Source: Asanoa hainanensis
Lineage (GTDB): Bacteria > Actinomycetota > Actinomycetes > Mycobacteriales > Micromonosporaceae
Direction of reading: 5' to 3'
Assembly (NCBI RefSeq): GCF_900188485.1
Contig: NZ_FZPH01000003.1
Span: 62,001-126,000, forward strand
Length of the DNA: 64,000 nucleotides
Within the stretch, counting starts at the first letter, position 1, and the number at the start of each line of letters is the position of its first letter. Made by a program: the position numbers and the translations under genes. Shown here one piece after another: positions 1-64,000 of this stretch. The notes below the pieces were generated by a model. The model was not told the origin of the DNA. It made no database searches and saw only the letters and a program-made list of their open reading frames with translations.

Positions 1-429
1 GACACCGTCGTCGGGAGCACCATCCGTGCTGAAGAATTCGGCCGGCCAATCGCGCCGGATCTTCACGCTCCCATTTGGACGGCGCGACGCGTTGGCGAGT
101 CGCCACGGCGCCTCTTGATGGGTCATGTTGACCAGGTCGTTGGGAGTGAGCTGCCCGTAGCGAGATATCACGTAGCCGACGGTGTTCAACTCGGCCTCGC
201 CCAGCTCATCACCCGGCGGGGCCGTCAGACCCTCCCGCTCGTCACTCCACAGCTTCGGGACGACCGGGCCGTTGTCCCTCGCGAACACGTCTTCGGCGAA
301 GAGGGGCTCGCCGAATGTCGCCAAGTGATGACCTTGGGCGTAATACAGAAGCTTGTGCAGCTTCAGAACGCCGATCCCCGGGATGCGTTGGCGCAAGACA
401 ATGGCGACGTCGTGCGCGTGGGTGGTCAT
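1..429 (-). CDS. Panacea/SocA-type antitoxin-domain protein, C-terminus cut by window edge
   Basis: The reading frame is open from an ATG at 429 to the left edge, giving 143 codons with no stop. The start of the protein contains KLHKLLYYAQGHHLATFGEP, followed by LFAEDVFARDNGPVVPKLW and later NMTHQEAPWRLA. These are the hallmark blocks of the Panacea domain (DUF4065, SocA-like; also GepA-like phage proteins). Some members of that family neutralise toxins in toxin-antitoxin pairs, and SocA of Caulobacter acts as a ClpXP adaptor for the toxin SocB. The missing 3' end and any downstream partner lie outside the window. The upstream gene is 137 bp away, so tight coupling with it is not shown. The domain call rests on direct motif reading. 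An antitoxin role is inference. Confidence 0.8.
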   Translation of the reverse strand, partial: MTTHAHDVAIVLRQRIPGIGVLKLHKLLYYAQGHHLATFGEPLFAEDVFARDNGPVVPKLWSDEREGLTAPPGDELGEAELNTVGYVISRYGQLTPNDLVNMTHQEAPWRLANASRRPNGSVKIRRDWPAEFFSTDGAPDDGV

Positions 430-566
430 TTGCACAGGATAGGCCGCCTGTCCAGCATGAGCGGCCTGCTGACTTGAAGGGCGCGTCTTGTACATGCGTT
501 CGATTGTCGCGGGTGGGTACGACAGGTTCGGCGGCCCTCACGCGGGCTCGCGGGAGAGGCGACGAA

Positions 567-1406
567 CTACGTAGGCGGCGGGAACAGGGCACGCAGGGTC
601 GGAGCGACTGCTGCGGCCAGGGTGCCGTCGTCGTCGACGTGCATGAGCAGGTTGACGACTCCCATCGCGCCGTGACCGGTCCGCGTCTGCACCGCCGCGG
701 TCGCGATGTCAGGGCCGGCGAGGTCGGCGAGCAGCCGCCGCACCAGGACGCCCTCTCCCCAGAGTGCCTCGGCGGGAATCGGAAGCCGGCCCAGCCAGGA
801 CAGCAGGGCGGTTGCCCGCGCGTCCGGAGCGGGTTCGGCCGCGACGAGTAGCCGGCCGAACTCGGCGACCTGACCCTCGGACAGCTCGCCGCATTGTCGA
901 CCGGTCAGCGCGACCAGCGCGGGATGCAGCACGTCAGGAACCGCCCGCTCGGTCAGGTACCGCTGGCCGGCGACGCCGGCGGGCCGGAACTGTGGACTGC
1001 CCTCATAGAGGTTCAACAGCTCGGCCAACGGCGCCAGGAAGGAGGTCAGTTGACCGGGTACGCCCTGCTCGGCCAAGAACAGCTGGAGTCCCGTCGGGTC
1101 CACCGTAAGCAGGTCGTTGCGGAACCGCGACCGCTCCCAGCTCACTGAACCGTGGCTATGGAGCGCGGCGCTCGCGAGCACGTCACCTGCCTCGTCGAGG
1201 AGCACGATCGACGGGCCACCATGACAACGGCAGACGTCCCGGGTGAACCGACCCGTCGTCGTCAGAGCGCGCACCGCCTCGATCGACGCCGCACCCCGAA
1301 GCTCAGCCAGCACCGAACGATCGAGCAGGGGACCACCGTCGTCTCCGCCCTCGACGATCCGAACGGTGAGCGCGCGGGCCCAGACCCCGTCAAGCCATTC
1401 GATCAC
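567..1406 (-). CDS. Conserved-looking hypothetical protein with CRCHGG motif
   Basis: The product is about 279 aa with a GTG start at 1406 and an AGGAG-like ribosome site about 8 bases upstream. A CRCHGG motif near residue 58 is followed by a block (IVLLDEAGDVLASAALHSHG) that alternates strand-like hydrophobics, then SVSWERSRFRNDL. I recognise this arrangement only as a type seen in actinobacterial proteins of unknown function. No signal peptide or membrane segment is visible, so it is probably cytosolic. The C-terminal half is rich in Leu and Ala, probably helical. It lies upstream of, and in the same direction as, the Panacea-domain gene, but a 137-bp gap separates them. No function can be assigned. 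Confidence 0.75.
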   Translation of the reverse strand: MIEWLDGVWARALTVRIVEGGDDGGPLLDRSVLAELRGAASIEAVRALTTTGRFTRDVCRCHGGPSIVLLDEAGDVLASAALHSHGSVSWERSRFRNDLLTVDPTGLQLFLAEQGVPGQLTSFLAPLAELLNLYEGSPQFRPAGVAGQRYLTERAVPDVLHPALVALTGRQCGELSEGQVAEFGRLLVAAEPAPDARATALLSWLGRLPIPAEALWGEGVLVRRLLADLAGPDIATAAVQTRTGHGAMGVVNLLMHVDDDGTLAAAVAPTLRALFPPPT

Positions 1407-1607
1407 GCTCGAGCTCCTGCCGCGGTTGCCGACGCTGGCCTATTCTGCGGCGGTGCGTCCCACCATGTTCGCCCAGGTAGGTGGTGGATCGACCACGTCA
1501 GTCAGGTTGGCTGGATGATCACTCACCCCCGACAGCGACCTCATTGCCGAGCGAAGTCAACGACGAGATGCCTGGGCAGCTCCCGCTCTGGCGAGCGTGA
1601 ACAGAGG

Positions 1608-3518
1608 TCAGTGCAGGGCGCGGATGAAGCGTTCCGCTGCCGGGACCGCTGTTGTTCCGCTGCCGCCGCCGTTCTCCACGAAGACCGCGAACGCGATGTC
1701 GCCCTGCCAGCCCACGAACCATGCGTGGGTGTGTGCCGGGTTGTCGTCGAACTCCGCCGTGCCTGTCTTGCCCGACACCGCGCCTCCCGGCACGTCCTTC
1801 AGGGCCGTTGCCGTGCCCGACGTGACCACCTGGCGCATCATCGACTTCAGCGGGCCCAGGGCCTCCGCCTTCAGAGCAGCACCGTCGCCGGCGGCGGGCT
1901 TGTCCGCCAGGATCTTCGGCGTAACCGCCGAGCCCTTCGCGACCGACGCCGTCGCCGACGCCATCGACAGGGGCGAGACCAGCGTCGTGCCTTGGCCGAA
2001 GGCCGCCGCCGCGCGTTCGGCCGCCGAGCCGCCGGTCGAGACCTTGCCGCTGAACGCGTCGACGCCCAGGTCCCACTTGGCTTCCAGGCCCAACGCCCGC
2101 CCGGCTAGAGCCAGGCCGTCGTCACCGAGGGAGGGCGCCAGGGACGCGAACGCCGTGTTGCACGACTTGGCGAAGTCCACCTGGAACGGGACCTTGCCCA
2201 GGGCGAAGTTCTCCGAGTTCTTGAACGACCGGCCGTCCACCGTGAAGGTCTTCGGGCAGTCGACCGACGTCGTCGCCGTCACTTTGCCGCTCGACAGCAG
2301 GCCGTAGCCGCTCACCATCTTGAACGTCGAGCCCGGCGGGACCTGCGCAGTGAACGCCAGGTTCTCACCGCTGCCGCCGTCGGGGCCGTTGGCCGCCGCG
2401 AGCACCGCGCCGTCGCTGACCCGCACCGCGACGAGCGCCGACCGTTGCCGCAACCCGGACAGAGCCGTGTCTGCCGCGTTCTGCACCGAGACGTCCAGCG
2501 TGGTCTTCACCGGCGTGCCGGCCTTCGCCTCCGACCTCCACAGCTCCTCGCCGTCGGTGACCTCGCCGTCCGGGCCCTTGTTGGCGATCACGACCGAGAC
2601 GCCCGGCGTACCGCGAAGCTGCTTGTCCAACGCACCCTGGAGGCCGCCGTGGCCGACGAGGTCACCCTCCGCGACCTCGTCCGGCCGCTTGTCGATGTCT
2701 TCCTTGAGCGCCGGGTCGGCCGAGCCGAGCAGAGCGCGGGCGAACGCCCGGGTCGGCGCCAGGTCGCGCTTCTCCTCGCGGAACCGCGTGCCTTCCAGGG
2801 GCTGGATCTTGGACCGGATCTGCAGGTACGCGTCGCGCCGCAGCGTGACCACCTCGAGGAACTGCTCCGGGTCCTCGGCCGAGTTGATCTTCGCGGGCAG
2901 GTCCGACACGTCGATCTTGGGTAGCGCCGGCCGCACCGACTTGAACGCCGAGTCCAACGCCCGGGCGATGCCCGCGGGGTCGTCGACGCCGGCCGGCTCG
3001 ACGCCGACCACCACCACGTCGCGGGGCTCCACGATCGGCTTGCCGGCGCCGTCCAGGATGCCGGCCCGTTCCGGCCGCTGGCGGCGCAGCGCGAGCTGGT
3101 CGCCGCTCTTGAGCTTGGCGTTGACGATCGCCGGCTCCCAGATCACCGACCAGACGTCGTCGCCGCCCTTGATCAGCCGGACCGTCGACGGGTAGGTCCA
3201 GTGGGTGCCGCCGGGCAGGGTCCAGTCGAGGTCGACGGCCGCGGTCGCGCTGCCCTCGACCTCCTTGGGCTCGCCTTCCCGCCGGACAACTGGCGGAGTC
3301 AGCTCCCCGGACAGCTCCTTGAGCGCCGCCTGGACCTCGGTGGCGGCGACCTTGGAGCCGGTCGGCTCGACGAACGCGATCTGGCTCAAGTCGCCGGACT
3401 TCCAGGCGGACAGGAAGCTGTCGACGGCGTCGTCGGGGCCAGGGTCGCTGGAACACCCGGCCAGCCCGGCCGCGACGAGCGCCAACCCGGCCAGCAGCGC
3501 AGCGGGACGTCTAGTCAT
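1608..3518 (-). CDS. Penicillin-binding protein, class B type, with NTF2-like N-terminal domain; lipoprotein
   Basis: This is a cell-wall D,D-transpeptidase of 636 aa acting outside the membrane on peptidoglycan stem peptides. The start is ATG 3518 because an AAGGA ribosome site lies just upstream and a lipoprotein signal follows at once, with lipobox LAGC and Cys22. Residues about 25-135 resemble the NTF2-like MecA_N domain, residues about 140-300 the PBP dimerisation domain, and the rest the transpeptidase. The three active-site motifs are present: STFK at 397-400, SCN at 452-454 and KTG at 584-586. The closest known type is the actinobacterial penicillin-binding transpeptidase lipoprotein (PbpA/MecA_N-like). 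It is a single gene, divergent from NAD-GDH. Because the motifs are intact I expect an active enzyme. Confidence 0.92.
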   Translation of the reverse strand: MTRRPAALLAGLALVAAGLAGCSSDPGPDDAVDSFLSAWKSGDLSQIAFVEPTGSKVAATEVQAALKELSGELTPPVVRREGEPKEVEGSATAAVDLDWTLPGGTHWTYPSTVRLIKGGDDVWSVIWEPAIVNAKLKSGDQLALRRQRPERAGILDGAGKPIVEPRDVVVVGVEPAGVDDPAGIARALDSAFKSVRPALPKIDVSDLPAKINSAEDPEQFLEVVTLRRDAYLQIRSKIQPLEGTRFREEKRDLAPTRAFARALLGSADPALKEDIDKRPDEVAEGDLVGHGGLQGALDKQLRGTPGVSVVIANKGPDGEVTDGEELWRSEAKAGTPVKTTLDVSVQNAADTALSGLRQRSALVAVRVSDGAVLAAANGPDGGSGENLAFTAQVPPGSTFKMVSGYGLLSSGKVTATTSVDCPKTFTVDGRSFKNSENFALGKVPFQVDFAKSCNTAFASLAPSLGDDGLALAGRALGLEAKWDLGVDAFSGKVSTGGSAAERAAAAFGQGTTLVSPLSMASATASVAKGSAVTPKILADKPAAGDGAALKAEALGPLKSMMRQVVTSGTATALKDVPGGAVSGKTGTAEFDDNPAHTHAWFVGWQGDIAFAVFVENGGGSGTTAVPAAERFIRALH

Positions 3519-3690
3519 GCCAGCAAATCCTTCCCCCGGGAACGTTACGGACCCTAGTACGCGTGGCAAAACAGGTATGAGCACCAGTACTCAGGAAGAC
3601 CCGATCCGACGCGGAACCTTTACCGGGACCGCCGTACGCTGACGGGATTGGGCCCCACAACGTGGTGGGTTTCGAGAGGGAGTGGCACCG

Positions 3691-6600
3691 ATGGACCGGC
3701 GTCCCACGCGTACGTCGCAGAGCACCGCCCGGACCCGCGGCGGTGCGCGCCGCCCAGGCCAGCCGGACGTGACTGAGGAATACGACACCGCGCTCGACGA
3801 CGACGCCGTGTTGGTCGATCCCGTCGGGGCCGGCACCGCCACCGCGACCGCCGACGACGGCGACGAGAGCGAGCTCGACGAGCCGGTGCCCAACGCCGAG
3901 CGGCTGGTCGACGAGGCGGTCACCCTGGCCGGCCCGGGCAGTCCGGAAGCGGCGCTGGTGGCCCGATTCTGGCGGTTCGCCCCCGACGAGGAGCTGGTCG
4001 GCTACACCGCGCAGGAGATGGCCGACGCCGCCCGAAGCCATCGCGACCTGGCCGAGCAGCGGATGCCGGGGCAGCTCAAGCTGCGGATCACCGATCCGGT
4101 GGCCGACCTGCCACACACCGTGATCGAGATCGTCATCGACGACATGCCGTTCCTGGTCGGCTCGGTCACCGCGCTGCTCACCGGCCGGCACCTCGACGTG
4201 CACCTGCTGGTCCACCCGCTGGTCGTGGTCCGCCGCGAGCCCATGGGCAAGCTGGTCGAGGTCGCCGCCGAGGTCGAGCCCGACGACGCCATCGACGGTG
4301 ACATCGTCGAGAGCTGGATGCGCGTCGAGATCGACGCGATCCGCGACGCCACCGAGCGTGAGCAGCTCGAACGCGAGCTGGTGCGGGTGCTGACCGACGT
4401 ACGCGAGGCGGTCGAGGACTGGCCCAAGATGCGCCAGAAGGCCCTCTCGATGGCCGACGAGCTGGCCGCCAACCGCACCACCGACGCCCGCCCGCCGGTG
4501 CCGGAGAAGGACATCACCGACTCGGTCGAGCTGCTCCGCTGGCTGGCCCACGAGCACTTCACGTTCCTCGGCTACCGGGAATACCGCCTCACTCCGGGCG
4601 AGGACGGCGAGCAGCTCCTGGCCGCCGAGCTGGGCACCGGGCTCGGCATCCTGCGCCAGGACCAGACCACGCCGCTGGCGTTGAGTGCCCTGCCCCCCGA
4701 GGCGCGGGCCAAGGTGCTGGAGAAGCGGCTGCTGATCATCACCAAGGCCAACTCCCGGGCCACGGTGCAGCGCTCCGCGTATCTCGACTACATCGGTTTC
4801 AAGGTCTTCGACGACAAGGGCGAGGTGATCGGCGAGCGCCGGTTCCTGGGCCTGTTCTCCAGCGCCGCCTACCGCACCAGCGTGCGTGAGCTGCCGGTGG
4901 TGCGCCGCAAGGTCGCCGAGGTGTTCGACCGGTCCGGGCTGAGCCCCCGCAGCCACTCCGGCAAGGACCTGTTGCAGATCCTGGAGACGTACCCCCGCGA
5001 CGAGCTCTTCCAGATCAAGACCGACGACCTGTACCGCGCGGTGATCGGCGTGCTGCGGATGGCCGGGCGGCGCCAGCTGCGGGTGTTCGTCCGCCGCGAC
5101 GGCTACGGCCGGTTCATCTCGTGCCTGATCTATCTACCGCGGGACCGATTCACCACGCACAACCGGCTGCGCATGCAGGAGATCCTGCTGCGCCGGTTCA
5201 ACGGTGTCGGGCTCGACTACACGACCCGGGTCACCGAGTCGCTGCTGGCCCGCGTGCACGTGGTCGTGCGGACCGACCCGACCAACCCGCCCGGCGCCGT
5301 CGACATCGACGCGCTGGCCGAGGAGCTCGCCGACGCAACTCGCCTCTGGGACGACGACTTCAACCTCATGCTCGGCCGCAAACTCGGTGACGAGCAGGGC
5401 AAACAGCTTTTCGCGCGGTACGCGGACGCGTTCCCGGACGGCTACAAGGAGGAGAACAGCCCGTACGAGGCGTTCAAGGACCTCGCCAAGCTCGAACTGC
5501 TGGAAGAGCCCGGCCAGCTCGAGATGCACCTGTTCCGGAAGAACCGCGACGACCTCGACGTGCGGTTCAAGGTCTTCCGGTACGGCGAGCCGATGGTGCT
5601 CTCCGCCGTGCTGCCGGTGCTGCACTCGCTGGGCGTGCGGGTCGCCGACGAGCGGCCGTACGAGGTCGAGCGCGCCGACGGCACCGTCTACCTCTACGAC
5701 TTCGGCCTGGAGCTGCCCGACGGCCAGACCCTGCCCACCGCGGTCCGGCCGCACGTCGAGAACGCGTTCGCGGCGGCCTGGCGCGGCGAGGCCGAGGTCG
5801 ACGGCTTCAACCAGCTCGTGCTGCTGGCCGGGCTGACCTGGCGGCAGGCGGTGATCCTGCGGGCGTACGCGAAGTACCTGCGCCAGGCGGGCACGGTCTT
5901 CTCGCAGGACTACATGGAGTCGACCTTCGTCGCGTACCCGGAGATCGCGACCCGGCTCGTCGAGCTGTTCGAGGTGCGCTTCTCGCCGCGCCTCGCGCTG
6001 ACCGAGTCCGAGCGTGCCGAGCGCGCGGCGCTCCTGGTCGACGAGATCGGCAAGCGGCTCGACGACGTCAACAGCCTCGACCAGGACCGGATCCTGCGGT
6101 CCTACCTGACGCTGATCCAGGCGACGCTGCGCACCAGCTTCTTCCAGCGCGGCACCGACGGCCGGCCCAAGTCCTATGTGGCCTTCAAGCTCGACCCGCA
6201 GGCGGTCCCGGACCTGCCGGCGCCGCGCCCGAAGTTCGAGATCTTCGTGTACTCGCCGCGCTTCGAGGGCGTGCACCTGCGGTTCGGGCCGGTGGCCCGG
6301 GGCGGGCTGCGCTGGTCCGACCGGCGCGAGGACTTCCGCACCGAGGTGCTGGGCCTGGTCAAGGCGCAGATGGTGAAGAACGCCGTCATCGTCCCGGTCG
6401 GCGCCAAGGGTGGCTTCGTCCTGAAGCAGAAGCCGGGCGACCGCGACGAGGCGGTGACCTGCTACAACCTGTTCATCACGGCGCTGCTCGACGTCACCGA
6501 CAACATCGTGGGCGGCGAGATTCGTCATCCGTCCGACGTCGTACGGCACGACGGCGACGACCCGTACCTGGTGGTGGCCGCCGACAAGGGCACCGCGACG

Positions 6601-8679
6601 TTCTCCGACTACGCCAACGCGATCTCGGTGGCGCAGGGGTTCTGGCTGGGCGACGCGTTCGCCTCCGGCGGATCCGCCGGCTACGACCACAAGAAGATGG
6701 GCATCACCGCCCGCGGCGCGTGGGAGTCGGTCAAGCGGCACTTCCGCGACCTGGGCACCGACATCCAGACCACCGAGTTCACCGTGGTGGGCGTCGGCGA
6801 CATGTCCGGCGACGTGTTCGGCAACGGGATGCTGCTCTCGCCGCACATCCGGCTGGTGGCCGCGTTCGACCACCGGCACATCTTCCTCGATCCGGCGCCG
6901 GTGGCCGCGCCGTCCTACGCGGAACGGCGGCGGCTGTTCGACCTGCCGCGCTCGTCGTGGGCCGACTACGACACCTCGCTGATCTCGGCCGGTGGCGGGA
7001 TCTTCGCCCGTACGCTCAAGTCGATCCCGATCTCCCCCCAGGTCCGGGAAGCGCTCGGGCTGGGCGAAGAGGTCGTCGCCATGTCCCCGTCGGACCTGCA
7101 GAAGGCGATCCTGCAGGCGCCCGTCGATTTGCTGTGGAACGGCGGCATCGGCACGTACGTCAAGGCCACCTCGGAGACCCACGTCGAGGTGGGCGACAAG
7201 TCCAACGACGCGATCCGGGTCAACGGCAAGCAGGTGCGCGCGCGGGTCGTCGGCGAGGGCGGCAACCTGGGCCTGACCCAGTTGGGCCGCATCGAGTACG
7301 CGGTCCGCGGCGGCCGGGTCTACACGGACTTCATCGACAACAGCGCGGGCGTCGACTGCTCCGACCACGAGGTCAACATCAAGATCCTGCTGGGCGGTGC
7401 CGTCGCCGACGGCGAGCTCACGGTGCCCGACCGCGACGCGCTGCTGGCCGAGATGACCGACGAGGTCGCCGACCTGGTGCTGGCCGACAACTACAGCCAG
7501 GCGACGGCGCTCGGCACCGCGATCGTCCAGGCCGAGTCGCTGCTGCCGGTGCACCGCCGGCTGATCACCGACATGGAGCGCTCGGGCCTGCTGGACCGTT
7601 CGTTGGAGGGCCTGCCGACCGACGAGGAGCTGGCGGCCCGCCCCGGCGGCCTGACCGCACCGGAGTTCGCGGTCCTGCTCGCGTACGTGAAGATCGACCT
7701 GGAGAACCAGGTGCTCGCGGACCCGCTGGTCGACGAGCCGTGGACCTTCGACGTGCTGTCGGGCTACTTCCCGACCCCGTTGCGCGCCGCGTACGCGGAC
7801 CGGATGGCCGGCCACCGCCTGCGCCGCGAGATCGTCACCACGGTGCTGGTCAACGAGGTCGTCAACCGGGGCGGCACGTCCTTCGTCTACCGCGCGATGG
7901 AGGAGACCGGAGCCTCGGCCGCCGACGTGATCCGGGCGTACGTGGTGGCCCGCGAGATCTACGGCCTGCGCGGGCTCTGGGAGTCGGTGGAGGCACTCGA
8001 CAACGCGGTGCCGACGTCTTCGCAGACGAAGGTGTATTTGGAGCTGCGCCGGTTGCTGGACCGGGCGGTCCGCTGGCTGGTCACCAACCGCCGCTCACCG
8101 CTGGACGTGACGGGCGAGATCGCCCGCTTCGCCGCGGTGTCGGACCTGCTGGGCGAGCTCGACACCAGGTTCGTCGGCGCGGAGCGCGAGTCGCTGCTGA
8201 CGCACATGGAAGAGGTCGAGGCCCGCGGCATGCCGGCGAGCCTGGCCACCGCGGTGGCGCGGGTCATGTACGGCTTCGGCCTTATCGACGTGGTCGAAAC
8301 GGCCCGGGTCACCGCCCGCGCGCCGGGCGATGTCGCGCAGGTCTACTTCGTCCTGAGCGACCGCCTGCGCGTCGACGCGCTGCTGTCGAAGATCTCGCTG
8401 CTGCCGCGCGAGGACCGCTGGCAGACGTTGGCCCGGATGGCGTTGCGCTACGACCTGTACGCGGCCCTGGCCGCGCTAACGGCGGGCATCCTGCAGTCCA
8501 CACCGGACGGATCACCGGTCGAGGAACGAGTGGAGGCGTGGGAAGCGGCCAACGCGACTGCGGTCGGCCGAGCCCAAAGAGCGATCAACGAGTTCGGCGA
8601 ATCGAACGCGGACCTGGCCGCCCTGTCGGTCCTACTGCGCCAGATCCGCCAACTGGTCCGCCAGTCCTCCGCGAACTGA
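3691..8679 (+). CDS. gdh: NAD-specific glutamate dehydrogenase, large (about 180 kDa) class
   Basis: The enzyme oxidatively deaminates glutamate to 2-oxoglutarate with NAD+, feeding amino-acid nitrogen and carbon into the TCA cycle. The product is 1662 aa, close to the 1,650-aa Streptomyces clavuligerus enzyme that defines the GDH-180 class. The N-terminal half carries the long regulatory region with ACT-like segments. The catalytic region is recognisable from FRTEVLGLVKAQMVKNAVI and VPVGAKGGF (about residue 880-905), with the glutamate-binding Lys residues, and the dinucleotide-binding region follows (GVGDMSGDVFGNGM). ATG 3691 is preferred over an in-frame GTG at 3682, because a GAGAGGGA ribosome site sits about 9-12 bases upstream of the ATG but touches the GTG. 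It is monocistronic. Confidence 0.95.
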   Translation: MDRRPTRTSQSTARTRGGARRPGQPDVTEEYDTALDDDAVLVDPVGAGTATATADDGDESELDEPVPNAERLVDEAVTLAGPGSPEAALVARFWRFAPDEELVGYTAQEMADAARSHRDLAEQRMPGQLKLRITDPVADLPHTVIEIVIDDMPFLVGSVTALLTGRHLDVHLLVHPLVVVRREPMGKLVEVAAEVEPDDAIDGDIVESWMRVEIDAIRDATEREQLERELVRVLTDVREAVEDWPKMRQKALSMADELAANRTTDARPPVPEKDITDSVELLRWLAHEHFTFLGYREYRLTPGEDGEQLLAAELGTGLGILRQDQTTPLALSALPPEARAKVLEKRLLIITKANSRATVQRSAYLDYIGFKVFDDKGEVIGERRFLGLFSSAAYRTSVRELPVVRRKVAEVFDRSGLSPRSHSGKDLLQILETYPRDELFQIKTDDLYRAVIGVLRMAGRRQLRVFVRRDGYGRFISCLIYLPRDRFTTHNRLRMQEILLRRFNGVGLDYTTRVTESLLARVHVVVRTDPTNPPGAVDIDALAEELADATRLWDDDFNLMLGRKLGDEQGKQLFARYADAFPDGYKEENSPYEAFKDLAKLELLEEPGQLEMHLFRKNRDDLDVRFKVFRYGEPMVLSAVLPVLHSLGVRVADERPYEVERADGTVYLYDFGLELPDGQTLPTAVRPHVENAFAAAWRGEAEVDGFNQLVLLAGLTWRQAVILRAYAKYLRQAGTVFSQDYMESTFVAYPEIATRLVELFEVRFSPRLALTESERAERAALLVDEIGKRLDDVNSLDQDRILRSYLTLIQATLRTSFFQRGTDGRPKSYVAFKLDPQAVPDLPAPRPKFEIFVYSPRFEGVHLRFGPVARGGLRWSDRREDFRTEVLGLVKAQMVKNAVIVPVGAKGGFVLKQKPGDRDEAVTCYNLFITALLDVTDNIVGGEIRHPSDVVRHDGDDPYLVVAADKGTATFSDYANAISVAQGFWLGDAFASGGSAGYDHKKMGITARGAWESVKRHFRDLGTDIQTTEFTVVGVGDMSGDVFGNGMLLSPHIRLVAAFDHRHIFLDPAPVAAPSYAERRRLFDLPRSSWADYDTSLISAGGGIFARTLKSIPISPQVREALGLGEEVVAMSPSDLQKAILQAPVDLLWNGGIGTYVKATSETHVEVGDKSNDAIRVNGKQVRARVVGEGGNLGLTQLGRIEYAVRGGRVYTDFIDNSAGVDCSDHEVNIKILLGGAVADGELTVPDRDALLAEMTDEVADLVLADNYSQATALGTAIVQAESLLPVHRRLITDMERSGLLDRSLEGLPTDEELAARPGGLTAPEFAVLLAYVKIDLENQVLADPLVDEPWTFDVLSGYFPTPLRAAYADRMAGHRLRREIVTTVLVNEVVNRGGTSFVYRAMEETGASAADVIRAYVVAREIYGLRGLWESVEALDNAVPTSSQTKVYLELRRLLDRAVRWLVTNRRSPLDVTGEIARFAAVSDLLGELDTRFVGAERESLLTHMEEVEARGMPASLATAVARVMYGFGLIDVVETARVTARAPGDVAQVYFVLSDRLRVDALLSKISLLPREDRWQTLARMALRYDLYAALAALTAGILQSTPDGSPVEERVEAWEAANATAVGRAQRAINEFGESNADLAALSVLLRQIRQLVRQSSAN

Positions 8680-8996
8680 CGTCGAGTCGGGGCAACCGCG
8701 ACCCGCGCGTGCCCCACTCGTCGTCGCCGGATCTCGACCAAGAACTCACGCGCCGGGACGATCCCGGCCGAGGGGCCAGGCCAGCTTCCGACGCAAAACG
8801 AGGCGCTCCGGGGACAGAGCCCTAGCCGCGGCCGGTGCCCCGACCCTGCGTGCACTGTTCCCGCCGCCTGAGATGTCGTCGGTCTAACCCGTGGCATCTC
8901 CCGGGAGCGCACATGTTTGGCATGTACGTACGTGCGAGAACACGTCGGCTCTCACAGAGAGACGACCGAGACTTGGCGAGACGCGGGGCGCGCCGG
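8680..8996. other. Intergenic region between convergent genes, no gene seen
   Basis: These 317 bases lie between the convergent ends of the glutamate dehydrogenase and the arginase-like gene. I see no ORF with credible start, codon use or homology. The region holds one strong hairpin (8752-8768, listed separately) and a near-palindrome around 8918-8933 (GCATGTACGTACGTGC), whose significance is unknown. Confidence 0.6.
8752..8768. terminator. Candidate bidirectional terminator hairpin
   Basis: The stem GCCGGGA pairs perfectly with TCCCGGC around a CGA loop. It sits about 70 bases after the glutamate dehydrogenase stop codon, in a convergent intergenic region. There is no T-run, as is usual for actinomycete terminators. 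Confidence 0.4.
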
Positions 8997-10688
8997 TCAG
9001 GCTTCGTCCACGACCGGCGGTTCGTCGGGCGCCGCGCCGGACCGGCGCAGACCGCCGGGGCGCGCATCGTCGTCACCGTTGTCGGGCGAAGCGTTGCGGC
9101 GGAGGCCGCCTGGGCGGGGATCCAGCGGTTCCGCGTCACCTGCGTCCGGCTCGACCCGGCGGCGCAGGCCGCCCGGCCGCGCGACGCCGTCGCCGTCGTC
9201 GCCCGGAGACTGGCGGCGTAGGCCGCCTGGGCGGACGTCGGTCGCGATCGCTTCGCCGTCCGTGGCACGGCGGAGGCGGCCTGGGCCCGCGGTGTCGCCG
9301 CCGAGTGGGGCCGCGAGGATGTCGGCCGCTGAGCGGCGCTTGCGGCCCGGTTCGGCATCGCCGGAGATGACGTCGAAGGCCGAGCGGCGTTGGCGGCCGA
9401 TCGTGGGCTTCTTGCGCTCGGTGGTTGCGCTGTCCGCGGGCGGCTGCGGCTCGACCTCGGCCGCCGCGACCTCCGCCGGCACCTCGGCCTCAGCGACGGC
9501 CGGTTCCGGCGTGACGGCCTTCGCGGGCGGTTCGGCCTTCGCAGGCGGTTCGGCCTTCGCGGGCGGTTCGGCCTTCGCAGCCGTGACCGCGGGCGGCGGC
9601 GTGACCGCCACCTCCGGCGTGAGAGCCGGCGCCGGCTCCACCGCGGGCTCCGCTGGGGTTTCGGGTTCGTCCGGGACTGCGGTCAGTGGCGGGCGGAAGC
9701 GGTCCGCGTCCGGAGCCGGACGGCGGCGCTGGGTGAAGGCGAGCGGTGACCGCGTCGACGCCGAAGCGGCCGCGCGAATTGGCGCCAGCCCGGCCACCAG
9801 CGAGCTGACGATCTCGGCCGCGTACGTGCCGTCCGGGTCGTAGTCAGGATCAAAGACGGTGAGCTCGATGCCCAGGCAGTGTGGCGTGTCCACCAGGCCC
9901 GCGATCAGCAGCTCGAGCTCCGTGAAGGCGATCCCACCCGGGTCCGGCGCGTCGACCGCCGGCATCACCGCCGGGTCCAGGACGTCGACGTCGACGTGCA
10001 CCCAGTAGCCGGCGCAGTCGGCCAGCTGGTCGCGGGCCCATTGCGCCGAGCGGGCCGCGCCCTCGGCGCGTAGGGCCGGGACCGGGCGGGTCAGGATGCC
10101 GGCGGCCTGGAGATCCAGTCTGTACTCGTCCTGGGCTCGGATGCCCAGCACCACCACGTCGATGTCGCGGAAGTACGGTCTTCGACCTTCGATGGCGGCC
10201 AGGTCAGCTTGGCCGCGGCCCGTCGCCAGGGCCAGGTCCTCGCCGGCGGCGGCTCCGACGTACGACGCGTTGCCGGGGTGGCGGAAGTCCGAATGGCCGT
10301 CGACGAAGACGAGGCCGATCCGGCCGCCGACCGCCTCGCCCAGGCGGTGCATGGCCAGGGCCGAGCCGAGCAGGATGGAGCAGTCGCCACCTAGAACAAC
10401 CGGGAACTCGTCGGCGTCGATGATCGCGCCGATGCGGCCCGCGAGGGCCACCGAGTACGCGGCGATCGCGTCGGCGTGGCACACCCCGTCGCCGGGGCGC
10501 CAGTCGCCCGGGTCGTACCGCGGTGGCGTGAGACAGCCCGCGTCGCGAGCCACCAGCCGGCCCAGCAGGCCGTGGTCGCGGAGAGCGCCGGGCGCCTTGG
10601 CGCAGCCCGGAGTGGACGTCGGCGTGGGCGGTCGCAGGCCCAGGTTCGACGGCGCGTCCAGGAGTGCGATCCGGCGCACGGCGCTCAC
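8997..10688 (-). CDS. Arginase/agmatinase-family protein with long repeat-rich C-terminal tail
   Basis: Residues 1-305 form a ureohydrolase (arginase, agmatinase, formiminoglutamase) domain, a Mn-dependent enzyme that hydrolyses guanidino-type C-N bonds. Visible motifs are GGDC at 100-103, DGHSD at 130-134, DVDVLDP at 233-239 and Glu275. The usual first Mn ligand His (GGDH) is Cys103, so substrate and metal use may be altered. From about residue 310 comes an unrelated tail of some 250 aa. It has a Pro/Ala/Glu-rich linker with tandem PPAKAE units (about 374-390), two similar blocks (RQRRSAFDVI and RKRRSAADIL), then GPGRLRR at 468 and RPGGLRR at 486, 504, 525 and 543, separated by acidic spacers. 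The gene follows the thioredoxin gene with a 4-bp gap, so the two are probably co-transcribed. The substrate is unknown. Confidence 0.85.
   Translation of the reverse strand: MSAVRRIALLDAPSNLGLRPPTPTSTPGCAKAPGALRDHGLLGRLVARDAGCLTPPRYDPGDWRPGDGVCHADAIAAYSVALAGRIGAIIDADEFPVVLGGDCSILLGSALAMHRLGEAVGGRIGLVFVDGHSDFRHPGNASYVGAAAGEDLALATGRGQADLAAIEGRRPYFRDIDVVVLGIRAQDEYRLDLQAAGILTRPVPALRAEGAARSAQWARDQLADCAGYWVHVDVDVLDPAVMPAVDAPDPGGIAFTELELLIAGLVDTPHCLGIELTVFDPDYDPDGTYAAEIVSSLVAGLAPIRAAASASTRSPLAFTQRRRPAPDADRFRPPLTAVPDEPETPAEPAVEPAPALTPEVAVTPPPAVTAAKAEPPAKAEPPAKAEPPAKAVTPEPAVAEAEVPAEVAAAEVEPQPPADSATTERKKPTIGRQRRSAFDVISGDAEPGRKRRSAADILAAPLGGDTAGPGRLRRATDGEAIATDVRPGGLRRQSPGDDGDGVARPGGLRRRVEPDAGDAEPLDPRPGGLRRNASPDNGDDDARPGGLRRSGAAPDEPPVVDEA
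9517..9570 (-). repeat. Three tandem 18-bp repeats inside the arginase-like gene
   Basis: Three copies of an 18-mer (GCCTTCGCGGGCGGTTCG, the middle copy with one G-to-A change) lie head to tail at 9517, 9535 and 9553. They encode the PPAKAE units of the linker. Their near-identity suggests recent slippage expansion. Confidence 0.85.
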
Positions 10689-10692
10689 CGGC

Positions 10693-11625
10693 TCAGAACA
10701 GCGCGCTGGCCAGGGCCCGGCGGGCCGCGGAGACCGCCGGGTCGTCTGGTCCGGCGATCGTGAACAACGTCACCAGATGCTTGCGGACCGTCTCCTTGTC
10801 GTCGCCGACGCTGCGTCGGACCAGGTCGACCAGTCTCTTGTAGGCACGTTCGGCCTCGCCGCCGAGCACCTCGACGTCGGCCGCGAGCAGCTGCGCCGGA
10901 ATGTCGTCCGGGGCGGCGGAAAGGGCAGCGGCCGCGTCGACGCCCTGCACCCGGCGGAACAGGCCGACCTGGGCCAGCCCGGCCTCGGCGGCCGCGTCGG
11001 CCGGCGCCTCGAACAGGATCTTCTTGTACGCCGCCTCGGCCGCGTCCAGGTCGCCGACCATCAGCGCGTCGTCGGCGGACTCGAGCCGCGGGTCGGCCGG
11101 CGTCTCGACCTCGACGCCGCCGGCCTTGAGCACCGCGCCGATCCACTGGCGGAGCTGAGCCTCGGGCACGACGCCGGAGAACGCGTCGACGGGCTGGCCA
11201 CCGACGACCGCGAAGACCATCGGGATGCCCTGCACCCGGAACATCTGCGCCAGCCGCTGGTTGGCGTCAACATCGATCTTGGCGAGCACCCAGGCGCCGC
11301 CGCCCTCGGCCGCCAGCTTCTCCAGGACCGGGGAGAGCTGCTTGCACGGCTCGCACCACTCGGCCCAGAAGTCGATCACCACGGGGGTCGTCATCGAACG
11401 TTCGAGGACCTCGGTCTGGAAGGTCGCCTCGGTCACCTCGATCACGGCCGCGTTGCCGCCACCGGAGGGTGAGAACGCGGGCTGCCCAGCCGGGGGGCCG
11501 GCCGGCCCGCCCGCATCAGCACCGGAGGCACCGGCCGCCGGGGACGGTGATCCGGACGGCCGCAGTGCGCCGAGATCGACCGCACCGCGGGTGAAGATCG
11601 ACGGAGAGGTCCGTGGTTCGCTCAT
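10693..11625 (-). CDS. Tetratricopeptide-containing thioredoxin (CnoX/YbbN-like)
   Basis: The product is 310 aa. After a low-complexity Gly/Pro/Ala stretch (residues 20-58), a thioredoxin domain starts at about 60 with the active site WCEPCK (Cys91, Cys94) and the cis-Pro region GIPMVF. The C-terminal half (about 180-310) is helical, with a TPR-like layout. Actinobacterial relatives are called co-chaperonin or tetratricopeptide thioredoxin proteins, and E. coli CnoX (YbbN) protects clients from oxidation and hands them to chaperones. The extra Cys in CEPC is compatible with real oxidoreductase activity; E. coli CnoX itself has lost CxxC. It lies 6 bp after permease A2's stop in the opposite reading order and 4 bp before the arginase-like gene, so co-transcription with that gene is likely. 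Confidence 0.88.
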   Translation of the reverse strand: MSEPRTSPSIFTRGAVDLGALRPSGSPSPAAGASGADAGGPAGPPAGQPAFSPSGGGNAAVIEVTEATFQTEVLERSMTTPVVIDFWAEWCEPCKQLSPVLEKLAAEGGGAWVLAKIDVDANQRLAQMFRVQGIPMVFAVVGGQPVDAFSGVVPEAQLRQWIGAVLKAGGVEVETPADPRLESADDALMVGDLDAAEAAYKKILFEAPADAAAEAGLAQVGLFRRVQGVDAAAALSAAPDDIPAQLLAADVEVLGGEAERAYKRLVDLVRRSVGDDKETVRKHLVTLFTIAGPDDPAVSAARRALASALF

Positions 11626-11631
11626 GGTTAC

Positions 11632-14600
11632 CTAGTCTCGCACGCGCAGCGCGCGACGCAGACCGACCGCCACCGTGGTGAACAGCAGGGCCGCCGCGAC
11701 CGCCGGCAGGGCGATAGCGATGGGCCTGGGCCAGTTCGGCGCCGCGAGCGCGAAGTCATCATCGACGAAATACGGGACATACTGGCCGACCACCGCCCAG
11801 GCGATGACGGCCGCCACCAAACCGGTGACCACGGCCGCGACGGCGACCGGCAGATAGGCCCAGAGCACCCAGCTCCCGCCGGCACGCGCCGCGAGTCCCT
11901 GCCGTCGCAGGGCGACCATGTCGTCGAGGACGCGCCGGCGGTCGACGGCCGCCATCAGCCACATGCCGCACGCGGCGAGCAGCACCGCGACCCCACCGGC
12001 CAGCAGGTGGAACCAGACCGCGAGCGCCGGCCCGCGCTCGTCGAGCCGGTCGGCGGCCGCCGTCATCGAGTCGCGGCCGATCACCACGAGCCCCTGCGCG
12101 GCCAGGCGCTGCTCGATGTCCGGCGGGGCCGCCGGTCCGAGCCAGACCTCGGCGGTGTCCAGGTCGGTGTTGCCGGTCGCGAGTCGCTCGGCGTAGCCGA
12201 GGTCCATCAGCAGCCCCGTGCCGATCCGGGGCAGCGCCCGGCCCTCCGCGACCGCGTGGACGGCCACCACGTTGCCGTCGACACCCTCGGCCTCTCCCGA
12301 CTTCGGCGGCGGTCCGCCGCTGAGCACGGGCACGTCGGTGGGTGTGCCGGCCGGCATCAGCACGGTCGGCCGGGGCTGGATGACCGCTCCGGGCACGACC
12401 ACGTGCACGCCGCCGTCCTCCGCGGTCACCTTCACGTCGTCGCCGGCCCGCCACGCGTCGGTCGTGAAGGCGGGCACCACATCGGTGAACGGCTGCGACC
12501 GGTCGGCGCGGGCGGCCAGCGAGACGACCGACAGCTCGGCCACCTCACCGCCGGCCGCCTCGTAGATCGCTTCGATCCCGGTCAGGACGCAGCCGTCGAC
12601 ACAGGCCTGGCTGGCCAGCTCCCAGGTGTGCCGGCCGGGCTCGATCTTGGCGCTGCCGGCCCGCACCGGCGCCCCGCCGGCCACCGGACGCAGCAACGCG
12701 GTCAGTCGCAACTCGGTGCCGGCCTTCTCCGGCGCGGCCAGGTCGACCGTCAGCGCGAGCTCCGCGCCCTTGACCACGATCGGTTCCTCGGCCGGCGGGC
12801 GCAGCGCGGCCGCGACCTCGGCGGGCGATCGGTCGCCGTACTCGGGCCGCCAGAACGCCACCTCGGGCAGTGCGGCGGTGTCGGCGAAGAGCACCTGCGG
12901 CCCGTCGACCACGGACCGGGTGCCGACCGCCATCGCGAACCGGCCGTCCGGGTCGACGGCCCGCACGGCCGCCCGCAGTGTGCCCGAGTCGGTCGGCGGC
13001 ACCCGCAGGGTGCGGACGGCGCCGGTCTCCACGGCGGCCCGGTCCGCGCGCGCTCGGTCGGCCACGTCGACCGCGGTGGTGGCGAAGCCGAGCACCGCGA
13101 CCGCGACCGCGAGCAGCACGAACAGTCGTTGGCTCCCGGGCCGGCGGGCGACCTGGAGCGCGCCGAGGGCGAGCCCGAGCTTGCCGCGCTGGACCGCGCG
13201 GCGGCCGAGCCGGGCCGCGAGCGGCACCAGCAGCCGGCCGGCGAGCACCGCGATGGCCAGCCCGATCAGCCCCGGCACCAGCAGGCCGAGCCCGAGCAAC
13301 TGCCCGTCGAACGCGCGCAGCTGCACGGCGGCCAGCACGGCCAGGACGACCGCGCCCGCGTCGATCGCGATCGTCTGCCAGGCGGCGCCGCGCGGCGGCA
13401 CCCGGCGCAGCAGGTCGACCACCGGGCTGGCCAGGTCGCGGCGCAGCGCGAGCAGGCCGACCAGCACCGCACCGGCGACCGCGACCAGGGCGGCGGTGAG
13501 CGCACCGGGTGCCGGCGCGAGGTCGAAGACCGGGATCGGGCCGAACCGCGCGTCGGCGACGGCCCGGGTGGCCAGCGTGCCGGCCAGGTAGCCCAGCGGG
13601 GCGCCGACCGCGATCGCGATCACGCTCTCGCCGGCGGCGAGCCAGAACCGGCCGACCCGGGGTGCTCCGCGCAGCGCGATCAACGCCTGTTCGTGCCGGC
13701 GGGCGGCGGTCGCGCCGGCCACCGCGACGAAGATGACCAGCCAACACAGGCCGATCAGCGGCAGCCCGGCCAGCGGCACCAGCTCGCGGGTCAGCTCGTC
13801 GGAACGGCGTACCCGGTCGAAGAGCTTGGGCAGCTCGTCGGTGAGCGAGGCGAAGCGGGCCGTCTCGTCGTCGGAGCCCAGGTCCTCGCTCAGGTTGTCG
13901 AGGGCCGCGGACAGCGCGGGCAGGTGGTCGGCGTCGAACGCGCCCGGGCCGGGGATGGCCTCGATGCGCCGGTTGTCGGAGTCGTGCTCGAGCCCGTCGA
14001 CCGTCGGGCGCCCGGCGAACAGCGGCTCCGCGGAGGCGTCCGGCGCGGTGGGCGAGAAATAGCCGCTGCGCCCCCAGTACGGCTCGGCCGGGTCGAGTGG
14101 CCGGTAGACACCGACGACGGTGGTCGGCGCAGGCCGCCCGGCGATGACCCAGGCGCGGCTGACGTCGTCGTAGCGGGCCCAGCTCAACATGGTCGATCCG
14201 CCGGGCGTGACGCCCAGCCGGCGGGCGGTGGCCTCGCCGACCACGACCTCACCGGCCGACATGAGGCAGCGCCCGGCGACGATCCGCACGTGGTCGCAGA
14301 CGCCGTCGCGGAAGGTGAGCCAGGAGATCTCGCCCGGCGTGCTGTCCAGGCCGAGGACCGGCAGCACCGCGGTCAGCACGGTGTCGAATCGCGGCAGGTC
14401 GGCCAGGTCGTTGGCCAGCGCGTCGAACCGGTCCCGCTGGGTGCTGTCGATCGGGGCGCTGACCGACACCGTGCGCTCGGCCGGCGGGGTGTTGGCCACC
14501 TCGGCGACCGCCGCGGCCCGGTCGACGGCGGCCGTGTAGACCGGGCCGGCCACCGCCGCCGCCGTGGCCAGCGCGCTGAGCAACACCACCAGCGCCGCCT

Positions 14601-14643
14601 GCACCCGGCGGGCGGTGAGCATGAGGGTCACCAGGGCGATCAC
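11632..14643 (-). CDS. FtsX-like ABC transporter permease (module A, second permease)
   Basis: This is a large membrane permease of about 1003 aa. The chosen GTG start at 14643 overlaps the stop of the preceding permease (GTGA). The first transmembrane segment follows immediately (LVVLLSALATAAAVAGPVY), as FtsX/MacB permeases require, whereas the longer upstream reading frame is only a shadow of the previous gene. Clusters of hydrophobic helices lie near residues 270-490 and at the C-terminus, separated by large extracytoplasmic domains. This is the duplicated 'two times four TM plus one' layout of FtsX permeases. It most likely pairs with the ABC ATPase at 17746-18612 and exports or extracts a lipid, lipoprotein or peptide. 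The substrate cannot be read from sequence. Confidence 0.88.
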   Translation of the reverse strand: MIALVTLMLTARRVQAALVVLLSALATAAAVAGPVYTAAVDRAAAVAEVANTPPAERTVSVSAPIDSTQRDRFDALANDLADLPRFDTVLTAVLPVLGLDSTPGEISWLTFRDGVCDHVRIVAGRCLMSAGEVVVGEATARRLGVTPGGSTMLSWARYDDVSRAWVIAGRPAPTTVVGVYRPLDPAEPYWGRSGYFSPTAPDASAEPLFAGRPTVDGLEHDSDNRRIEAIPGPGAFDADHLPALSAALDNLSEDLGSDDETARFASLTDELPKLFDRVRRSDELTRELVPLAGLPLIGLCWLVIFVAVAGATAARRHEQALIALRGAPRVGRFWLAAGESVIAIAVGAPLGYLAGTLATRAVADARFGPIPVFDLAPAPGALTAALVAVAGAVLVGLLALRRDLASPVVDLLRRVPPRGAAWQTIAIDAGAVVLAVLAAVQLRAFDGQLLGLGLLVPGLIGLAIAVLAGRLLVPLAARLGRRAVQRGKLGLALGALQVARRPGSQRLFVLLAVAVAVLGFATTAVDVADRARADRAAVETGAVRTLRVPPTDSGTLRAAVRAVDPDGRFAMAVGTRSVVDGPQVLFADTAALPEVAFWRPEYGDRSPAEVAAALRPPAEEPIVVKGAELALTVDLAAPEKAGTELRLTALLRPVAGGAPVRAGSAKIEPGRHTWELASQACVDGCVLTGIEAIYEAAGGEVAELSVVSLAARADRSQPFTDVVPAFTTDAWRAGDDVKVTAEDGGVHVVVPGAVIQPRPTVLMPAGTPTDVPVLSGGPPPKSGEAEGVDGNVVAVHAVAEGRALPRIGTGLLMDLGYAERLATGNTDLDTAEVWLGPAAPPDIEQRLAAQGLVVIGRDSMTAAADRLDERGPALAVWFHLLAGGVAVLLAACGMWLMAAVDRRRVLDDMVALRRQGLAARAGGSWVLWAYLPVAVAAVVTGLVAAVIAWAVVGQYVPYFVDDDFALAAPNWPRPIAIALPAVAAALLFTTVAVGLRRALRVRD

Positions 14644-17600
14644 GCGGACTCCTCGTCGACCGCGCGGACGAGCAGCGTCGCGGCCGCCGCGCCGGCCGTG
14701 CCGACGATCAGCACCGCGCCGAGCAGGGCCAGGCCGAGCGGGACGAACTGCGGGCCGACGGCGACGGGCAGCACGTCCCAGCCGTCGACGAAGAGCGGGA
14801 TCGGCCGGCGGGTGACCGCCTGGGCCAGCGCGCTCGCGCCGATGCCGAGCGCGATCGCCGCCAGGGCGAGCCCGCCGTAGCCACCCCAGGCGACCCGGCT
14901 GACCACCCGGGGCGGCAGGCCCTGTGCGCGCAGCGCGGCGAACTCGGCCGCCCGCTCGGGCCGTTCGACCGCGGCCACCACGATGAACGCGCCCGCGGTG
15001 AGCAGCAGCCCGGCGAGGGCGGCCACGAGCTGGAAGCGCAGCGCCGCCGGTGGCGCCTCGCGGCCGAACCGGTCGGTCAGGGCGGCGGACGTCTCGTCGG
15101 AGATCACCGTCACCCCGCCGGCGCGCAGCTTGTCGACGATGTCCGGTGCGGCGTCGGCGGTCAGCCACACCTGCGGCACGTCGCCGGTGCCGGGGTTCTG
15201 GGCGATCCGGTCCGCGTACTCCAGGTCCATCAGGTAGCCGAAGCGGCCGGCGGTGGGCAGCGTGCCGACGACGCCGACCCGGCGGATCGGCACGTCCTCG
15301 CCGCCGAAGACGGGCAGCCGCGGGTCACCGGCCGCGGGCGGCGGCGCGTTGTCGGTGGTGACCACCGGCAGCGGCGCGGGCGCGTCGACGGCGTACACCC
15401 GGGTGGCCCGGTCGGCCTCGCGCGCGGCGCGGACCGCGGTGATGGTGAGGGCGCCGTCGGCCATGGTCAGGTTGGGGCCGACGGTGTCGGCGCCGACGCC
15501 GGCCCGCCAGCGCGAAACGTCGGCGAGCGTGGCTGGCGGCAGCACCGGCCCCGCCGCGCCCGCGAGCCCGAAGACGGTGACCGTCGTGCCCGGCTCGGGC
15601 ACGACCGAGCGCCCGACGAAGTTGCGGGTCACCGGCTCCAGGCCGACCACGCGGCAGCCGGCGCCACAGCCGGTCAGCGACGCGGTGTAGGACGAACGCG
15701 GGCCGCTGACCGGGCCGAACCGCGCGGTGAGCTGGTCGCCGGACGCGTTCTCCAGATGTAGCAGGACGAACAGGGGATCGGTCACCGCGGAACCGCCCGC
15801 GGCTCCGCCGGTGTCGCCGGGGCCGAGCGGGGCCAGCGGCGCCGGCAGCAGCTTGGCCTCCACGTCGAGGGTCACCTCGCCGTCCTTGGTGGACAGTGGG
15901 GCGGGCGCGGCCGGGTGGAGGAGCTCGGGCAGCGGCGGGCTCCCGTACAAAGGCTGCCAGTCGGCGACCGCCGCGAAGCGCGCGGAGTCGACCGCGAGCA
16001 GCACCGTCGCGGGTCCGTTGGCGCCGCGGACGACCGCCATCGCCTGCCGGCCGCCCGGGTCGGCGGCGCGCACGGCGGCGACGAGCTGGGCACGGCTGCG
16101 GGCCTGGACGGTGAGCACCCGGTCGGCGCCGAGCTCGTGCCGGGCCCGCTCGACCCGAGCGTCGCTGGCCGCGGTCCACCCGCCGACCGCGGTGCCGAGC
16201 AGCGCGACCGCGATGACCAGCAGGGCGAAGACGCGGTGGGTGCCCGGCCGCCGGGCGAGCTGGGTGGCGCCGAGCGCGACCGGGACCCGCCCGGACCGCA
16301 GCGCGCGCCGCCCGACCCGGCCGGCCAGCGGGGTGAGCAGCCGCGCGGCCGCGAGCGCGACGAGGACCGCGACCAGCGCGGGCGCGAGCAGCGCGAGGCC
16401 GGTGGTGTCGTCGCGGTCGACCGAGGCCGAGGTCGCGTAGCTCTGGTAGAGGCCGGCCGCGGCGACCAGCACGATGACCAGGTCGACCACCTCGGCCCGC
16501 CAGCCACGACGCCGCGACGGCACGTGCCGGAGCAGGTCGGTGACCGGCGCACGCATGCCGCTCGCGTCGGCGGCGACCGCCGCCAGCACGGCACCGAACA
16601 GGGCCGCCAGGGCGGCGATGCCGGAGAGCATCGCGGCCGAGCCGGTGTCCTTGACATCACCGGCGACCAGCCGGGCCACGCCGAGCCCGGCGGCGGCACC
16701 GACCAGGGCGCCGAACAGCATCGGCACCGCGCTCTGCGCGATCGCGAGGTGCCAGAGCCGCCACCGCTTGGCGCCGCGCAGCTTCAGCAGGCCGATGTCG
16801 GGCCGGCGCTGCTCGGCGGTGTGCCGGACCGCGAAGAACAACCCGAACCAGCAGAGCACCAGCAGTTGTACGGCGGCCACCCCGACCCCGAGCCCGACGA
16901 GGTCGCGTTCGCGGTCGATCCGGTTCGCCAGCGTCACGGCGTCGGTCGTGACCCGCCAGGCACCGTTGTCGCGGCCGACCGGCGCGAGGTCGGCGCGCAG
17001 CCCGGCCAGGTCGTCCAGGAACATGCCGGGCGGGACCCGCAGGTGGTAGTCGGCCAGGATCTCCTTGATCGGCAGTGCCGCGACGGTGTCGGAGCTGACG
17101 AAGGCCGGGTCGCCGGGACCGTCCGCGCCGGGGTCGAGCGCGGCCGAGCCGCCGAAGTCGGTCAGCGCCCAGTACTGGCCGAGCGGATCCGCGAGCTGGT
17201 ACGTGCCGGCGACGGTGAACGCGACCGGTGGCTGCGAGGACAGCACGAAGTCGACCTTGTCGCCGGCCTTCACCTGGAGCGCCTGCGCGGTGCGCCGGCT
17301 GAGCAGCACCTCACCGGCGGCGCGCGGGCAACTGCCCTCGATCTCCAGGTGCTCGCACATGTCGTCGCGGTAGGCCACCCGCAGGCCGATCCGGGCCAGC
17401 TCCGAGACGATCGCGCCGGTCTCGCGGAGGGAGACGGTGCTCTCGGCGCCGGGCACGTCGACCAGCGCGCCGGCCTGTTCCTCGACCTCGGCGACCACGT
17501 CGGCGCCCGGGCGCACGCTGCCGCCAGCGGCGATCGAGCCCTCGACCCGGCCGGACACCCGCACCACGAGCTCGCTGGACCGGGCACCGTCGACATCGGC

Positions 17601-17738
17601 CACCGCGACCGAGCGTTCCGCGGCCCGGACGTACCAGGGCGCGGCGGCGGCGACGGCCACGGCGAGGCCGGTGAGCACCAGCACCGTCGCGGCCTGGGCG
17701 CGGCGCGCCCGCAGCGCGCCCCGTACGACTCCGAACAT
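14640..17738 (-). CDS. FtsX-like ABC transporter permease (module A, first permease)
   Basis: This 1032-aa protein starts with a short cytoplasmic segment and a transmembrane helix (TVLVLTGLAVAVAAAAPWYV). Large soluble domains and groups of membrane helices follow at about 270-480 and at the end. The architecture is the same as that of the downstream permease and of permease B (22498-25545), so all three look like paralogues. The gene begins 7 bp after the ATPase gene and overlaps the next permease by 4 bp, indicating a translationally coupled ATPase-permease-permease operon. The family includes MacB- and LolCE-like mechanotransmitters that act on substrates at the outer membrane leaflet. The substrate is unknown. 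Confidence 0.9.
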   Translation of the reverse strand: MFGVVRGALRARRAQAATVLVLTGLAVAVAAAAPWYVRAAERSVAVADVDGARSSELVVRVSGRVEGSIAAGGSVRPGADVVAEVEEQAGALVDVPGAESTVSLRETGAIVSELARIGLRVAYRDDMCEHLEIEGSCPRAAGEVLLSRRTAQALQVKAGDKVDFVLSSQPPVAFTVAGTYQLADPLGQYWALTDFGGSAALDPGADGPGDPAFVSSDTVAALPIKEILADYHLRVPPGMFLDDLAGLRADLAPVGRDNGAWRVTTDAVTLANRIDRERDLVGLGVGVAAVQLLVLCWFGLFFAVRHTAEQRRPDIGLLKLRGAKRWRLWHLAIAQSAVPMLFGALVGAAAGLGVARLVAGDVKDTGSAAMLSGIAALAALFGAVLAAVAADASGMRAPVTDLLRHVPSRRRGWRAEVVDLVIVLVAAAGLYQSYATSASVDRDDTTGLALLAPALVAVLVALAAARLLTPLAGRVGRRALRSGRVPVALGATQLARRPGTHRVFALLVIAVALLGTAVGGWTAASDARVERARHELGADRVLTVQARSRAQLVAAVRAADPGGRQAMAVVRGANGPATVLLAVDSARFAAVADWQPLYGSPPLPELLHPAAPAPLSTKDGEVTLDVEAKLLPAPLAPLGPGDTGGAAGGSAVTDPLFVLLHLENASGDQLTARFGPVSGPRSSYTASLTGCGAGCRVVGLEPVTRNFVGRSVVPEPGTTVTVFGLAGAAGPVLPPATLADVSRWRAGVGADTVGPNLTMADGALTITAVRAAREADRATRVYAVDAPAPLPVVTTDNAPPPAAGDPRLPVFGGEDVPIRRVGVVGTLPTAGRFGYLMDLEYADRIAQNPGTGDVPQVWLTADAAPDIVDKLRAGGVTVISDETSAALTDRFGREAPPAALRFQLVAALAGLLLTAGAFIVVAAVERPERAAEFAALRAQGLPPRVVSRVAWGGYGGLALAAIALGIGASALAQAVTRRPIPLFVDGWDVLPVAVGPQFVPLGLALLGAVLIVGTAGAAAATLLVRAVDEESA

Positions 17739-17745
17739 CCGCGGT

Positions 17746-18612
17746 TTACGCCGCGTCGCCGGTGTGCGACTCCGGGATCTGGGCGGCGCCGCCGGGAACC
17801 AGCGTCACGCTGCCGTCGGCCTGGTCGACGGTGAACAGGGTGCCGGGCGGGAAGTGGCCGAGCACGTCCGGCGGGAGCTGCACGGTGCCGTCGCCGGCCA
17901 CCACGGCGAAGTCCTGGCCGCCGCGGCCTTCGGCGCCCACCCGGCCGTCGCGGATGGTGACCGCGCGGCCCAGGCGGGCACCGACCTCGGCGTCGTGGGT
18001 GACCACGACGACGGTGGTGCCGCGCTCGGCGTTGACCGTCTCCAGCGCGTCGAGCACCTCGTCTCGGCCGTGCGAGTCGAGCTGGCTGGTCGGCTCGTCG
18101 ACCAGCAGCAGGCCGGGCGACGCGGCGATGCCGACCGCGAGCGCGGCGCGCTGGCGGGCGCCGGGCGCCAGGTCGGTCAGCCGGGCCGCGCCCTTGCCGC
18201 GCAGGCCGACCAGGTCGAGGATGCGCTCCGGGTCTTCGAGCTCGATGCCCTCGGTGCGGGCGGCCCGCCGCTGGGCGAGCCAGACGTTGCGCTCCAGCGA
18301 CGCGTACGGCAGCAGGTTGCGGGCCGCGCCCTGGAGCACCACGCCGATCTGCGTGCCGCGCAGCCGGGAGATCTCGGCGTCGCTGAGCTTGCCGAGGTCG
18401 TAGGTGCCCACGTTGACCCGGCCCGCGGACGGGCGCATCAGCCCGGCGAGCAGTGCGACCAACGTGGACTTGCCGGAGCCCGACGGGCCGACGAGCGCGA
18501 GCATCTCGCCGGGACCGATGGACAGATCGACACCCGAGAGGGCGACGACGTCGCCCGCCTCGGCACGGTAGATGTGCACCACCCGGCGGCATGCGACTGC
18601 GAGTCCCGACAC
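17746..18612 (-). CDS. ABC transporter ATPase with AbrB-like C-terminal tail (module A)
   Basis: This is the ATP-binding subunit (288 aa, GTG start) for the two FtsX-like permeases that follow. Visible motifs are Walker A GPSGSGKST at 42-50, Q-loop Gln94, Walker B LLLVDEP at 168-174 and switch His206. The signature motif is unusual, LAPGARQR at 148-155 in place of LSGGQ-QR. After the ATPase core, residues 235-273 (FAVVAGDGTVQLPPDVLG, then PPGTLFTV and DGSVTLVP) have the strand-turn pattern of a SpoVT/AbrB-type swapped hairpin. That tail is shared with the paralogue at 21623-22501. It could be a dimerisation or regulatory element, which is inference. Confidence 0.9.
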   Translation of the reverse strand: MSGLAVACRRVVHIYRAEAGDVVALSGVDLSIGPGEMLALVGPSGSGKSTLVALLAGLMRPSAGRVNVGTYDLGKLSDAEISRLRGTQIGVVLQGAARNLLPYASLERNVWLAQRRAARTEGIELEDPERILDLVGLRGKGAARLTDLAPGARQRAALAVGIAASPGLLLVDEPTSQLDSHGRDEVLDALETVNAERGTTVVVVTHDAEVGARLGRAVTIRDGRVGAEGRGGQDFAVVAGDGTVQLPPDVLGHFPPGTLFTVDQADGSVTLVPGGAAQIPESHTGDAA

Positions 18613-18678
18613 GCGTACTGCCTATCACCTATGGCGGCGAATGCGCAGCCCCGTGATCACAGCGTTAGCGAGCGGACC

Positions 18679-20352
18679 TCAGAAGCGTGCCGGCTCGCGG
18701 TATACGCCCCACTCGTCCTTGAGCACGCCGCAGATCTCGCCCAGCGTCGCCTCGACCCGCACGGCGTCCAGCATCGCGGGGATCATGTTGTCGTCGGTGC
18801 GGGCCACCTCGACCATCCGCTTGAGCGCGGCCTCGACGACCGCCTCGTCTCGTGCGGCCCGGCGGCGGCCGAGCAGCGCCTTCTGCTCGATCTCGACCTC
18901 GTGCGAGATGCGCAGGATCTCCAGCTCCTTGGCGGTGGTGGAGGTGTGCACGTTGACGCCGACGATCTTCTTCTCGCCCTTTTCGAGCGCGCGCTGGTAG
19001 GTGAAGGCCGAGTCGGCGATCGCGGCGGTGAACCAGCCGTCCTCGATGCCGCGCAGGATGCCCGAGGTGATCGTGCCGTCGGAGCCCAGCTCGCGGATCC
19101 GCTCGAAGATCTTCTCGGCCTCGGCCTCGATGGCGTCGGTGAGCGCCTCGACGTACCAGGAGCCGCCCAGCGGGTCGGCCACGTTGACCACGCCGGTCTC
19201 CTCCATCAGCACCTGCTGCGTGCGCAGGGCGATCTCGGCCGACTCGTCGGTGGGCAACGCCAGCGTCTCGTCGAGCGCGTTGGTGTGCAGCGAGTTGGTG
19301 CCGCCGAGCACCGCCGCCAGCGCCTCCACGGCCGTGCGGACGACGTTGTTGACCGGCTGCTGCGCGGTCAGCGAGACACCCGCCGTCTGGGTGTGGAAGC
19401 GCAACCACAGGGCGCGCTCGTCGGTGGCCCCGTAGACGTCGCGCAGCCAGCGCGCCCAGATGCGCCGGGCGGCGCGGAACTTGGCGATCTCCTCGAAGAA
19501 GTCGACGTGGGAGTCGAAGAAGAACGACAGGCCGGGCGCGAACGTGTTGACGTCGAGACCCCGGGACAGGCCGAGCTCGACGTAGCCGAAGCCGTCGGCG
19601 AGCGTGTACGCGAGCTCCTGCGCGGCGGTCGAGCCGGCCTCGCGGATGTGGTAGCCCGAGACCGACAGCGGCTTGTAGCGCGGGATCTCGCGGGCGCAGT
19701 ATTCCATCAGGTCGCCGATGAGGCGCAGGTGCGGCTCGGGCTCGAAGAGCCACTCCTTCTGCGCGATGTATTCCTTGAAGATGTCGGTCTGCAGCGTGCC
19801 GTCGAGCTTGCCCAGGTCGGCGCCCTGCCGCTCGGCGGCCACCAGGTACATGCAGAAGACCGGCACCGCGGGCCCCGAGATGGTCATCGAGGTGGTGACC
19901 GAGGCCAGGTCGATGCCGTCGAAGAGCACGTCCATGTCGGCGGCCGAGTCGATCGCCACGCCGCAGTGCCCGACCTCGCCCAGCGCCTGCGCGTCGTCGG
20001 AGTCGCGGCCCATCAGGGTCGGCATGTCGAACGCGACCGACAGCCCGCCGCCGCCGGCGCCGAGGATCAGCTTGTAGCGCTCGTTGGTCTGCTGCGCGTT
20101 GCCGAAGCCGGCGAACTGGCGGATCGTCCAGGTGCGGCCCCGATATCCGGTCGGATAGAGGCCACGGGTGTACGGGTATTCGCCCGGCCAACCGATCCGC
20201 TCGAACCCGGGCACGTCGGCGCCCTCGGGCGGGCCGTAGACCGGCTCGACCGGCATGCCGGAGAGCGTGGTGAAGTCGGCGTCGCGCTTGCGTGCGGCGT
20301 CGTAGCGGGCCTGCCAGCGCGCTCGCCCAGCAGCGATCTCCTCGGCGTCCAT
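18679..20352 (-). CDS. icmA: Acyl-CoA mutase large subunit, isobutyryl-CoA mutase type
   Basis: This 557-aa protein carries only the TIM-barrel acyl-CoA domain. The B12-binding domain must come from a small subunit not present in this window. Within the family, two residues set substrate choice: Tyr89 and Arg207 in methylmalonyl-CoA mutase become Phe80 and Gln198 in Streptomyces isobutyryl-CoA mutase. Here Phe80 (TIRQFAGFG) and Gln198 (KEYIAQKEW) occur at exactly those positions. The likely reaction is therefore reversible isobutyryl-CoA to n-butyryl-CoA, linking valine breakdown with butyryl- and ethylmalonyl-CoA. A TAGACT -10 element 6 bases before the ATG suggests a leaderless transcript, and a 14-bp motif shared with the epimerase promoter lies upstream. 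Other B12 mutases cannot be fully excluded. Confidence 0.85.
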
Positions 20353-20358
20353 CGGGCC

Positions 20359-20390
20359 AGTCTAGATGGTTCGCCTGAACGATCGCTAAG
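20359..20390 (-). promoter_or_regulatory. icmA promoter with shared 14-bp motif
   Basis: On the minus strand CTTAGCGATCGTTC (20390-20377) is followed 12 bases later by TAGACT (20364-20359). Six bases then lead to the icmA ATG. The hexamer is at the right distance for a leaderless start. The 14-mer is repeated exactly at 27783-27796 and nearly so at 61949-61964. Its core (AGCGATCGTT) is an imperfect palindrome, as expected for a TetR-like operator. It overlaps the stop codon of the upstream Asp23 gene. Confidence 0.55.
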
Positions 20391-20919
20391 CCTCTGCTAC
20401 GTGTACGTCGTCAACCCTGATATTCACCTCGGTGACCTGGAGGCTGAGCATCTTCTCGACGGCGGAGATCACCTCGGCCCGGACAGCGTCGCTGACCGTC
20501 CGTACGACCTGCCCGTACTCGATGACGATGGTGATCTCGACCGTGGCCTGGTCGCCCTGCAGGCGCACCTGGACGCCCCGGTCGGTGTCGTCGGCGGCGT
20601 CGCCGAGCCCGACCCGCTCGCGCAGGCCGGCGAACACCCGGGCGACGTCGCCGCCAAGGTCGTGCACACCCGGCACGCCGCGAGCCGCGATCCCGGCGAT
20701 CTTCTCGACCACCTCGTCGGCGATCGTGGTCGCGCCGCGCTCGGCGACCAGTGAGCCCTCGTTGCGCAGGCGTTCGACGACCGCCGACGCGACCCGGCCG
20801 GACGCCGCGGTGGCGCGCTCGACCACCTCACCGATCGCGCCGCCGTCGCCGTTGCTCTCCGGTCGTTGCGCGGGCACGTGCACCTGGGCTGCCGCCTCCG
20901 GGGCGGGAGTGTCGGTCAT
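20386..20919 (-). CDS. Asp23/Gls24 family envelope stress-response protein
   Basis: This protein is about 177 aa. ATG 20919 is preferred to an upstream TTG at 20946. After a disordered N-terminal 30 residues, the core (GSLVAERGATTIADEVVEKI, AARGVPGVHDL, VTVEITIVIEYG-like strands, VTEVNIRVDDVHV) matches the Asp23/Gls24 (DUF322) fold. Staphylococcal Asp23 is a membrane-associated protein linked to cell-wall stress. Actinobacterial members are usually uncharacterised. There is no transmembrane segment, so membrane attachment would need a partner. It lies between the two ABC modules, directly upstream of icmA and 32 bp downstream of an ABC ATPase gene. Co-transcription with the ABC genes is possible. 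Confidence 0.85.
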   Translation of the reverse strand: MTDTPAPEAAAQVHVPAQRPESNGDGGAIGEVVERATAASGRVASAVVERLRNEGSLVAERGATTIADEVVEKIAGIAARGVPGVHDLGGDVARVFAGLRERVGLGDAADDTDRGVQVRLQGDQATVEITIVIEYGQVVRTVSDAVRAEVISAVEKMLSLQVTEVNIRVDDVHVAEA

Positions 20920-20951
20920 GGCCGGCACCCTAGCCCCGTGCGGCAAACGTG

Positions 20952-21626
20952 TCAGCCGGCCGCGAGGGCAGGTCCGCGCACCAGTTCGGCCCGCCCGTCG
21001 ACGAGGTGCAGCTCCGCGTCACACGCGGCGGCCGCCTCCGGGTCGTGAGTCGCGAACACGACGGCCGCGCCCCGGAACGCCTCCTCCCGCAGCAGGTCGA
21101 TGACCTTCTGCCGGTTGGTCGCGTCGAGCTCGCTGGTGACCTCGTCGGCCAGCACCACGTCGCCGTGCAGCGCCAGCCCGCGGGCGATCGCGGTGCGCTG
21201 CTGCTGGCCGCCGGACAGCTCCTCGACGAGCTGGTCTGCCTGCCCGGACAGGCCCAGCCGCTCCAGGGCCTCCGCGGTGCGCCGGCGCGCCTCGGGCGGC
21301 GTGACGCCACCGGCGATGAGGGCGACCTGCACGTTCTCGGCGGCGGTCAGGATCGCGGCCAGCCCGTTGTCCTGCGGCACCAGCACGATCTGCTGGGCCA
21401 CCGCGAAGTCGCGGTCGCGGATCGCCTCGCCGTCGACGGTCACGCCGCCCGCCGACGGGCGCAACAGCCCGGCCATGGTCCACAGCAGGGTGGTCTTGCC
21501 GGCTCCGGACGGGCCGGTCACGGCCAGCACCTGCCCCGGCGTCGCGAGCGCGGAGACGCCGGCCAGCACCGGATCGCCCGCGCCGTACGCGACGGTCACC
21601 TCGTCGACGACGATGGTCCTGCTCAT
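20952..21626 (-). CDS. ABC transporter ATPase (module B, second ATPase)
   Basis: This is a short ATPase of 224 aa with all standard motifs: Walker A GPSGAGKTT (38-46), signature LSGGQQQR, Walker B VVLADEV (Val in place of the usual Pro after the Glu) and the switch His in ATHDPEA. Unlike the other two ATPases of this region, it has a canonical signature and no AbrB-like tail. Its ATG overlaps the stop of the preceding ATPase gene (ATGA). Two ATPases beside a single two-domain permease suggests either a heterodimeric ATPase pair with one degenerate site or a second, unlinked permease such as those of module A. Confidence 0.9.
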   Translation of the reverse strand: MSRTIVVDEVTVAYGAGDPVLAGVSALATPGQVLAVTGPSGAGKTTLLWTMAGLLRPSAGGVTVDGEAIRDRDFAVAQQIVLVPQDNGLAAILTAAENVQVALIAGGVTPPEARRRTAEALERLGLSGQADQLVEELSGGQQQRTAIARGLALHGDVVLADEVTSELDATNRQKVIDLLREEAFRGAAVVFATHDPEAAAACDAELHLVDGRAELVRGPALAAG

Positions 21627-22501
21627 CGGTTTCCCCCTTCGAGCGCCGGTACGAGCCGGATGGTGCCGTCGGCGTCAGACGCGATCTTGACAAGCGTTCC
21701 CGGCGGCAGCCGGTCGAGCAACTCCGTCGGAAGGTGCACGCTACCGTCGCGCCCCACCACGGAGTAGTCCTCTCCGCGCCGGCCCTCGGCACCGACCCGG
21801 CCGTCGCGGATGGTCACGGTGCGGCCGAGCGCCGCGCCGACCTCGATGTCGTGGGTGACCACCACGACCGTGGTGCCGGCCGCGTGCAGTTGGTGCAGCA
21901 CCGCCAGCACCTCGTCACGCGAGTGCTCGTCGAGCTGGTTGGTCGGCTCGTCGAGCAGCAGCAGGCCCGGCCGGGCGGCGAGGGCCACCGCGAACGCCAG
22001 CCGTTGCCGCTCCCCCGGTGCCAGCTCGCGCGGCACCGCGCGGCGCCGGGCGAGCAGGCCCACGTCGTCGAGGATCACCGCCGGGTCCGGCGGGCGCCGG
22101 CCGTGGCTCCGCGCCGCCCGCTGGGCGAACCGCACGTTCTGCTCGCAGGTCAGGTACGGCAGCAGGTTGCGCGCACTGCCCTGGAGCGAGACGCCGACGT
22201 CGACCGCCCGCAGCCGCTGCACCTCGGCCGGGCCGGCCCGGACCAGGTCGAGCTCGCCGACGTGGAGCCGGCCGGCCGAGGGCCGCAGCACGCCGGACAT
22301 CAGCGACAGCAGCGTGGACTTGCCCGCGCCGGACGGCCCGACCAGCGCGACCGACTCACCCGGCGCGATGTCGAGGTCGACGCCGGCCAGCGCGACCACG
22401 TCGTACCCCTCCAGCCGGTAGATCAGGACCACACCCCGGCAGGTGACGCCGAGCGGGACGAAGCCCACCTCGGCGTCCAGCGTGTCGACCCGCGCGCTCA
22501 T
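21623..22501 (-). CDS. ABC transporter ATPase with AbrB-like C-terminal tail (module B, first ATPase)
   Basis: The product is 292 aa. ATG 22501 overlaps the permease stop (ATGA), and longer frames upstream are shadows. Walker A is GPSGAGKS (55-62), Walker B LLLLDEP (180-186) and switch His217. The signature is LAPGERQR (160-167) in place of LSGGQ-QR, the same deviation seen in the paralogue at 17746-18612. Residues 246-286 (YSVVGRDGSVHLPTELLDRL, then PPGTLVKI and DGTIRLVP) form an AbrB-like tail. It is probably the energising subunit of permease B together with the canonical ATPase encoded next to it. Confidence 0.9.
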   Translation of the reverse strand: MSARVDTLDAEVGFVPLGVTCRGVVLIYRLEGYDVVALAGVDLDIAPGESVALVGPSGAGKSTLLSLMSGVLRPSAGRLHVGELDLVRAGPAEVQRLRAVDVGVSLQGSARNLLPYLTCEQNVRFAQRAARSHGRRPPDPAVILDDVGLLARRRAVPRELAPGERQRLAFAVALAARPGLLLLDEPTNQLDEHSRDEVLAVLHQLHAAGTTVVVVTHDIEVGAALGRTVTIRDGRVGAEGRRGEDYSVVGRDGSVHLPTELLDRLPPGTLVKIASDADGTIRLVPALEGGNR

Positions 22502-25500
22502 CGCGCCCCTCCCCGCACTCGACGCAGCACCAGACCCGCGCCCACGAGCGCGACCAGCAGGAACAACAACGAGCCGAGCAGCCACCAACCGCCCAGCCGG
22601 TACGCCTGGTCGCCTCCGTCGATCGAGACCAGGGCGATCGCGGGCAGCACCAGGGCCGCACCGCCGACGCCGGCCACGATCCCGGCGACGACCGGATAGC
22701 CCAGGACCATCAGGTTCTCCCGGTTGGCCATGCCGCGCAGGGCCCGGGCCGGCACGCCGGTCAGCCGGAGCCCGCGGGCCTGCTCGCGGCGCCACGGGGC
22801 GGTGATGCCCGCGTCGAGCACCAGCGCGAGCAGGGCGAGCAACAGCGCGACCAGCCCGGAGAACAGGTAGAGCCGCAGGGCCAGCGCCGGCGCGGCCCGG
22901 CCGAGCTGGGTCATCTGCTGCGACCAGTTCTCCGTGCGCACGACCGGTATGCCCTCGGCGGCCAGCCGCGCGCCCAGGTCGGCGGGCGCCGCGTCGGTCG
23001 CCCAGACCTCGAAGGTCATCTGGTCGGTGTTGAGCCCGGCGGAGCGTTCGGCCCGGTCCACCATCGCGGGACCGTCGAAGAGCAGCGCGTGGTCGCCGCC
23101 GCGCGGCACCAGGTCGACGTGGTCGACGACGTGCACCGGGTCCGGCGCCTTGCCGAGCAGCGGGAAGGTGAAGCTGCCCGCCTCGGGGTCGTCGGCCGGC
23201 GCCGGACCCGCCAGCACGACCGGCGCCTGCGCCGCCACGTCGCCGTACTGCGCGACGATGTCCATGCTGCTCGCGCCGGTCACGTCGAGGGTGAGCCCGC
23301 TGTCGTCGGTGCTGATGTCCATCGTCTGGGTCGCCGGCAGGGGTTCGGTCGGGCGCCAGGCGCCGGGCACGCTCAGCGCCGCGTCGAGCGGGGTGCCACC
23401 GAGCTCCAGGCTTTCGATGGTGACCGTCGCGGCACCTGGCGCGTTGTCACCCGGGTAGCGCCGCACCTGCAGCCCGAGCAGCCGGCAGCCGGCCGGGGCG
23501 CAGGTCAGGTCGCCCGCGTACGTGGCGGACCCGGACTTGAGGGGGCCGAGGTAGATCGAGCGCGGCGGGGCGCCGGGCTCGCCGACCACCATGCCGAGGC
23601 TCATCGGGCGCTGCTGCTGGAGCGCGCGTACGGTCGCCCGCACCTCGACCCGGCCCGTCTTCAGCTGCACGGTCGGCGCGCTGGCGTCGTCGAGGCTCTT
23701 GGCCACCTCGGCGACCTGCGCGGCCGACTTGTCAGGCCAGCGACTGACCGCCAGCATCCGCTCGGTGTCGAGCCCGATCAGGTCGACGTAGTCGAGGTTG
23801 TAGCTCTGCTTGACCCGGGTGACCGCCATCGCGAGCTTGCCGGACGGGTCGATCCGCTCGACCGCGGCCCGCACCTGGTTGGGCTCGGTGGCGTTGACGA
23901 CGTACACCCGGTCGGCGCCGATCTCGGCGTTGGCGGTGCGCAGCCGGTTCGCCGAGGACACGTCCCAGATGGTCGCGGCGAAGGTCAGCAGCGCCAGCGC
24001 CACCGTCAGCACGGCGACCAGCCGGGCACTCTCCGGCCGGCGGCCGACCTGGGCGGCGGCCAGCAGCGCGGGCAGCCGGCCCCGGCGGATCGCCCTCGGC
24101 AGGCGGCGACGGGCGACCAGGCCGAGCAGCCGGGCGGTGAGCAGGCCGGCGAGCAGGGCGATCAGCGCCGGCGCCGCGTAGCCCAGCGTCGCGCTCTGTC
24201 CCTCGCTGCCGACCAGGAGCTGGTAGAGGGCGGCGAGCGCGAGCGCCGCGACGATCGCCTCGACCACCAGCGCGCTCCGCTTGGACCGGTGCGGCACCCG
24301 GCGCAGCAGCGCGCCGATGTTCGCCCGCACGGTCTCCCGGGCGCCGAGGACGGCGGCGGCCACGGCCCCGAACAGTGCGCCGAGACCCACGAGCAAGGCC
24401 GGCCAGCCGATCTGGACGTCGACGCCCGGCGCCAGGAAGGCCCCGGCGGCGAGGTTGGTCAGCCCGATGCCGAGCAGCAGGCCGAGCGGCGCGGCCAGGG
24501 CGATCAGCAGCAACGGCTCACCGACCGCGAACCGGGTGATCCCGCCGAGGCTGAGCCCGCGCAGCTTGCCGACCGCGATCTCCGCCCGCCGGTCGTCGGT
24601 GACGGCCGCGACCACCAGGAACAGCACGAACCAGCAGAGGAGAACCAGCGGCAGCGCGACCGTCGGCACCGCGGCGGTGATGGCCGAGCGCTGCCGGTCG
24701 GCGTTCCGCAGGCTGTCCAGAAGGCCGATGTTGAACGCGACGTCCTCGATCGAGTTGGCCGCGCTCAGGGCGTTGAGCTCGCGGAGCAGCTCGGGCACGT
24801 CACCGAGCCGGACCTTCTCGGGTACGAGCGGGTACTCGATGGAGGCCACCGGACGACCGAGCGGGATGCTCAGCACGGTGCTCTCGGTGCCGGTGAACAG
24901 CTCGTCGACGATCTTCGTGCCGTCGCCGTACTCGTTGAACTCCGAGCCGCCGAAGAAGCCGGTGGTCTCCCAGTACGGGTCGGTCGGGTCGCCGATCCGG
25001 TAGATGCCCACCACCGGGAAGCTGGGGTTCACCGGTGGGGGCGCCCCGAGCGTGGTGCGCGAGCTCCCGCCGGTCGCCGGCAACTTCACCAGGTCGCCCA
25101 GGTGCACGTCGATCCGCTCGACCGTCCGGTCGCTGATCATCAGCTCGTTCGCGCCCGGGCACCGCCCCTCGACGATCGTGAGGTGCTCGCAGGCGCCCGG
25201 ACGGAAGACGATCCGGCCCCGGCTCTTCTGCTTGATGGCGGGGTCGACGCTGTCGGCGATGGTGTCCTGGGGACTGCCGAGGACGGAGGCCACGATCGGC
25301 GTGGCCTTCAGCCGATCGTCGACCTTCGTCGACATGTCCTCGAGCTCCGTGCTGCGCGCCGTCAACCCCGCCACGATCGGCGGCGGGGCCGCGACCGTGT
25401 CGGTCAGCACCGACTGCGCGGCAGCCCTCGAATACAGCGGCACGAGCACGGCGGCCGCGATGGCGACCGTCGACAGCAGGACGACGAGGGTCGACCGGCC

Positions 25501-25545
25501 AAACCGTGATCGGATGCCGCGCAGAGTCACGATCAGACCGGACAC
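22498..25545 (-). CDS. FtsX-like ABC transporter permease (module B)
   Basis: This membrane protein is about 1015 aa. The start is GTG 25545, because GGAGGTG lies 5-6 bases upstream and the first membrane helix (TLVVLLSTVAIAAAVLVPLY) follows about 17 residues later. Further helix clusters lie at about 285-480 and near the C-terminus, with two large extracytoplasmic regions between. The layout and several segments (for example the VGRRPESARLVAVLTVALALL helix region against RRPGTHRVFALLVIAVALL in permease A1) show it is a paralogue of the module A permeases. It heads a tightly overlapped permease-ATPase-ATPase operon. The substrate is unknown. Confidence 0.88.
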   Translation of the reverse strand: MSGLIVTLRGIRSRFGRSTLVVLLSTVAIAAAVLVPLYSRAAAQSVLTDTVAAPPPIVAGLTARSTELEDMSTKVDDRLKATPIVASVLGSPQDTIADSVDPAIKQKSRGRIVFRPGACEHLTIVEGRCPGANELMISDRTVERIDVHLGDLVKLPATGGSSRTTLGAPPPVNPSFPVVGIYRIGDPTDPYWETTGFFGGSEFNEYGDGTKIVDELFTGTESTVLSIPLGRPVASIEYPLVPEKVRLGDVPELLRELNALSAANSIEDVAFNIGLLDSLRNADRQRSAITAAVPTVALPLVLLCWFVLFLVVAAVTDDRRAEIAVGKLRGLSLGGITRFAVGEPLLLIALAAPLGLLLGIGLTNLAAGAFLAPGVDVQIGWPALLVGLGALFGAVAAAVLGARETVRANIGALLRRVPHRSKRSALVVEAIVAALALAALYQLLVGSEGQSATLGYAAPALIALLAGLLTARLLGLVARRRLPRAIRRGRLPALLAAAQVGRRPESARLVAVLTVALALLTFAATIWDVSSANRLRTANAEIGADRVYVVNATEPNQVRAAVERIDPSGKLAMAVTRVKQSYNLDYVDLIGLDTERMLAVSRWPDKSAAQVAEVAKSLDDASAPTVQLKTGRVEVRATVRALQQQRPMSLGMVVGEPGAPPRSIYLGPLKSGSATYAGDLTCAPAGCRLLGLQVRRYPGDNAPGAATVTIESLELGGTPLDAALSVPGAWRPTEPLPATQTMDISTDDSGLTLDVTGASSMDIVAQYGDVAAQAPVVLAGPAPADDPEAGSFTFPLLGKAPDPVHVVDHVDLVPRGGDHALLFDGPAMVDRAERSAGLNTDQMTFEVWATDAAPADLGARLAAEGIPVVRTENWSQQMTQLGRAAPALALRLYLFSGLVALLLALLALVLDAGITAPWRREQARGLRLTGVPARALRGMANRENLMVLGYPVVAGIVAGVGGAALVLPAIALVSIDGGDQAYRLGGWWLLGSLLFLLVALVGAGLVLRRVRGGAR

Positions 25546-25593
25546 TGGCTCACCTCCGGGGAACGTAACGCGCCACGTCACCCCGAAGGTTGC

Positions 25594-26565
25594 CTAGTTT
25601 TCGATCTCCAAAGTCGCGAGCAGCCGGTCGGCCGCGGCATATGGGGACAGTTCGCCTGCGGCCACCGCCGCGGCCAGCTCGCCGAGCGTCGTACCCTCGC
25701 GGAAAGAGGCCATCCGGGCCCGCAGCGCGCCCAGCGTGATCGCCTCGACCTCGGCGGCGGCCCGCTTCTCCCGACGGCGGCGCAGCTCGCCGTGCTCGAC
25801 CAGCCAGGCCCGGTGCTTGTCGACCGCGGCGACGATGTCGGAGATGCCCTCGGCCTTGCTGGCCACCGCGCGCACCACCTGCGGCCGCCACTCCCCCGGA
25901 CCACGCTCGCCCAGGCCGATCATGCCCTGGATGTCCCGGTAGGTGTTGTCCGCGCCGTCCCGGTCCGCCTTGTTGACGACGAACACGTCGGCGATCTCCA
26001 GGATGCCGGCCTTGACCGCCTGGATCGCGTCGCCCATGCCGGGCGCCAGCAGCACCAGTGTGGTGTCGGCCAGCGAGGCGACCTCCACCTCGGCCTGCCC
26101 GACACCGACGGTCTCGACCAGCACCACGTCGCAGCCGGCGCCCTCCAGCACCCGGACGGCCTGTGGCGTGGCAGCGCCGAGGCCGCCGAGGTGGCCGCGG
26201 GACGACATCGACCGGATGTAGACACCCGGGTCGGTCGCGTGGTCCTGCATCCGCACCCGGTCGCCGAGGATCGCGCCGCCGGTGAACGGGCTGGACGGGT
26301 CGACCGCCAGCACGCCCACCCGGTGCCCCTGCTTGCGCAACTGCCGGACCAGCTCGTTGGTGGTCGTCGACTTGCCGACGCCGGGCGACCCGGTCAGGCC
26401 GATGACCTGGGCCTGGCCGGTGTGCGGGGCCAGCGCGGCGGCGATCTCGGGCAGCAGCTCGTCGCCGTTCTCCACCAGGGTGATCAGCCGCGCGACGGCG
26501 CGGTGGTCACCCTCCCGGGCCAGCGCGACCAGCTCGGGAACGCTTCGGCTGCGCCGAACCGTCAT
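25594..26565 (-). CDS. meaB: Methylmalonyl/isobutyryl-CoA mutase-associated G-protein chaperone MeaB
   Basis: MeaB-type GTPases gate adenosylcobalamin loading into B12-dependent acyl-CoA mutases and protect them from inactivation. The 323-aa product has P-loop GSPGVGKST, the [18 protein letters not shown] block (switch region), [12 protein letters not shown] and the guanine-specificity motif NKAD. The ATG at 26565 overlaps the thiolase stop (ATGA), showing translational coupling. The nearest mutase gene in the window is icmA, about 5 kb downstream on the same strand, and it is the most likely client. A methylmalonyl-CoA mutase elsewhere in the genome could also be served. Confidence 0.93.
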
Positions 26566-27746
26566 GCCTTGGGGACGGAGATGATGAGGGCGTCGCCTTG
26601 GCCGCCCCCGCCGCACAGGGCCGCGGCCCCAACCCCGCCGCCGCGCCGCTTGAGCTCCAGCGCGAGGGTGAGCGCCAGCCGGGCGCCGCTCATGCCGATC
26701 GGGTGGCCGAGCGCGATGGCGCCGCCGTTGACGTTGACGATCTCGTCGGTGACACCGAGATCGCGCATCGACTGGATGCCGACCTGGGCGAACGCCTCGT
26801 TGATCTCGATCAGGTCGAGGTCAGCGGCGGTGAGACCCTGCTTGGCCAGCGCCTTCTTGATCGCGTTGGACGGCTGCGAGTGCAGCGAGTTGTCGGGGCC
26901 GGCCACCATGCCGTGCGCACCGATCTCGGCGAGCCAGGCCAGGCCCAGCTCCTCGGCCTTGGCCTTGCTCATCACGACCACCGCGGCGGCGCCGTCGGAG
27001 ATCGGCGAGGAGCTGCCGGCGGTGATCGTGCCGTCGGCGGTGAAGGCGGGGCGGAGCTTGCCCAGCGACTCGGCGGTCGAGTCGGGCCGGATGCCCTCGT
27101 CCTCGCTGATCACGATCGGCTCGCCCCGGCGCTGCGGCACCTCGATCGGCACGATCTCCTCGGCCAGGAAGCCGTTCTTCTGCGCGGCCGCGGCCCGCTG
27201 GTGGCTGCGGGCGGCGAACTCGTCCTGCTCGGCCCGGCCGATGCCCAGCTTCGTGCCCAGCCGCTCGGTCGACTCGCCCATGCTGATCTGGTCGAAGGCG
27301 TCGGTGAGCCCGTCGAGCGCCATGTGGTCCTTGACCGTGACGTCGCCGTATTTGTAGCCCCCACGCTGGCCGAGCATCAGGTGCGGCGCGTTGGTCATCG
27401 ACTCCATGCCGCCGGCCACCACGATCTCCGCCTCGCCCGCCCGGATGAGCTGGTCGGCGAGGGCGATCGCGTCGAGGCCGGAGAGGCAGACCTTGTTGAT
27501 GGTCAGCGCCGGCACCGACATCGGGATGCCCGCCGCGACGGCGGCCTGGCGGGCGGGGATCTGCCCGGAGCCGGCCTGGAGCACCTGGCCCATGATCACG
27601 TAGTCGACCCGGTCGGGCGCCACGCCGGCGCGCTCCAGCGCCGCCTTGATGGCGAACCCACCCAGTTTGGTCGCCGGGAAGTCCTTGAGGTTGCCCAACA
27701 GTCGGCCCATCGGCGTGCGGGCGCCGCCAACGATCACGCTCGTCAT
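26562..27746 (-). CDS. Acetyl-CoA C-acetyltransferase (thiolase)
   Basis: This thiolase condenses two acetyl-CoA to acetoacetyl-CoA, or cleaves 3-ketoacyl-CoA. The product has the normal thiolase length of 394 aa. The acyl-accepting Cys87 lies in [10 protein letters not shown]. The C-terminal catalytic motifs are [10 protein letters not shown] (His) and CGGGGQGDA (Cys). An AGAGG ribosome site precedes the ATG at 27746. The gene is divergent from the epimerase gene across a 65-bp region that holds the shared 14-bp motif, and it is translationally coupled to meaB. Context with Ccr and 3-hydroxyacyl-CoA dehydrogenase supports a role in making or breaking C4-CoA. Confidence 0.93.
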
Positions 27747-27782
27747 GTCGTTTACCTCTCAGAACGGGTGTCGACCGGTCAC

Positions 27783-27805
27783 CTTAGCGATCGTTCGGCC
27801 AGAAT
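27783..27805 (+). promoter_or_regulatory. Divergent thiolase/epimerase control region with shared 14-bp motif
   Basis: CTTAGCGATCGTTC at 27783-27796 is identical to the motif upstream of icmA. It is followed after 3 bases by CAGAAT (27800-27805), which lies 6 bases before the epimerase ATG, so a leaderless epimerase transcript is likely. The site is also 37 bases from the thiolase start and could control both directions. Confidence 0.55.
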
Positions 27806-27811
27806 ATCGCC

Positions 27812-28288
27812 ATGGGCCAGGACGCCGCCGCGAAGCACGCTGACGACAACGTCACAGGAGATGTGGGACTGCTCCGCATCGACCACGTCGGGGTGGCGGT
27901 GCCCGACCTTGACGAGGCCGTCGAGTTCTACTCCCGGGTGTTCGGGATGACCTGTGTACACATCGAGGAGAACACCGAACAGGGTGTACGCGAGGCGATG
28001 ATGTCGGTCGGCCCGACCACCGAGGGTGGCTGCGTGCAGCTCCTCGCGCCGCTGTCGCCGGAGTCGGCCATCGCCAAGTTCCTCGACCGGTCCGGGCCGG
28101 GTGTGCAGCAGGTCGCGTACACGGTGCGTGATGTCGAGGTGGCGGCCTCGGTGCTGCGCGACCGCGGCATGCGGCTGCTCTACGAAGCGCCCCGGCGGGG
28201 CACCGCCGGCTCCCGGATCAACTTCGTGCACCCCAAGGACGCCGGCGGCGTGCTGGTCGAGCTCGTCGAGCCGCCCCGGTCCGTTTGA
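27812..28288 (+). CDS. mce: Methylmalonyl-CoA epimerase
   Basis: The enzyme interconverts (S)- and (R)-methylmalonyl-CoA and probably ethylmalonyl-CoA epimers. It is a glyoxalase-fold (VOC) protein of 158 aa. Candidate metal ligands are His25 (RIDHVGVAV), Gln77 (GGCVQLL) and Glu151 (VLVELVE). The fourth ligand, His91 in the Propionibacterium enzyme, is replaced by Gln101 (GVQQVAYTV). I recall the same QQ pair in streptomycete epimerases, so it is probably a lineage trait. The first 18 residues are probably disordered. It starts 6 bases after a -10-like CAGAAT, with no ribosome site, which suggests leaderless translation. Confidence 0.93.
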   Translation: MGQDAAAKHADDNVTGDVGLLRIDHVGVAVPDLDEAVEFYSRVFGMTCVHIEENTEQGVREAMMSVGPTTEGGCVQLLAPLSPESAIAKFLDRSGPGVQQVAYTVRDVEVAASVLRDRGMRLLYEAPRRGTAGSRINFVHPKDAGGVLVELVEPPRSV

Positions 28289-28363
28289 CGAACCGGGTCC
28301 GGGCCGCGGCGGTCGTGCGTAACGTCCGAACCACCAGGTTTGTCGGGGGTTGCGGAGGTTCCG

Positions 28364-29713
28364 GTGCGCGAGATCGTCGAAGCGATCATGGCGGGCGAAG
28401 GCTCCCCTTCGGCTGAGCTGTCCGGGCTGGGGCGGGTGCCGGTGCCGCCGACCTACCGCGGCGTGGTGGTGCGGGCCGACGAGACCGGCATGTTCGAAGG
28501 GCTGGCCACCGGCGACAAGGACCCCCGCAAGTCGCTGCACGTGCAGGAGGTGCCGACTCCGGAGCTGGCGCCGGGCGAGGCGCTGGTCGCGGTGATGGCG
28601 AGCGCCATCAACTACAACACCGTCTGGACCAGCATCTTCGAGCCGGTGCCGACGTTCGCGTTCCTGCGCCGCTACGGCAAGCTCTCGGCGATCACCAAGC
28701 GGCACGAGCTGCCGTACCAGGTGGTGGGTTCGGACGCCGCCGGCGTCGTGCTGCGGGTGGGTGCCGGCGTCTCCAAGTGGCGGCCCGGTGACGAGGTGGT
28801 GGCGCACTGCCTGTCGGTCGAGCTCGAGGAGGCCGACGGCCACGACGACACGATGCTCGACCCGGAGCAGCGGATCTGGGGCTTCGAGACCAACTTCGGC
28901 GGCCTGGCCGAGCTGGCCGTGGTCAAGGCCAACCAGCTCATGCCGAAGCCGCGACACCTCGCCTGGGAAGAGGCCGCCTGCCCGGGGCTGGTGAACTCGA
29001 CCGCGTACCGCCAGCTCGTCTCGCACCACGGCGCGGCGATGAAGCAGGGCGACGTCGTGCTGATCTGGGGCGCCTCCGGCGGGCTCGGCGGGTACGCGAC
29101 CCAGTACGCGCTGAACGGCGGCGCGACCCCGGTCTGCGTGGTGTCCTCGCCGGAGAAGGCCGAGCTGTGCCGGCGGATGGGCGCGGAGCTCGTCATCGAC
29201 CGCGCCGCCGAGGGCTTCCGGTTCTGGTCGGACGAGCACACCCAGGACCCGGGCGAGTGGCGCCGGCTGGGCGAGCTGATCCGGACGCTGACCGGCGGGC
29301 GCGACCCGGACATCGTCTTCGAGCACCCGGGCCGGGAGACCTTCGGAGCCAGCGTGTACGTCGCCCGGCGCGGCGGGACGATCGTCACGTGCGCGTCGAC
29401 GAGTGGTTTCCAACACGAGTTCGACAACCGCTATCTGTGGATGAACCTGAAGCGGATCATCGGCAGCCACTTCGCCAACTATCGCGAGGCGTGGGAAGCG
29501 AATCGACTCATCTCTTCGGCTCGAATCCACCCGACGCTCTCCCGTGTCTATCCGCTGGAGCAGACCGGTCAGGCGACCCTCGACGTACAACGCAACAGGC
29601 ACCAGGGAAAGGTCGGCGTCCGCTGCCTCGCTCCGGCCGAAGGGCTGGGCGTTCGTGATCGTGAGCTGCGCGCACGGCACGAAGAAGAGATCAACAGGTT
29701 CAGAGGCGAATAG
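28364..29713 (+). CDS. ccr: Crotonyl-CoA carboxylase/reductase
   Basis: The enzyme reductively carboxylates crotonyl-CoA with NADPH and CO2 to (2S)-ethylmalonyl-CoA, the key step of the ethylmalonyl-CoA pathway and a source of polyketide extender units. It is a medium-chain dehydrogenase/reductase family member of 449 aa from GTG 28364, chosen because GGAGG lies 5 bases upstream; a TTG at 28340 would add eight residues. Residues of the CO2 pocket known from the Kitasatospora enzyme (Asn81, Phe170, Glu171, His365) all have counterparts at a constant offset: Asn in NYNTVW, Phe-Glu in RIWGFETN and His in IGSHFANY. It is therefore probably a true carboxylase, not just a reductase. It follows the epimerase gene by 75 bp. 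Confidence 0.95.
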   Translation: MREIVEAIMAGEGSPSAELSGLGRVPVPPTYRGVVVRADETGMFEGLATGDKDPRKSLHVQEVPTPELAPGEALVAVMASAINYNTVWTSIFEPVPTFAFLRRYGKLSAITKRHELPYQVVGSDAAGVVLRVGAGVSKWRPGDEVVAHCLSVELEEADGHDDTMLDPEQRIWGFETNFGGLAELAVVKANQLMPKPRHLAWEEAACPGLVNSTAYRQLVSHHGAAMKQGDVVLIWGASGGLGGYATQYALNGGATPVCVVSSPEKAELCRRMGAELVIDRAAEGFRFWSDEHTQDPGEWRRLGELIRTLTGGRDPDIVFEHPGRETFGASVYVARRGGTIVTCASTSGFQHEFDNRYLWMNLKRIIGSHFANYREAWEANRLISSARIHPTLSRVYPLEQTGQATLDVQRNRHQGKVGVRCLAPAEGLGVRDRELRARHEEEINRFRGE

Positions 29714-29851
29714 CCCGACTCGCCGTTTGTCCACGATCGGCGGAATTTCCTATGTCGACGGCCAGGACTGGTAAGATGACCATGCTTTGTCGGGCGACAA
29801 CGGCCGCACCGCCCTTGCGCTGCCCCTGGGTAGGTCTGCCAGGATGTCCCA

Positions 29852-31090
29852 ATGCCCCAGCAGCAGTCCTCCCTTGGCTTCTTCGAGAACGCTAACTCGA
29901 CGGAAGAGTTCACCGTCGCACTGCGCGGCTACGACCGCAGGCAGGTCGACGACACCATCTCGCGTCTCCAGAACCGCCTCGCCGCCGCCGAGAAGGAGCG
30001 CGCCGACGCGGAGCAGAAGACCAACGACGCGCAGCGCCGCCTGCGCCAGGCCGAGCAGCGGCTCGGCGCACTCGAGCAGAAGCTGAACGACACCAACAAG
30101 CAGCTCGAGGAGAACAACCGGCCGACGCTCTCGGGCCTCGGCACCCGGGTCGAGCAGATCCTGCGCCTCGCCGAGGAGCAGGCCAACGACCACCGGGGCG
30201 AGGCCAAGCGCGAGTCCGAGGGCATCCTCTCCGCGGCCCGCCTCGAGGCCCGCGAGATCACCGACAAGGCACGCGCCGAGGCCGCGGCCATGAAGGCCAC
30301 CGCCGAGCGCGAGGCCGGCAGCCTGCGCACCGCCGCCGAGCGCGAGGCCGCCGAGGTCCGGGTGCAGGCCCGCCGCGAGGCCGACACGCTGCGCGCCGAC
30401 GCCGACCGCGAGACCAAGCAGCTGCGCACCGTCACCGCGCACGAGGTCGCCGAGCTGAAGTCGACCGTGGAGCGCGAGGTCGCCACGCTGCGTGCGACCG
30501 CCGAGCGCGAGATCACCCAGCTGCGCGCCAAGGCCGGCCGCGAGGCCGAGGAGAAGCGCGCCGAGGCGACCAAGATGCTCAGCGACGCCCGCGACAAGCG
30601 CGACAAGGACCTCCAGGCCCTCGCGCTCGAGCTCGCCGAGCGTCGCGAGAAGTCCGAGCGGGAAGAGTCGGAGCGGCACGCCGCCCAGGTCGCGCAGACC
30701 CAGAAGCTGGTCGCCGAGGCCGAGGAGCGCGCCCGCGCCGCGGAAGACCGGGCCAAGGAGATCGAGCAGCGCGCCGAGGCGCGTCGCGTCGAGTCCGAGC
30801 GCACCGCCGCCGAGACGGTCGACCGGGCCCGCGCCGCGGCCGACAAGACCCTCAAGGAAGCGCAGTCCGAGGCGCACCGCCACCTCACCGAGGCGCGCAC
30901 CGAGGCCGAGATCACCACGAACACGGCCCGGCGCGAGGTCGAAGACCTCACCCGCCAGAAGGACGCGGTCACCGCGCAGCTCGGCCAGATGCTGTCGGGC
31001 CTCGCGGGCATCGTCCCCACGGTGGCGGCGCCCAAGCAGGAGACCAAGAAGGACAAGGACGCCGAGGACAAGTCGGCGGCCACCGCCTGA
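29852..31090 (+). CDS. DivIVA-like long coiled-coil protein (first of a pair)
   Basis: The product is 412 aa. The N-terminus has FTVALRGYDRRQVDDTISRLQ at about 20-40, the short motif found in DivIVA/GpsB-type and actinobacterial polarity coiled-coil proteins. The rest, to about residue 385, is a nearly unbroken coiled coil rich in Ala, Glu and Arg (repeats such as ATAEREAGSLRTAAEREAAEV). It ends in a Lys/Asp-rich tail. Streptomyces relatives such as Scy and FilP organise polar growth and cytoskeletal structures, so a cytoplasmic scaffold role is a reasonable inference. It is followed by a perfect terminator hairpin and then a paralogue. An ATG 3 codons earlier in another frame is not relevant. 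Confidence 0.85.
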   Translation: MPQQQSSLGFFENANSTEEFTVALRGYDRRQVDDTISRLQNRLAAAEKERADAEQKTNDAQRRLRQAEQRLGALEQKLNDTNKQLEENNRPTLSGLGTRVEQILRLAEEQANDHRGEAKRESEGILSAARLEAREITDKARAEAAAMKATAEREAGSLRTAAEREAAEVRVQARREADTLRADADRETKQLRTVTAHEVAELKSTVEREVATLRATAEREITQLRAKAGREAEEKRAEATKMLSDARDKRDKDLQALALELAERREKSEREESERHAAQVAQTQKLVAEAEERARAAEDRAKEIEQRAEARRVESERTAAETVDRARAAADKTLKEAQSEAHRHLTEARTEAEITTNTARREVEDLTRQKDAVTAQLGQMLSGLAGIVPTVAAPKQETKKDKDAEDKSAATA

Positions 31091-31119
31091 CCCCGCCGCT
31101 GGGGCTAACGGCTGGCATC

Positions 31120-31155
31120 GACAGGCCGCACCGCGAGTTCGCGGTGCGGCCTGTC
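31120..31155 (+). terminator. Strong intrinsic-type terminator hairpin
   Basis: GACAGGCCGCACCGCG (31120-31135) pairs perfectly over 16 bp with 31140-31155 around the loop AGTT. It lies 29 bases after the first coiled-coil gene and is the best terminator in the window. No T-run follows. Confidence 0.85.
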
Positions 31156-31274
31156 GCCGTCTGAGCGCTCGGCTAGAATTGGTCTACTCCCCTCAATTCG
31201 GCAGCAACAGTCGCACGTCCCGCCATGCGGTGTGTATCGGAGCGCTACGGGACGGCGCATGTGAGGATGTGACC

Positions 31275-32504
31275 ATGTCCAACGGCGCGGAACTGTTCGC
31301 TCTGGGCGGCGACAACTCCCCCCACTTCGAGTCCGCGCTGCGCGGTTACGACCGTCGCCAGGTCGACCGCTACGTCAGCTCGGCCGAGCAGGAGATCGCC
31401 GCCCTCCTCGCGGAACGCGAAGACCACTTCGGCCAGATCCACACGCTCTCGGCGCAGGTCGAGCAGCTCCAGGTCGAGCTGGCCGCGGTGCGCCGGGAGG
31501 CAGCGAGCATCGACGTCGTGCGGTTCCGCCACCTCGGCCCCCGCGTCGAGCAGATCCTCGCGCTCGCCGAGGAGCAGGCCGACGACATCCGCGCCGACGC
31601 GCACCGCTCGGTCCAGTCGCAGCGCGACCAGGCCGACAACATCATCGACGAGGCCCGCGGGCACGCCGCCTCGGCGATCCGCGACTTCGAGCTCGCCCTG
31701 GCCGCCCGGCGCGCCGACGAGGAGCGGGTCGACGTCGCCCGCCGGGCCGAGGTCGAGCAGCGGTTGGCCGCGACCGAGCGGGAGCTCGGCGAGAAGCGCG
31801 CCACCGCCGACCGCGAGGTCACCGCGCTGCGTGCCGAGACCGAGCGGTTCGTCACCGAGCGGCGCGCGGAGACCGAGCAGTTCGTCACGGCGCAGCGCGT
31901 CGAGACCGAGCAGTTCGTGACCGCGCGGCGAGCGGCGGTCGAGCAGGAGACGGCCGACCAACGGGCCGCGCTGGAGCGCGCGAGCGCCGAGCAGCGCGCG
32001 GCGCTGGAGCAGTCGGCGGCGGCGGGCCGGGCCGCGATCGAGCAGGAGCTCGGTCAGCACCGCACGACGCTGGAGCAGCAGATCGCCGAGCGGCAGCGCT
32101 CCGCCGAGCAGGACTACGCCGAGCGCAGCAGCGCCGCCGACCGGGAGCTGACCCAGTGGCGCACCGGCATCGAGCAGCAGGTCACCGCTGCGCGCGTCGA
32201 GGCCGAGCGCTACGCGGGCGAGCTGCGCAAGCAGGCCGAGGAGCACGCCGCCGCGATCCGCAGGCAGGCCGAGGAAGAGTCCGAGCGGTTGGCCACCACC
32301 CAGCACGAGACGGAGTCGGCCCGCAAGCAGCTCGCCGAGGCCCAGGCCGAACTGGCCAAGGCACACCAGGCGCTGGCCGACGCGCGTGCGGCCGCGGTCG
32401 CACCGGCCCCGGATGCGGAGCCGGCAGCGGCCGAGCCCACCAAGGAAGCGGTCGCCGCCAACGGCAACGGGAAGGTCGACGCGGCGACGCTCAGCGCCGA
32501 CTAA
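31275..32504 (+). CDS. DivIVA-like long coiled-coil protein (second of a pair)
   Basis: This 409-aa product starts at ATG 31275. Residues 17-40 (HFESALRGYDRRQVDRYVSS) repeat the DivIVA-like motif of the preceding gene, and LGPRVEQILALAEEQADDIR parallels LGTRVEQILRLAEEQANDHR there. The two genes are therefore diverged paralogues. A long coiled coil follows, with a striking short-period region around residues 195-230 (ETERFVTERRAETEQFVTAQ and similar units), and then an Ala/Pro-rich tail. The strong terminator between the pair implies separate promoters. A role as a cytoskeletal or polar-growth scaffold is inferred from the family only. Confidence 0.85.
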   Translation: MSNGAELFALGGDNSPHFESALRGYDRRQVDRYVSSAEQEIAALLAEREDHFGQIHTLSAQVEQLQVELAAVRREAASIDVVRFRHLGPRVEQILALAEEQADDIRADAHRSVQSQRDQADNIIDEARGHAASAIRDFELALAARRADEERVDVARRAEVEQRLAATERELGEKRATADREVTALRAETERFVTERRAETEQFVTAQRVETEQFVTARRAAVEQETADQRAALERASAEQRAALEQSAAAGRAAIEQELGQHRTTLEQQIAERQRSAEQDYAERSSAADRELTQWRTGIEQQVTAARVEAERYAGELRKQAEEHAAAIRRQAEEESERLATTQHETESARKQLAEAQAELAKAHQALADARAAAVAPAPDAEPAAAEPTKEAVAANGNGKVDAATLSAD

Positions 32505-32556
32505 CTGGCCACGATCACGACGCCTGGCGTCCATTTCGCGTACCTAACATGCGGGT

Positions 32557-32579
32557 TGTCCATGGACATCCATGCATGG
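32557..32579 (+). promoter_or_regulatory. Two adjacent perfect palindromes upstream of the secreted phosphoesterase
   Basis: TGTCCATGGACA (32557-32568) and CCATGCATGG (32570-32579) are both perfect palindromes and are separated by one base. They end at the ribosome site of the phosphoesterase gene (ATG 32591). The placement fits an operator that blocks translation initiation or transcription. The regulator is unknown. Confidence 0.4.
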
Positions 32580-32590
32580 AGGAACCGACA

Positions 32591-33937
32591 ATGCGGGTCA
32601 GTAGGACCAGGCTGGCGCTCGCGGTGGTCATCGCCGGCGCCCTGTCGACGGCGGTTGTCGCCCCGGCCGCACACGCGGCCGAACCGTCGCAGTTCACCGT
32701 CGTCAACGGCGCGCTGCGCGCCGCGACCGGCACGCCCAAGCCGGCATCCGGCGTGCACGCCTCGCTGTGGGGCAACTCGAGCTACGCGACCACCACGATC
32801 ACCGGCGGCGGCCGGGTGCAGATCGGCGCGATCGGCGACAACTGCGAGGGCTGGCCGACGGTGGAGCTCATCGTCGACGGCGTCGTGGCGGGCCGGACGA
32901 CGATCGTCAGCGCCACGCAGTACGGCACGTACCCGGTCGGCCCGACGCTGGCCGCCGGAACGCACAGCGTCAAGATCCAGTTTGTCAACGACTTCAACTC
33001 GACGGCCTGTGACCGGAACGTGCACATCGCGTACGCGAAGATGTCCGGCGCCGTCGCGGACACCAAGTTCAGCTTCGCGGTCATGCCGGACACGCAGCAG
33101 GAGGTGCTGAACGCGTCCGACACCCGGTTCCTGAACCGGACCAACTGGCTGGTCGGCAACAGGTCCGCGCTCGACCTGCGGTTCGTCACGTCGTCCGGCG
33201 ACGTGGTCAACTGGGACACGCCCGACCACTCCCAGTACGTGATCGCCCGCAACGCGATGCGCCCGCTGGAGACCGCTCGCATCCCGTACTCGCTCGCGAT
33301 CGGCAACCACGACACCCAGGCGACCGGCGTCGGCGGCTCGGCCCGCGACCCCGCACACACCCGGGAGCTCGTCCGCGACACCACGGTGTTCAACCAGTAC
33401 TTCACGGCCGGCCAGTACGGCGCCGTCCGCGGCCAGTTCGAGCCCGGCAAGGTCGACAACTCGTACTCCACCTTCGAGGGCGGCGGCGCCCAGTGGCTGG
33501 TGCTGACCCTGGAGCTGTGGCCGCGGGTCGAGGCGGTCAACTGGGCCAAGAGCGTCGTCGCGGCCAACCCGCACAGCAACGTCATCGTGGTCACGCACGA
33601 CTACATCGACGGCAACGGCAACATCGAGCAGAGCGCGTCGTACGGGGCGACCAGCCCGCAGTACCTCTACGACAACCTGATCAAGCAGTACGCCAACATC
33701 CAGTTCGTCTTCTCCGGGCACGTCGGGATCGCCGGCAACCGCGTCGACACCGGCGTTCACGGGAACAAGATCTATTCGTTCCTGCAGACGTTCCACTCGA
33801 ACACCACCAACCCGGTGCGGCTGGTCGAGATCGACACGGCCTCCGAGTCGCTGCACACCTGGATCTACGGCCCGTACACCAACCAGACCTTCACGGAGTA
33901 CGACAGGACCATCTCGGGTATCGGCGTCGTGCGCTGA
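32591..33937 (+). CDS. Secreted metallophosphoesterase with N-terminal carbohydrate-binding-like module
   Basis: The product is 448 aa. A Sec signal peptide (RLALAVVIAGALSTAVVAPAAHA) ends with AHA-A near residue 29. Residues about 33-150 form a beta-rich module resembling the CBM36/CBM60 type xylan-binding fold (NNxx-ATTTITGGGRVQIGA, then GWPTVELIVDGV and LAAGTHSVKIQF). The C-terminal about 290 residues are a calcineurin-like phosphoesterase, with metal-binding motifs MPDTQ, SSGDVVNW, GNHDT, VTHDY and FSGHVG. It probably hydrolyses a phosphomonoester or diester outside the cell, perhaps bound to polysaccharide. GGAGGAA lies 8 bases before the ATG. The longer upstream frame overlaps the previous gene and is a shadow. 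Confidence 0.9.
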   Translation: MRVSRTRLALAVVIAGALSTAVVAPAAHAAEPSQFTVVNGALRAATGTPKPASGVHASLWGNSSYATTTITGGGRVQIGAIGDNCEGWPTVELIVDGVVAGRTTIVSATQYGTYPVGPTLAAGTHSVKIQFVNDFNSTACDRNVHIAYAKMSGAVADTKFSFAVMPDTQQEVLNASDTRFLNRTNWLVGNRSALDLRFVTSSGDVVNWDTPDHSQYVIARNAMRPLETARIPYSLAIGNHDTQATGVGGSARDPAHTRELVRDTTVFNQYFTAGQYGAVRGQFEPGKVDNSYSTFEGGGAQWLVLTLELWPRVEAVNWAKSVVAANPHSNVIVVTHDYIDGNGNIEQSASYGATSPQYLYDNLIKQYANIQFVFSGHVGIAGNRVDTGVHGNKIYSFLQTFHSNTTNPVRLVEIDTASESLHTWIYGPYTNQTFTEYDRTISGIGVVR

Positions 33938-33947
33938 GCCTCGGGTT

Positions 33948-33979
33948 CCGGTGCGGCGGCCTCGCGGCTGTCGCACCGG
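33948..33979 (+). terminator. Candidate terminator after the phosphoesterase gene
   Basis: CCGGTGCG (33948-33955) pairs with CGCACCGG (33972-33979). The 16-base loop can form an inner GCC/GGC stem, and TCTTGT follows the hairpin. It lies 11 bases after the stop codon. Confidence 0.5.
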
Positions 33980-34023
33980 TCTTGTAACGTGCCGAGCCTG
34001 GATGGGTAGAAGGGGGAGCCACG

Positions 34024-35160
34024 GTGAGCGTCGACGATCCGGCCCCGGTGGCTGACGAACAGGCGACCAAGGACGAGCCGGTTCCCAAGCCGCGCTCCGC
34101 GGAGACCGACGACCTGCCCTTCGGCAAGCCCGGCCGGCCGTTCCGGCGCAGCCCCTTCTCGATCGGCTTCGCGGGCGGGCTGGGCCTGGTCCTGGCATAT
34201 GCCACGTATCTGGCCGCGCGCAACGCGCTCGGCATCCTCGTGCTCATCTTCATCGCGCTGTTCCTGGCCATCGGGCTCAACCCGGCGGTGGTCCGGCTGC
34301 GCCGGATCGGCGTGCCGCGTGGCGGAGCCGTGGCGATCGTCGCGCTCGCCCTCGTGCTCGTGCTGGCCGGTGCGATCGGTGCGCTGGTGCCGCCGCTGGT
34401 CACCCAGGTGGGCGATTTCATCACGGCGGCGCCGGGTTACATCGAGGCGCTGCAGCGCAACGACACCATCAACGACCTGGTCGGCCAGTTCGACCTCGTC
34501 GACCGGGCCAAGTCGCTGGCCAGCCCGGAGACGCTGAGCCGGGCGCTGGGCGGCGTCTTCGGCGGAGCCAAGCTGCTCTTCGGCACCATCTTCCAGGTGC
34601 TCACCGTGCTGGTGCTGACCATCTACTTCATGGCGTCCTTCGACAAGATGAAGAGCGCCGCGTACGGTCTGGTGCCGGCCTCCCGCCGCGAGCGGGTCCG
34701 GCTGCTCTCCGACGAGATCCTGGCCAAGGTCGGCGCCTACATCGTGGGCGCCCTGGCGATCGCGGTGCTGGCCGGCATCAGCGCGTTCGTGTTCTCGATG
34801 ATCGTCGGCTTGGCCTACCCGTTCGCCCTCGCCGTCGTCGTCGCCGTCTGCGACCTGATCCCCCAGATCGGCGCCACCATCGGCGCGGTGATCGTCACCA
34901 TCGTCGCCTTCGCCGACTCCCTGACGGTCGGCATCGCGGCCGCGGTGTTCTTCATCGTCTACCAGCAGATCGAGAACTACCTGATCTACCCAAAGGTGAT
35001 GCGCAAGTCGGTCAAGGTCAGCGACGTGGCCGCGATCGTGGCGGCCCTGGTCGGCGTCGGGTTGTTCGGCGTCCTCGGCGCTCTGGTCGCGATCCCGGCG
35101 GTGGCCGCCCTCCAACTCATCGTCCGCGAGGTGGTCATGCCCCGCCAGGAGGCGCGGTGA
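34024..35160 (+). CDS. AI-2E family (YdiK/PerM-like) membrane transporter
   Basis: This 378-aa membrane protein of the TqsA/AI-2E exporter superfamily starts with GTG; AAGGGGGA lies 6 bases upstream. It has a charged cytoplasmic N-terminus of about 45 residues, then an estimated seven or eight transmembrane helices arranged as paired groups (for example VLAYATYLAARNALGILVLIF and TVGIAAAVFFIVYQQIENY). The family signature region DLIPQIGATIGAVIV and the QQIENYLIYPKVM motif are clear. Members have been linked to autoinducer-2 export or Na+/H+ antiport, but the substrate of actinobacterial proteins is generally unknown. It is a single gene, convergent with urtE. Confidence 0.88.
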   Translation: MSVDDPAPVADEQATKDEPVPKPRSAETDDLPFGKPGRPFRRSPFSIGFAGGLGLVLAYATYLAARNALGILVLIFIALFLAIGLNPAVVRLRRIGVPRGGAVAIVALALVLVLAGAIGALVPPLVTQVGDFITAAPGYIEALQRNDTINDLVGQFDLVDRAKSLASPETLSRALGGVFGGAKLLFGTIFQVLTVLVLTIYFMASFDKMKSAAYGLVPASRRERVRLLSDEILAKVGAYIVGALAIAVLAGISAFVFSMIVGLAYPFALAVVVAVCDLIPQIGATIGAVIVTIVAFADSLTVGIAAAVFFIVYQQIENYLIYPKVMRKSVKVSDVAAIVAALVGVGLFGVLGALVAIPAVAALQLIVREVVMPRQEAR

Positions 35161-35226
35161 CCGGTTCGACCGCGCTCGCTCCCCTGATCCCTTCCCCGGG
35201 CGACGAGCCGGGGCCGGCCGCGGTCG

Positions 35227-35270
35227 GCCTCAGCGCGCCTGCCGGGCAGGCGGGCGTGCGGGTCTGAGGC
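35227..35270. terminator. Nested hairpin between convergent genes, candidate bidirectional terminator
   Basis: GCCTCAG (35227-35233) pairs with CTGAGGC (35264-35270). Inside that, GCCTGC (35237-35242) pairs with GCAGGC (35246-35251). It lies between the AI-2E gene and the end of urtE. Confidence 0.45.
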
Positions 35271-35283
35271 GCTCCTGACCGCC

Positions 35284-35979
35284 TCAGACCGCCAAGGCCG
35301 CGCGTACGGTCGCCTCCGCCTCCTGGCCGCCGGCGCCCTGGGAGGTGACGCGGCCCGACTCGAGAACGTAGTAGCGGTCGGCGGCCCGCACCGCGAAGCC
35401 GATGTGCTGCTCGACCAGCAGGAACGAGATCCCCCTGGCCCGGCTGATCTCGAGGATGGCGCGCTCGATCTCGGCCACCACCGAAGGCTGGATGCCCTCG
35501 GTCGGCTCGTCGAGCAGCAGCAGCCGCGGTGCGGTGATCAACGCCCGGGCGATGGCGAGCTGCTGGCGCTGGCCGCCGGACAGCAACCCCGCCCGCCGCG
35601 ACATCAGCGGACCCAGCGCCGGGAACAGGTCGATCGCTTCGGCCATCGCGTCGGCGCCGGCGCGCCGGGTGTCGGCGACCAACCGCAGGTTCTCCGCCGT
35701 GGTCAGGTGCGGGAAGCACTGCTGGCCCTGCGGCACGTAGCCCATGCCCCGGGCCACCCGCTCGTGCGGCGCGAGCCGGGTCACGTCGGCGCCGGCGAAA
35801 CTCACCGTGCCGGCACGTGGCCGCAGCAGCCCGATCGCCGTACGCAGCAGCGTGCTCTTGCCCGCACCGTTGTGCCCGAGCAGGGCCGAGATCCGCCCGT
35901 CCGGCACCTCCAGCGACACTCCATGTAGGACAGCCGTCCGGCCGTACCCGGAGGCGAGGTCCGTCAGGGACAGCATCAT
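35284..35979 (-). CDS. urtE: Urea ABC transporter ATPase UrtE
   Basis: The second ATP-binding subunit (231 aa) of a high-affinity urea (or short-chain amide) importer. Walker A is GHNGAGKST, the signature LSGGQRQQ and Walker B LLLLDEPTEG, followed by IQPSVVAEIE; the EG-IQPS pattern is typical of LivF/UrtE. The ATG at 35979 overlaps the urtD stop (ATGA). An in-frame ATG at 35976 is the alternative. It is the last gene of urtABCDE. Confidence 0.9.
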   Translation of the reverse strand: MMLSLTDLASGYGRTAVLHGVSLEVPDGRISALLGHNGAGKSTLLRTAIGLLRPRAGTVSFAGADVTRLAPHERVARGMGYVPQGQQCFPHLTTAENLRLVADTRRAGADAMAEAIDLFPALGPLMSRRAGLLSGGQRQQLAIARALITAPRLLLLDEPTEGIQPSVVAEIERAILEISRARGISFLLVEQHIGFAVRAADRYYVLESGRVTSQGAGGQEAEATVRAALAV

Positions 35980-36710
35980 GCGACGCCACCGGTGCCCAGG
36001 TAGACCTCCTGCACGCGGGGGTCCGCCTGCACCTGCGCCACCGTGCCCTCGCTGAGGACCCGTCCCGCGTGCAGCACCGTGACCGTCCGGGCGAAGCTGC
36101 GCATGAAGTCCATGTCGTGCTCGATCACCACGACCGTGCGGGCCGCGCTGATCGCCGCGAGCAGGGCGCCGGTCGCGTCGCGCTCCTCGTGGCTCATCCC
36201 CGCCACCGGCTCGTCGAGCAGCAGCAGGTCGACGTTCTGCACCAGCAGCATCCCGATCTCCAACCACTGCTTGTGGCCGTGGGCGAGCGTGCCGGCCAGC
36301 GCGTCCTGCCGCCCGGCCAACCCGATCGTCTCCAGCGCTTCCGACACCGCCACCGGCACCGTCCGCCGGCGCCGGGCCATCGTCCACGCCCCGCGTCCGG
36401 CGCCCGCGGCGATGTCCAGGTTCTGCAGCACGGTCAGGCCCTCGAAGACCGACGAGGTCTGGAACGTGCGACCCACGCCGAGCCGGGCGATCCGGTGCAC
36501 CGGCCGGCCGAGCAGCTCGTGGTCGCCGAACCGGACCGAGCCGGTCGCCTTGACCAGGCCCGTGACCGCGTCGACCAGCGTGGTCTTGCCCGCCCCGTTG
36601 GGCCCGATCAGGAACCGGATGTCGCCCGGTGCCACCGTGAGGTCCACCCCGTCGACGGCCACGAACCCGTCGAAGCTGACCCGCAACCCGCGGATCTCCA
36701 GCCCGGTCAT
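35976..36710 (-). CDS. urtD: Urea ABC transporter ATPase UrtD
   Basis: This is the first ATP-binding subunit (244 aa), with Walker A GPNGAGKTT and Walker B LLLLDEPVAGM. The signature region is AHGHKQWLEIGM, in which LSGGQ is replaced by LAHGHKQ, exactly the deviation seen in UrtD and some LivG proteins. Switch His lies in IEHDMDF and the C-terminal end is VQEVYLGTG, also typical of UrtD. Its ATG overlaps the urtC stop. Confidence 0.93.
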   Translation of the reverse strand: MTGLEIRGLRVSFDGFVAVDGVDLTVAPGDIRFLIGPNGAGKTTLVDAVTGLVKATGSVRFGDHELLGRPVHRIARLGVGRTFQTSSVFEGLTVLQNLDIAAGAGRGAWTMARRRRTVPVAVSEALETIGLAGRQDALAGTLAHGHKQWLEIGMLLVQNVDLLLLDEPVAGMSHEERDATGALLAAISAARTVVVIEHDMDFMRSFARTVTVLHAGRVLSEGTVAQVQADPRVQEVYLGTGGVA

Positions 36711-37825
36711 GTGCCGACCTCCTGTCGTGGTGTGCGGCGCAGACGGCGGGCGAGGGCCGGCAGCGACGCCAGCCCGCCCGGCAGGAACGCGACGACCAGC
36801 ACGAACAACAGCCCTTGCAGGTACGTCCACGCGGCCGGGAACTCCTCGGACAGGCTCGTCCGGGCCCAGGCCACCGCGACCGCGCCGAGCACCGGGCCGA
36901 GCAGCACCGCCCGGCCGCCCACCGCGACGCCGACGACGAACTCGATCGACGGCACGACCCCGATCAGGGCCGGGTTGATGATGCCGACCGCCGGCACGAA
37001 GAGCGCTCCGGCCAGGCCCGCCATCCCGGCGGCGACCACGTACGCGACGAGCTTGACGGTCGCCGGGTTGTGGCCGAGGAACCGCACCCGCTCCTCGCCG
37101 TCGCGCACCGCCACCAGCAGCTCGCCGTATCGGCTGTGCATGAGCTGCCGGGCCAGCGCGAGCAGCAGGAGCAGGCCGCCGGCGACGATGAAGTAGACCA
37201 TCCGCTGGTTGACCGGGTCGTCCAGGTCGTACCCGAAGAAGCCCTGGAAGTCGGTCAGGCCGTTGGTGCCGCCCGTGGTGCCCTGCTGCCCGATCAGGAA
37301 GATCACCAGGGCGGCGGCCAGGGCCTGGCTGAGGATGGCGAAATAGGCGCCGCGCACCCGCCGGCGGAAGACCAGCGAGCCGAGCAGGAACGCCACGAGC
37401 ATCGGCAGGAGTACGGTCGCCGGCAGCGCGAACCACGGACTGGCAAACGGGCGCCACCACCACGGCAACGCGTCGAGTTGGCCGTAGAGCGCCATGAAAT
37501 CCGGCAACTCGCCGGGCCCGGCGTCCGCGAGCTTCATGTGCATGGCCATCGCATAGCCGCCGAGACCGAAGAACACGCCCTGGCCCAGGGTGAGCAGCCC
37601 GCCCCGGCCCCACGCTAGGCCGATGCCCACCGCGACCATCGCGAGGCAAAGATATTTGGCCAGCAGGCTCAGCCGGAAGTCGGACAGGGCGGACGGTGCG
37701 AGGGCGAACAGCAGCAGGGCACCGGACGCGAAGCCGATCGCGGCGCGGGCCGGCCCGCTGACGACGACCCGCCGGCGCGGTGTCGCGGGCGGCGCCGCCG
37801 GGTCCCGCGTGACCGTCGCCGTCAT
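36707..37825 (-). CDS. urtC: Urea ABC transporter permease UrtC
   Basis: This inner-membrane permease has 372 aa; ATG 37825 overlaps the urtB stop. About ten hydrophobic helices are seen, with the LivM-family core (GRGGLLTLGQGVFFGLGGYAM) and the block GNNP-like LGHNPATVKLVAYVVAAGMAGLAGALF. The two long loops with TGGTNGLTDF and SLSEEFPAAWTYLQG match UrtC. It forms the channel with UrtB. Confidence 0.93.
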   Translation of the reverse strand: MTATVTRDPAAPPATPRRRVVVSGPARAAIGFASGALLLFALAPSALSDFRLSLLAKYLCLAMVAVGIGLAWGRGGLLTLGQGVFFGLGGYAMAMHMKLADAGPGELPDFMALYGQLDALPWWWRPFASPWFALPATVLLPMLVAFLLGSLVFRRRVRGAYFAILSQALAAALVIFLIGQQGTTGGTNGLTDFQGFFGYDLDDPVNQRMVYFIVAGGLLLLLALARQLMHSRYGELLVAVRDGEERVRFLGHNPATVKLVAYVVAAGMAGLAGALFVPAVGIINPALIGVVPSIEFVVGVAVGGRAVLLGPVLGAVAVAWARTSLSEEFPAAWTYLQGLLFVLVVAFLPGGLASLPALARRLRRTPRQEVGT

Positions 37826-38709
37826 GCCAGGCTCCGGGTGCGCAAGGTGAACAGCCCCTGTGGCCGCCACTGGAGGAACCCGACGATCGCCACGAAGACG
37901 ACCACCTTGGCAACGCTGAGCGTGGTCGTGTACTCCACCAACGACTGCAGCGTGCCCAGCACGAACGCGACGATCACGCCGCCCTTGAGCGTCCCGATGC
38001 CGCCCACGACGACGACCAGGAACGCGTCGATGATCAGGTTTGTGCCCATCGTCGGCCCGATCGGACCCAGCAGGGTCAGCGCGACCCCGGCGACGCCGGC
38101 CAGGCCGGAGCCGATGAAGAAGGTCAGCCGGTCGACCCGGCCGGTCGGGATGCCGGAGACGGCGGCGAGATCGCGGTTCTGCACCACCGCCCGGATCCGC
38201 CGGCCGAGCGGCGTCAGCCGCAGCACCAGCGTCAACCCGACGACCGCGAGGATCGCCAGCGCCAGGATGAACAGCCGGTTGGTCGACAGCGTCAGGTCAC
38301 CGAACAACGGCACGTTGCCGGTGAGCCAGTCGGGCGCGCGGGTCTGCACGTTCGGCGCGCCGAAGATGTCGCGGGCGAGTTGCTGCAGGATCAGCGACAC
38401 GCCCCAGGTGACCAGCAGGGTGTCCAGCGGCCGGGCGTAGAGGCGGCGGATCAGCAGGTACTCCAGCAGGGCGCCGAGCGCGCCGGCGACCAGGAAGGCC
38501 ACCGGCAGCGCCACGAACAACGAGATCCCCGCGCTGGATATCGCGCCCTGCAGGACGTACACCGTGTAGGCGCCGGCCATGATGAACTCGCCGTGTGCCA
38601 TGTTGATGACGCCCATCTGGCCGAAGGTCAGCGAGAGGCCGAGGGCGATCAACAGCAGCACGGCCCCGATGCTGACCCCGGTGAAGAGCTGGCCGACGAG
38701 GACCGTCAT
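37822..38709 (-). CDS. urtB: Urea ABC transporter permease UrtB
   Basis: This permease of 295 aa belongs to the LivH family. GQMGVINMAHGEFIMAGAY is the classic signature and GPIGPTMGTNLIIDAFLVVVVGGIGTLKG the second conserved block, typical of UrtB. The ATG at 38709 shares one base with the urtA stop (TGATG). It has about eight transmembrane helices. Confidence 0.93.
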   Translation of the reverse strand: MTVLVGQLFTGVSIGAVLLLIALGLSLTFGQMGVINMAHGEFIMAGAYTVYVLQGAISSAGISLFVALPVAFLVAGALGALLEYLLIRRLYARPLDTLLVTWGVSLILQQLARDIFGAPNVQTRAPDWLTGNVPLFGDLTLSTNRLFILALAILAVVGLTLVLRLTPLGRRIRAVVQNRDLAAVSGIPTGRVDRLTFFIGSGLAGVAGVALTLLGPIGPTMGTNLIIDAFLVVVVGGIGTLKGGVIVAFVLGTLQSLVEYTTTLSVAKVVVFVAIVGFLQWRPQGLFTLRTRSLA

Positions 38710-39962
38710 CAGGACAGGCCCGTCGCCCACGGGTAGCCCTTGAGGTACGGGTCCGGCTTGAGCGGCCCGCCGGAGTTCCACACCTCGGTGATCAGGCCGC
38801 TCGCGTCCACCTTGCCGATCCGCGCGGTCTTGTGGATGTGCTGGGTCGCGCCGTCGACGGTGACCAGTCCCTCGGGGGCCTCGTACGTGACGCCGTCGGC
38901 CGCGGCCTTGACCTTCTCCACGTCGAAGGACCCGGCCTTCTCGACCATCGCCTTCCACAGGTGGACCGAGACGTACGCCGCCTCCATCGGGTCGCTGGTC
39001 GGCTTGTCCGCGCCGTACTTCGCCTTGTACGCGGCGACGAACTTCTCGTTGGCCGCACCCGGCGTGGTCTGGTAGTAGTTCCAGGCGGTCAACTGGTCGG
39101 CCAGGTACTGCGTGCCGATGCTCTTGACCTCTTCCTCCGCGATCGACACCGACACCACCGGTGTGCTCGCGGCGGTCAACCCGGCCGACTTGTACTCCTT
39201 GAAGAACGCGACGTTGCTGTCGCCGTTGAGGGTGTTGAACACGGCCGCGGCCTTGGCCGCCTTGACCTTGTTGACGATCGTGCCGAACTCGGTCGACCCG
39301 AGCGGCGCGTAGTCCTCACCGAGGACGGTCATCCCGTTCGCCTGGGCGTACGCCTTGATGATCTTGTTGGCGGTGCGCGGGAACACGTAGTCACTGCCGA
39401 CCAGGTAGACGCTCGTCTTCCCCTGCGACTTGAGGTAGTCCAGTCCGGGCACGATCTGCTGGTTGGTGGTCGCGCCGGTGTAGAAGATGTACGGCGACTG
39501 CTCCAGCCCCTCGTACTGGACCGGGTAGAAGAGCAGCGACTTGTTCGCCTCGAAGACGGGCTTGACGGCCTTGCGGCTGGCGGAGGTCCAGCAACCGAAG
39601 ACGGCGGCGACGCCGTTCTCCTTGATGAGCTTCTCGGCCTTCTCCGCGAAGGTCGGCCAGTCCGACGCTCCGTCCTCACCGATGGGCTCGATCTTCTTGC
39701 CGAGTACGCCACCGGCCGCGTTGATCTCCTCGACGGCGAGCAGGATCGCGTCGCGGACGGTCACCTCGCTGATGGCCATGGTGCCGGACAACGAGTTGAG
39801 CAGGCCCACCTTGACCGTGTCGCCCGAGGTGTCCACGCTGGCACCGGCGGCGGCCGTGTTCTGTCCGGTCTTGCTGCCGCAACCGGCCAGGGCCAGGGTC
39901 GCGGTGAGGAGAACTGCTAATGCGCCGGCGGTACGGCGGCGGCGCGCATGACCAGCGAGCAT
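38709..39962 (-). CDS. urtA: Urea ABC transporter substrate-binding lipoprotein UrtA
   Basis: This extracytoplasmic urea-binding lipoprotein has 417 aa. ATG 39962 has GGAGGA 3-8 bases upstream; a TTG seven codons earlier is less likely. The signal peptide ends at lipobox LAGC (Cys28). The mature part has the UrtA blocks [51 protein letters not shown] and the C-terminal [16 protein letters not shown]. No urease genes lie in the window, so imported urea must be used by enzymes encoded elsewhere. In other bacteria nitrogen regulation is usual for this system, but I found no clear GlnR site here. Confidence 0.95.
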
Positions 39963-40035
39963 CGATCCTCCATACGGGGTCAACGGGAGTCATATCGTCT
40001 TTGTCGGCCGTTGCCTGCCCATTTCGGCGACGTTG

Positions 40036-40066
40036 ACCGACCGTTGCCGTTCGAGCGACGGTCGGT
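40036..40066. promoter_or_regulatory. Inverted repeat in the urtA/iron-operon intergenic region
   Basis: ACCGACCGT (40036-40044) and ACGGTCGGT (40058-40066) are perfect 9-bp inverted arms around 13 bases. They lie 74 bases upstream of urtA and upstream of the iron box. This is a candidate operator or regulatory hairpin. The regulator is unknown. Confidence 0.45.
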
Positions 40067-40118
40067 AACCAATGGACGCTCCACAAGCGACCTCTTGTCC
40101 CTGCCGCCGAGCGTGTGG

Positions 40119-40137
40119 TTAGGTGAGGCTAACCAAA
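40119..40137 (+). promoter_or_regulatory. IdeR/DmdR (DtxR-family) iron box
   Basis: TTAGGTGAGGCTAACCAAA matches the 19-bp DtxR/IdeR consensus at about 17 positions. It lies 16 bases before the TTG start of the acetyltransferase gene and overlaps a possible -10 (TTAGGT) paired with TTGTCC (40095-40100) at 18 bases. This is the classic layout for iron-dependent repression. Confidence 0.8.
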
Positions 40138-40152
40138 GCTGAGGAGCTCTCT

Positions 40153-40686
40153 TTGACGTCTGTCACCGTGACGGACAGCGTGGACATCGCCGAGCTGTCC
40201 CGGGTCTATCGCGAGGTGCACGCGGCCGACCTGCACCTCAAAGACCACAGCGACCCGACGGTCGAGCAACGACTGACCTGGACGGCCGAGGCACCCGGCT
40301 TCGCGGCCACGGTCGCCTACGTGGACGACAAGCTCGCGGGCACGGTCATGGGCTGCCCGCTGCCCCCCGAAACCTTGTGGTGGCGCGACCTGGCGTCCTC
40401 GGAGCCGGCCCTGACCCGGGAATGGCCGGGCCGCACGTTCGCGATCTGCGAGGCGTTCGTGCTGCCCGAGCACCGCAGTCAGCGGCTCGGGGTGCCGCTG
40501 ATCCTCGAGTTGCTGTCGAGCCGCCCGGAGGAGCGGGTCACGATGGCGGTGGCCGAGACCAACACCCGGGTCTGGCGGGCGTTGCAGGCGGTGGGCTTCA
40601 CCCACGTCGGCGACCTCGTGCCGTTCCCGGGCTGGCGTCCACATCGGATGCTGGTGTGCCCGCTGCCACTGAGCAGCCGTCGATGA
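40153..40686 (+). CDS. GNAT-family acetyltransferase, iron-regulated
   Basis: This GNAT-fold protein is about 177 aa. The start is TTG 40153, because GAGGAG lies 6 bases upstream, while the GTG at 40123 lies inside the iron box. The acetyl-CoA-binding motif A is readable as EAFVLPEHRSQRLGVPLILELL, and motif B as NTRVWRALQAVGFTHVGD. Its stop overlaps the start of the second acetyltransferase (ATGA), so the two form one operon under the iron box. A role in acylating a siderophore or its precursor is inferred from this regulation. The substrate cannot be read. Confidence 0.82.
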   Translation: MTSVTVTDSVDIAELSRVYREVHAADLHLKDHSDPTVEQRLTWTAEAPGFAATVAYVDDKLAGTVMGCPLPPETLWWRDLASSEPALTREWPGRTFAICEAFVLPEHRSQRLGVPLILELLSSRPEERVTMAVAETNTRVWRALQAVGFTHVGDLVPFPGWRPHRMLVCPLPLSSRR

Positions 40687-41213
40687 CGGTCTACGAAGAG
40701 GAGCTCCCTGGGCTGGGCCGGTTCCGGCTGGACCGCCTGGACCCTGTCGCGGACCTGGATCTGGTCTACAAGTGGGTCACGGAACCGCGAGCGGTCTTCT
40801 GGGGAATGACCGAGCACTCCCCCGAGCTGGTCCAGGAGATCTACGAGTTCGTCGACGGCCTGCCGACGCACCACGCCTACCTGATGCGGCTGGACGGAAG
40901 GCCGGTGGGGATCTTCCAGACGTACGAGCCCGCCGCGGACCCGATCGGCGAGTACTACGAGGTCCGCGAGGGCGACTTCGGCATCCACCTGTTCGTCGCC
41001 CCCGCGGACCCACCGGTCCCGGGCTTCACCGGGGCGATCGCCGGCGCGTTGTTCCGCTACGTCTTCGCCGACCCGACCCACCACCGCATCGTGATCGAGC
41101 CGGACGTTGACAACGGCCACGCGCTGCGGCGCTGGCGCCGGTTGGGCTTCGTCTTCGGCGATCGGGTTAACACGCCGGGAAAGACCGCCCAACTCGCGTT
41201 CCTCGACCGCTGA
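40683..41213 (+). CDS. Siderophore-type N-acyltransferase (IucB/MbtK/AlcB-like GNAT)
   Basis: The product is 176 aa. It has the Acetyltransf_8 hallmarks: a hydroxylysine/lysine acyltransferase-like block HAYLMRLDGRPVGIFQTYEP, then GDFGIHLFVAP and the C-terminal HHRIVIEPDVDNGHALRRWRRLGF. These are shared with IucB, RhbD and mycobactin MbtK, which acylate (hydroxy)lysine-type amines during siderophore assembly. Together with the iron box 550 bp upstream and 4-bp overlap with the first acetyltransferase, this supports iron-limited expression. No NIS synthetase or NRPS gene is in the window, so the pair is an isolated module. Confidence 0.87.
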   Translation: MTVYEEELPGLGRFRLDRLDPVADLDLVYKWVTEPRAVFWGMTEHSPELVQEIYEFVDGLPTHHAYLMRLDGRPVGIFQTYEPAADPIGEYYEVREGDFGIHLFVAPADPPVPGFTGAIAGALFRYVFADPTHHRIVIEPDVDNGHALRRWRRLGFVFGDRVNTPGKTAQLAFLDR

Positions 41214-41289
41214 GGGTCACCGGGTCGCAGCACCGCGCCGAAAGGACCGATCAACTGTCGGACTTCTTACTTCACCCCCCATGGGAATG

Positions 41290-41305
41290 CGCTAGCTAGC
41301 TAGCG
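41290..41305. promoter_or_regulatory. 16-bp perfect palindrome CGCTAGCTAGCTAGCG
   Basis: This is a self-complementary 16-mer with three overlapping CTAG units. It lies 72 bases before the C-methyltransferase start, between it and the acetyltransferase operon. CTAG is normally rare in such genomes. It could be an operator or a short hairpin. Confidence 0.5.
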
Positions 41306-41376
41306 TTTCGCCGGGCGTGGGCGGGGGCCGACCGACCGCGCTGACCGGTGTTTGCTCGAAATCGGGGTATCCGCGC

Positions 41377-42606
41377 ATGACAACTGCGGTCTGTCGCCTT
41401 TGTGCGGCGGAGTTGACCGAAACATTCGTCGACCTGGGCATGTCCCCGCTGTGCGACACCTACCTGCCGGCGGATCGCCTCGACAGCGCGGAGACCTTCT
41501 ACCCGTTGCACGTGCGGCTCTGCTCGAGCTGCCTGCTGGTGCAGTTGCCCGAGTACGTGCCCGGCGCGGACATCGTCTCCGACTACGCCTACTTCTCCTC
41601 GTTCTCGGACTCGTGGGTGGCGCACGCCAAGCGCTACGCCGACACGATGACCGAGCAGCTCGGCCTCGGCCCCGAGAGCTTGGTGACGGAGGTCGCCAGC
41701 AACGACGGTTACCTGCTGCGGCGCTTCGTCGCGCGCGGCGTGCCGGTGCTGGGCGTCGAACCGGCCGCCACCATCGCGGAAGCCGCGCGGGGCAACGGAA
41801 TCCGCACCGAGACCGCGTTCCTGGACGCCGAGACCGGCGCCGCGCTGGCCACCGAGCACGGCCGGGCCGACCTGGTCGTCGGCAACAACGTCTACGCGAA
41901 CGTGCCCGACCTGGTCGGCTTCACCGCCGGGCTGGCCGCGCTGGTCAAGCCCGAGGGCCTGGTGACGCTGGAGTTCCCGCACCTGCTGCGGCTGATCGAG
42001 CGGCGCCAGTACGACACGATCTACCACGAGCACTACCAGTACCTCTCGCTGCTGACGGCTGAGCGGGCCCTGGCCACCGCCGGCCTCGTCGTGGTCGACG
42101 TCGAGGAGCTCTCGACGCACGGCGGTTCGCTGCGGGTGCACGCCCGCCACGGCGCGGCGGCCGGCGAGGCGTCCAGCAACGTCAAGTCGGTGCTCGAGGC
42201 CGAGGCCGAGGCGGGGTTGCACACCGTCGAGGGACACCAGGGCTTCGCCGACGCGGTCTTCCACATCAAGCGCGACCTGCTCGACTTCCTGCTCGGAGCG
42301 CGGGCCGCGGGCAAGCGGGTGGTCGCCTACGGCGCGCCGGGCAAGGGCAACACCCTGCTGAACCACTGCGGGATCCGGACGGACCTGCTCGACTACACGG
42401 TCGACCGCAGCCCGCACAAGCAGGGCCGGTTCCTGCCGGGCACGCACATCCCGATCCACGCGCCGGAACGGATCGCCCAGGACCGCCCCGACTACGTCCT
42501 GGTGCTCCCGTGGAACCTGCGAACCGAGCTCTCGGCCCAACTCGCGTACGTGCGGGAATGGGGCGGCCGGCTGGTCTTCGCGATCCCGGACCTCGAGATC
42601 CTGTAA
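41377..42606 (+). CDS. Zinc-binding class I SAM-dependent C-methyltransferase (sugar C-methyltransferase type)
   Basis: The product is 409 aa from ATG 41377. The N-terminal zinc-binding domain has CRLC (Cys6, Cys9) and CSSC (Cys49, Cys52). The central SAM domain has TEVASNDGYLLRRF (motif I) and VVGNNVYANVPDL. The C-terminal domain includes YHEHYQYLSLL, a conserved catalytic-region block in TylC3/TcaB9-like dTDP-sugar C-methyltransferases, and VVAYGAPGKGNTLLNHCGI. In that family the enzyme adds a methyl to C3 or C5 of a keto-deoxysugar nucleotide. No other deoxysugar gene is nearby, so the substrate is uncertain. It stands alone, 163 bp after the iron-regulated pair. Confidence 0.88.
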   Translation: MTTAVCRLCAAELTETFVDLGMSPLCDTYLPADRLDSAETFYPLHVRLCSSCLLVQLPEYVPGADIVSDYAYFSSFSDSWVAHAKRYADTMTEQLGLGPESLVTEVASNDGYLLRRFVARGVPVLGVEPAATIAEAARGNGIRTETAFLDAETGAALATEHGRADLVVGNNVYANVPDLVGFTAGLAALVKPEGLVTLEFPHLLRLIERRQYDTIYHEHYQYLSLLTAERALATAGLVVVDVEELSTHGGSLRVHARHGAAAGEASSNVKSVLEAEAEAGLHTVEGHQGFADAVFHIKRDLLDFLLGARAAGKRVVAYGAPGKGNTLLNHCGIRTDLLDYTVDRSPHKQGRFLPGTHIPIHAPERIAQDRPDYVLVLPWNLRTELSAQLAYVREWGGRLVFAIPDLEIL

Positions 42607-42611
42607 CGCTC

Positions 42612-42974
42612 TCAGCGCGTGCCGTCGTAGGCCGCCCGGGCCTCGTCCACGGTGTCGAGGTGCGTGGTGGCCCAGTCGGCGAGGTGGGCGAACAGCGGCG
42701 CCAGGGTCCGGCCCAGGTCGCTGATCTCGTACTCGACCCGGGGCGGGATCTCCGCGTGGTACGTGCGGATCACCAACCCGTCGCGTTCCAGCTGGCGGAG
42801 TCGTTGGGTCAGCACCTTCGGCGTGATCGTGGTGATGCGCCGCTCCAGCTCCACGAAGCGCTGCCGGCCGTGGTAGTTGAGCGTCCACAGGATCGGCGTC
42901 GTCCAGCGGCTGAACACGATGTCGACCACCGGCGAGATGGGGCAGGCCTGTTCCGGCGCGGCGCTGGGCTGCAT
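42612..42974 (-). CDS. HxlR-family winged-helix transcriptional regulator
   Basis: This is a small DNA-binding regulator of 120 aa. The HxlR fold is clear: Cys11 in EQACPISPVVDIVFSRWTTPILW, then the recognition region RFVELERRITTITPKVLTQRLRQLERDGLV and the wing PPRVEYEISDLGRTL. The N-terminal Cys is often redox-active in this family (for example YodB and HypR). It is divergent from the broken NmrA-type gene, and its probable operator lies between them. HxlR genes commonly repress a neighbouring NAD(P)H-binding protein, so the original target was probably that gene. Confidence 0.92.
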   Translation of the reverse strand: MQPSAAPEQACPISPVVDIVFSRWTTPILWTLNYHGRQRFVELERRITTITPKVLTQRLRQLERDGLVIRTYHAEIPPRVEYEISDLGRTLAPLFAHLADWATTHLDTVDEARAAYDGTR

Positions 42975-42992
42975 GCGATAGCCACTTTCCTC

Positions 42993-43002
42993 TAGGTACC
43001 TA
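42993..43002. promoter_or_regulatory. Palindromic site TAGGTACCTA in the HxlR divergent region
   Basis: This perfect 10-bp palindrome lies 18 bases upstream of the HxlR gene start and 77 bases upstream of the NmrA-type reading frame. It contains the GTAC core often found in HxlR operators. Confidence 0.5.
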
Positions 43003-43078
43003 CTATCAACGCGATGTTAGCGTCGCTCCGCCGCCGCGCACCAGGCGCGGATGACGGCAGGACATCGGGGAGCTTTCG

Positions 43079-43842
43079 ATGATCGTGGTGACCGGGGCGA
43101 CGGGTAACGTCGGCCGTCCGCTGGTGCGGGCCCTGACCGAAGCGGGCGAGCGGGTGACGGCGGTGTCCCGGACGACACTGCCGCCCGCCGACCTGTTCCA
43201 GCCCGAGACGCTCAAGCCGGCGGTGGACGGGGCCGCCGCACTCTTCCTGTTGGTGCCGGGTGTCGGCGCGGGGCTCGACATCGACGCGCTCCTCGCGGTC
43301 GCGAAGGCCGGCGGCGTCGAGCGGGTGGTGCTGCTCTCCTCGCAGGCGGTCGGCACGCGACCCGGATCAGCCGCGTACGCGCCGCTGCGGGTCATCGAGG
43401 ACGCCGTCGCCGGATCGGGTCTCAAGTGGACGGTGTTGCGCGCCGCCGGGTTGGCCTCCAACGCGTTCGGCTGGGCCGCGTCGGTCCGGGCGGAGCGCAC
43501 CGTGGCCGCACCGTTCGGTGACGTCGGGTTGCCGGTGCCGGCCGGACCTACGAGCTGACCGGACCGGCCACGGTGACACCCCGCGCGCAGGCGGCGGCCA
43601 TCGGCGCCGCGCTCGGCGAGCCGGTCCGGTTCGTGGAACTGTCCCGGGACGCGGCACGCGAGCGGATGCTCGGCTTCATGCCCGCGCCGGTGGTCGAGGG
43701 CACGCTGGCCGTGCTCGGCACGCCGACCGACGCCGAGCGGCGGGTCAGCCCGCACGTGGCGGAGATCCTGGGCCGCTCGCCCGGCGGATTCGGTGACTGG
43801 GCGCGGCGCAACGTCGCGGCGTTCCGGTCAGAACAGCTGTAG
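43079..43842 (+). pseudogene. NmrA-type NAD(P)H-binding protein gene, disrupted by an internal out-of-frame deletion
   Basis: The first reading frame (43079-43558) encodes a typical SDR/NmrA N-terminus (MIVVTGATGNVGRPLVRAL) up to APFGDVGLPV. It then runs out of frame to a stop. The second part continues in a different frame from about 43534 (AGRTYELTGPATVTPRAQAA) to 43842, ending with VSPHVAEILGRSP and AAFRSEQL, the normal C-terminus of the same family. In intact relatives about 25-35 residues (a DPADIA-type block) separate these two parts, so a deletion and frame change have occurred. The junction lies in short GCCGG repeats. Length would otherwise be about 285 aa. The end overlaps the convergent ABC gene by 15 bp. 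A sequencing error alone would not explain the missing block. Confidence 0.8.
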
Positions 43843-44649
43843 CGAGCCGGTGCGTTGGGCGTGCCGCTCCCCCACCCGCAGGAGCAGGGCCGTCGCGCCC
43901 AGCAGCACCGCCGAGAGGACGGCGAGGAACGTCAGGTGGCCGGCCAGGTCGCCGACGTCCTTGCCGTCGAGCAGGGCGCCGCGGAGCACGACCAGGCTCG
44001 TGGTCAGCGGGAAGACCAAGCCGATCGCCTTGATCCAGACCGGGAGGGCGAACAGCGGCAGGCGTACGCCGGCGATGAACCACAGTGGATCGTCGAGCAG
44101 CGTGTAGAGGAAGGCCGAGTCGCGGCTGAACATCAGCAGGCTGTTGAGGAACGCGCCCCAGGCGACGGCGGGCACCAGCAGGGCCAGCGCGGCCACCGCG
44201 AGCATGCCCGGGTGGGCCAGGTGCAGCGTGCCGGTGGCAACGGCGGCCGCGAGCCCGAAGCACCCGAACAGCCACGCGTTCTGCACGAGCGCGCTGGAAC
44301 CGTTGGCCAGCACCAGCGCCATCCGGCTGGCCGGCGTCAGGAACATCGCCTCCAGCGTGCCGCTGATCCGTTCCCACGAGAAGTGCCAGGCGGACTGCAC
44401 GAGCGAGAAGAAGAAGGTGTACGCGAGCGCGCCGGCGGCCAGGAACGCCAGCAGCCGCCCGGGTTGCGCGACCAGCGGCCACCGCTCCGCCGCGCCCGGC
44501 GCCTCGGTCACCGGCAGCACCGTGTAGTAGGTCGTCGCCAGCGTCAGCACCGGCCACAGCAGCATCGAGAACACGACCAGCTTGCTGCCGAAGATCCGGC
44601 GGTGCTGCTTGAGGCCCTCGGCGGCGAACACCCGCAGGGCGGCCCTCAT
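43828..44649 (-). CDS. ABC-2 type exporter permease (third gene of operon)
   Basis: This 273-aa permease has six predicted membrane helices and the ABC-2 layout. The segment ERISGTLEAMFLTPASRMALVL matches the conserved cytoplasmic coupling region of DrrB/NodJ-like permeases. The ATG at 44649 overlaps the ATPase stop (ATGA). Together with the permease at 45620-46429 and the ATPase between, it forms one exporter, probably a heterodimeric membrane part. By family, drug or lipid export is likely. The operon is controlled from the operator beside the HxlR-peroxiredoxin gene. Confidence 0.9.
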   Translation of the reverse strand: MRAALRVFAAEGLKQHRRIFGSKLVVFSMLLWPVLTLATTYYTVLPVTEAPGAAERWPLVAQPGRLLAFLAAGALAYTFFFSLVQSAWHFSWERISGTLEAMFLTPASRMALVLANGSSALVQNAWLFGCFGLAAAVATGTLHLAHPGMLAVAALALLVPAVAWGAFLNSLLMFSRDSAFLYTLLDDPLWFIAGVRLPLFALPVWIKAIGLVFPLTTSLVVLRGALLDGKDVGDLAGHLTFLAVLSAVLLGATALLLRVGERHAQRTGSLQLF

Positions 44650-45623
44650 CGCGCTGCCACCGAGGTCGGTGTGCCGGCCATCGCCAGGATCGCGTCCTCC
44701 AGCGTCGGCGGGTTGACCTCCAGCCGGACGATCGCGCCTCCGGCCCGGACCACCGCGGTGGCCAGCTCGCCGGCCAGGTCCTCGGGGCTGCGCAGCAGGA
44801 AGGTCGGCCGTTCCTCCGTGTCGACGCCGACCTCGAACTCGGCGCCGAGCGCCGCGACGGCCGCGCTGACCGCCGGCGCGTGCTCGGCCAGGGTCAGCTC
44901 CACCGTGTGCGGCAGGCGGGTGCCGGCGGTCAGCGCGGTCGGGCTGCCCTCGGCGACCAGCCGGCCGTGGTCGACCACGTAGACGTGCCCGCACAGCTGC
45001 TCGACCTCGGCCAGGTAGTGCGAGGTGAGCAGCACGCCGACGCCGTCGCGGGCCAGGTTCGCGACCACCGCGCGCAGGTCCCGCGCGATCGGCGCGTCCA
45101 GGCCCAGGGTCGGCTCGTCGAGCAGCAGGTACGCGGGGGCGTTGATCAGGCCGCGGGCGATGCTCAGCCGCTGCCGCATGCCGCGCGAGTACCGCTCGAC
45201 GAGCGTGCCGGCCGCGTCCGTCAGCCCGACCAGCTCCAGCAGCTCGTCGATCCTGGTGCCCAGCACGGCGCGGGGCACGTCGTAGAGCTGGCCGAAGTAC
45301 CAGAGGTTCTCGCGGCCGGTCAGCCGCGCGTACACCATGCGCTCGCCACCGGCGATCAGGTTGATCCGGCGCCGGATCTCGCGGGCGTGGTCGACGACGT
45401 CCAGACCGTCCACGGTGACCGATCCGGAGGTGGGGCGCAGCAGGGTCGCGAGCACCTTGATGGTGGTGGTCTTGCCCGCGCCGTTGAGCCCGAGCAGGCC
45501 GGTCACCGCGCCGGGCGGGATCGACAGCGAAAGCCCGTCGACCGCGTCGGTCGCGGGGCCGGCCGGCCGGAACAGCTTGCGCTGCGCGGGAAAGCTCTTC
45601 CGCAGCTCGTGCGTCACGATCAC
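44646..45623 (-). CDS. ABC exporter ATPase, DrrA-like
   Basis: The product is 325 aa. Walker A is GLNGAGKTT, the signature YSRGMRQR, Walker B LLLDEPTLGLD and the switch His in TSHYLAEV. An N-terminal extension (LRKSFPAQRKLFRPAG) and a C-terminal domain of about 90 residues are typical of DrrA/NatA-type drug-export ATPases. It begins by overlapping the first permease's stop (45620-45623). Confidence 0.92.
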   Translation of the reverse strand: MIVTHELRKSFPAQRKLFRPAGPATDAVDGLSLSIPPGAVTGLLGLNGAGKTTTIKVLATLLRPTSGSVTVDGLDVVDHAREIRRRINLIAGGERMVYARLTGRENLWYFGQLYDVPRAVLGTRIDELLELVGLTDAAGTLVERYSRGMRQRLSIARGLINAPAYLLLDEPTLGLDAPIARDLRAVVANLARDGVGVLLTSHYLAEVEQLCGHVYVVDHGRLVAEGSPTALTAGTRLPHTVELTLAEHAPAVSAAVAALGAEFEVGVDTEERPTFLLRSPEDLAGELATAVVRAGGAIVRLEVNPPTLEDAILAMAGTPTSVAAR

Positions 45624-46429
45624 GCTGATCCTCCACGTTGGATTGCGATGCGTTCGGCGGGCCCGAGCAGGCGGAGCCCGACGGCGAGGTAGGCGAGGCC
45701 CAGGGCCAGGCAGAGCAACAGGTCCGGCGCGGCGACCGACAGCGGCGCGTGGTCGAGGGTCGCCGCGCGCAGGGCCCGCAGCGCGGAGGTGACCGGCAGG
45801 GCCTCACCGAGCCAGCGGAGCGGGTCGGGCAGGTACGCGGGCGGGAACGTGAAGCCGCACAGCAGGCCCATGGCGACGAACAGCGTGTTCTGCGTGATGT
45901 GCGCCTCGCCGACACTGATCATGATGGCGCTCAGCGGCACGGAGATCCCGAAGACCGCGACGGAGGCCGCCACGAACGCGGCGAGCAGGGTGACCGGGTC
46001 GGGCGCCGGCAGGCGTACCCCGATCATGATCGCGAAGGCCAGCATCACGACGACCTCGACCACCGTCGTGGTGAGGGCTTGCAGACCCACGCCGACCAGG
46101 TACGGGAGCCGCCGGGCGGGGGCCAGCACCTGGCTCTCCAGGGTGCCCTCGCGCTGTTCCGTGATCTGCGCCTTGGCCACCCAGAGCACCATCCGGACGG
46201 TGAACATCGAGGCGGCGGCACCGACGGTGACGTAGCCGAGGTAGTCGGCCGTGCCGGCGGCGGCCGCGAAACCGCCGCCGGCCCGGCCACCCCCGATCGC
46301 GTGGAAGGCGAGATAGGCGAGGCCGACCGTGAGGATCCCGGTGGCCAGCGTGCCGACGAAGTAGGTCCATTGGTACGCCCGCATGGTGACCAGCCAGTTA
46401 CGCCGCAGCGTCGGCAGGGCGGTGGCCAA
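45620..46429 (-). CDS. ABC-2 type exporter permease (first gene of operon)
   Basis: The product is 269 aa with six helices. TEQREGTLESQVLAPARRLPYLVG is the coupling block of ABC-2 permeases. The ribosome site TAGGAGGAA before the ATG overlaps the first AACTTAG half-site of the operator at 46438-46482, so a bound repressor could block this operon directly. It is the first gene of a three-gene exporter operon with 4-bp overlaps throughout. Confidence 0.9.
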   Translation of the reverse strand: MATALPTLRRNWLVTMRAYQWTYFVGTLATGILTVGLAYLAFHAIGGGRAGGGFAAAAGTADYLGYVTVGAAASMFTVRMVLWVAKAQITEQREGTLESQVLAPARRLPYLVGVGLQALTTTVVEVVVMLAFAIMIGVRLPAPDPVTLLAAFVAASVAVFGISVPLSAIMISVGEAHITQNTLFVAMGLLCGFTFPPAYLPDPLRWLGEALPVTSALRALRAATLDHAPLSVAAPDLLLCLALGLAYLAVGLRLLGPAERIAIQRGGSA

Positions 46430-46437
46430 GGTTCCTC

Positions 46438-46482
46438 CTAAGTTTTAATGTGGAACTTAGTCAGTTTCACTTGGGAACTTAG
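46438..46482. promoter_or_regulatory. Three AACTTAG half-sites: probable operator of the HxlR-peroxiredoxin regulator
   Basis: The heptamer AACTTAG occurs on the minus strand (46444-46438) and on the plus strand at 46454-46460 and 46476-46482. The first two form an inverted repeat with a 9-base spacer. The last two are direct repeats 22 bases apart (about two helical turns), each within GGAACTTAGT. The AT-richness stands out locally. The cluster lies between divergent regulator and exporter genes. Confidence 0.75.
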
Positions 46483-46529
46483 TGGCTGGCGCTCAAGATG
46501 TACAGGTCTGGTGTGCGAGGGAGGCTGCG

Positions 46530-47396
46530 GTGACCGCTCGGGTACGTGCCGTCGACGAGGCGTGCGGCATCGCGCAGGCCGCCTCGATCATGGGCGACTG
46601 GTGGAACCTGCTGGTGCTGCGCGAGGTAGCGCGGGGCCACCACCGCTTCGACGAGCTCGTCGCGGAGCTGGCGGTGTCCCGCCGCGTGCTGACCGAGCGG
46701 CTGGGCCACCTGGTCGAGCACGGAGTGCTGTCCCGGCTGCCCTACCAGGACCGCCCGGCCCGTTACGAGTACCGGCTCACCGCACGCGGCGAGGCGTTCC
46801 TGCCCGTGCTGGTCGGCATGCAGGACTGGGCCGACCGCTGGCTGCTCGGTGACGGCACGCTGACCGCGACCGCGCCGCCGGCGGGTGCCGAGCACGACCG
46901 GGTCCGTTCGTTGCTGGGCACCCGGGTGCCGCCGCTGTCGCTGCCGTCGTCGACCGGAGCGGAGCGCGACGTGCTCGACCCGGCCCCGACCGTGCTGTTC
47001 GCGTATCCCGCGACCGGCAGCCCGAACCCCCTGCCGGCGGGCTGGGACACAATCGCCGGCACCATCGGCTGCACCCTGGAGAACCGGCTGTTCCGTGACC
47101 GGCTGCCGGCCTTCCGGGCGGCGGGCGTCGCCGTGCACGGCGTGAGCACCCAGCGTCCCGAGGAGCAGGCCACGTTCGCGGCCGAGGAAGGGATCCCGTT
47201 CCCCTTGCTGTCCGATGTGGACCTGGCTTTGACGGCGGCGCTGCGGTTGCCGACGGTGCGGATCGCCCAGCAGCAGCGCCTCAAGCGGCTGGTGCTGGTC
47301 GCCGACCGCGACCGGGTGGTCCGCCACACGATCTTCCCGGTAACGGACATCCCGGCCGCGGTCGACGAAGTGCTCGCGGTTGGCCGCGAGCTATGA
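46530..47396 (+). CDS. HxlR-type winged-helix regulator fused to a peroxiredoxin-like domain
   Basis: The product is 288 aa from GTG 46530, which has GGGAGG 5 bases upstream; a GTG at 46482 lies inside the operator. Residues 1-108 are an HxlR domain (Cys12 in EACGIAQAASIMGDWWNLLVL, recognition block RFDELVAELAVSRRVLTERL, wing RPARYEYRLTARGEAF). Residues about 128-288 resemble an AhpC/BCP-type peroxiredoxin: TIGCTLENRLFRD with candidate peroxidatic Cys181, HGVSTQRPEEQATFAAEEGIPFPLLSD and DLALTAALRLPTVR. The fusion suggests a peroxide- or electrophile-sensing repressor, with the enzyme domain as sensor. It is divergent from an ABC exporter operon and overlaps the convergent MFS gene by 6 bp. 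Confidence 0.85.
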   Translation: MTARVRAVDEACGIAQAASIMGDWWNLLVLREVARGHHRFDELVAELAVSRRVLTERLGHLVEHGVLSRLPYQDRPARYEYRLTARGEAFLPVLVGMQDWADRWLLGDGTLTATAPPAGAEHDRVRSLLGTRVPPLSLPSSTGAERDVLDPAPTVLFAYPATGSPNPLPAGWDTIAGTIGCTLENRLFRDRLPAFRAAGVAVHGVSTQRPEEQATFAAEEGIPFPLLSDVDLALTAALRLPTVRIAQQQRLKRLVLVADRDRVVRHTIFPVTDIPAAVDEVLAVGREL

Positions 47397-48566
47397 GCGG
47401 GCGAACAGCACGGTAGAGACCAGGGCGAACCCGGCGGCGCCGGCGAACACCGCGCCCGGCGCGGCGTGATGCAGTGACCAGGCGAACGCCGCGCCGGCCA
47501 GCAGCGGCACCGTGGTTTCGGCGACGGCGGCGACGCCGGTCAGGGCGCCGTTGACCGTGCCCCGCTCGTCGGCCCCGGTCACCCGGGAGAGCCAGGACTG
47601 GCCGGCGGCCGCACCGACGGCGCCGAGCACGCCGACGGCCTGGAGCAGGTAGATCGTGGCCGGGCTGGACGCGAATGCGGTGCCGCCCAACGCCACCACG
47701 CCGCACAGGCTGCCCACGACGGCCGCCCGCCGGTCGCCGAGGCGGCCGACGATCCGGCCGACCGCCCGCGCCTGGAAGACGGCGCCGGCGACGGCGCCCG
47801 CCGACATCGTGACGCCGACCTGGACCGTGTTCCAGGCGAACTGGTGGACGACGAAGAACGTCCAGATCGCCTGGTGCGTCATCCGGGCGACGTCGGCGCA
47901 GAACCGGGCGAGCATCAGCCGGCCGAGCACGGGCCGGCGCGCGACAGCCGCGATCGCCGCGAACGGGCTGGCCGCACGCAGGCTCAGCGGCGTGGTCCGG
48001 TCGCCGGGCCGGGACTCCGGCAGGACCCACCAGCCGTACGCGACGTTGGCGAAGGCCAGGCCCGCCGCTGCCCAGAACGGCAGCCGCGGGTCGACGGCGC
48101 CGAGCAGACCGCCGATCACGGGCCCGGCGACGAAGCCGAGCCCGAACGCGGACCCGACCAGCGCGAAGGCGTGGGCGCGCCGGTCCGGCGGGGTGACGTC
48201 GGCGACGTACGCGTTGACGACCGTCGCGGTGCCACCGCAGGCGCCGGCGAGCGCGTGGCAGACCAGCAACAGCCCGACCGTCGGGGTGAGCGCGTGCCCG
48301 ACCCAGTCGAGCCCGAGGCAGGCCAGGGCGACGAGCAGCACAGGACGGCGGCCGTACCGGTCGGCGAGCCGACCGAGCAGCGGCGCTGTCACGAACTGCG
48401 CGAGGCCGAACATCGACCCGAGTAGCCCGGACCAGGCGACGGCGTCGGCCGACCGCCCCGTGAGGTCCAGCATCAGGGCGGGCACGATCGGCACGACGAT
48501 GCCCAGACCGAGCATGTCGACGAAGACGGTGACGAGCAGGAACGAGAGGGCAGGCGCCCGACGCAT
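47391..48566 (-). CDS. MFS transporter, TetA-like drug exporter
   Basis: The product is 391 aa with 12 predicted membrane helices. Motif A is GRLADRYGRRPVLL, between helices 2 and 3, and the first helix (VFVDMLGLGIVVPIVPAL) matches the TetA/MFS.1.2 group (drug:H+ antiporters). A second-half motif is GRLGDRRAAVVG. It is a single gene, convergent with the HxlR-peroxiredoxin gene by 6 bp. By family it should export a small hydrophobic drug or metabolite. The substrate is not known. Confidence 0.9.
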   Translation of the reverse strand: MRRAPALSFLLVTVFVDMLGLGIVVPIVPALMLDLTGRSADAVAWSGLLGSMFGLAQFVTAPLLGRLADRYGRRPVLLVALACLGLDWVGHALTPTVGLLLVCHALAGACGGTATVVNAYVADVTPPDRRAHAFALVGSAFGLGFVAGPVIGGLLGAVDPRLPFWAAAGLAFANVAYGWWVLPESRPGDRTTPLSLRAASPFAAIAAVARRPVLGRLMLARFCADVARMTHQAIWTFFVVHQFAWNTVQVGVTMSAGAVAGAVFQARAVGRIVGRLGDRRAAVVGSLCGVVALGGTAFASSPATIYLLQAVGVLGAVGAAAGQSWLSRVTGADERGTVNGALTGVAAVAETTVPLLAGAAFAWSLHHAAPGAVFAGAAGFALVSTVLFARS

Positions 48567-48635
48567 GAGGTACTCCCGGGTGGCGGAGGGTTGGCCCCCT
48601 GGCCCGAGGTACGGAGGATCAGATTATCGGTGCCG

Positions 48636-49409
48636 TCAAACGGTTTTCGGCGTCCAGACCATGGGCGTGGTCGTGGTGACCGCGCGTAGGCCCAGGCGCT
48701 GCAGGATCGGGCGGCTGTCGTCCGAGGCGTCGACCATCAGGTAGCGGATGCCGCGCTCGGTGGCGACCTGGGCCCGCCGCGCGACCAGCGCGCGGTAGAT
48801 GCCCTTGCGCCGCCACGGCGCGAGCGTCGAGCCACCCCAGAGTCCCGCGAACTCCGTGCCGGGGAAGATCGGCATCCAGGCGGCCGACACGACCTCGCCG
48901 GCGGCCTCGGCGACGAAGACGACCAGGTCGTCCGGCGCGGCCTCGATGCGGTCGCGGAGGTCGTCGGCCAGCGACGAGAGGTCGGTGCCCCAGACCGCGG
49001 TCTCCATGGCCGCGATCCGGCGCAGGTCCGCGAGGTCGCTCGTGAGCCGGATGGTCACCCCGTCGGGTGCCTCGCCGGCGCCGACCAGGTCCGTCGCCAG
49101 GCCGACCAGCACGGTCTCCTGGTCTTCAGGCACGAAGCCGGCCAGCCGGAGCCGGTCGACGAGGTCCGGCCGGTCGTGCCCGTAGGTCTTCCACTCCACC
49201 GTCTCGCCGCGGTCGCGGACCCGGGCGATCAACGCGTCCAGGTCCGCGACGCTGAGATCGTCCAGATCCTGGGCGAAGACCATCGAGCGGAACGGCGTCC
49301 GCGCCAGCAGGGCGGGGCCGTCCCACTCGGCGTTCCAGGACTTCGGCAAGCGGGCGGCGAGTGTGCCACGGACCTGTCGATCATGTTGGATCAGGAGTTC
49401 GTCAGTCAT
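48636..49409 (-). CDS. GNAT-family N-acetyltransferase
   Basis: The product is 257 aa, starting at ATG 49409; longer frames extend into the intergenic DNA. The C-terminal half holds the GNAT motif A, GGSTLAPWRRKGIYRALVARR, with GIRYLMVDASDDSRPILQRLGL as motif B. The N-terminal part (about 120 aa, LADLDALIARVRDRGETVEW-like) resembles a degenerate second GNAT unit. The substrate is unknown. It lies 69 bp from the MFS gene start and 44 bp from the glycosidase operon end, in the same direction as both. Confidence 0.87.
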   Translation of the reverse strand: MTDELLIQHDRQVRGTLAARLPKSWNAEWDGPALLARTPFRSMVFAQDLDDLSVADLDALIARVRDRGETVEWKTYGHDRPDLVDRLRLAGFVPEDQETVLVGLATDLVGAGEAPDGVTIRLTSDLADLRRIAAMETAVWGTDLSSLADDLRDRIEAAPDDLVVFVAEAAGEVVSAAWMPIFPGTEFAGLWGGSTLAPWRRKGIYRALVARRAQVATERGIRYLMVDASDDSRPILQRLGLRAVTTTTPMVWTPKTV

Positions 49410-49453
49410 CACGCCGGAGCATGCCAACGGTGCCCGAGCCCGGCAACCCGGTT

Positions 49454-50677
49454 TCAGCGGTTCCGGAACTCCGCGTTGAGCCGCTGCTGGAGGGCCACGT
49501 CCTGCCACATCGGGTGGTGCGGCGCCGCGTTGGAGCAGACCACCGTCCCCCACGCGCCCAGGTCCCGGGCGGTACGCACGGCGTGTGCGCAGATCTCCGC
49601 ACCGACCGGGCCTTCCTCGAAGTTCGCGTGCAGTGGCGTGTAGCCGACCCAGCCCTCACCGAACACCAGCGGGATGCCCCGCGCGGCGGCGTGGTCGGCC
49701 GCCACCTCGAGCCAGGTGTCCATCGTCTGCCGCATCGCGTGCCGGTGCTCGGCGTAGCGGTCGTACAGCCAGCGGTCCCATTTGTCAGGGTCGCACCAGT
49801 CGTGGGTGTAGATCTCGCGGTGCGGCACGATCGTCGCCTCGCTCTTCCACGACGCCGGCGGCCGCCAGTCCTCGAGCTTGGGCGCACCGTCGCGCAACAG
49901 CTCGAGGAAGGCCCGGTCCTGCGGAAAGGCTTTAGCCGTGTCGCGCAGCGCGAACTCCTCGTAGAGCTGGCCCAGCACCCCGTACACGTAGGGATGGAAG
50001 ACCGCGACGTCCATGTTGCGCGGCAGCCCGCGCATCTCGCCCACCGGCACGCGGGCGTAGTTGACGGTCACCGGCACCGCCGGGTGCCGCTGCTTGAACC
50101 GGTCGATCCCGAGCTCCAGCGAGTCGCGCAGACCCACCACGCCCTCGCCGGCGTGCAGCCCGCTGTACTGCACCTCGTTGTGCAGCTCGACGTACGCGAT
50201 CACGTCGTCGAGACCCGCCGCGCGCACGAAGTCGACCAGGTCGGCGTGGGCGTCGGCCAGAGCGACGGCACGCGAGGCGCGCGGCACCGCCTGCATCGCC
50301 CGGTGCCACGCGTCGTCGACCCCGAACGACGGGCTCTGCTGGTATTCCCAGCTCGACACGATGATCCGGCAGTCGTGCGCCTTGGCCTGCCGGAACAGCT
50401 CCAGCAGGTGGGCCCGGCCGTCGAGCGCGGGGCCGTCCGGCACGTCGTACCAGCGGGTGCGTTGCCCGAACTCGCCACCGAGCCCGGTGAACCGCAACGC
50501 CGAGGTGTCGAGCCCCGAGCCGAACAGCAGGTACGGCATCGCGCAGACGCGCACGGTGTCGTAACCCCGCTCGACGGCCTCCGCGAACGCCGAACCCAGG
50601 TCCGCGAACGGCTCGCCCGGCCCGGTGCGGGTGTACCAGGTGAAGTCCCACAACGAGATGGTCATCGGCGTCGTCAT
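49454..50677 (-). CDS. Clan GH-A glycoside hydrolase (cellulase-like), cytoplasmic
   Basis: The product is 407 aa; ATG 50677 overlaps the permease stop (ATGA). The fold is a TIM barrel with the clan GH-A catalytic pair: acid/base Glu168 in AYVELHNE and nucleophile Glu341 in PLVFGEGWVG. There is no signal peptide, so it acts inside the cell on an imported di- or oligosaccharide. Its place at the end of the sugar ABC operon and next to a galactonate dehydratase cluster suggests a galactoside or galactonate-containing substrate. I cannot assign the GH family number with confidence. Confidence 0.85.
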   Translation of the reverse strand: MTTPMTISLWDFTWYTRTGPGEPFADLGSAFAEAVERGYDTVRVCAMPYLLFGSGLDTSALRFTGLGGEFGQRTRWYDVPDGPALDGRAHLLELFRQAKAHDCRIIVSSWEYQQSPSFGVDDAWHRAMQAVPRASRAVALADAHADLVDFVRAAGLDDVIAYVELHNEVQYSGLHAGEGVVGLRDSLELGIDRFKQRHPAVPVTVNYARVPVGEMRGLPRNMDVAVFHPYVYGVLGQLYEEFALRDTAKAFPQDRAFLELLRDGAPKLEDWRPPASWKSEATIVPHREIYTHDWCDPDKWDRWLYDRYAEHRHAMRQTMDTWLEVAADHAAARGIPLVFGEGWVGYTPLHANFEEGPVGAEICAHAVRTARDLGAWGTVVCSNAAPHHPMWQDVALQQRLNAEFRNR

Positions 50678-51510
50678 TTGTTGGATCCCATCAGCAGGCC
50701 CGAGACGAAGTGGCGCTGGAAGGCGAAGAACACGATGGCGGTGGGCACCGCCGCGATCACCGAGGCGGCCGCGACCACGTTCCAGTTGCTGACGTACCCA
50801 CCCTGGAGGTTGAGCAGCGCGGCGGTGACCGGCAGCTTGGCCTCGGTGCGCAACACGGTGATCGCCCAGATCAGGTCGTTGAAGATCCAGGTCGTGGCCA
50901 GCGCGCCGAGGGCCGCCAGCGACGGCCGGCACAGCGGCATGATGATCCGCGCGTAGATCTGCACCGGGCCCGCGCCGTCGATCCGCGCCGCCTCGGTCAG
51001 CTCACCCGGGATCGACCGCATGAAGCCGTGCAGCACGAAGGTGTAGAAGCCGAGACCGAAGCCCACGTGGATCGTGACCAACGCGAACAGCGTGTCGTAG
51101 ATGCCCAGCGACTCCATCACCCGCGACACCGGGATCAGCAGGATCTGGGGCGGCAGCAGGTTGCCGGCCAGCATCGTGAGCAGGATCGCCCGCCGGCCGG
51201 GGATGTTGAACCGGGCGAGCGCGTACGCCGCCCAGGACGCGAGCAGCAGGCTGAGGATCACGGCTGGGACGGTCACCTGAACACTCGTCCACAGTGCCCG
51301 GCCCATCGTGCCCCGGCCGAGGGCCTCGCGGAAGCCTTCGAGGCCGAACGAGACCGGCCAGGCGGCCGTGCCGTTGGCGGCGATGTCGTCGAACGACCGG
51401 AACGCCAGGACGACGACGAACACCATGGGCGCCACCCAGAGCAGGGTGAGCGGCGCCATGACGGCGTGGAAAACCCAGCCACGACGGCGTTTGAGGGTCG
51501 CGGTGGACAT
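50674..51510 (-). CDS. Carbohydrate ABC transporter permease (MalG-like)
   Basis: This 278-aa CUT1-family permease has six helices. The EAA-loop region is ELTEAARIDGAGPVQIYARIIMPLCRPSL. The start codon at 51510 shares a base with the preceding permease's stop (TGATG). It works with the MalF-like permease and the binding protein upstream. No cognate ATPase gene is in the cluster, as is common in actinomycetes, where a shared MsiK-type ATPase serves several importers. Confidence 0.92.
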   Translation of the reverse strand: MSTATLKRRRGWVFHAVMAPLTLLWVAPMVFVVVLAFRSFDDIAANGTAAWPVSFGLEGFREALGRGTMGRALWTSVQVTVPAVILSLLLASWAAYALARFNIPGRRAILLTMLAGNLLPPQILLIPVSRVMESLGIYDTLFALVTIHVGFGLGFYTFVLHGFMRSIPGELTEAARIDGAGPVQIYARIIMPLCRPSLAALGALATTWIFNDLIWAITVLRTEAKLPVTAALLNLQGGYVSNWNVVAAASVIAAVPTAIVFFAFQRHFVSGLLMGSNK

Positions 51511-52418
51511 CAGGCGATCTCCTCCTTGGTGGCCCGGACCAGGTACGTGATGATGAAGATCAGTGCGAGCACGAAGATCACCACGGCGATCGCCGACGCG
51601 TAGCCCAGGTTCAGGAACGTGAAGCCCTGCTGGAACATGTACGTGCTGAGCAGCTCGGACGAGTGGTAGGGCCCGCCCTGGGTCATCGCCCAGACGATGT
51701 CGAAGGTACGCAGCGAGTCGATCACGGTGACCGCGAACACCACCGTGTTGACGCCGCGCAGCTGCGGCCAGGTGACGAAGCGGAACCGTTGCCACGCACC
51801 GGCGCCGTCGACCGCGGACGCGTCGTCCAGCGTCGGGTCGGTGCTCTTCAGCCCGGCCAGGTAGAGCACCATCACGTAGCCGACCTGGCGCCAGACCGCG
51901 GCGATCAGCACCGCGTAGAGCGCGGTGTCCGGGTCGGCCAGCCACTGCCGCTCGACGCTTTCGAGGCCGATAGCGCCGAGCAGCGTGTTGATGGTGCCGT
52001 CCGGCTGGTACTGCACCCGCCAGAACAGGCCGGTCACCGCGAGCGAGAACACCATCGGCAGGTAGATCGCGCTGCGGTAGAGGCCGACGCCGCGGCGGGG
52101 GCGGTTGAGCGCCACAGCGAGTGCCAGCCCGCCCACGACCGAGAGCCCGCCGAAGCCGACCGCCCAGATGACGTTGTTCCACAGGGCGCCGCGGAAGATC
52201 TCGTCGGAGAACAGGTTCTTGAAGTTGTCGAGCCCGACGGGCTGGGCAGCGCCCAGCCCGTTCCACTCGGTCAACGACAGGTAGAAGCTGTTGACCGCCG
52301 GCCAGAACACCATGCCGACCTCGACCGCGGCTGGGATCAGCAGGAAGAACCAGATCACCTTGGGTACGGCGCGCAGGCCCGTGCGCCTGCGCCGTGGTGG
52401 TGCCGCCACCGAGGTCAC
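51510..52418 (-). CDS. Carbohydrate ABC transporter permease (MalF-like)
   Basis: The product is 302 aa from GTG 52418, which overlaps the binding-protein stop (GTGA). An Arg-rich cytoplasmic N-terminus is followed by six helices. The EAA-type loop DPTLDDASAVDGAGAWQRFRFVTWPQL is clear. It is the second gene of the importer operon: binding protein, permease, permease, glycosidase. Confidence 0.92.
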   Translation of the reverse strand: MTSVAAPPRRRRTGLRAVPKVIWFFLLIPAAVEVGMVFWPAVNSFYLSLTEWNGLGAAQPVGLDNFKNLFSDEIFRGALWNNVIWAVGFGGLSVVGGLALAVALNRPRRGVGLYRSAIYLPMVFSLAVTGLFWRVQYQPDGTINTLLGAIGLESVERQWLADPDTALYAVLIAAVWRQVGYVMVLYLAGLKSTDPTLDDASAVDGAGAWQRFRFVTWPQLRGVNTVVFAVTVIDSLRTFDIVWAMTQGGPYHSSELLSTYMFQQGFTFLNLGYASAIAVVIFVLALIFIITYLVRATKEEIA

Positions 52419-53692
52419 GACCCGAGGACCTTCTTCGCGGACTCCTGCCATTCAGCCAGGATCTTGTTGACGTCGCCGGGCTTGTCCAGGAACTTGGTCA
52501 GCGCGGTGTCGGCCGTGGTCTGCAGCTCGTCGCTGGAGTCCCGGTTGAAGAACTGGGTGATCGCCTTGCTCTCGTTGAGCAGCTTGATGCCCTTCTGCAC
52601 CAGCGGTGCGAAGGTGCTCGTGTCGACCGCCTGCGACGTGGGCAGGTTCGACGACTTGGCGAGCTGGATGAACTGCTGCTGGGCCGGCGCCGACGCCAGG
52701 TACGACAGCAGCTCCTTGGCACCCGCGGTGTTCTTCGACTTGGCGCTGGCGAAGTAGCCGTCCGTGGGGGCCTCCTCGGCGACCGGCACGCTCGGGTCGA
52801 TGATCGGCACCCGGAAGAAGTCGAGGTCGTCGACGGCATCGCTCGGCACGCCGGAGGTGATGAACGCGCCGATCAGGTTCATGCCGGCCTTCTTCGAGGT
52901 CAGCGGGGTGACCGCGTCCTGCCACGAGTACGACCGGCCCTTGGGGTCGATGTACTCGACGAGCTGGCGGTAGTGGTCCATGACGGTCTTGACCTCGGGG
53001 CCGTCGAAGGAGTGCTTGCCGGCCAGCAGCTCGCGGTGGAACTCGGCGCCGTTGATCCGCAGGTTCAGGTAGTCGAACCAGCCCGAGGCGACCCACGGGG
53101 TCGACCCGGTGCCCATGCTGATCGGCGCGACGCCCTTGCTCTTGATGGTCTTGCAGACCGCGATGAACTCGTCCCAGGTGGTCGGGACCTGCACGCCCCA
53201 CTCCTGGAACGCGGACTTCCGGTAGAAGACGCCCCACCAGTAGTAGTTGGTGGGCACGAAGATCTGCTTGCCGTCCGCAGTGGACAGTTCCTTGAGCGCG
53301 GGCGAGAAGTTGGCGCACGCCCCGCTGCCGGTCCACAGGTCGGACACGTCGAGCAGGAAGCCCTTGCTGGCGTAGTCCCGGGCCACCGAGCCGGCGTACC
53401 AGGTCAGCACGTCCGGCGGGTTGCCCGAGTTGAGGTAGGTGGGCAGCTGCGCCCGGAACGTCTCGATCGCGATGGTGTTCAGGGTGACCGGGGTCTTCCC
53501 GTAGCCCTCGACCACCTTGGTCAGCGCGGCCTTGGGATCGGGGTCGGAAAGCGAAGACTGCAAGGTCAGCGTCGAAGAGGCGGCACCGGCACTGTCGTCA
53601 CTGCCGGTAGCGCAAGCACCGAGAAGCGAAGCAGCACCGATACCGCCGATCCCGGCGAGGAACCCGCGGCGACTGAAGGGTGCAGAACTCAT
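52415..53692 (-). CDS. Carbohydrate ABC transporter substrate-binding lipoprotein
   Basis: The product is 425 aa. The N-terminus combines a twin-arginine-like SRRGFLAG with lipobox LGAC (Cys27). The mature protein has the CUT1 extracellular solute-binding fold (TLQSSLSDPDPKAALTKVVEGY, then AQLPTYLNSGNPPDVLTWYAG and YWWGVFYRKSAFQEWGV with stacking aromatic residues). It captures the sugar for the two permeases. It is the first gene of the minus-strand operon and is divergent from the SDR-GntR-dgoD operon. Confidence 0.92.
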   Translation of the reverse strand: MSSAPFSRRGFLAGIGGIGAASLLGACATGSDDSAGAASSTLTLQSSLSDPDPKAALTKVVEGYGKTPVTLNTIAIETFRAQLPTYLNSGNPPDVLTWYAGSVARDYASKGFLLDVSDLWTGSGACANFSPALKELSTADGKQIFVPTNYYWWGVFYRKSAFQEWGVQVPTTWDEFIAVCKTIKSKGVAPISMGTGSTPWVASGWFDYLNLRINGAEFHRELLAGKHSFDGPEVKTVMDHYRQLVEYIDPKGRSYSWQDAVTPLTSKKAGMNLIGAFITSGVPSDAVDDLDFFRVPIIDPSVPVAEEAPTDGYFASAKSKNTAGAKELLSYLASAPAQQQFIQLAKSSNLPTSQAVDTSTFAPLVQKGIKLLNESKAITQFFNRDSSDELQTTADTALTKFLDKPGDVNKILAEWQESAKKVLGS

Positions 53693-53807
53693 GCGAAGCC
53701 TCCGTACTTTCTAAGGCGCCTGGACCTTCGGTCGGCGCAGTGCAAAGGGGAAACGGGGGAGTCGTGTTTCCAAGAGGTTGCAACACAGTCAATGGCCTGT
53801 CAACATA

Positions 53808-53826
53808 TCTTCGTAATTAATGAAGA
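53808..53826. promoter_or_regulatory. Candidate GntR operator in an AT-rich divergent region
   Basis: TCTTC (53808-53812) and GAAGA (53822-53826) are inverted around the AT-only-like spacer GTAATTAAT. The site is in the 159-bp region between the importer operon and the SDR-GntR-dgoD operon, an AT-rich island in GC-rich DNA. GTTGCAAC (53777-53784) nearby is also palindromic. The GntR regulator encoded downstream is the likely binder. Confidence 0.5.
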
Positions 53827-53851
53827 CTTCGTGACCAAGGGGGTTTGGCGC

Positions 53852-54601
53852 ATGGCGGGTCGCTTCGCAGGTCGCACCGCGATTGTCACGGGTGCGGCCG
53901 GAGGCATCGGCGCTGCCTGCGCGAGGCGGTTGGCGGCCGAGGGCGCCGCGGTGGTGCTCACCGACGTGCGGCCGGCGGACGAGGTCGCGGACTCGATCCG
54001 CGCGTCCGGCGGGCGGGCGCACGCACTGCTGGCGGACGCCTCCGACGAGGCCGACTGGGCTCAGGTCGCGGCTACCGCCAGTGACGGGTTCGGGCCCGTC
54101 GGCGTGCTGGTCAGCAATGCGTACACAGTGGACGTTCTGCCCGCCGGGCAGACCAGCCTCGAGTCCTGGAACCGGCAGATCGCGGTCACGCTGACGGGTA
54201 CTTTCCTCGGCGTCAAGGCGCTGCTGCCCGACCTGACCGCGCACGACGGCAGCGTCGTCGTGGTCTCGTCGGTGCACGCGCTGGTCGGCCTGCCCGGACG
54301 TCCGGCGTACGCGGCGGCCAAGGGCGGCCTAACGGCCCTGGCCCGGCAGCTCGCCGTGGAGTATGGTCCGGCGCTGCGGGTCAACACCGTCCTACCTGGA
54401 CCGATCATGACCGCCGCATGGGACTGGGTGTCCGCGGAAGACCGCGCGAGCAGTGTGGCCGAGACGGTGGCCAAGCGGTTCGGCACGCCCGACGAGGTGG
54501 CCGCCGCGGTCGCGTTCCTCGCCTCACCCGAAGCGGCCTACGTGACCGGCGCGAGCCTGGTGGTCGACGGCGGTTGGACTGCCACCAAAGCATCGGCCTA
54601 A
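53852..54601 (+). CDS. Short-chain dehydrogenase/reductase (SDR), sugar dehydrogenase candidate
   Basis: The product is 249 aa from ATG 53852 (AAGGGGG upstream). NAD(P)-binding motif TGAAGGIG lies at 13-20, and catalytic Ser140, Tyr153 and Lys157 have the correct spacing. The usual NNAG is VSNA. It is the first gene of an operon with a GntR regulator and galactonate dehydratase, so it probably oxidises a sugar (galactose, galactonolactone precursor or a derivative) that feeds galactonate. The exact substrate is inferred only from context. Confidence 0.9.
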   Translation: MAGRFAGRTAIVTGAAGGIGAACARRLAAEGAAVVLTDVRPADEVADSIRASGGRAHALLADASDEADWAQVAATASDGFGPVGVLVSNAYTVDVLPAGQTSLESWNRQIAVTLTGTFLGVKALLPDLTAHDGSVVVVSSVHALVGLPGRPAYAAAKGGLTALARQLAVEYGPALRVNTVLPGPIMTAAWDWVSAEDRASSVAETVAKRFGTPDEVAAAVAFLASPEAAYVTGASLVVDGGWTATKASA

Positions 54602-54609
54602 GGGGAGAC

Positions 54610-55329
54610 ATGCAGCAGTACACGGCGCGTGGCGTGCACGGCCAGACGGTGGAGGTGCTCGCGCAGCGGATCCTCACCGGCCAGCTCCCCGAGGGCGCGA
54701 TCCTCGACCTGACCGCGTTGCAGAGCGAGTTCGACGTCAGCCTCACCGTGCTCCGCGAGGCGTTGCGGGTGCTGGCCGCCAAGGGACTCGTCGACGCCCG
54801 ACCCAAGCGCGGCACGTTCGTGCGCCCGCGCTCGGCCTGGAGCCTGCTCGACGGCGACGTGCTCCGGTGGCAGTTCGCCCGCTCGCCCGGGCCGGGCCTC
54901 TTCGACGACCTGCACGAGCTGCGCAGCATCGTCGAGCCCGGTGCCGCCAGCCTGGCCGCCTCCCGCGCGACCGAGGCGGACCTGGCGGCGCTGGACGCCG
55001 CCCTGGAAGACATGGCCGCCGCCGGGTCCGACCCGCTCGCCGCGGTCGCCGCCGACCTCGCCTTCCACCGCGCGCTGCTCGCCGCCACCCACAACGAGCT
55101 CATCCAGCGCATGGAGGTGGTGATCGAGACGGGGCTGGCCGAACGCGACCGGATGGTGCACGGCACGGACGGCCCCAGCGATCCGGTGCCCAGCCACAAA
55201 GCAGTGGTCGACGGGATCCGACGACACAACCCCGCCCAGGCCGCGCGCGCCATGCGCAAACTGCTCGACCAGGCCATCGAAGACGTGGCCAGGCTGGAGA
55301 GGAACCACCTTGAAGATCGACAAGATTGA
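54610..55329 (+). CDS. GntR-family (FadR/FCD) transcriptional regulator
   Basis: The product is 239 aa. It has an N-terminal winged helix (ALQSEFDVSLTVLREALRVLAAKGLVDARPKRGTFV) and a C-terminal FCD effector domain (DLHELRSIVEPGAASLAA, AAVAADLAFHRALLAATHNE and PSHKAVVDGIRRHNPAQAARAM, with metal-binding His residues). E. coli DgoR, which controls galactonate use, has this architecture, so it is probably a galactonate-responsive repressor. Its stop overlaps the dgoD start by 20 bp. Confidence 0.93.
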   Translation: MQQYTARGVHGQTVEVLAQRILTGQLPEGAILDLTALQSEFDVSLTVLREALRVLAAKGLVDARPKRGTFVRPRSAWSLLDGDVLRWQFARSPGPGLFDDLHELRSIVEPGAASLAASRATEADLAALDAALEDMAAAGSDPLAAVAADLAFHRALLAATHNELIQRMEVVIETGLAERDRMVHGTDGPSDPVPSHKAVVDGIRRHNPAQAARAMRKLLDQAIEDVARLERNHLEDRQD

Positions 55330-56458
55330 GACCTTCCTCGTACCCCCGCGCTGGCTGTTCGTCCGCGTCGCCACCGACGAGGGCCTGGTCGGTTGGGGCG
55401 AGCCGGTGGTCGAGGGCCGCGCCGAGGTGGTCCGGACCGCGGTCGAGGTGCTCTCCGAATACCTGCTCGGTGAGGACCCGCTGCGGATCGAGCAGCACTG
55501 GCAGGTGCTGTCCAAGGGCGGCTTCTACCGGGGTGGTCCGGTGCTCTCCAGCGCCGTCGCCGGCCTCGACCAGGCCCTCTGGGACATCGCGGGCCAGGCC
55601 TACGGCGCGCCGGTGCACGCCCTGATCGGCGGTGCGGTCCGCGACCAGGCCCGGGTGTACGCGTGGATCGGCGGCGACGAGCCCGACGAGCTCACCGACG
55701 CGGTGGCCGCGCACGTCGAGGCCGGGATGACCGCGGTCAAGATGAACGCGAGCGGCCGGCTCTCCCCCGTGCCGACCAGCGGCGAGCTCGACCGGATCGT
55801 GCGCCGCCTCGCCGCCGCCCGGGAGGCGCTCGGCGACGACCGCGACCTGGCGGTCGACCTGCACGGCCGGGCCACGCTGCCGGCGGCCCGGATGATCCTG
55901 CCGGCCATCGCCCCGCTGCGACCGCTGCTGGTCGAGGAGCCGCTGGTGCCGGAGCAGACCCACCTGCTCGGCGACCTGGTCGCCCGCACCTCGATCCCGG
56001 TGGCCACCGGTGAGCGGATCTACGACCGGGCCGGCTTCCTGCCCGCCCTGACCGCCGGCGTGGGCGTCGTGCAGCCGGACCTGTCACACGCCGGTGGCAT
56101 CTCCGAGGTGCGCCGGATCGCCGCGCTCGCGGAGACCTACGGCGCGCTGTTCGCGCCGCACTGCCCGCTCGGCCCGATCGCGCTGGCGGCCAGCCTGCAG
56201 GTCGCGTTCGCGACGCCCAACTTCCTGATCCAGGAACAGAGCATGGGCATCCACTACCACCGCGGCGGCGCGGACCTGCTCGACTACGTGGCCGACCCGG
56301 AGCCGCTGCGGATCGTCGCCGGACACATCGCCCGCTGGGACGCGCCGGGCCTCGGCATCACGATCGACGAACAGGCGGTCCGCCAGGCCGACGCGGCCGG
56401 ACACGCCTGGCGCAACCCGGTCTGGCGGCAGGAAGACGGTTCGTTCGCCGAATGGTGA
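55310..56458 (+). CDS. dgoD: D-galactonate dehydratase
   Basis: The enzyme dehydrates D-galactonate to 2-keto-3-deoxy-D-galactonate (De Ley-Doudoroff pathway). The 382-aa enolase-superfamily protein starts with TTG 55310 (GAGAGGA upstream), giving MKIDKIETFLVPPRW. It matches E. coli DgoD along its length: catalytic and Mg-binding residues Asp183, His185 (AVDLHGR), Glu209 (LLVEEPL), Glu235 (TGERIYD) and His284 (FAPHCPLG). The tail GIHYHRGGADLLDYV and RNPVWRQEDGSFAEW also matches. The kinase and aldolase of the pathway are not in the window. Confidence 0.95.
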   Translation: MKIDKIETFLVPPRWLFVRVATDEGLVGWGEPVVEGRAEVVRTAVEVLSEYLLGEDPLRIEQHWQVLSKGGFYRGGPVLSSAVAGLDQALWDIAGQAYGAPVHALIGGAVRDQARVYAWIGGDEPDELTDAVAAHVEAGMTAVKMNASGRLSPVPTSGELDRIVRRLAAAREALGDDRDLAVDLHGRATLPAARMILPAIAPLRPLLVEEPLVPEQTHLLGDLVARTSIPVATGERIYDRAGFLPALTAGVGVVQPDLSHAGGISEVRRIAALAETYGALFAPHCPLGPIALAASLQVAFATPNFLIQEQSMGIHYHRGGADLLDYVADPEPLRIVAGHIARWDAPGLGITIDEQAVRQADAAGHAWRNPVWRQEDGSFAEW

Positions 56459-56473
56459 CGTACCGTCGAGTTG

Positions 56474-57343
56474 ATGTCCGAGAACCCGCGGGCGAGCCGC
56501 ACCGCTGTCTTGGTGTGCCAGGGCCGCGCCGCCGCGCACGGCCTGGTGGCGCCTGAGCGGTTCAGTGATCCGACCGCGCTGCCGTTGCTGCGCGCCGACG
56601 AGCGCGAAGCCGTGGTCTGGGTACGCGACGGCCGGGCGCCCAAGGAATGGCGGACCCGGGTCGCGTACGAGACGGTCAAGGCGATCACCGAGCTGATGGT
56701 GCCGCGGACCGTGGCCATCGACGACGCCGTGCGGGCCCGGCCCGGTCAACAGGTCGTCATCCTCGGCGCCGGGCTGGACGGCCGGGCCTGGCGGATGCCT
56801 GAGCTCGCCGAGGTCGCGGTGTTCGAGGTCGACCAGCCGGCCTCGCAACAGGACAAGCGGTCCCGCGCCGGCGTGCTCTCCGGCCGAGCCCCGACGTACG
56901 TGCCGGTCGACTTCCGCGAAGACGACCTCAGCCGGACGCTGGCCGCGGCCGGGCATCTCGGCGACCGGCCGACCACCTGGGTCTGGGAGGGCGTCGTCCC
57001 GTACCTCACCCCGGCCGAGGTCGAGGCCACGCTCGCCGCGGTGGCCGCCTGTTCCGCGCCGGGCAGCCGGCTGGTCGTCAACTTCCAGCTACCGGTGCCG
57101 TTCCTCAAGCTCGGCTTCCTGGTGGGCCGGGCGCTCTCCCGGTCCGCCGGCCAGACCAGCGTCTTCACCCGCGAGCCCTGGCGGTCGACCTGGACGCCGA
57201 GCGCGATGGCGGACCTGCTGGCCCGGCACGGTTTCACCGTCACGGCGGACCAGAACGTCCTCGACGTGGCGGAGAGCCTGCCGGTGCCGATCTGGCACCG
57301 CCGTTCGCTCGCGCAGAGCCAGGTCCAGGTCGCCGACCGCTGA
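56474..57343 (+). CDS. Class I SAM-dependent methyltransferase of the LCM/PPM (TcmP-like) family
   Basis: The product is 289 aa. Motif I is VVILGAGLDGRAWRMPEL, followed by VFEVDQPASQQDKRSR, a typical block of the leucine carboxyl methyltransferase-like family. TWVWEGVVPYLTPAEVEATL is the third hallmark. Members O-methylate small carboxylates or phenols, including in secondary metabolism. It starts 15 bp after dgoD, so it may share its transcript, but no pathway link is evident. The start is ATG 56474; the preceding TTG is less likely. Confidence 0.87.
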   Translation: MSENPRASRTAVLVCQGRAAAHGLVAPERFSDPTALPLLRADEREAVVWVRDGRAPKEWRTRVAYETVKAITELMVPRTVAIDDAVRARPGQQVVILGAGLDGRAWRMPELAEVAVFEVDQPASQQDKRSRAGVLSGRAPTYVPVDFREDDLSRTLAAAGHLGDRPTTWVWEGVVPYLTPAEVEATLAAVAACSAPGSRLVVNFQLPVPFLKLGFLVGRALSRSAGQTSVFTREPWRSTWTPSAMADLLARHGFTVTADQNVLDVAESLPVPIWHRRSLAQSQVQVADR

Positions 57344-57386
57344 AAACCGGGTGACCGCGCGGCCGGTCGCGGCTAGTTTCGCGGGC

Positions 57387-57884
57387 GTGGAACCGCTGAC
57401 CGAGGACGCCATCCGGGGCTCGTTCGTCAACTGCAGCAAGGGCGAGGCCGCCCGGATCAAACTGCCGGCCGGGCCCGTGCCCTGGGCCGACCTCGACTTT
57501 CTCGGCTGGACCGACCCGTCGGCGCCCTTGCGCGCGCTGCTCGTGGTGCCCGGCGAGTCCGGGCCGACCGGCGTCCTGTTGCGCCGGCCCGAGCCGCGCA
57601 GGTCGGCCTTCTCCCGGTCGAGCATGTGCAAGGTCTGCCTGACCGGCCACGGCGCCTCCGGTGTGGCGTTGTTCGTCGCGCCGCTGGCCGGCCCCGCCGG
57701 GCGCAACGGCAACACCGTCGGCGAATACCTGTGCTCCGACCTGGCCTGCTCGCTCTACCTGCGGGGCAAGCGCCAGCCGAAGATGCTGCTGACCCGCTAC
57801 GAGGAGACGCTGACCCTCGACGAGCGGATCGCCCGGGCGCTGACCAACCTGACCGCCTTCACCGAGCGGGTCAAGGCTGGGTGA
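57387..57884 (+). CDS. FBP-domain (treble-clef zinc finger) protein
   Basis: The product is 165 aa from GTG 57387, chosen because VEPLTEDAIRGSFVNCSKGEA is the usual start of this family. A zinc-binding pattern is visible: CKVC then LCSDLACSLYLRGK. The FBP C-terminal treble-clef domain is named after a mycobacterial fibronectin-binding protein; related proteins interact with elongation factor G in fusidic-acid resistance. This family member has unknown function. It is convergent with the DUF2855 gene by 5 bp. Confidence 0.85.
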   Translation: MEPLTEDAIRGSFVNCSKGEAARIKLPAGPVPWADLDFLGWTDPSAPLRALLVVPGESGPTGVLLRRPEPRRSAFSRSSMCKVCLTGHGASGVALFVAPLAGPAGRNGNTVGEYLCSDLACSLYLRGKRQPKMLLTRYEETLTLDERIARALTNLTAFTERVKAG

Positions 57885-57889
57885 TCCGC

Positions 57890-58957
57890 TCATAGGCGCA
57901 GGACCTGGCCCACCTGGGCCGGAATGCGGCCCGCGAGCGCGTCCTGCCAGGCGGTGCCCAGCGCCTCCGGGCCGTCCCCGACCCGCACGTCGACCCGCGG
58001 GCCCAGCGCGTCGACGAACCGGCGCCAGGCCACCCCGAACCGCCGCTCGAGCTCGTCGCGGCCCCAGTCCTCGCCGCGCTTGCGCATCTGGGTCGGTGCG
58101 AAGAAGAACTCGCCAGCGCTGCCCGCGTTGGGGATCTGGTACGTCAACCCGACCGCCACGTCGCGGACCAGGTGGTCGCCGAGGTGCTCGCGGAGCGCGT
58201 GCCTGGTAGCCGGGGCGCCGGCCAGGTCCAGGTACGCGGTCGGCACCGGGGTCAGCGTCTCCGCCTGGGCGTAGGTGAGCACGTCGTCGTAGCAGCCGAG
58301 CGACTCGGTGTAGTCGACGTTGCCCGGCGAGGTCAGCCCGACGACCCGCGGGCCACGACCATGCAGTTCGAAGGCGGCGGCGTACGCGGTCTTGCTGGAC
58401 GCCGACGAGAGCACGAGCGTGGTCGCGCCGAAGAAGTCGTTGTCGGCCAGGTAGTCGGCCAGCATGAACGAGGTGTAGAACAGCGGCCGGAACAGCACCA
58501 GCAGGTCTTCCTCGTCGGCCCGGTACGCACCGTCACCGGTGGTCACCCGGTAGGCGTTGTACGGCGAGGGCAGCCCGGCCCGGTGCGCGCTGGCGTCCCG
58601 GAAGCCGCTCGCGTCGACCCGGTCGGGCCGCACCACGAGATGCGTCGCCGGTGGCAGGTAGCCGTAGACCCGCTGGCCGGCGGTGACGCCGTCGACGGTC
58701 GAGGCGACCACGTCCGCGAAACCCCAGAGCGGCACGAGCCCCCACCCCGCCTCGATGCCGCGGTGCTCCGGCGGGAAGAACCGCCAGTAGCCGAACGACT
58801 CACCGAGCACGGCGTACGTCACGTTGTTGGCGGTCATCCCCACCCGGTCGACCCGCAACAACGCCTCACCGTCGGCGATCTCGGGCACCGGCCCGTCGAC
58901 GACGCTGGTGCGGGTCAGATCCTCACGATCAACAGCAAACGTCCACGAAGGAGCCAT
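57890..58957 (-). CDS. DUF2855 family protein, MDR-like fold
   Basis: The product is 355 aa. The start is MAPSWTFAVDREDLTRTSVV, then VDRVGMTANNVTYAVLGESFGYWRFFP, the conserved DUF2855 opening, which resembles a medium-chain dehydrogenase catalytic domain. A Rossmann-like stretch follows (TTLVLSSASSKTAYAAAF, then GPRVVGLTSPGNVDYTESLGCYDDVLTY). The usual Gly-rich motif is absent (LSSASSKT), and no catalytic zinc Cys set is seen. The family has been annotated as a quinone-oxidoreductase-like protein; function is unproven. Confidence 0.85.
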   Translation of the reverse strand: MAPSWTFAVDREDLTRTSVVDGPVPEIADGEALLRVDRVGMTANNVTYAVLGESFGYWRFFPPEHRGIEAGWGLVPLWGFADVVASTVDGVTAGQRVYGYLPPATHLVVRPDRVDASGFRDASAHRAGLPSPYNAYRVTTGDGAYRADEEDLLVLFRPLFYTSFMLADYLADNDFFGATTLVLSSASSKTAYAAAFELHGRGPRVVGLTSPGNVDYTESLGCYDDVLTYAQAETLTPVPTAYLDLAGAPATRHALREHLGDHLVRDVAVGLTYQIPNAGSAGEFFFAPTQMRKRGEDWGRDELERRFGVAWRRFVDALGPRVDVRVGDGPEALGTAWQDALAGRIPAQVGQVLRL

Positions 58958-59023
58958 TCAGCGACCGTAGAGACCCAGGACCGCCCGGACAAGACTCGGC
59001 CGGCAATCCGTTAGCGTTGCGCT

Positions 59024-59842
59024 GTGCCCGACTCGCAAGCCCTCGCCCTGGTCAGCTCGTGGCCGGTGGACACCGTCGCCGTCGCCGTCGTCAACCGGGA
59101 CGGCGTCCTGGCCCGCACCGGCCCGGACACCCCGCTGCCCTGGGCGTCGGTCACCAAGCCACTGACCGCGCTGACCGTGCTGGCCGCGATCGACGACGGC
59201 CTGGTCGCGCTCGACGACCCGGCCGGCCCGCCCGGCTCGACCGTCCGCCACCTGCTGGCGCACGCCTCCGGCCTCAACTTCGGCGACGACCAGGTGATGG
59301 GCCAGCCCGGCCAGCGCCGGATCTACTCCAACCGCGGCTTCGAGGTGCTGGCCGACTTCGTGGCGGAGCGGGCCGAGGGCAGCTTCGCGGATCTGATGAT
59401 CGACCTGGTGCTGGACCAGCTCGACATGCCGAACACGGTGCTGGACGGCTCACCGGCGGCGAAGGTGACCGGCTCGATCGCCGACCTGGCGACGCTGGGC
59501 CGGGAGCTGCTGAACCCGACGCTGGCACCGGCGCTGACCCGAGAGGCCGCCGGGGTGGCGTTCCCGGGCCTGTCCGGCGTGCTCCCCGGCTACGGCCGGC
59601 AGGACCCCAACGACTGGGGGCTCGGCTTCGAGATCCGGTCGCACAAGAGCCCGCACTGGACGGGTGCCGACAACTCGCCCGCCACCTTCGGGCACTTCGG
59701 CCAGACCGGCACGTTCCTCTGGGTCGACCCGGTGGCCGGCCTCGCCTGCGCCTGCCTGACGGACCGAAACTTCGGCGAGTGGGCGCACCCGCTCTGGCCG
59801 GCACTCTCCGACGCGGTGCTCGCGGAGTTCGGTCAGCCGTAG
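59024..59842 (+). CDS. Serine beta-lactamase-like hydrolase (class C / EstB type)
   Basis: The product is 272 aa (GTG start). The motifs of the family are SVTK (Ser42-Lys45), YSN (101-103) and HFGQTG (224-229, in place of KTG). It lacks a signal peptide, so it is cytosolic and more likely an esterase or D-amino-peptidase relative than a resistance beta-lactamase. It is divergent from the DUF2855 gene by 66 bp and overlaps the convergent zinc-protein gene by 10 bp. Confidence 0.88.
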   Translation: MPDSQALALVSSWPVDTVAVAVVNRDGVLARTGPDTPLPWASVTKPLTALTVLAAIDDGLVALDDPAGPPGSTVRHLLAHASGLNFGDDQVMGQPGQRRIYSNRGFEVLADFVAERAEGSFADLMIDLVLDQLDMPNTVLDGSPAAKVTGSIADLATLGRELLNPTLAPALTREAAGVAFPGLSGVLPGYGRQDPNDWGLGFEIRSHKSPHWTGADNSPATFGHFGQTGTFLWVDPVAGLACACLTDRNFGEWAHPLWPALSDAVLAEFGQP

Positions 59843-60156
59843 CGGGGGGCGTTGCGCGACCGCACCACGCCCGGCGCGCGCCGGTCTCGCGCCCGCCAGC
59901 AGCCGCTGTGCCAGTGCCGCCGGTCGGTCAGGTCGCCGCGCTCGTCGGCCGGCCACACCACGACGTGCGCGGTGCCGGGCATGATCTCCTGGTCGCAACC
60001 GGGGCAGCGGTAGACCTTCGCGCTGGCACCACCGGGCACCAACCGCACCATCCACTCGCCGTGCCGGTCGCCCTCGATCGAGCTGCCGCGCCGCAGCGAC
60101 TCGTCGTCCAGCGGACGCCCGTCATCGGGCTTCGGACGGTTGCGACGGGGGCTCAC
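59833..60156 (-). CDS. Small actinobacterial zinc-ribbon-like protein
   Basis: The product is 107 aa with a GTG start. It has CPGCDQEI followed by HVVVWPADERG and HWHSGCW, which look like a metal-binding Cys/His cluster. The N- and C-termini are basic and probably disordered. Actinobacterial relatives are often labelled 'ATP/GTP-binding protein' without evidence. It lies 2 bp after the 3-hydroxyacyl-CoA dehydrogenase stop, so it is co-transcribed with that gene. Confidence 0.78.
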   Translation of the reverse strand: MSPRRNRPKPDDGRPLDDESLRRGSSIEGDRHGEWMVRLVPGGASAKVYRCPGCDQEIMPGTAHVVVWPADERGDLTDRRHWHSGCWRARDRRAPGVVRSRNAPRYG

Positions 60157-60158
60157 AT

Positions 60159-61937
60159 CTAAAGGTTAGTGTGGTCGCGGAAACCCCGGCCGGCCTTGCG
60201 TCCCACGTAGCCCGCGGTCACCAGGTGTTCCAGCAGCGGAGCCGGGGCGAAGCCGGGTTCGCGGAGTTCTAGATAGAGCTCGCGCTGGATCGCCAGCGCC
60301 ACGTCGAGGCCGACCGTGTCGAGCAGCTCGAACGGGCCCATCGGGTAGCCGCAGCCCAGCTTCATGGCGTAGTCGATGTCGTCGGCCGACGCGTACGAGG
60401 CCTCGAGCATCCGGACCGCGTCGTTCAGGTACGGGAAGAGCAGTGCGTTGACGATGAAACCGGACCGGTCGGCACAGTGCACCCCGGTCTTGCCCAGCGC
60501 CGCCACCAGCGCGTCCGCCGCGGCGGTGGTCTCCGGCGCGGTGCGGATGGTGCGCACGATCTCGACCAGCGCCATCACCGGCGCCGGGTTGAAGAAGTGC
60601 AGGCCCACGACGTCGGCCGGGCGCTGGGTGGCCATCGCGATCTCGATCACCGGCAGCGACGAGGTGGTGGTGGCGAGCACCACACCCGGCTTGCAGATCT
60701 CGTCGAGGGCGGCGAACACGGCTTTCTTGACCGAGAGCTCCTCGACCACCGACTCGATCACCAGGTCGACGTCGTCGAGGTCCTCGAGCCGGTGCGACCA
60801 GGTGATCCGGGCCAGTGCCGCCGCCTGGTCGTCCTCGGTCAGCTTGCCCTTCACCACCGCCTTGGCCAGCGACCCCTGGACCGCCGCGGTGACGGCCGCG
60901 GTCTTCGCCTCGCCCCGGGTCACCGAGACCACGTCGAAGCCCGCGCGGGCGGCCACCTCGACGATGCCACGGGCCATCACGCCGGAGCCGACCACGCCGA
61001 TCGTGGTGATCTGGGTCGACCCGGCGGGCTCCGGTGCGGCGGTGAGCTCGTCGGCCACGACCTTGGGCGAGCCCGGGCCCTCGTACGTGTAGAAGCCCCG
61101 CCCGGTCTTGCGGCCGAGCAGGCCCGCCGTGACCATCTGCTTGATCAGCGGGACGGGGGCGTGCCGGCGGTCGCGCCCGCCCCGGCGGTACATCGTGTCC
61201 AGGATCTCGTACGCGGTGTCGATGCCGATCAGGTCCATCAGCGCCAGCGGGCCCATCGGGAGCCCGCAGCCGAGCCGCATCGCCGCGTCGATGTCCTCGC
61301 GGGTCGCGTAACGCGCCTCCAGCATCGACACGGCCTGGTTGAGGTAGCCGAAGAGCAGCGCGTTGGCGATGAAGCCGGCCCGGTCGTTGATCGTCACGTC
61401 GGTCTTGCCGAGCCGGGCGCAGAGCGCCTCGACGTCGGCCACCACCTCGGGCGCGGTGACCACCGTGCGGACGATCTCGACCAGCTTCATCACCGGCGCC
61501 GGGTTGAAGAAGTGCACGCCGATGACCTGGTTGGGCCGGGTCGTGGCGACGGAGATCTCGGTGACCGACAGCGACGAGGTGTTGGTGGCCAGGATCGCGC
61601 CGGGCTTGCAGACCCGGTCGAGCTCGGCGAAGATCCGCTGCTTGAGCGGGAGCTGCTCGGGGACGGCCTCGATGACCAGGTCGACGTCGTGCAGCGCGGC
61701 GAAGCCGACCGCGAAGCCGACCCGGGCGAAGATCTCGTCGCGCGCGGCCGGCGTCAGCTTGCCCTTGGCCACGGCCCGGTCGATCGAGCCGACCAGCGTC
61801 GCCTGGCCCCGCTCGACCGCCTCGTCGGTGACCTCGACCGCGACGACATCGATCCCGCTGCGCGCGAAGACCTCGACGATGCCCGCGCCCATCGTGCCGA
61901 GTCCGACAACTCCGACGGTGTTGATCTCCCGCGACAC
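60159..61937 (-). CDS. 3-hydroxyacyl-CoA dehydrogenase, tandem duplicated two-copy enzyme
   Basis: The product is 592 aa. Two complete 3-hydroxybutyryl-CoA dehydrogenase units are fused, residues about 1-290 and 305-592. The first has the NAD motif GLGTMGAG, NTSSLSVTEI, GVHFFNPAPVMKLVE and NDRAGFIANALL. The second repeats these as GSGVMARG, TTSSLPVIEI, GLHFFNPAPVMALVE and DRSGFIVNALL. The second NAD loop (GSGVMA for GxGxMG) and the Asn-to-Thr change in TTSS suggest partial divergence, perhaps different acyl-CoA range. It interconverts 3-hydroxyacyl- and 3-ketoacyl-CoA. GTG start with GGGGAG upstream. A near-copy of the icmA/mce motif lies just upstream. Confidence 0.92.
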   Translation of the reverse strand: MSREINTVGVVGLGTMGAGIVEVFARSGIDVVAVEVTDEAVERGQATLVGSIDRAVAKGKLTPAARDEIFARVGFAVGFAALHDVDLVIEAVPEQLPLKQRIFAELDRVCKPGAILATNTSSLSVTEISVATTRPNQVIGVHFFNPAPVMKLVEIVRTVVTAPEVVADVEALCARLGKTDVTINDRAGFIANALLFGYLNQAVSMLEARYATREDIDAAMRLGCGLPMGPLALMDLIGIDTAYEILDTMYRRGGRDRRHAPVPLIKQMVTAGLLGRKTGRGFYTYEGPGSPKVVADELTAAPEPAGSTQITTIGVVGSGVMARGIVEVAARAGFDVVSVTRGEAKTAAVTAAVQGSLAKAVVKGKLTEDDQAAALARITWSHRLEDLDDVDLVIESVVEELSVKKAVFAALDEICKPGVVLATTTSSLPVIEIAMATQRPADVVGLHFFNPAPVMALVEIVRTIRTAPETTAAADALVAALGKTGVHCADRSGFIVNALLFPYLNDAVRMLEASYASADDIDYAMKLGCGYPMGPFELLDTVGLDVALAIQRELYLELREPGFAPAPLLEHLVTAGYVGRKAGRGFRDHTNL

Positions 61938-61948
61938 GCAGCGCTCCC

Positions 61949-61964
61949 CTAACGATCCATAAGG
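61949..61964 (-). promoter_or_regulatory. Variant of the shared acyl-CoA motif upstream of 3-hydroxyacyl-CoA dehydrogenase
   Basis: On the minus strand CCTTATGGATCGTTAG (61964-61949) matches TTAGCGATCGTTCG of the icmA and epimerase sites at 11 of 14 aligned positions. It ends 11 bases before the GTG start, next to the ribosome site. It is therefore a third candidate site for the same regulator. Confidence 0.4.
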
Positions 61965-61970
61965 TCAGGG

Positions 61971-62849
61971 TCAGTCTGCCATGCCCCTCCGCACCTCGGC
62001 GGCGACCTCGGCGGCGCCCTTGGGCCCGAGCACGATCGTGTAGTGGTTGGTGCCGGGCACCTCCCGCTCGGCGATGCCGGGGAACGCCCGGGTCGCCGCG
62101 CCCGCCGCGATCATCGGGTCCGGCTGGTCGAGCATGCCCCGCTCGGCGCGCAGGAAGACGGCCGGCACCGGCAGCGCGGCGGGCGCCACCGGGTGCCACG
62201 CGAACAGGTCCCGCGCGTCCCGCAGCGCGGCTTCGAGGTGGCACGCCGGGCGCAGGGCCCCGTCGACCTCGACCAGGTCGTACTCGGCGTACTCGGCCAT
62301 CGTCCGCGACCAGTCGGCGAAGGACGGATGGGCCTGCCAGGTCGCGACGTACGCCGCGCGGTCCGGAAAGGTCATGGTCAGCCGCTGGTACGCCCGCCCG
62401 ACCGTCTCCGTGATCGCGGCGGTCACCTGGTCCGGGGTCGGATCGGCCGGCACGCCCGGCGGCGGCGGCATCGCGGGGCCACCGTCGACGAGCACCAGGC
62501 GTTCGACCAGCATCGGGTACGACCGGGCCAGCTCGACCGCCACCCACGCGCCCATGGAGTGGCCGACCACCACCGCCGTCCCGCCGTACGCCTGGATCAC
62601 CTCGGCGAGGTCCGCCGCGTGCCGCGCCATGCCGTACGGCGCCGGCAGGTCCCGGCTGTGTCCCCGGCCGCGCAGGTCGGGAGCGACGAACCGGTGGTCG
62701 GCGGCGAGGTCGTCACCGACCAGGGCCCAGGCGCGGTGGTGGGAGGTGATCCCGTGCACGGCCACGACCAGTGGGCCTTCGTCGCCCCAGACGCCGACCG
62801 CGAGGTCGCCGCCGTCAACCGGGACTTTCGTGCTTCGGGGCCCGGTCAC
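61971..62849 (-). CDS. Alpha/beta hydrolase
   Basis: The product is 292 aa; GTG 62849 overlaps the stop of the upstream hydrolase (GTGA). Oxyanion region HGITSHHRAW, nucleophile Ser98 in GHSMG, and a terminal His in PGTNHYTI complete the triad with an Asp between. The cap domain is short. It is probably an esterase, lactonase or C-C hydrolase; the substrate is unknown. It is translationally coupled to the preceding alpha/beta hydrolase. Confidence 0.88.
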   Translation of the reverse strand: MTGPRSTKVPVDGGDLAVGVWGDEGPLVVAVHGITSHHRAWALVGDDLAADHRFVAPDLRGRGHSRDLPAPYGMARHAADLAEVIQAYGGTAVVVGHSMGAWVAVELARSYPMLVERLVLVDGGPAMPPPPGVPADPTPDQVTAAITETVGRAYQRLTMTFPDRAAYVATWQAHPSFADWSRTMAEYAEYDLVEVDGALRPACHLEAALRDARDLFAWHPVAPAALPVPAVFLRAERGMLDQPDPMIAAGAATRAFPGIAEREVPGTNHYTIVLGPKGAAEVAAEVRRGMAD

Positions 62850-63904
62850 GGCAGCAGTTCCAGGAGCTCCGCGACGAACTCCGCCGAGCGCTCCAGGTGC
62901 GGCGAGTGGCCGCAGCCGGCGTAGACGACCTCGCGGTAGCTGCCGCCGTTCTCTTGGTAGCGGTCGAGCACCGCCCGGGTCTGGCCGACCATCGGCTGCG
63001 GCGGGCTCGCCTCGGCGCCCGGCCAGCCCGGCACGACGCCCAGCGAGCCGAGGTACGACAGGTCGAAGAACGAGGTGTCCGAGACGATCGCGTCCTGGTC
63101 GCCCCGTACCCAGGTGATGTGCGGCTTGGTGGCGACAGCGACGAGGTCGTCGGCGATCCGGAAGTGGTTCGGCGCCATGGTGTTGAGGACGCCGCGGTCG
63201 CCGGGCGCGACGCCGGGCCAGTTGGGGCTCGCCGTCGAGGTGCCCGGGTAGTTGTCGTCGCCGGTGACCGTCGAGAGCACGGTGTCGAGCAGCAGCTCCT
63301 CGTCGGCGCCGAGCGAGGCGGGGTCGGCGACGTACGCGGTCCGCATGACCGTGCGGGGGCTGGTCTGCGCGTCGCTCTCGCGGTCCTTGGCGGCCAGCCG
63401 GGCGACGAAGTCGGGGTTGGCCGTGCCCGCGCCGGTGCCCGCGAAGTCTTCCGTGGTCGGCGTGCCGACGAGGTCTTTCGTGCCCCCGAAGCCGTAGGGC
63501 GACAGGGGCGCCTCCAGCAGCATGGCGCCGACCCGGTCCGGGTGGTCGACCAGCAGCTGCATCGCGACGCCGCAACCCATCGAGTGCGCGACCACGAGGG
63601 GCTTGGCGTCGGCCGGGAAGAGCTCGGTTTCGGCGAGCAATGCCGCCACGTCGTCCGCGAAATCGCGCAGGCCGCGGGTGGCGTCGACCGGCGCCGCCTC
63701 GGACGCGCCGTAGCCGCGCAGGTCCGGCGCGACGATCCGCAGGTCGGGCGGCAGGTGGCGGAGCAGCGGCCGCCAGAAGTCGGCGGACGAGCAGTTGCCG
63801 TGGATCAGCAGCACCGGCGTGCCGTCCGCCGGCCCGGCAACGAGGACGTTCTGGTCGATTCCGCGCGCGTGCACGCGCACCTGCTGGTGCTCCATGGCGC
63901 ACAT
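62846..63904 (-). CDS. Alpha/beta hydrolase
   Basis: The product is about 352 aa from ATG 63904; ATG 63895 three codons later is the alternative (GGGTGG lies 6 bases before the first). Oxyanion motif HGNCSSADFW, nucleophile Ser108 in AHSMG, and the catalytic His in CGHSPH near the C-terminus are visible. A cap of about 110 residues sits between strands 6 and 7 (GTGTANPDFVARL to NYPGTSTASPNW). The family is close to haloalkane dehalogenase/epoxide hydrolase-type esterases; substrate unknown. It is divergent from a gene that starts at the right edge. Confidence 0.85.
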   Translation of the reverse strand: MCAMEHQQVRVHARGIDQNVLVAGPADGTPVLLIHGNCSSADFWRPLLRHLPPDLRIVAPDLRGYGASEAAPVDATRGLRDFADDVAALLAETELFPADAKPLVVAHSMGCGVAMQLLVDHPDRVGAMLLEAPLSPYGFGGTKDLVGTPTTEDFAGTGAGTANPDFVARLAAKDRESDAQTSPRTVMRTAYVADPASLGADEELLLDTVLSTVTGDDNYPGTSTASPNWPGVAPGDRGVLNTMAPNHFRIADDLVAVATKPHITWVRGDQDAIVSDTSFFDLSYLGSLGVVPGWPGAEASPPQPMVGQTRAVLDRYQENGGSYREVVYAGCGHSPHLERSAEFVAELLELLP

Positions 63905-63950
63905 GATGCGCCACCCGCCGCGGCTCCGCTGTGTGGTGCGCCCACACCTA

Positions 63951-63970
63951 CCGATGGGTAACCGCATCGG
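63951..63970. promoter_or_regulatory. Inverted repeat in the divergent region at the right edge
   Basis: CCGATG (63951-63956) and CATCGG (63965-63970) form a perfect 6-bp inverted repeat with an 8-base spacer. It lies between the hydrolase operon and a gene starting at 63986, three bases upstream of a TAGACT -10. It is a candidate operator for both. Confidence 0.4.
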
Positions 63971-63985
63971 CATAGACTCCGCCCC

Positions 63986-64000
63986 ATGACTGCAACGCGG
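63986..64000 (+). CDS. Start of a gene cut by the right edge
   Basis: ATG at 63986 opens the frame MTATR and continues beyond the window. TAGACT (63973-63978) lies 7 bases upstream, the spacing seen for leaderless actinomycete transcripts, and no ribosome site is visible. The product cannot be named. Confidence 0.35.

Follow-up and report, generated by a model that had tools for sequence, protein, structure and literature searches.

Locus and Domain Architecture

The window (64,000 nucleotides from Asanoa hainanensis, a soil actinobacterium) codes for a protein which combines an HxlR-type DNA-binding domain with a peroxiredoxin domain. The adjacent genes code for an ABC exporter and are divergently transcribed. 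Two predicted operators are located between the two transcription units. The features are listed in window coordinates.

43828..44649, minus strand: probable second exporter permease, 273 aa (PF01061, E 0.0015; 18.6 bits, under the gathering score of 26.9)
44646..45623, minus strand: ABC exporter ATPase, DrrA-like (PF00005, E 1e-28; TIGR01188, 260.8 bits, under the cut-off of 312.45)
45620..46429, minus strand: ABC-2 exporter permease, divergent from the fusion gene, TTG start (PF01061, E 1.8e-14)
46433..46439, minus strand: likely ribosome-binding site (AGGAGGA) of the first exporter gene, proposed from the sequence; it touches O1
46438..46460, no strand: predicted operator O1, CTAAGTTTTAATGTGGAACTTAG (13/16 consensus positions)
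46460..46482, no strand: predicted operator O2, GTCAGTTTCACTTGGGAACTTAG (15/16; 22 bp from O1)
46530..47396, plus strand: HxlR-peroxiredoxin fusion gene, a single open frame of 288 aa with GTG start; full-length homologues were found
46563..46565, plus strand: codon of Cys12, the N-terminal cysteine of the HxlR part
46587..46844, plus strand: HxlR winged-helix domain, residues 20-105 (PF01638, E 5.4e-22; 4gcv_A, E 6.4e-22)
46896..47393, plus strand: PrxQ/BCP-type peroxiredoxin domain, residues 123-288
47070..47072, plus strand: codon of Cys181, candidate peroxidatic cysteine, directly ahead of helix 183-197
47286..47288, plus strand: codon of Arg253, candidate catalytic arginine, which aligns with the arginine of 5enu

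A preliminary description of this DNA had proposed an HxlR domain followed by a BCP/AhpC-like domain. Both Pfam profiles are found in this order and exceed their gathering scores (HxlR, PF01638, 77.9 bits with a cut-off of 20.8; AhpC-TSA at residues 177-266, E 2.4e-12). The C-terminal half is predicted to adopt a thioredoxin-like peroxiredoxin fold, with Cys181 just before a helix, as had been expected for this residue. Cys181 is part of the motif GCTLENR, and Cys12 and Cys181 are the only cysteines of the protein. The predicted model is weak at residues 1-16 and 98-115, so the distance between Cys12 and Cys181 cannot be taken from it. Arg253 may have a catalytic role. The divergent ABC-2 exporter, also proposed in that description, is confirmed by the permease and the ATPase that follows it.

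On the other side of the fusion gene, a convergent MFS gene (47391-48566, minus strand) is similar to efflux pumps of the Tet(A) type (NF012174, 226.5 bits, under the cut-off of 475). A homologue of this MFS gene adjoins the fusion gene at L009 (92% identical) and L010 (82%). When the genes next to the fusion at 66 loci were compared, no others matched this MFS gene at E 1e-20.

Distribution of the Fusion and Its Relatives

The closest named relative is a protein from Asanoa ishikariensis (93% identical). In the family of the window, 150 genomes were sampled, and 56 of them have a homologue near full length (E 1e-30 or better). At E 1e-40, near-full-length homologues were found in 28 of 101 genomes from a Streptomyces-like genus, the identity of which we infer. 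The question of how often the fusion occurs can thus be answered: it is recurrent. A sample of 396 genomes spread across the phylum has 6 with a match at E 1e-30, and both halves are covered in only three of these, including the window's own genome. The fusion is thus frequent in certain groups but scarce in the phylum as a whole. Among plasmid records, two of five matches are annotated as winged helix-turn-helix regulator, and the other three have no annotated feature at that position.

Genome contigs were scanned, resulting in 80 loci, of which 66 code for fusions (L009-L074) and 14 for HxlR only (L075-L088). Operator and neighbour counts refer to 87 fusion genes: the window, the 66 named loci and 20 further loci, which we picked from the 56 family genomes with a match. 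Residue counts refer to 86 clean fusions. L069, which is interrupted by unread bases, and L074, which is cut off by the end of its contig, are excluded from residue counts and included in operator and neighbour counts; L111 is used for residue counts only. L060, which is devoid of its N-terminus, was kept. The set of stand-alone peroxiredoxins comprises 27 of the 30 loci found, some of which may carry other fused domains.

The stretch between the HxlR and peroxiredoxin halves is lengthened in 9 of 86 fusions, eight from Nonomuraea and one from [Actinomadura] parvosata (L025, L037, L048, L058, L061, L065, L070, L072 and L073). The linker of L072 has visible tandem repeats. The unfused HxlR relatives L075-L087 have a C-terminal CxxC segment (putatively zinc-ribbon-like) in place of the peroxiredoxin domain.

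Related peroxiredoxin domains also occur fused to a different DNA-binding domain, MerR instead of HxlR (L005; L140-L142, L144-L148 from the Streptomyces-like genus). These proteins belong to a separate part of the tree. In the Streptomyces-like genus, 9 of 101 genomes match across MerR and peroxiredoxin (one with an internal stop), and the eight which were read keep the CxxxxC pair. L005 is from the same genome as the window (G000:C21:169241-172792, minus strand), and both of its active-site cysteines are replaced.

A Conserved Palindrome at Fusion Promoters

Upstream of the fusion genes, a 23-bp palindrome is found, with the consensus GTNAGTTYC-N5-GGAACTNAC (16 positions scored). Best scores among the 87 genes were 16 in 23 cases, 15 in 41, 14 in 14, 13 in 5, 12 in 2, 11 in 1 and 8 in 1 (L060), but the consensus was derived from the same 87 sequences, many from close relatives, so that scoring is neither blind nor independent. 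Cumulatively, at least 14/16 is reached for 78, and at least 11/16 for 86 of the 87 genes. In 1740 Markov (dinucleotide) shuffles, the maximum was 12/16, with about 1% reaching 12 and 6% reaching 11. Paired palindromes (each at least 11) occur in 55 of 87 upstream stretches versus 2 of 1740 shuffles. The two sites of a pair are 21-22 bp apart in 20 cases, 24 bp apart in 6 and 31-33 bp apart in 29, thus mostly near two or three helical turns. We consider this conserved inverted repeat a putative operator.

The preliminary description had noted three heptamers in the divergent region. These are indeed present, AACTTAG twice and its reverse complement CTAAGTT once, touching the ribosome-binding site of the exporter, and they represent three of the four arms of O1 and O2. 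Conservation of AACTTAG itself is not observed: at least one copy is found in only 5 of 87 upstream stretches (the window, L009, L010, L070 and L096), while the palindrome reaches at least 13/16 in 83 of 87. For this reason, three AACTTAG half-sites are ruled out as the recognition unit, and the 23-bp palindrome takes their place.

The whole genome was searched with two patterns. The core pattern (up to one mismatch) matches only O1 and O2; since the reversed control matched three times, this number is not above chance, and the search has weight because both true matches sit in the promoter of the fusion gene itself. The long pattern (up to three mismatches) has 18 strand matches at 13 places, with 4 for the reversed control. 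Only O2 matches with up to two mismatches; O1 has three, the same as 11 other places. A large regulon is not supported by this long-pattern search. A sigma-70-like promoter was not detected by consensus at 46350-46620.

A palindrome of the same type, ATGAGTTCATTCATTGAACTGAC, is found in the same genome at G000:C24:215509-215531, upstream of another HxlR gene (L007); its distance to the stretch that was matched (C24:215151-215435) is about 75 bp. This would suit an HxlR-type operator.

Exporters and Other Neighbours

To find neighbours, seven reference proteins were compared by tblastn with the stretch upstream of the Cys12 codon, 2600 bp long unless cut off by a contig end. Matches were counted when their near end was within 700 bp. 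The best match is an exporter on the opposite strand at 75 of 87 loci (MFS_3 at 33, other MFS at 11, ABC at 31). Given 44 MFS and 31 ABC cases, a specific pairing with an ABC exporter is ruled out. The exporter classes are unrelated; thus, the regulator is retained although the kind of exporter differs from locus to locus.

At 5 of 87 loci, an O-methyltransferase is encoded on the opposite strand in place of the exporter. At three loci (Nonomuraea), a FAD-dependent aromatic-ring monooxygenase/hydroxylase is encoded upstream on the same strand. Such neighbours may hint at aromatic, quinone-like compounds. Seven of 87 loci have neither a divergent exporter nor a methyltransferase, and four have none of the neighbours searched by tblastn.

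Cysteines and Active-Site Residues

Cys181, the candidate peroxidatic residue of the preliminary description, is retained throughout the 86 fusions, as are Pro160, Gly180, Glu184, Gln208 and Arg253. Arg253 is also found in all 27 stand-alone relatives. Invariant columns are spread across both halves of the fusion. It is conceivable that the protein is mainly an enzyme, with the HxlR part serving only as a tether or for autoregulation. The conserved active-site residues speak for this, but the spread of invariant columns speaks against it, as does a divergent exporter at 75 of 87 loci with the palindrome between the genes or nearby. We consider a mainly enzymatic function highly improbable.

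Position 186, five residues after Cys181, is the resolving position of PrxQ. It is a cysteine in only 7 of 86 fusions, compared to 26 of 27 stand-alone relatives and eight of the nine MerR fusions. The window protein has Arg186 and thus lacks the CxxxxC pattern of a 2-Cys PrxQ. In the maximum-likelihood tree of the peroxiredoxin domain, the HxlR fusions group together (support 99/94). All seven fusions with Cys186 are found in a single, weakly supported part of 18 rows (85/66), interspersed with rows that lack Cys186. By our reading of the tree, the resolving cysteine may have changed three times, either by three losses or by one loss and two regains. The stand-alone proteins L112 and L113 group beside the HxlR fusions and are possibly the closest unfused relatives.

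Classical peroxiredoxins have a threonine or serine three residues ahead of the peroxidatic cysteine. At this position (178), the 86 fusions have Thr (30), Ala (52) or Gly (4). The window protein has Thr178, and all 27 stand-alone relatives have Ala. Because of the frequent Ala, it is uncertain whether the domain is competent as a peroxidase.

The peroxiredoxin domain might instead be a scaffold for ligand binding or dimerization in an ordinary drug-responsive HxlR repressor, with Cys181 not used in redox sensing. The variety of adjoining exporter classes fits a drug sensor. The replaced threonine, the missing resolving cysteine (79 of 86 fusions) and L005, which lost both cysteines while its frame stayed open, also point in this direction. 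A mere scaffold would, however, have no need for Cys181 and Arg253, which are invariant down to about 46-50% identity to the window protein. We consider the scaffold function rather unlikely.

Cys12 is present in 85 of 86 fusions, the sole exception being truncated at the N-terminus. An N-terminal cysteine is also found in 18 of 20 unfused HxlR proteins (6 from the same genome, 14 from the HxlR-only loci). Thus, conservation of Cys12 does not show coupling to the peroxiredoxin domain. From Cys12 onward, 33 of 86 fusions, including the window protein, have no cysteines other than Cys12 and Cys181. Because the window protein has only these two, any disulfide inside its dimer must use them.

Comparison with Known Systems

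The Bacillus subtilis HxlR (DUF24) regulators HypR, YodB and CatR use conserved N-terminal cysteines to sense HOCl, quinones and diamide, as described in PMC6943732, and provide a precedent for a thiol switch in HxlR proteins. They share with the fusion the winged helix, the N-terminal cysteine and the likely control of detoxification genes. They differ in having the sensing cysteine on the winged-helix protein itself, with no peroxiredoxin domain mentioned in that description. By analogy, Cys12 alone might be the sensor, with the peroxiredoxin domain scavenging peroxide locally or tuning sensitivity. The near-invariance of Cys12 and its counterparts in unfused HxlR proteins agree with this possibility. 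A self-sufficient scavenger would, however, be expected to keep its resolving cysteine, as the stand-alone proteins do and most fusions do not. We thus regard sensing by Cys12 alone as unlikely, even more so than a scaffold function.

The peroxiredoxin half resembles PrxQ/BCP proteins (Mycobacterium tuberculosis BcpB, 5epf; Xanthomonas PrxQ, 5iiz) in fold, in a peroxidatic cysteine at the start of a helix and in the conserved arginine. Those proteins, however, are enzymes and have no DNA-binding domain. Unlike most HxlR fusions, the stand-alone relatives keep the resolving cysteine of the CxxxxC pair. M. tuberculosis AhpE (1xvw, 5id2), which has been studied with mycothiol and is called a 1-Cys peroxiredoxin in the titles, is also an enzyme with no DNA-binding domain attached.

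Relays in which a peroxiredoxin hands oxidation to a transcription factor provide a precedent for the transfer from Cys181 to Cys12 which is proposed below. Orp1-Yap1 is one such pair. Prx2-STAT3 is likewise described as a peroxiredoxin redox relay in PMC7481202. Both consist of two separate eukaryotic proteins, whereas the fusion would hold both partners on one chain.

Proposed Mechanism

We think it probable that the fusion is a one-component repressor which controls the divergent exporter operon through its thiols, with the peroxiredoxin domain as sensor. As a dimer, it would bind with its HxlR domains to the pair of tandem 23-bp palindromes in the intergenic region, holding down the exporter and probably also its own gene. 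Cys181, activated by the peroxiredoxin pocket, would react with peroxide or else with an electrophile, for example a quinone from redox-cycling aromatic compounds. Either Cys12 of the HxlR domain or a low-molecular-weight thiol could then resolve the oxidized Cys181. This change would free the DNA, and the exporter would be made. A one-protein sensor had already been proposed in the preliminary description. The fusion, the conservation of the operator and the linkage to exporters are borne out by our comparisons, while DNA binding, repression, redox sensing by the peroxiredoxin domain, oxidation and resolution of Cys181, and DNA release are what we infer.

It is tempting to speculate that, once a PrxQ peroxiredoxin had become joined to an HxlR repressor, Cys12 took over as the resolving cysteine. 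A Cys181-Cys12 disulfide, within or between subunits, would then mark the DNA-binding domain, and the old resolving cysteine would have become dispensable and been lost, perhaps three times. We consider this intramolecular relay a tentative proposal, clearly less probable than the repressor function as such. If true, it would be a bacterial single-chain counterpart of Orp1-Yap1.

Novelty and Significance

We found no published description of an HxlR-peroxiredoxin fusion in the open-access literature searched, in agreement with the preliminary description, which named HxlR regulators with redox cysteines (YodB, HypR) but none with its own peroxiredoxin. Passages of PMC4763440, PMC6943732, PMC9240718, PMC8533066, PMC9368920, PMC9751292 and PMC3403918 contain no mention of it. 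The HxlR gene which PMC4763440 describes next to a cluster for a naphthoquinone macrolide codes for 128 aa, so that its product is not such a fusion. The parts of the fusion are of known kinds; what is new is their combination in proteins most of which lack the resolving cysteine.

It is a general question how regulators can sense peroxide with thiols that react slowly. A repressor with its own peroxiredoxin would answer it by construction. The proposal is easily testable, as the fusion family is common in two sampled groups, the palindrome is clean and the window protein has only two cysteines. If true, the sensing of oxidants or quinones would be linked to drug-type exporters in actinobacteria.
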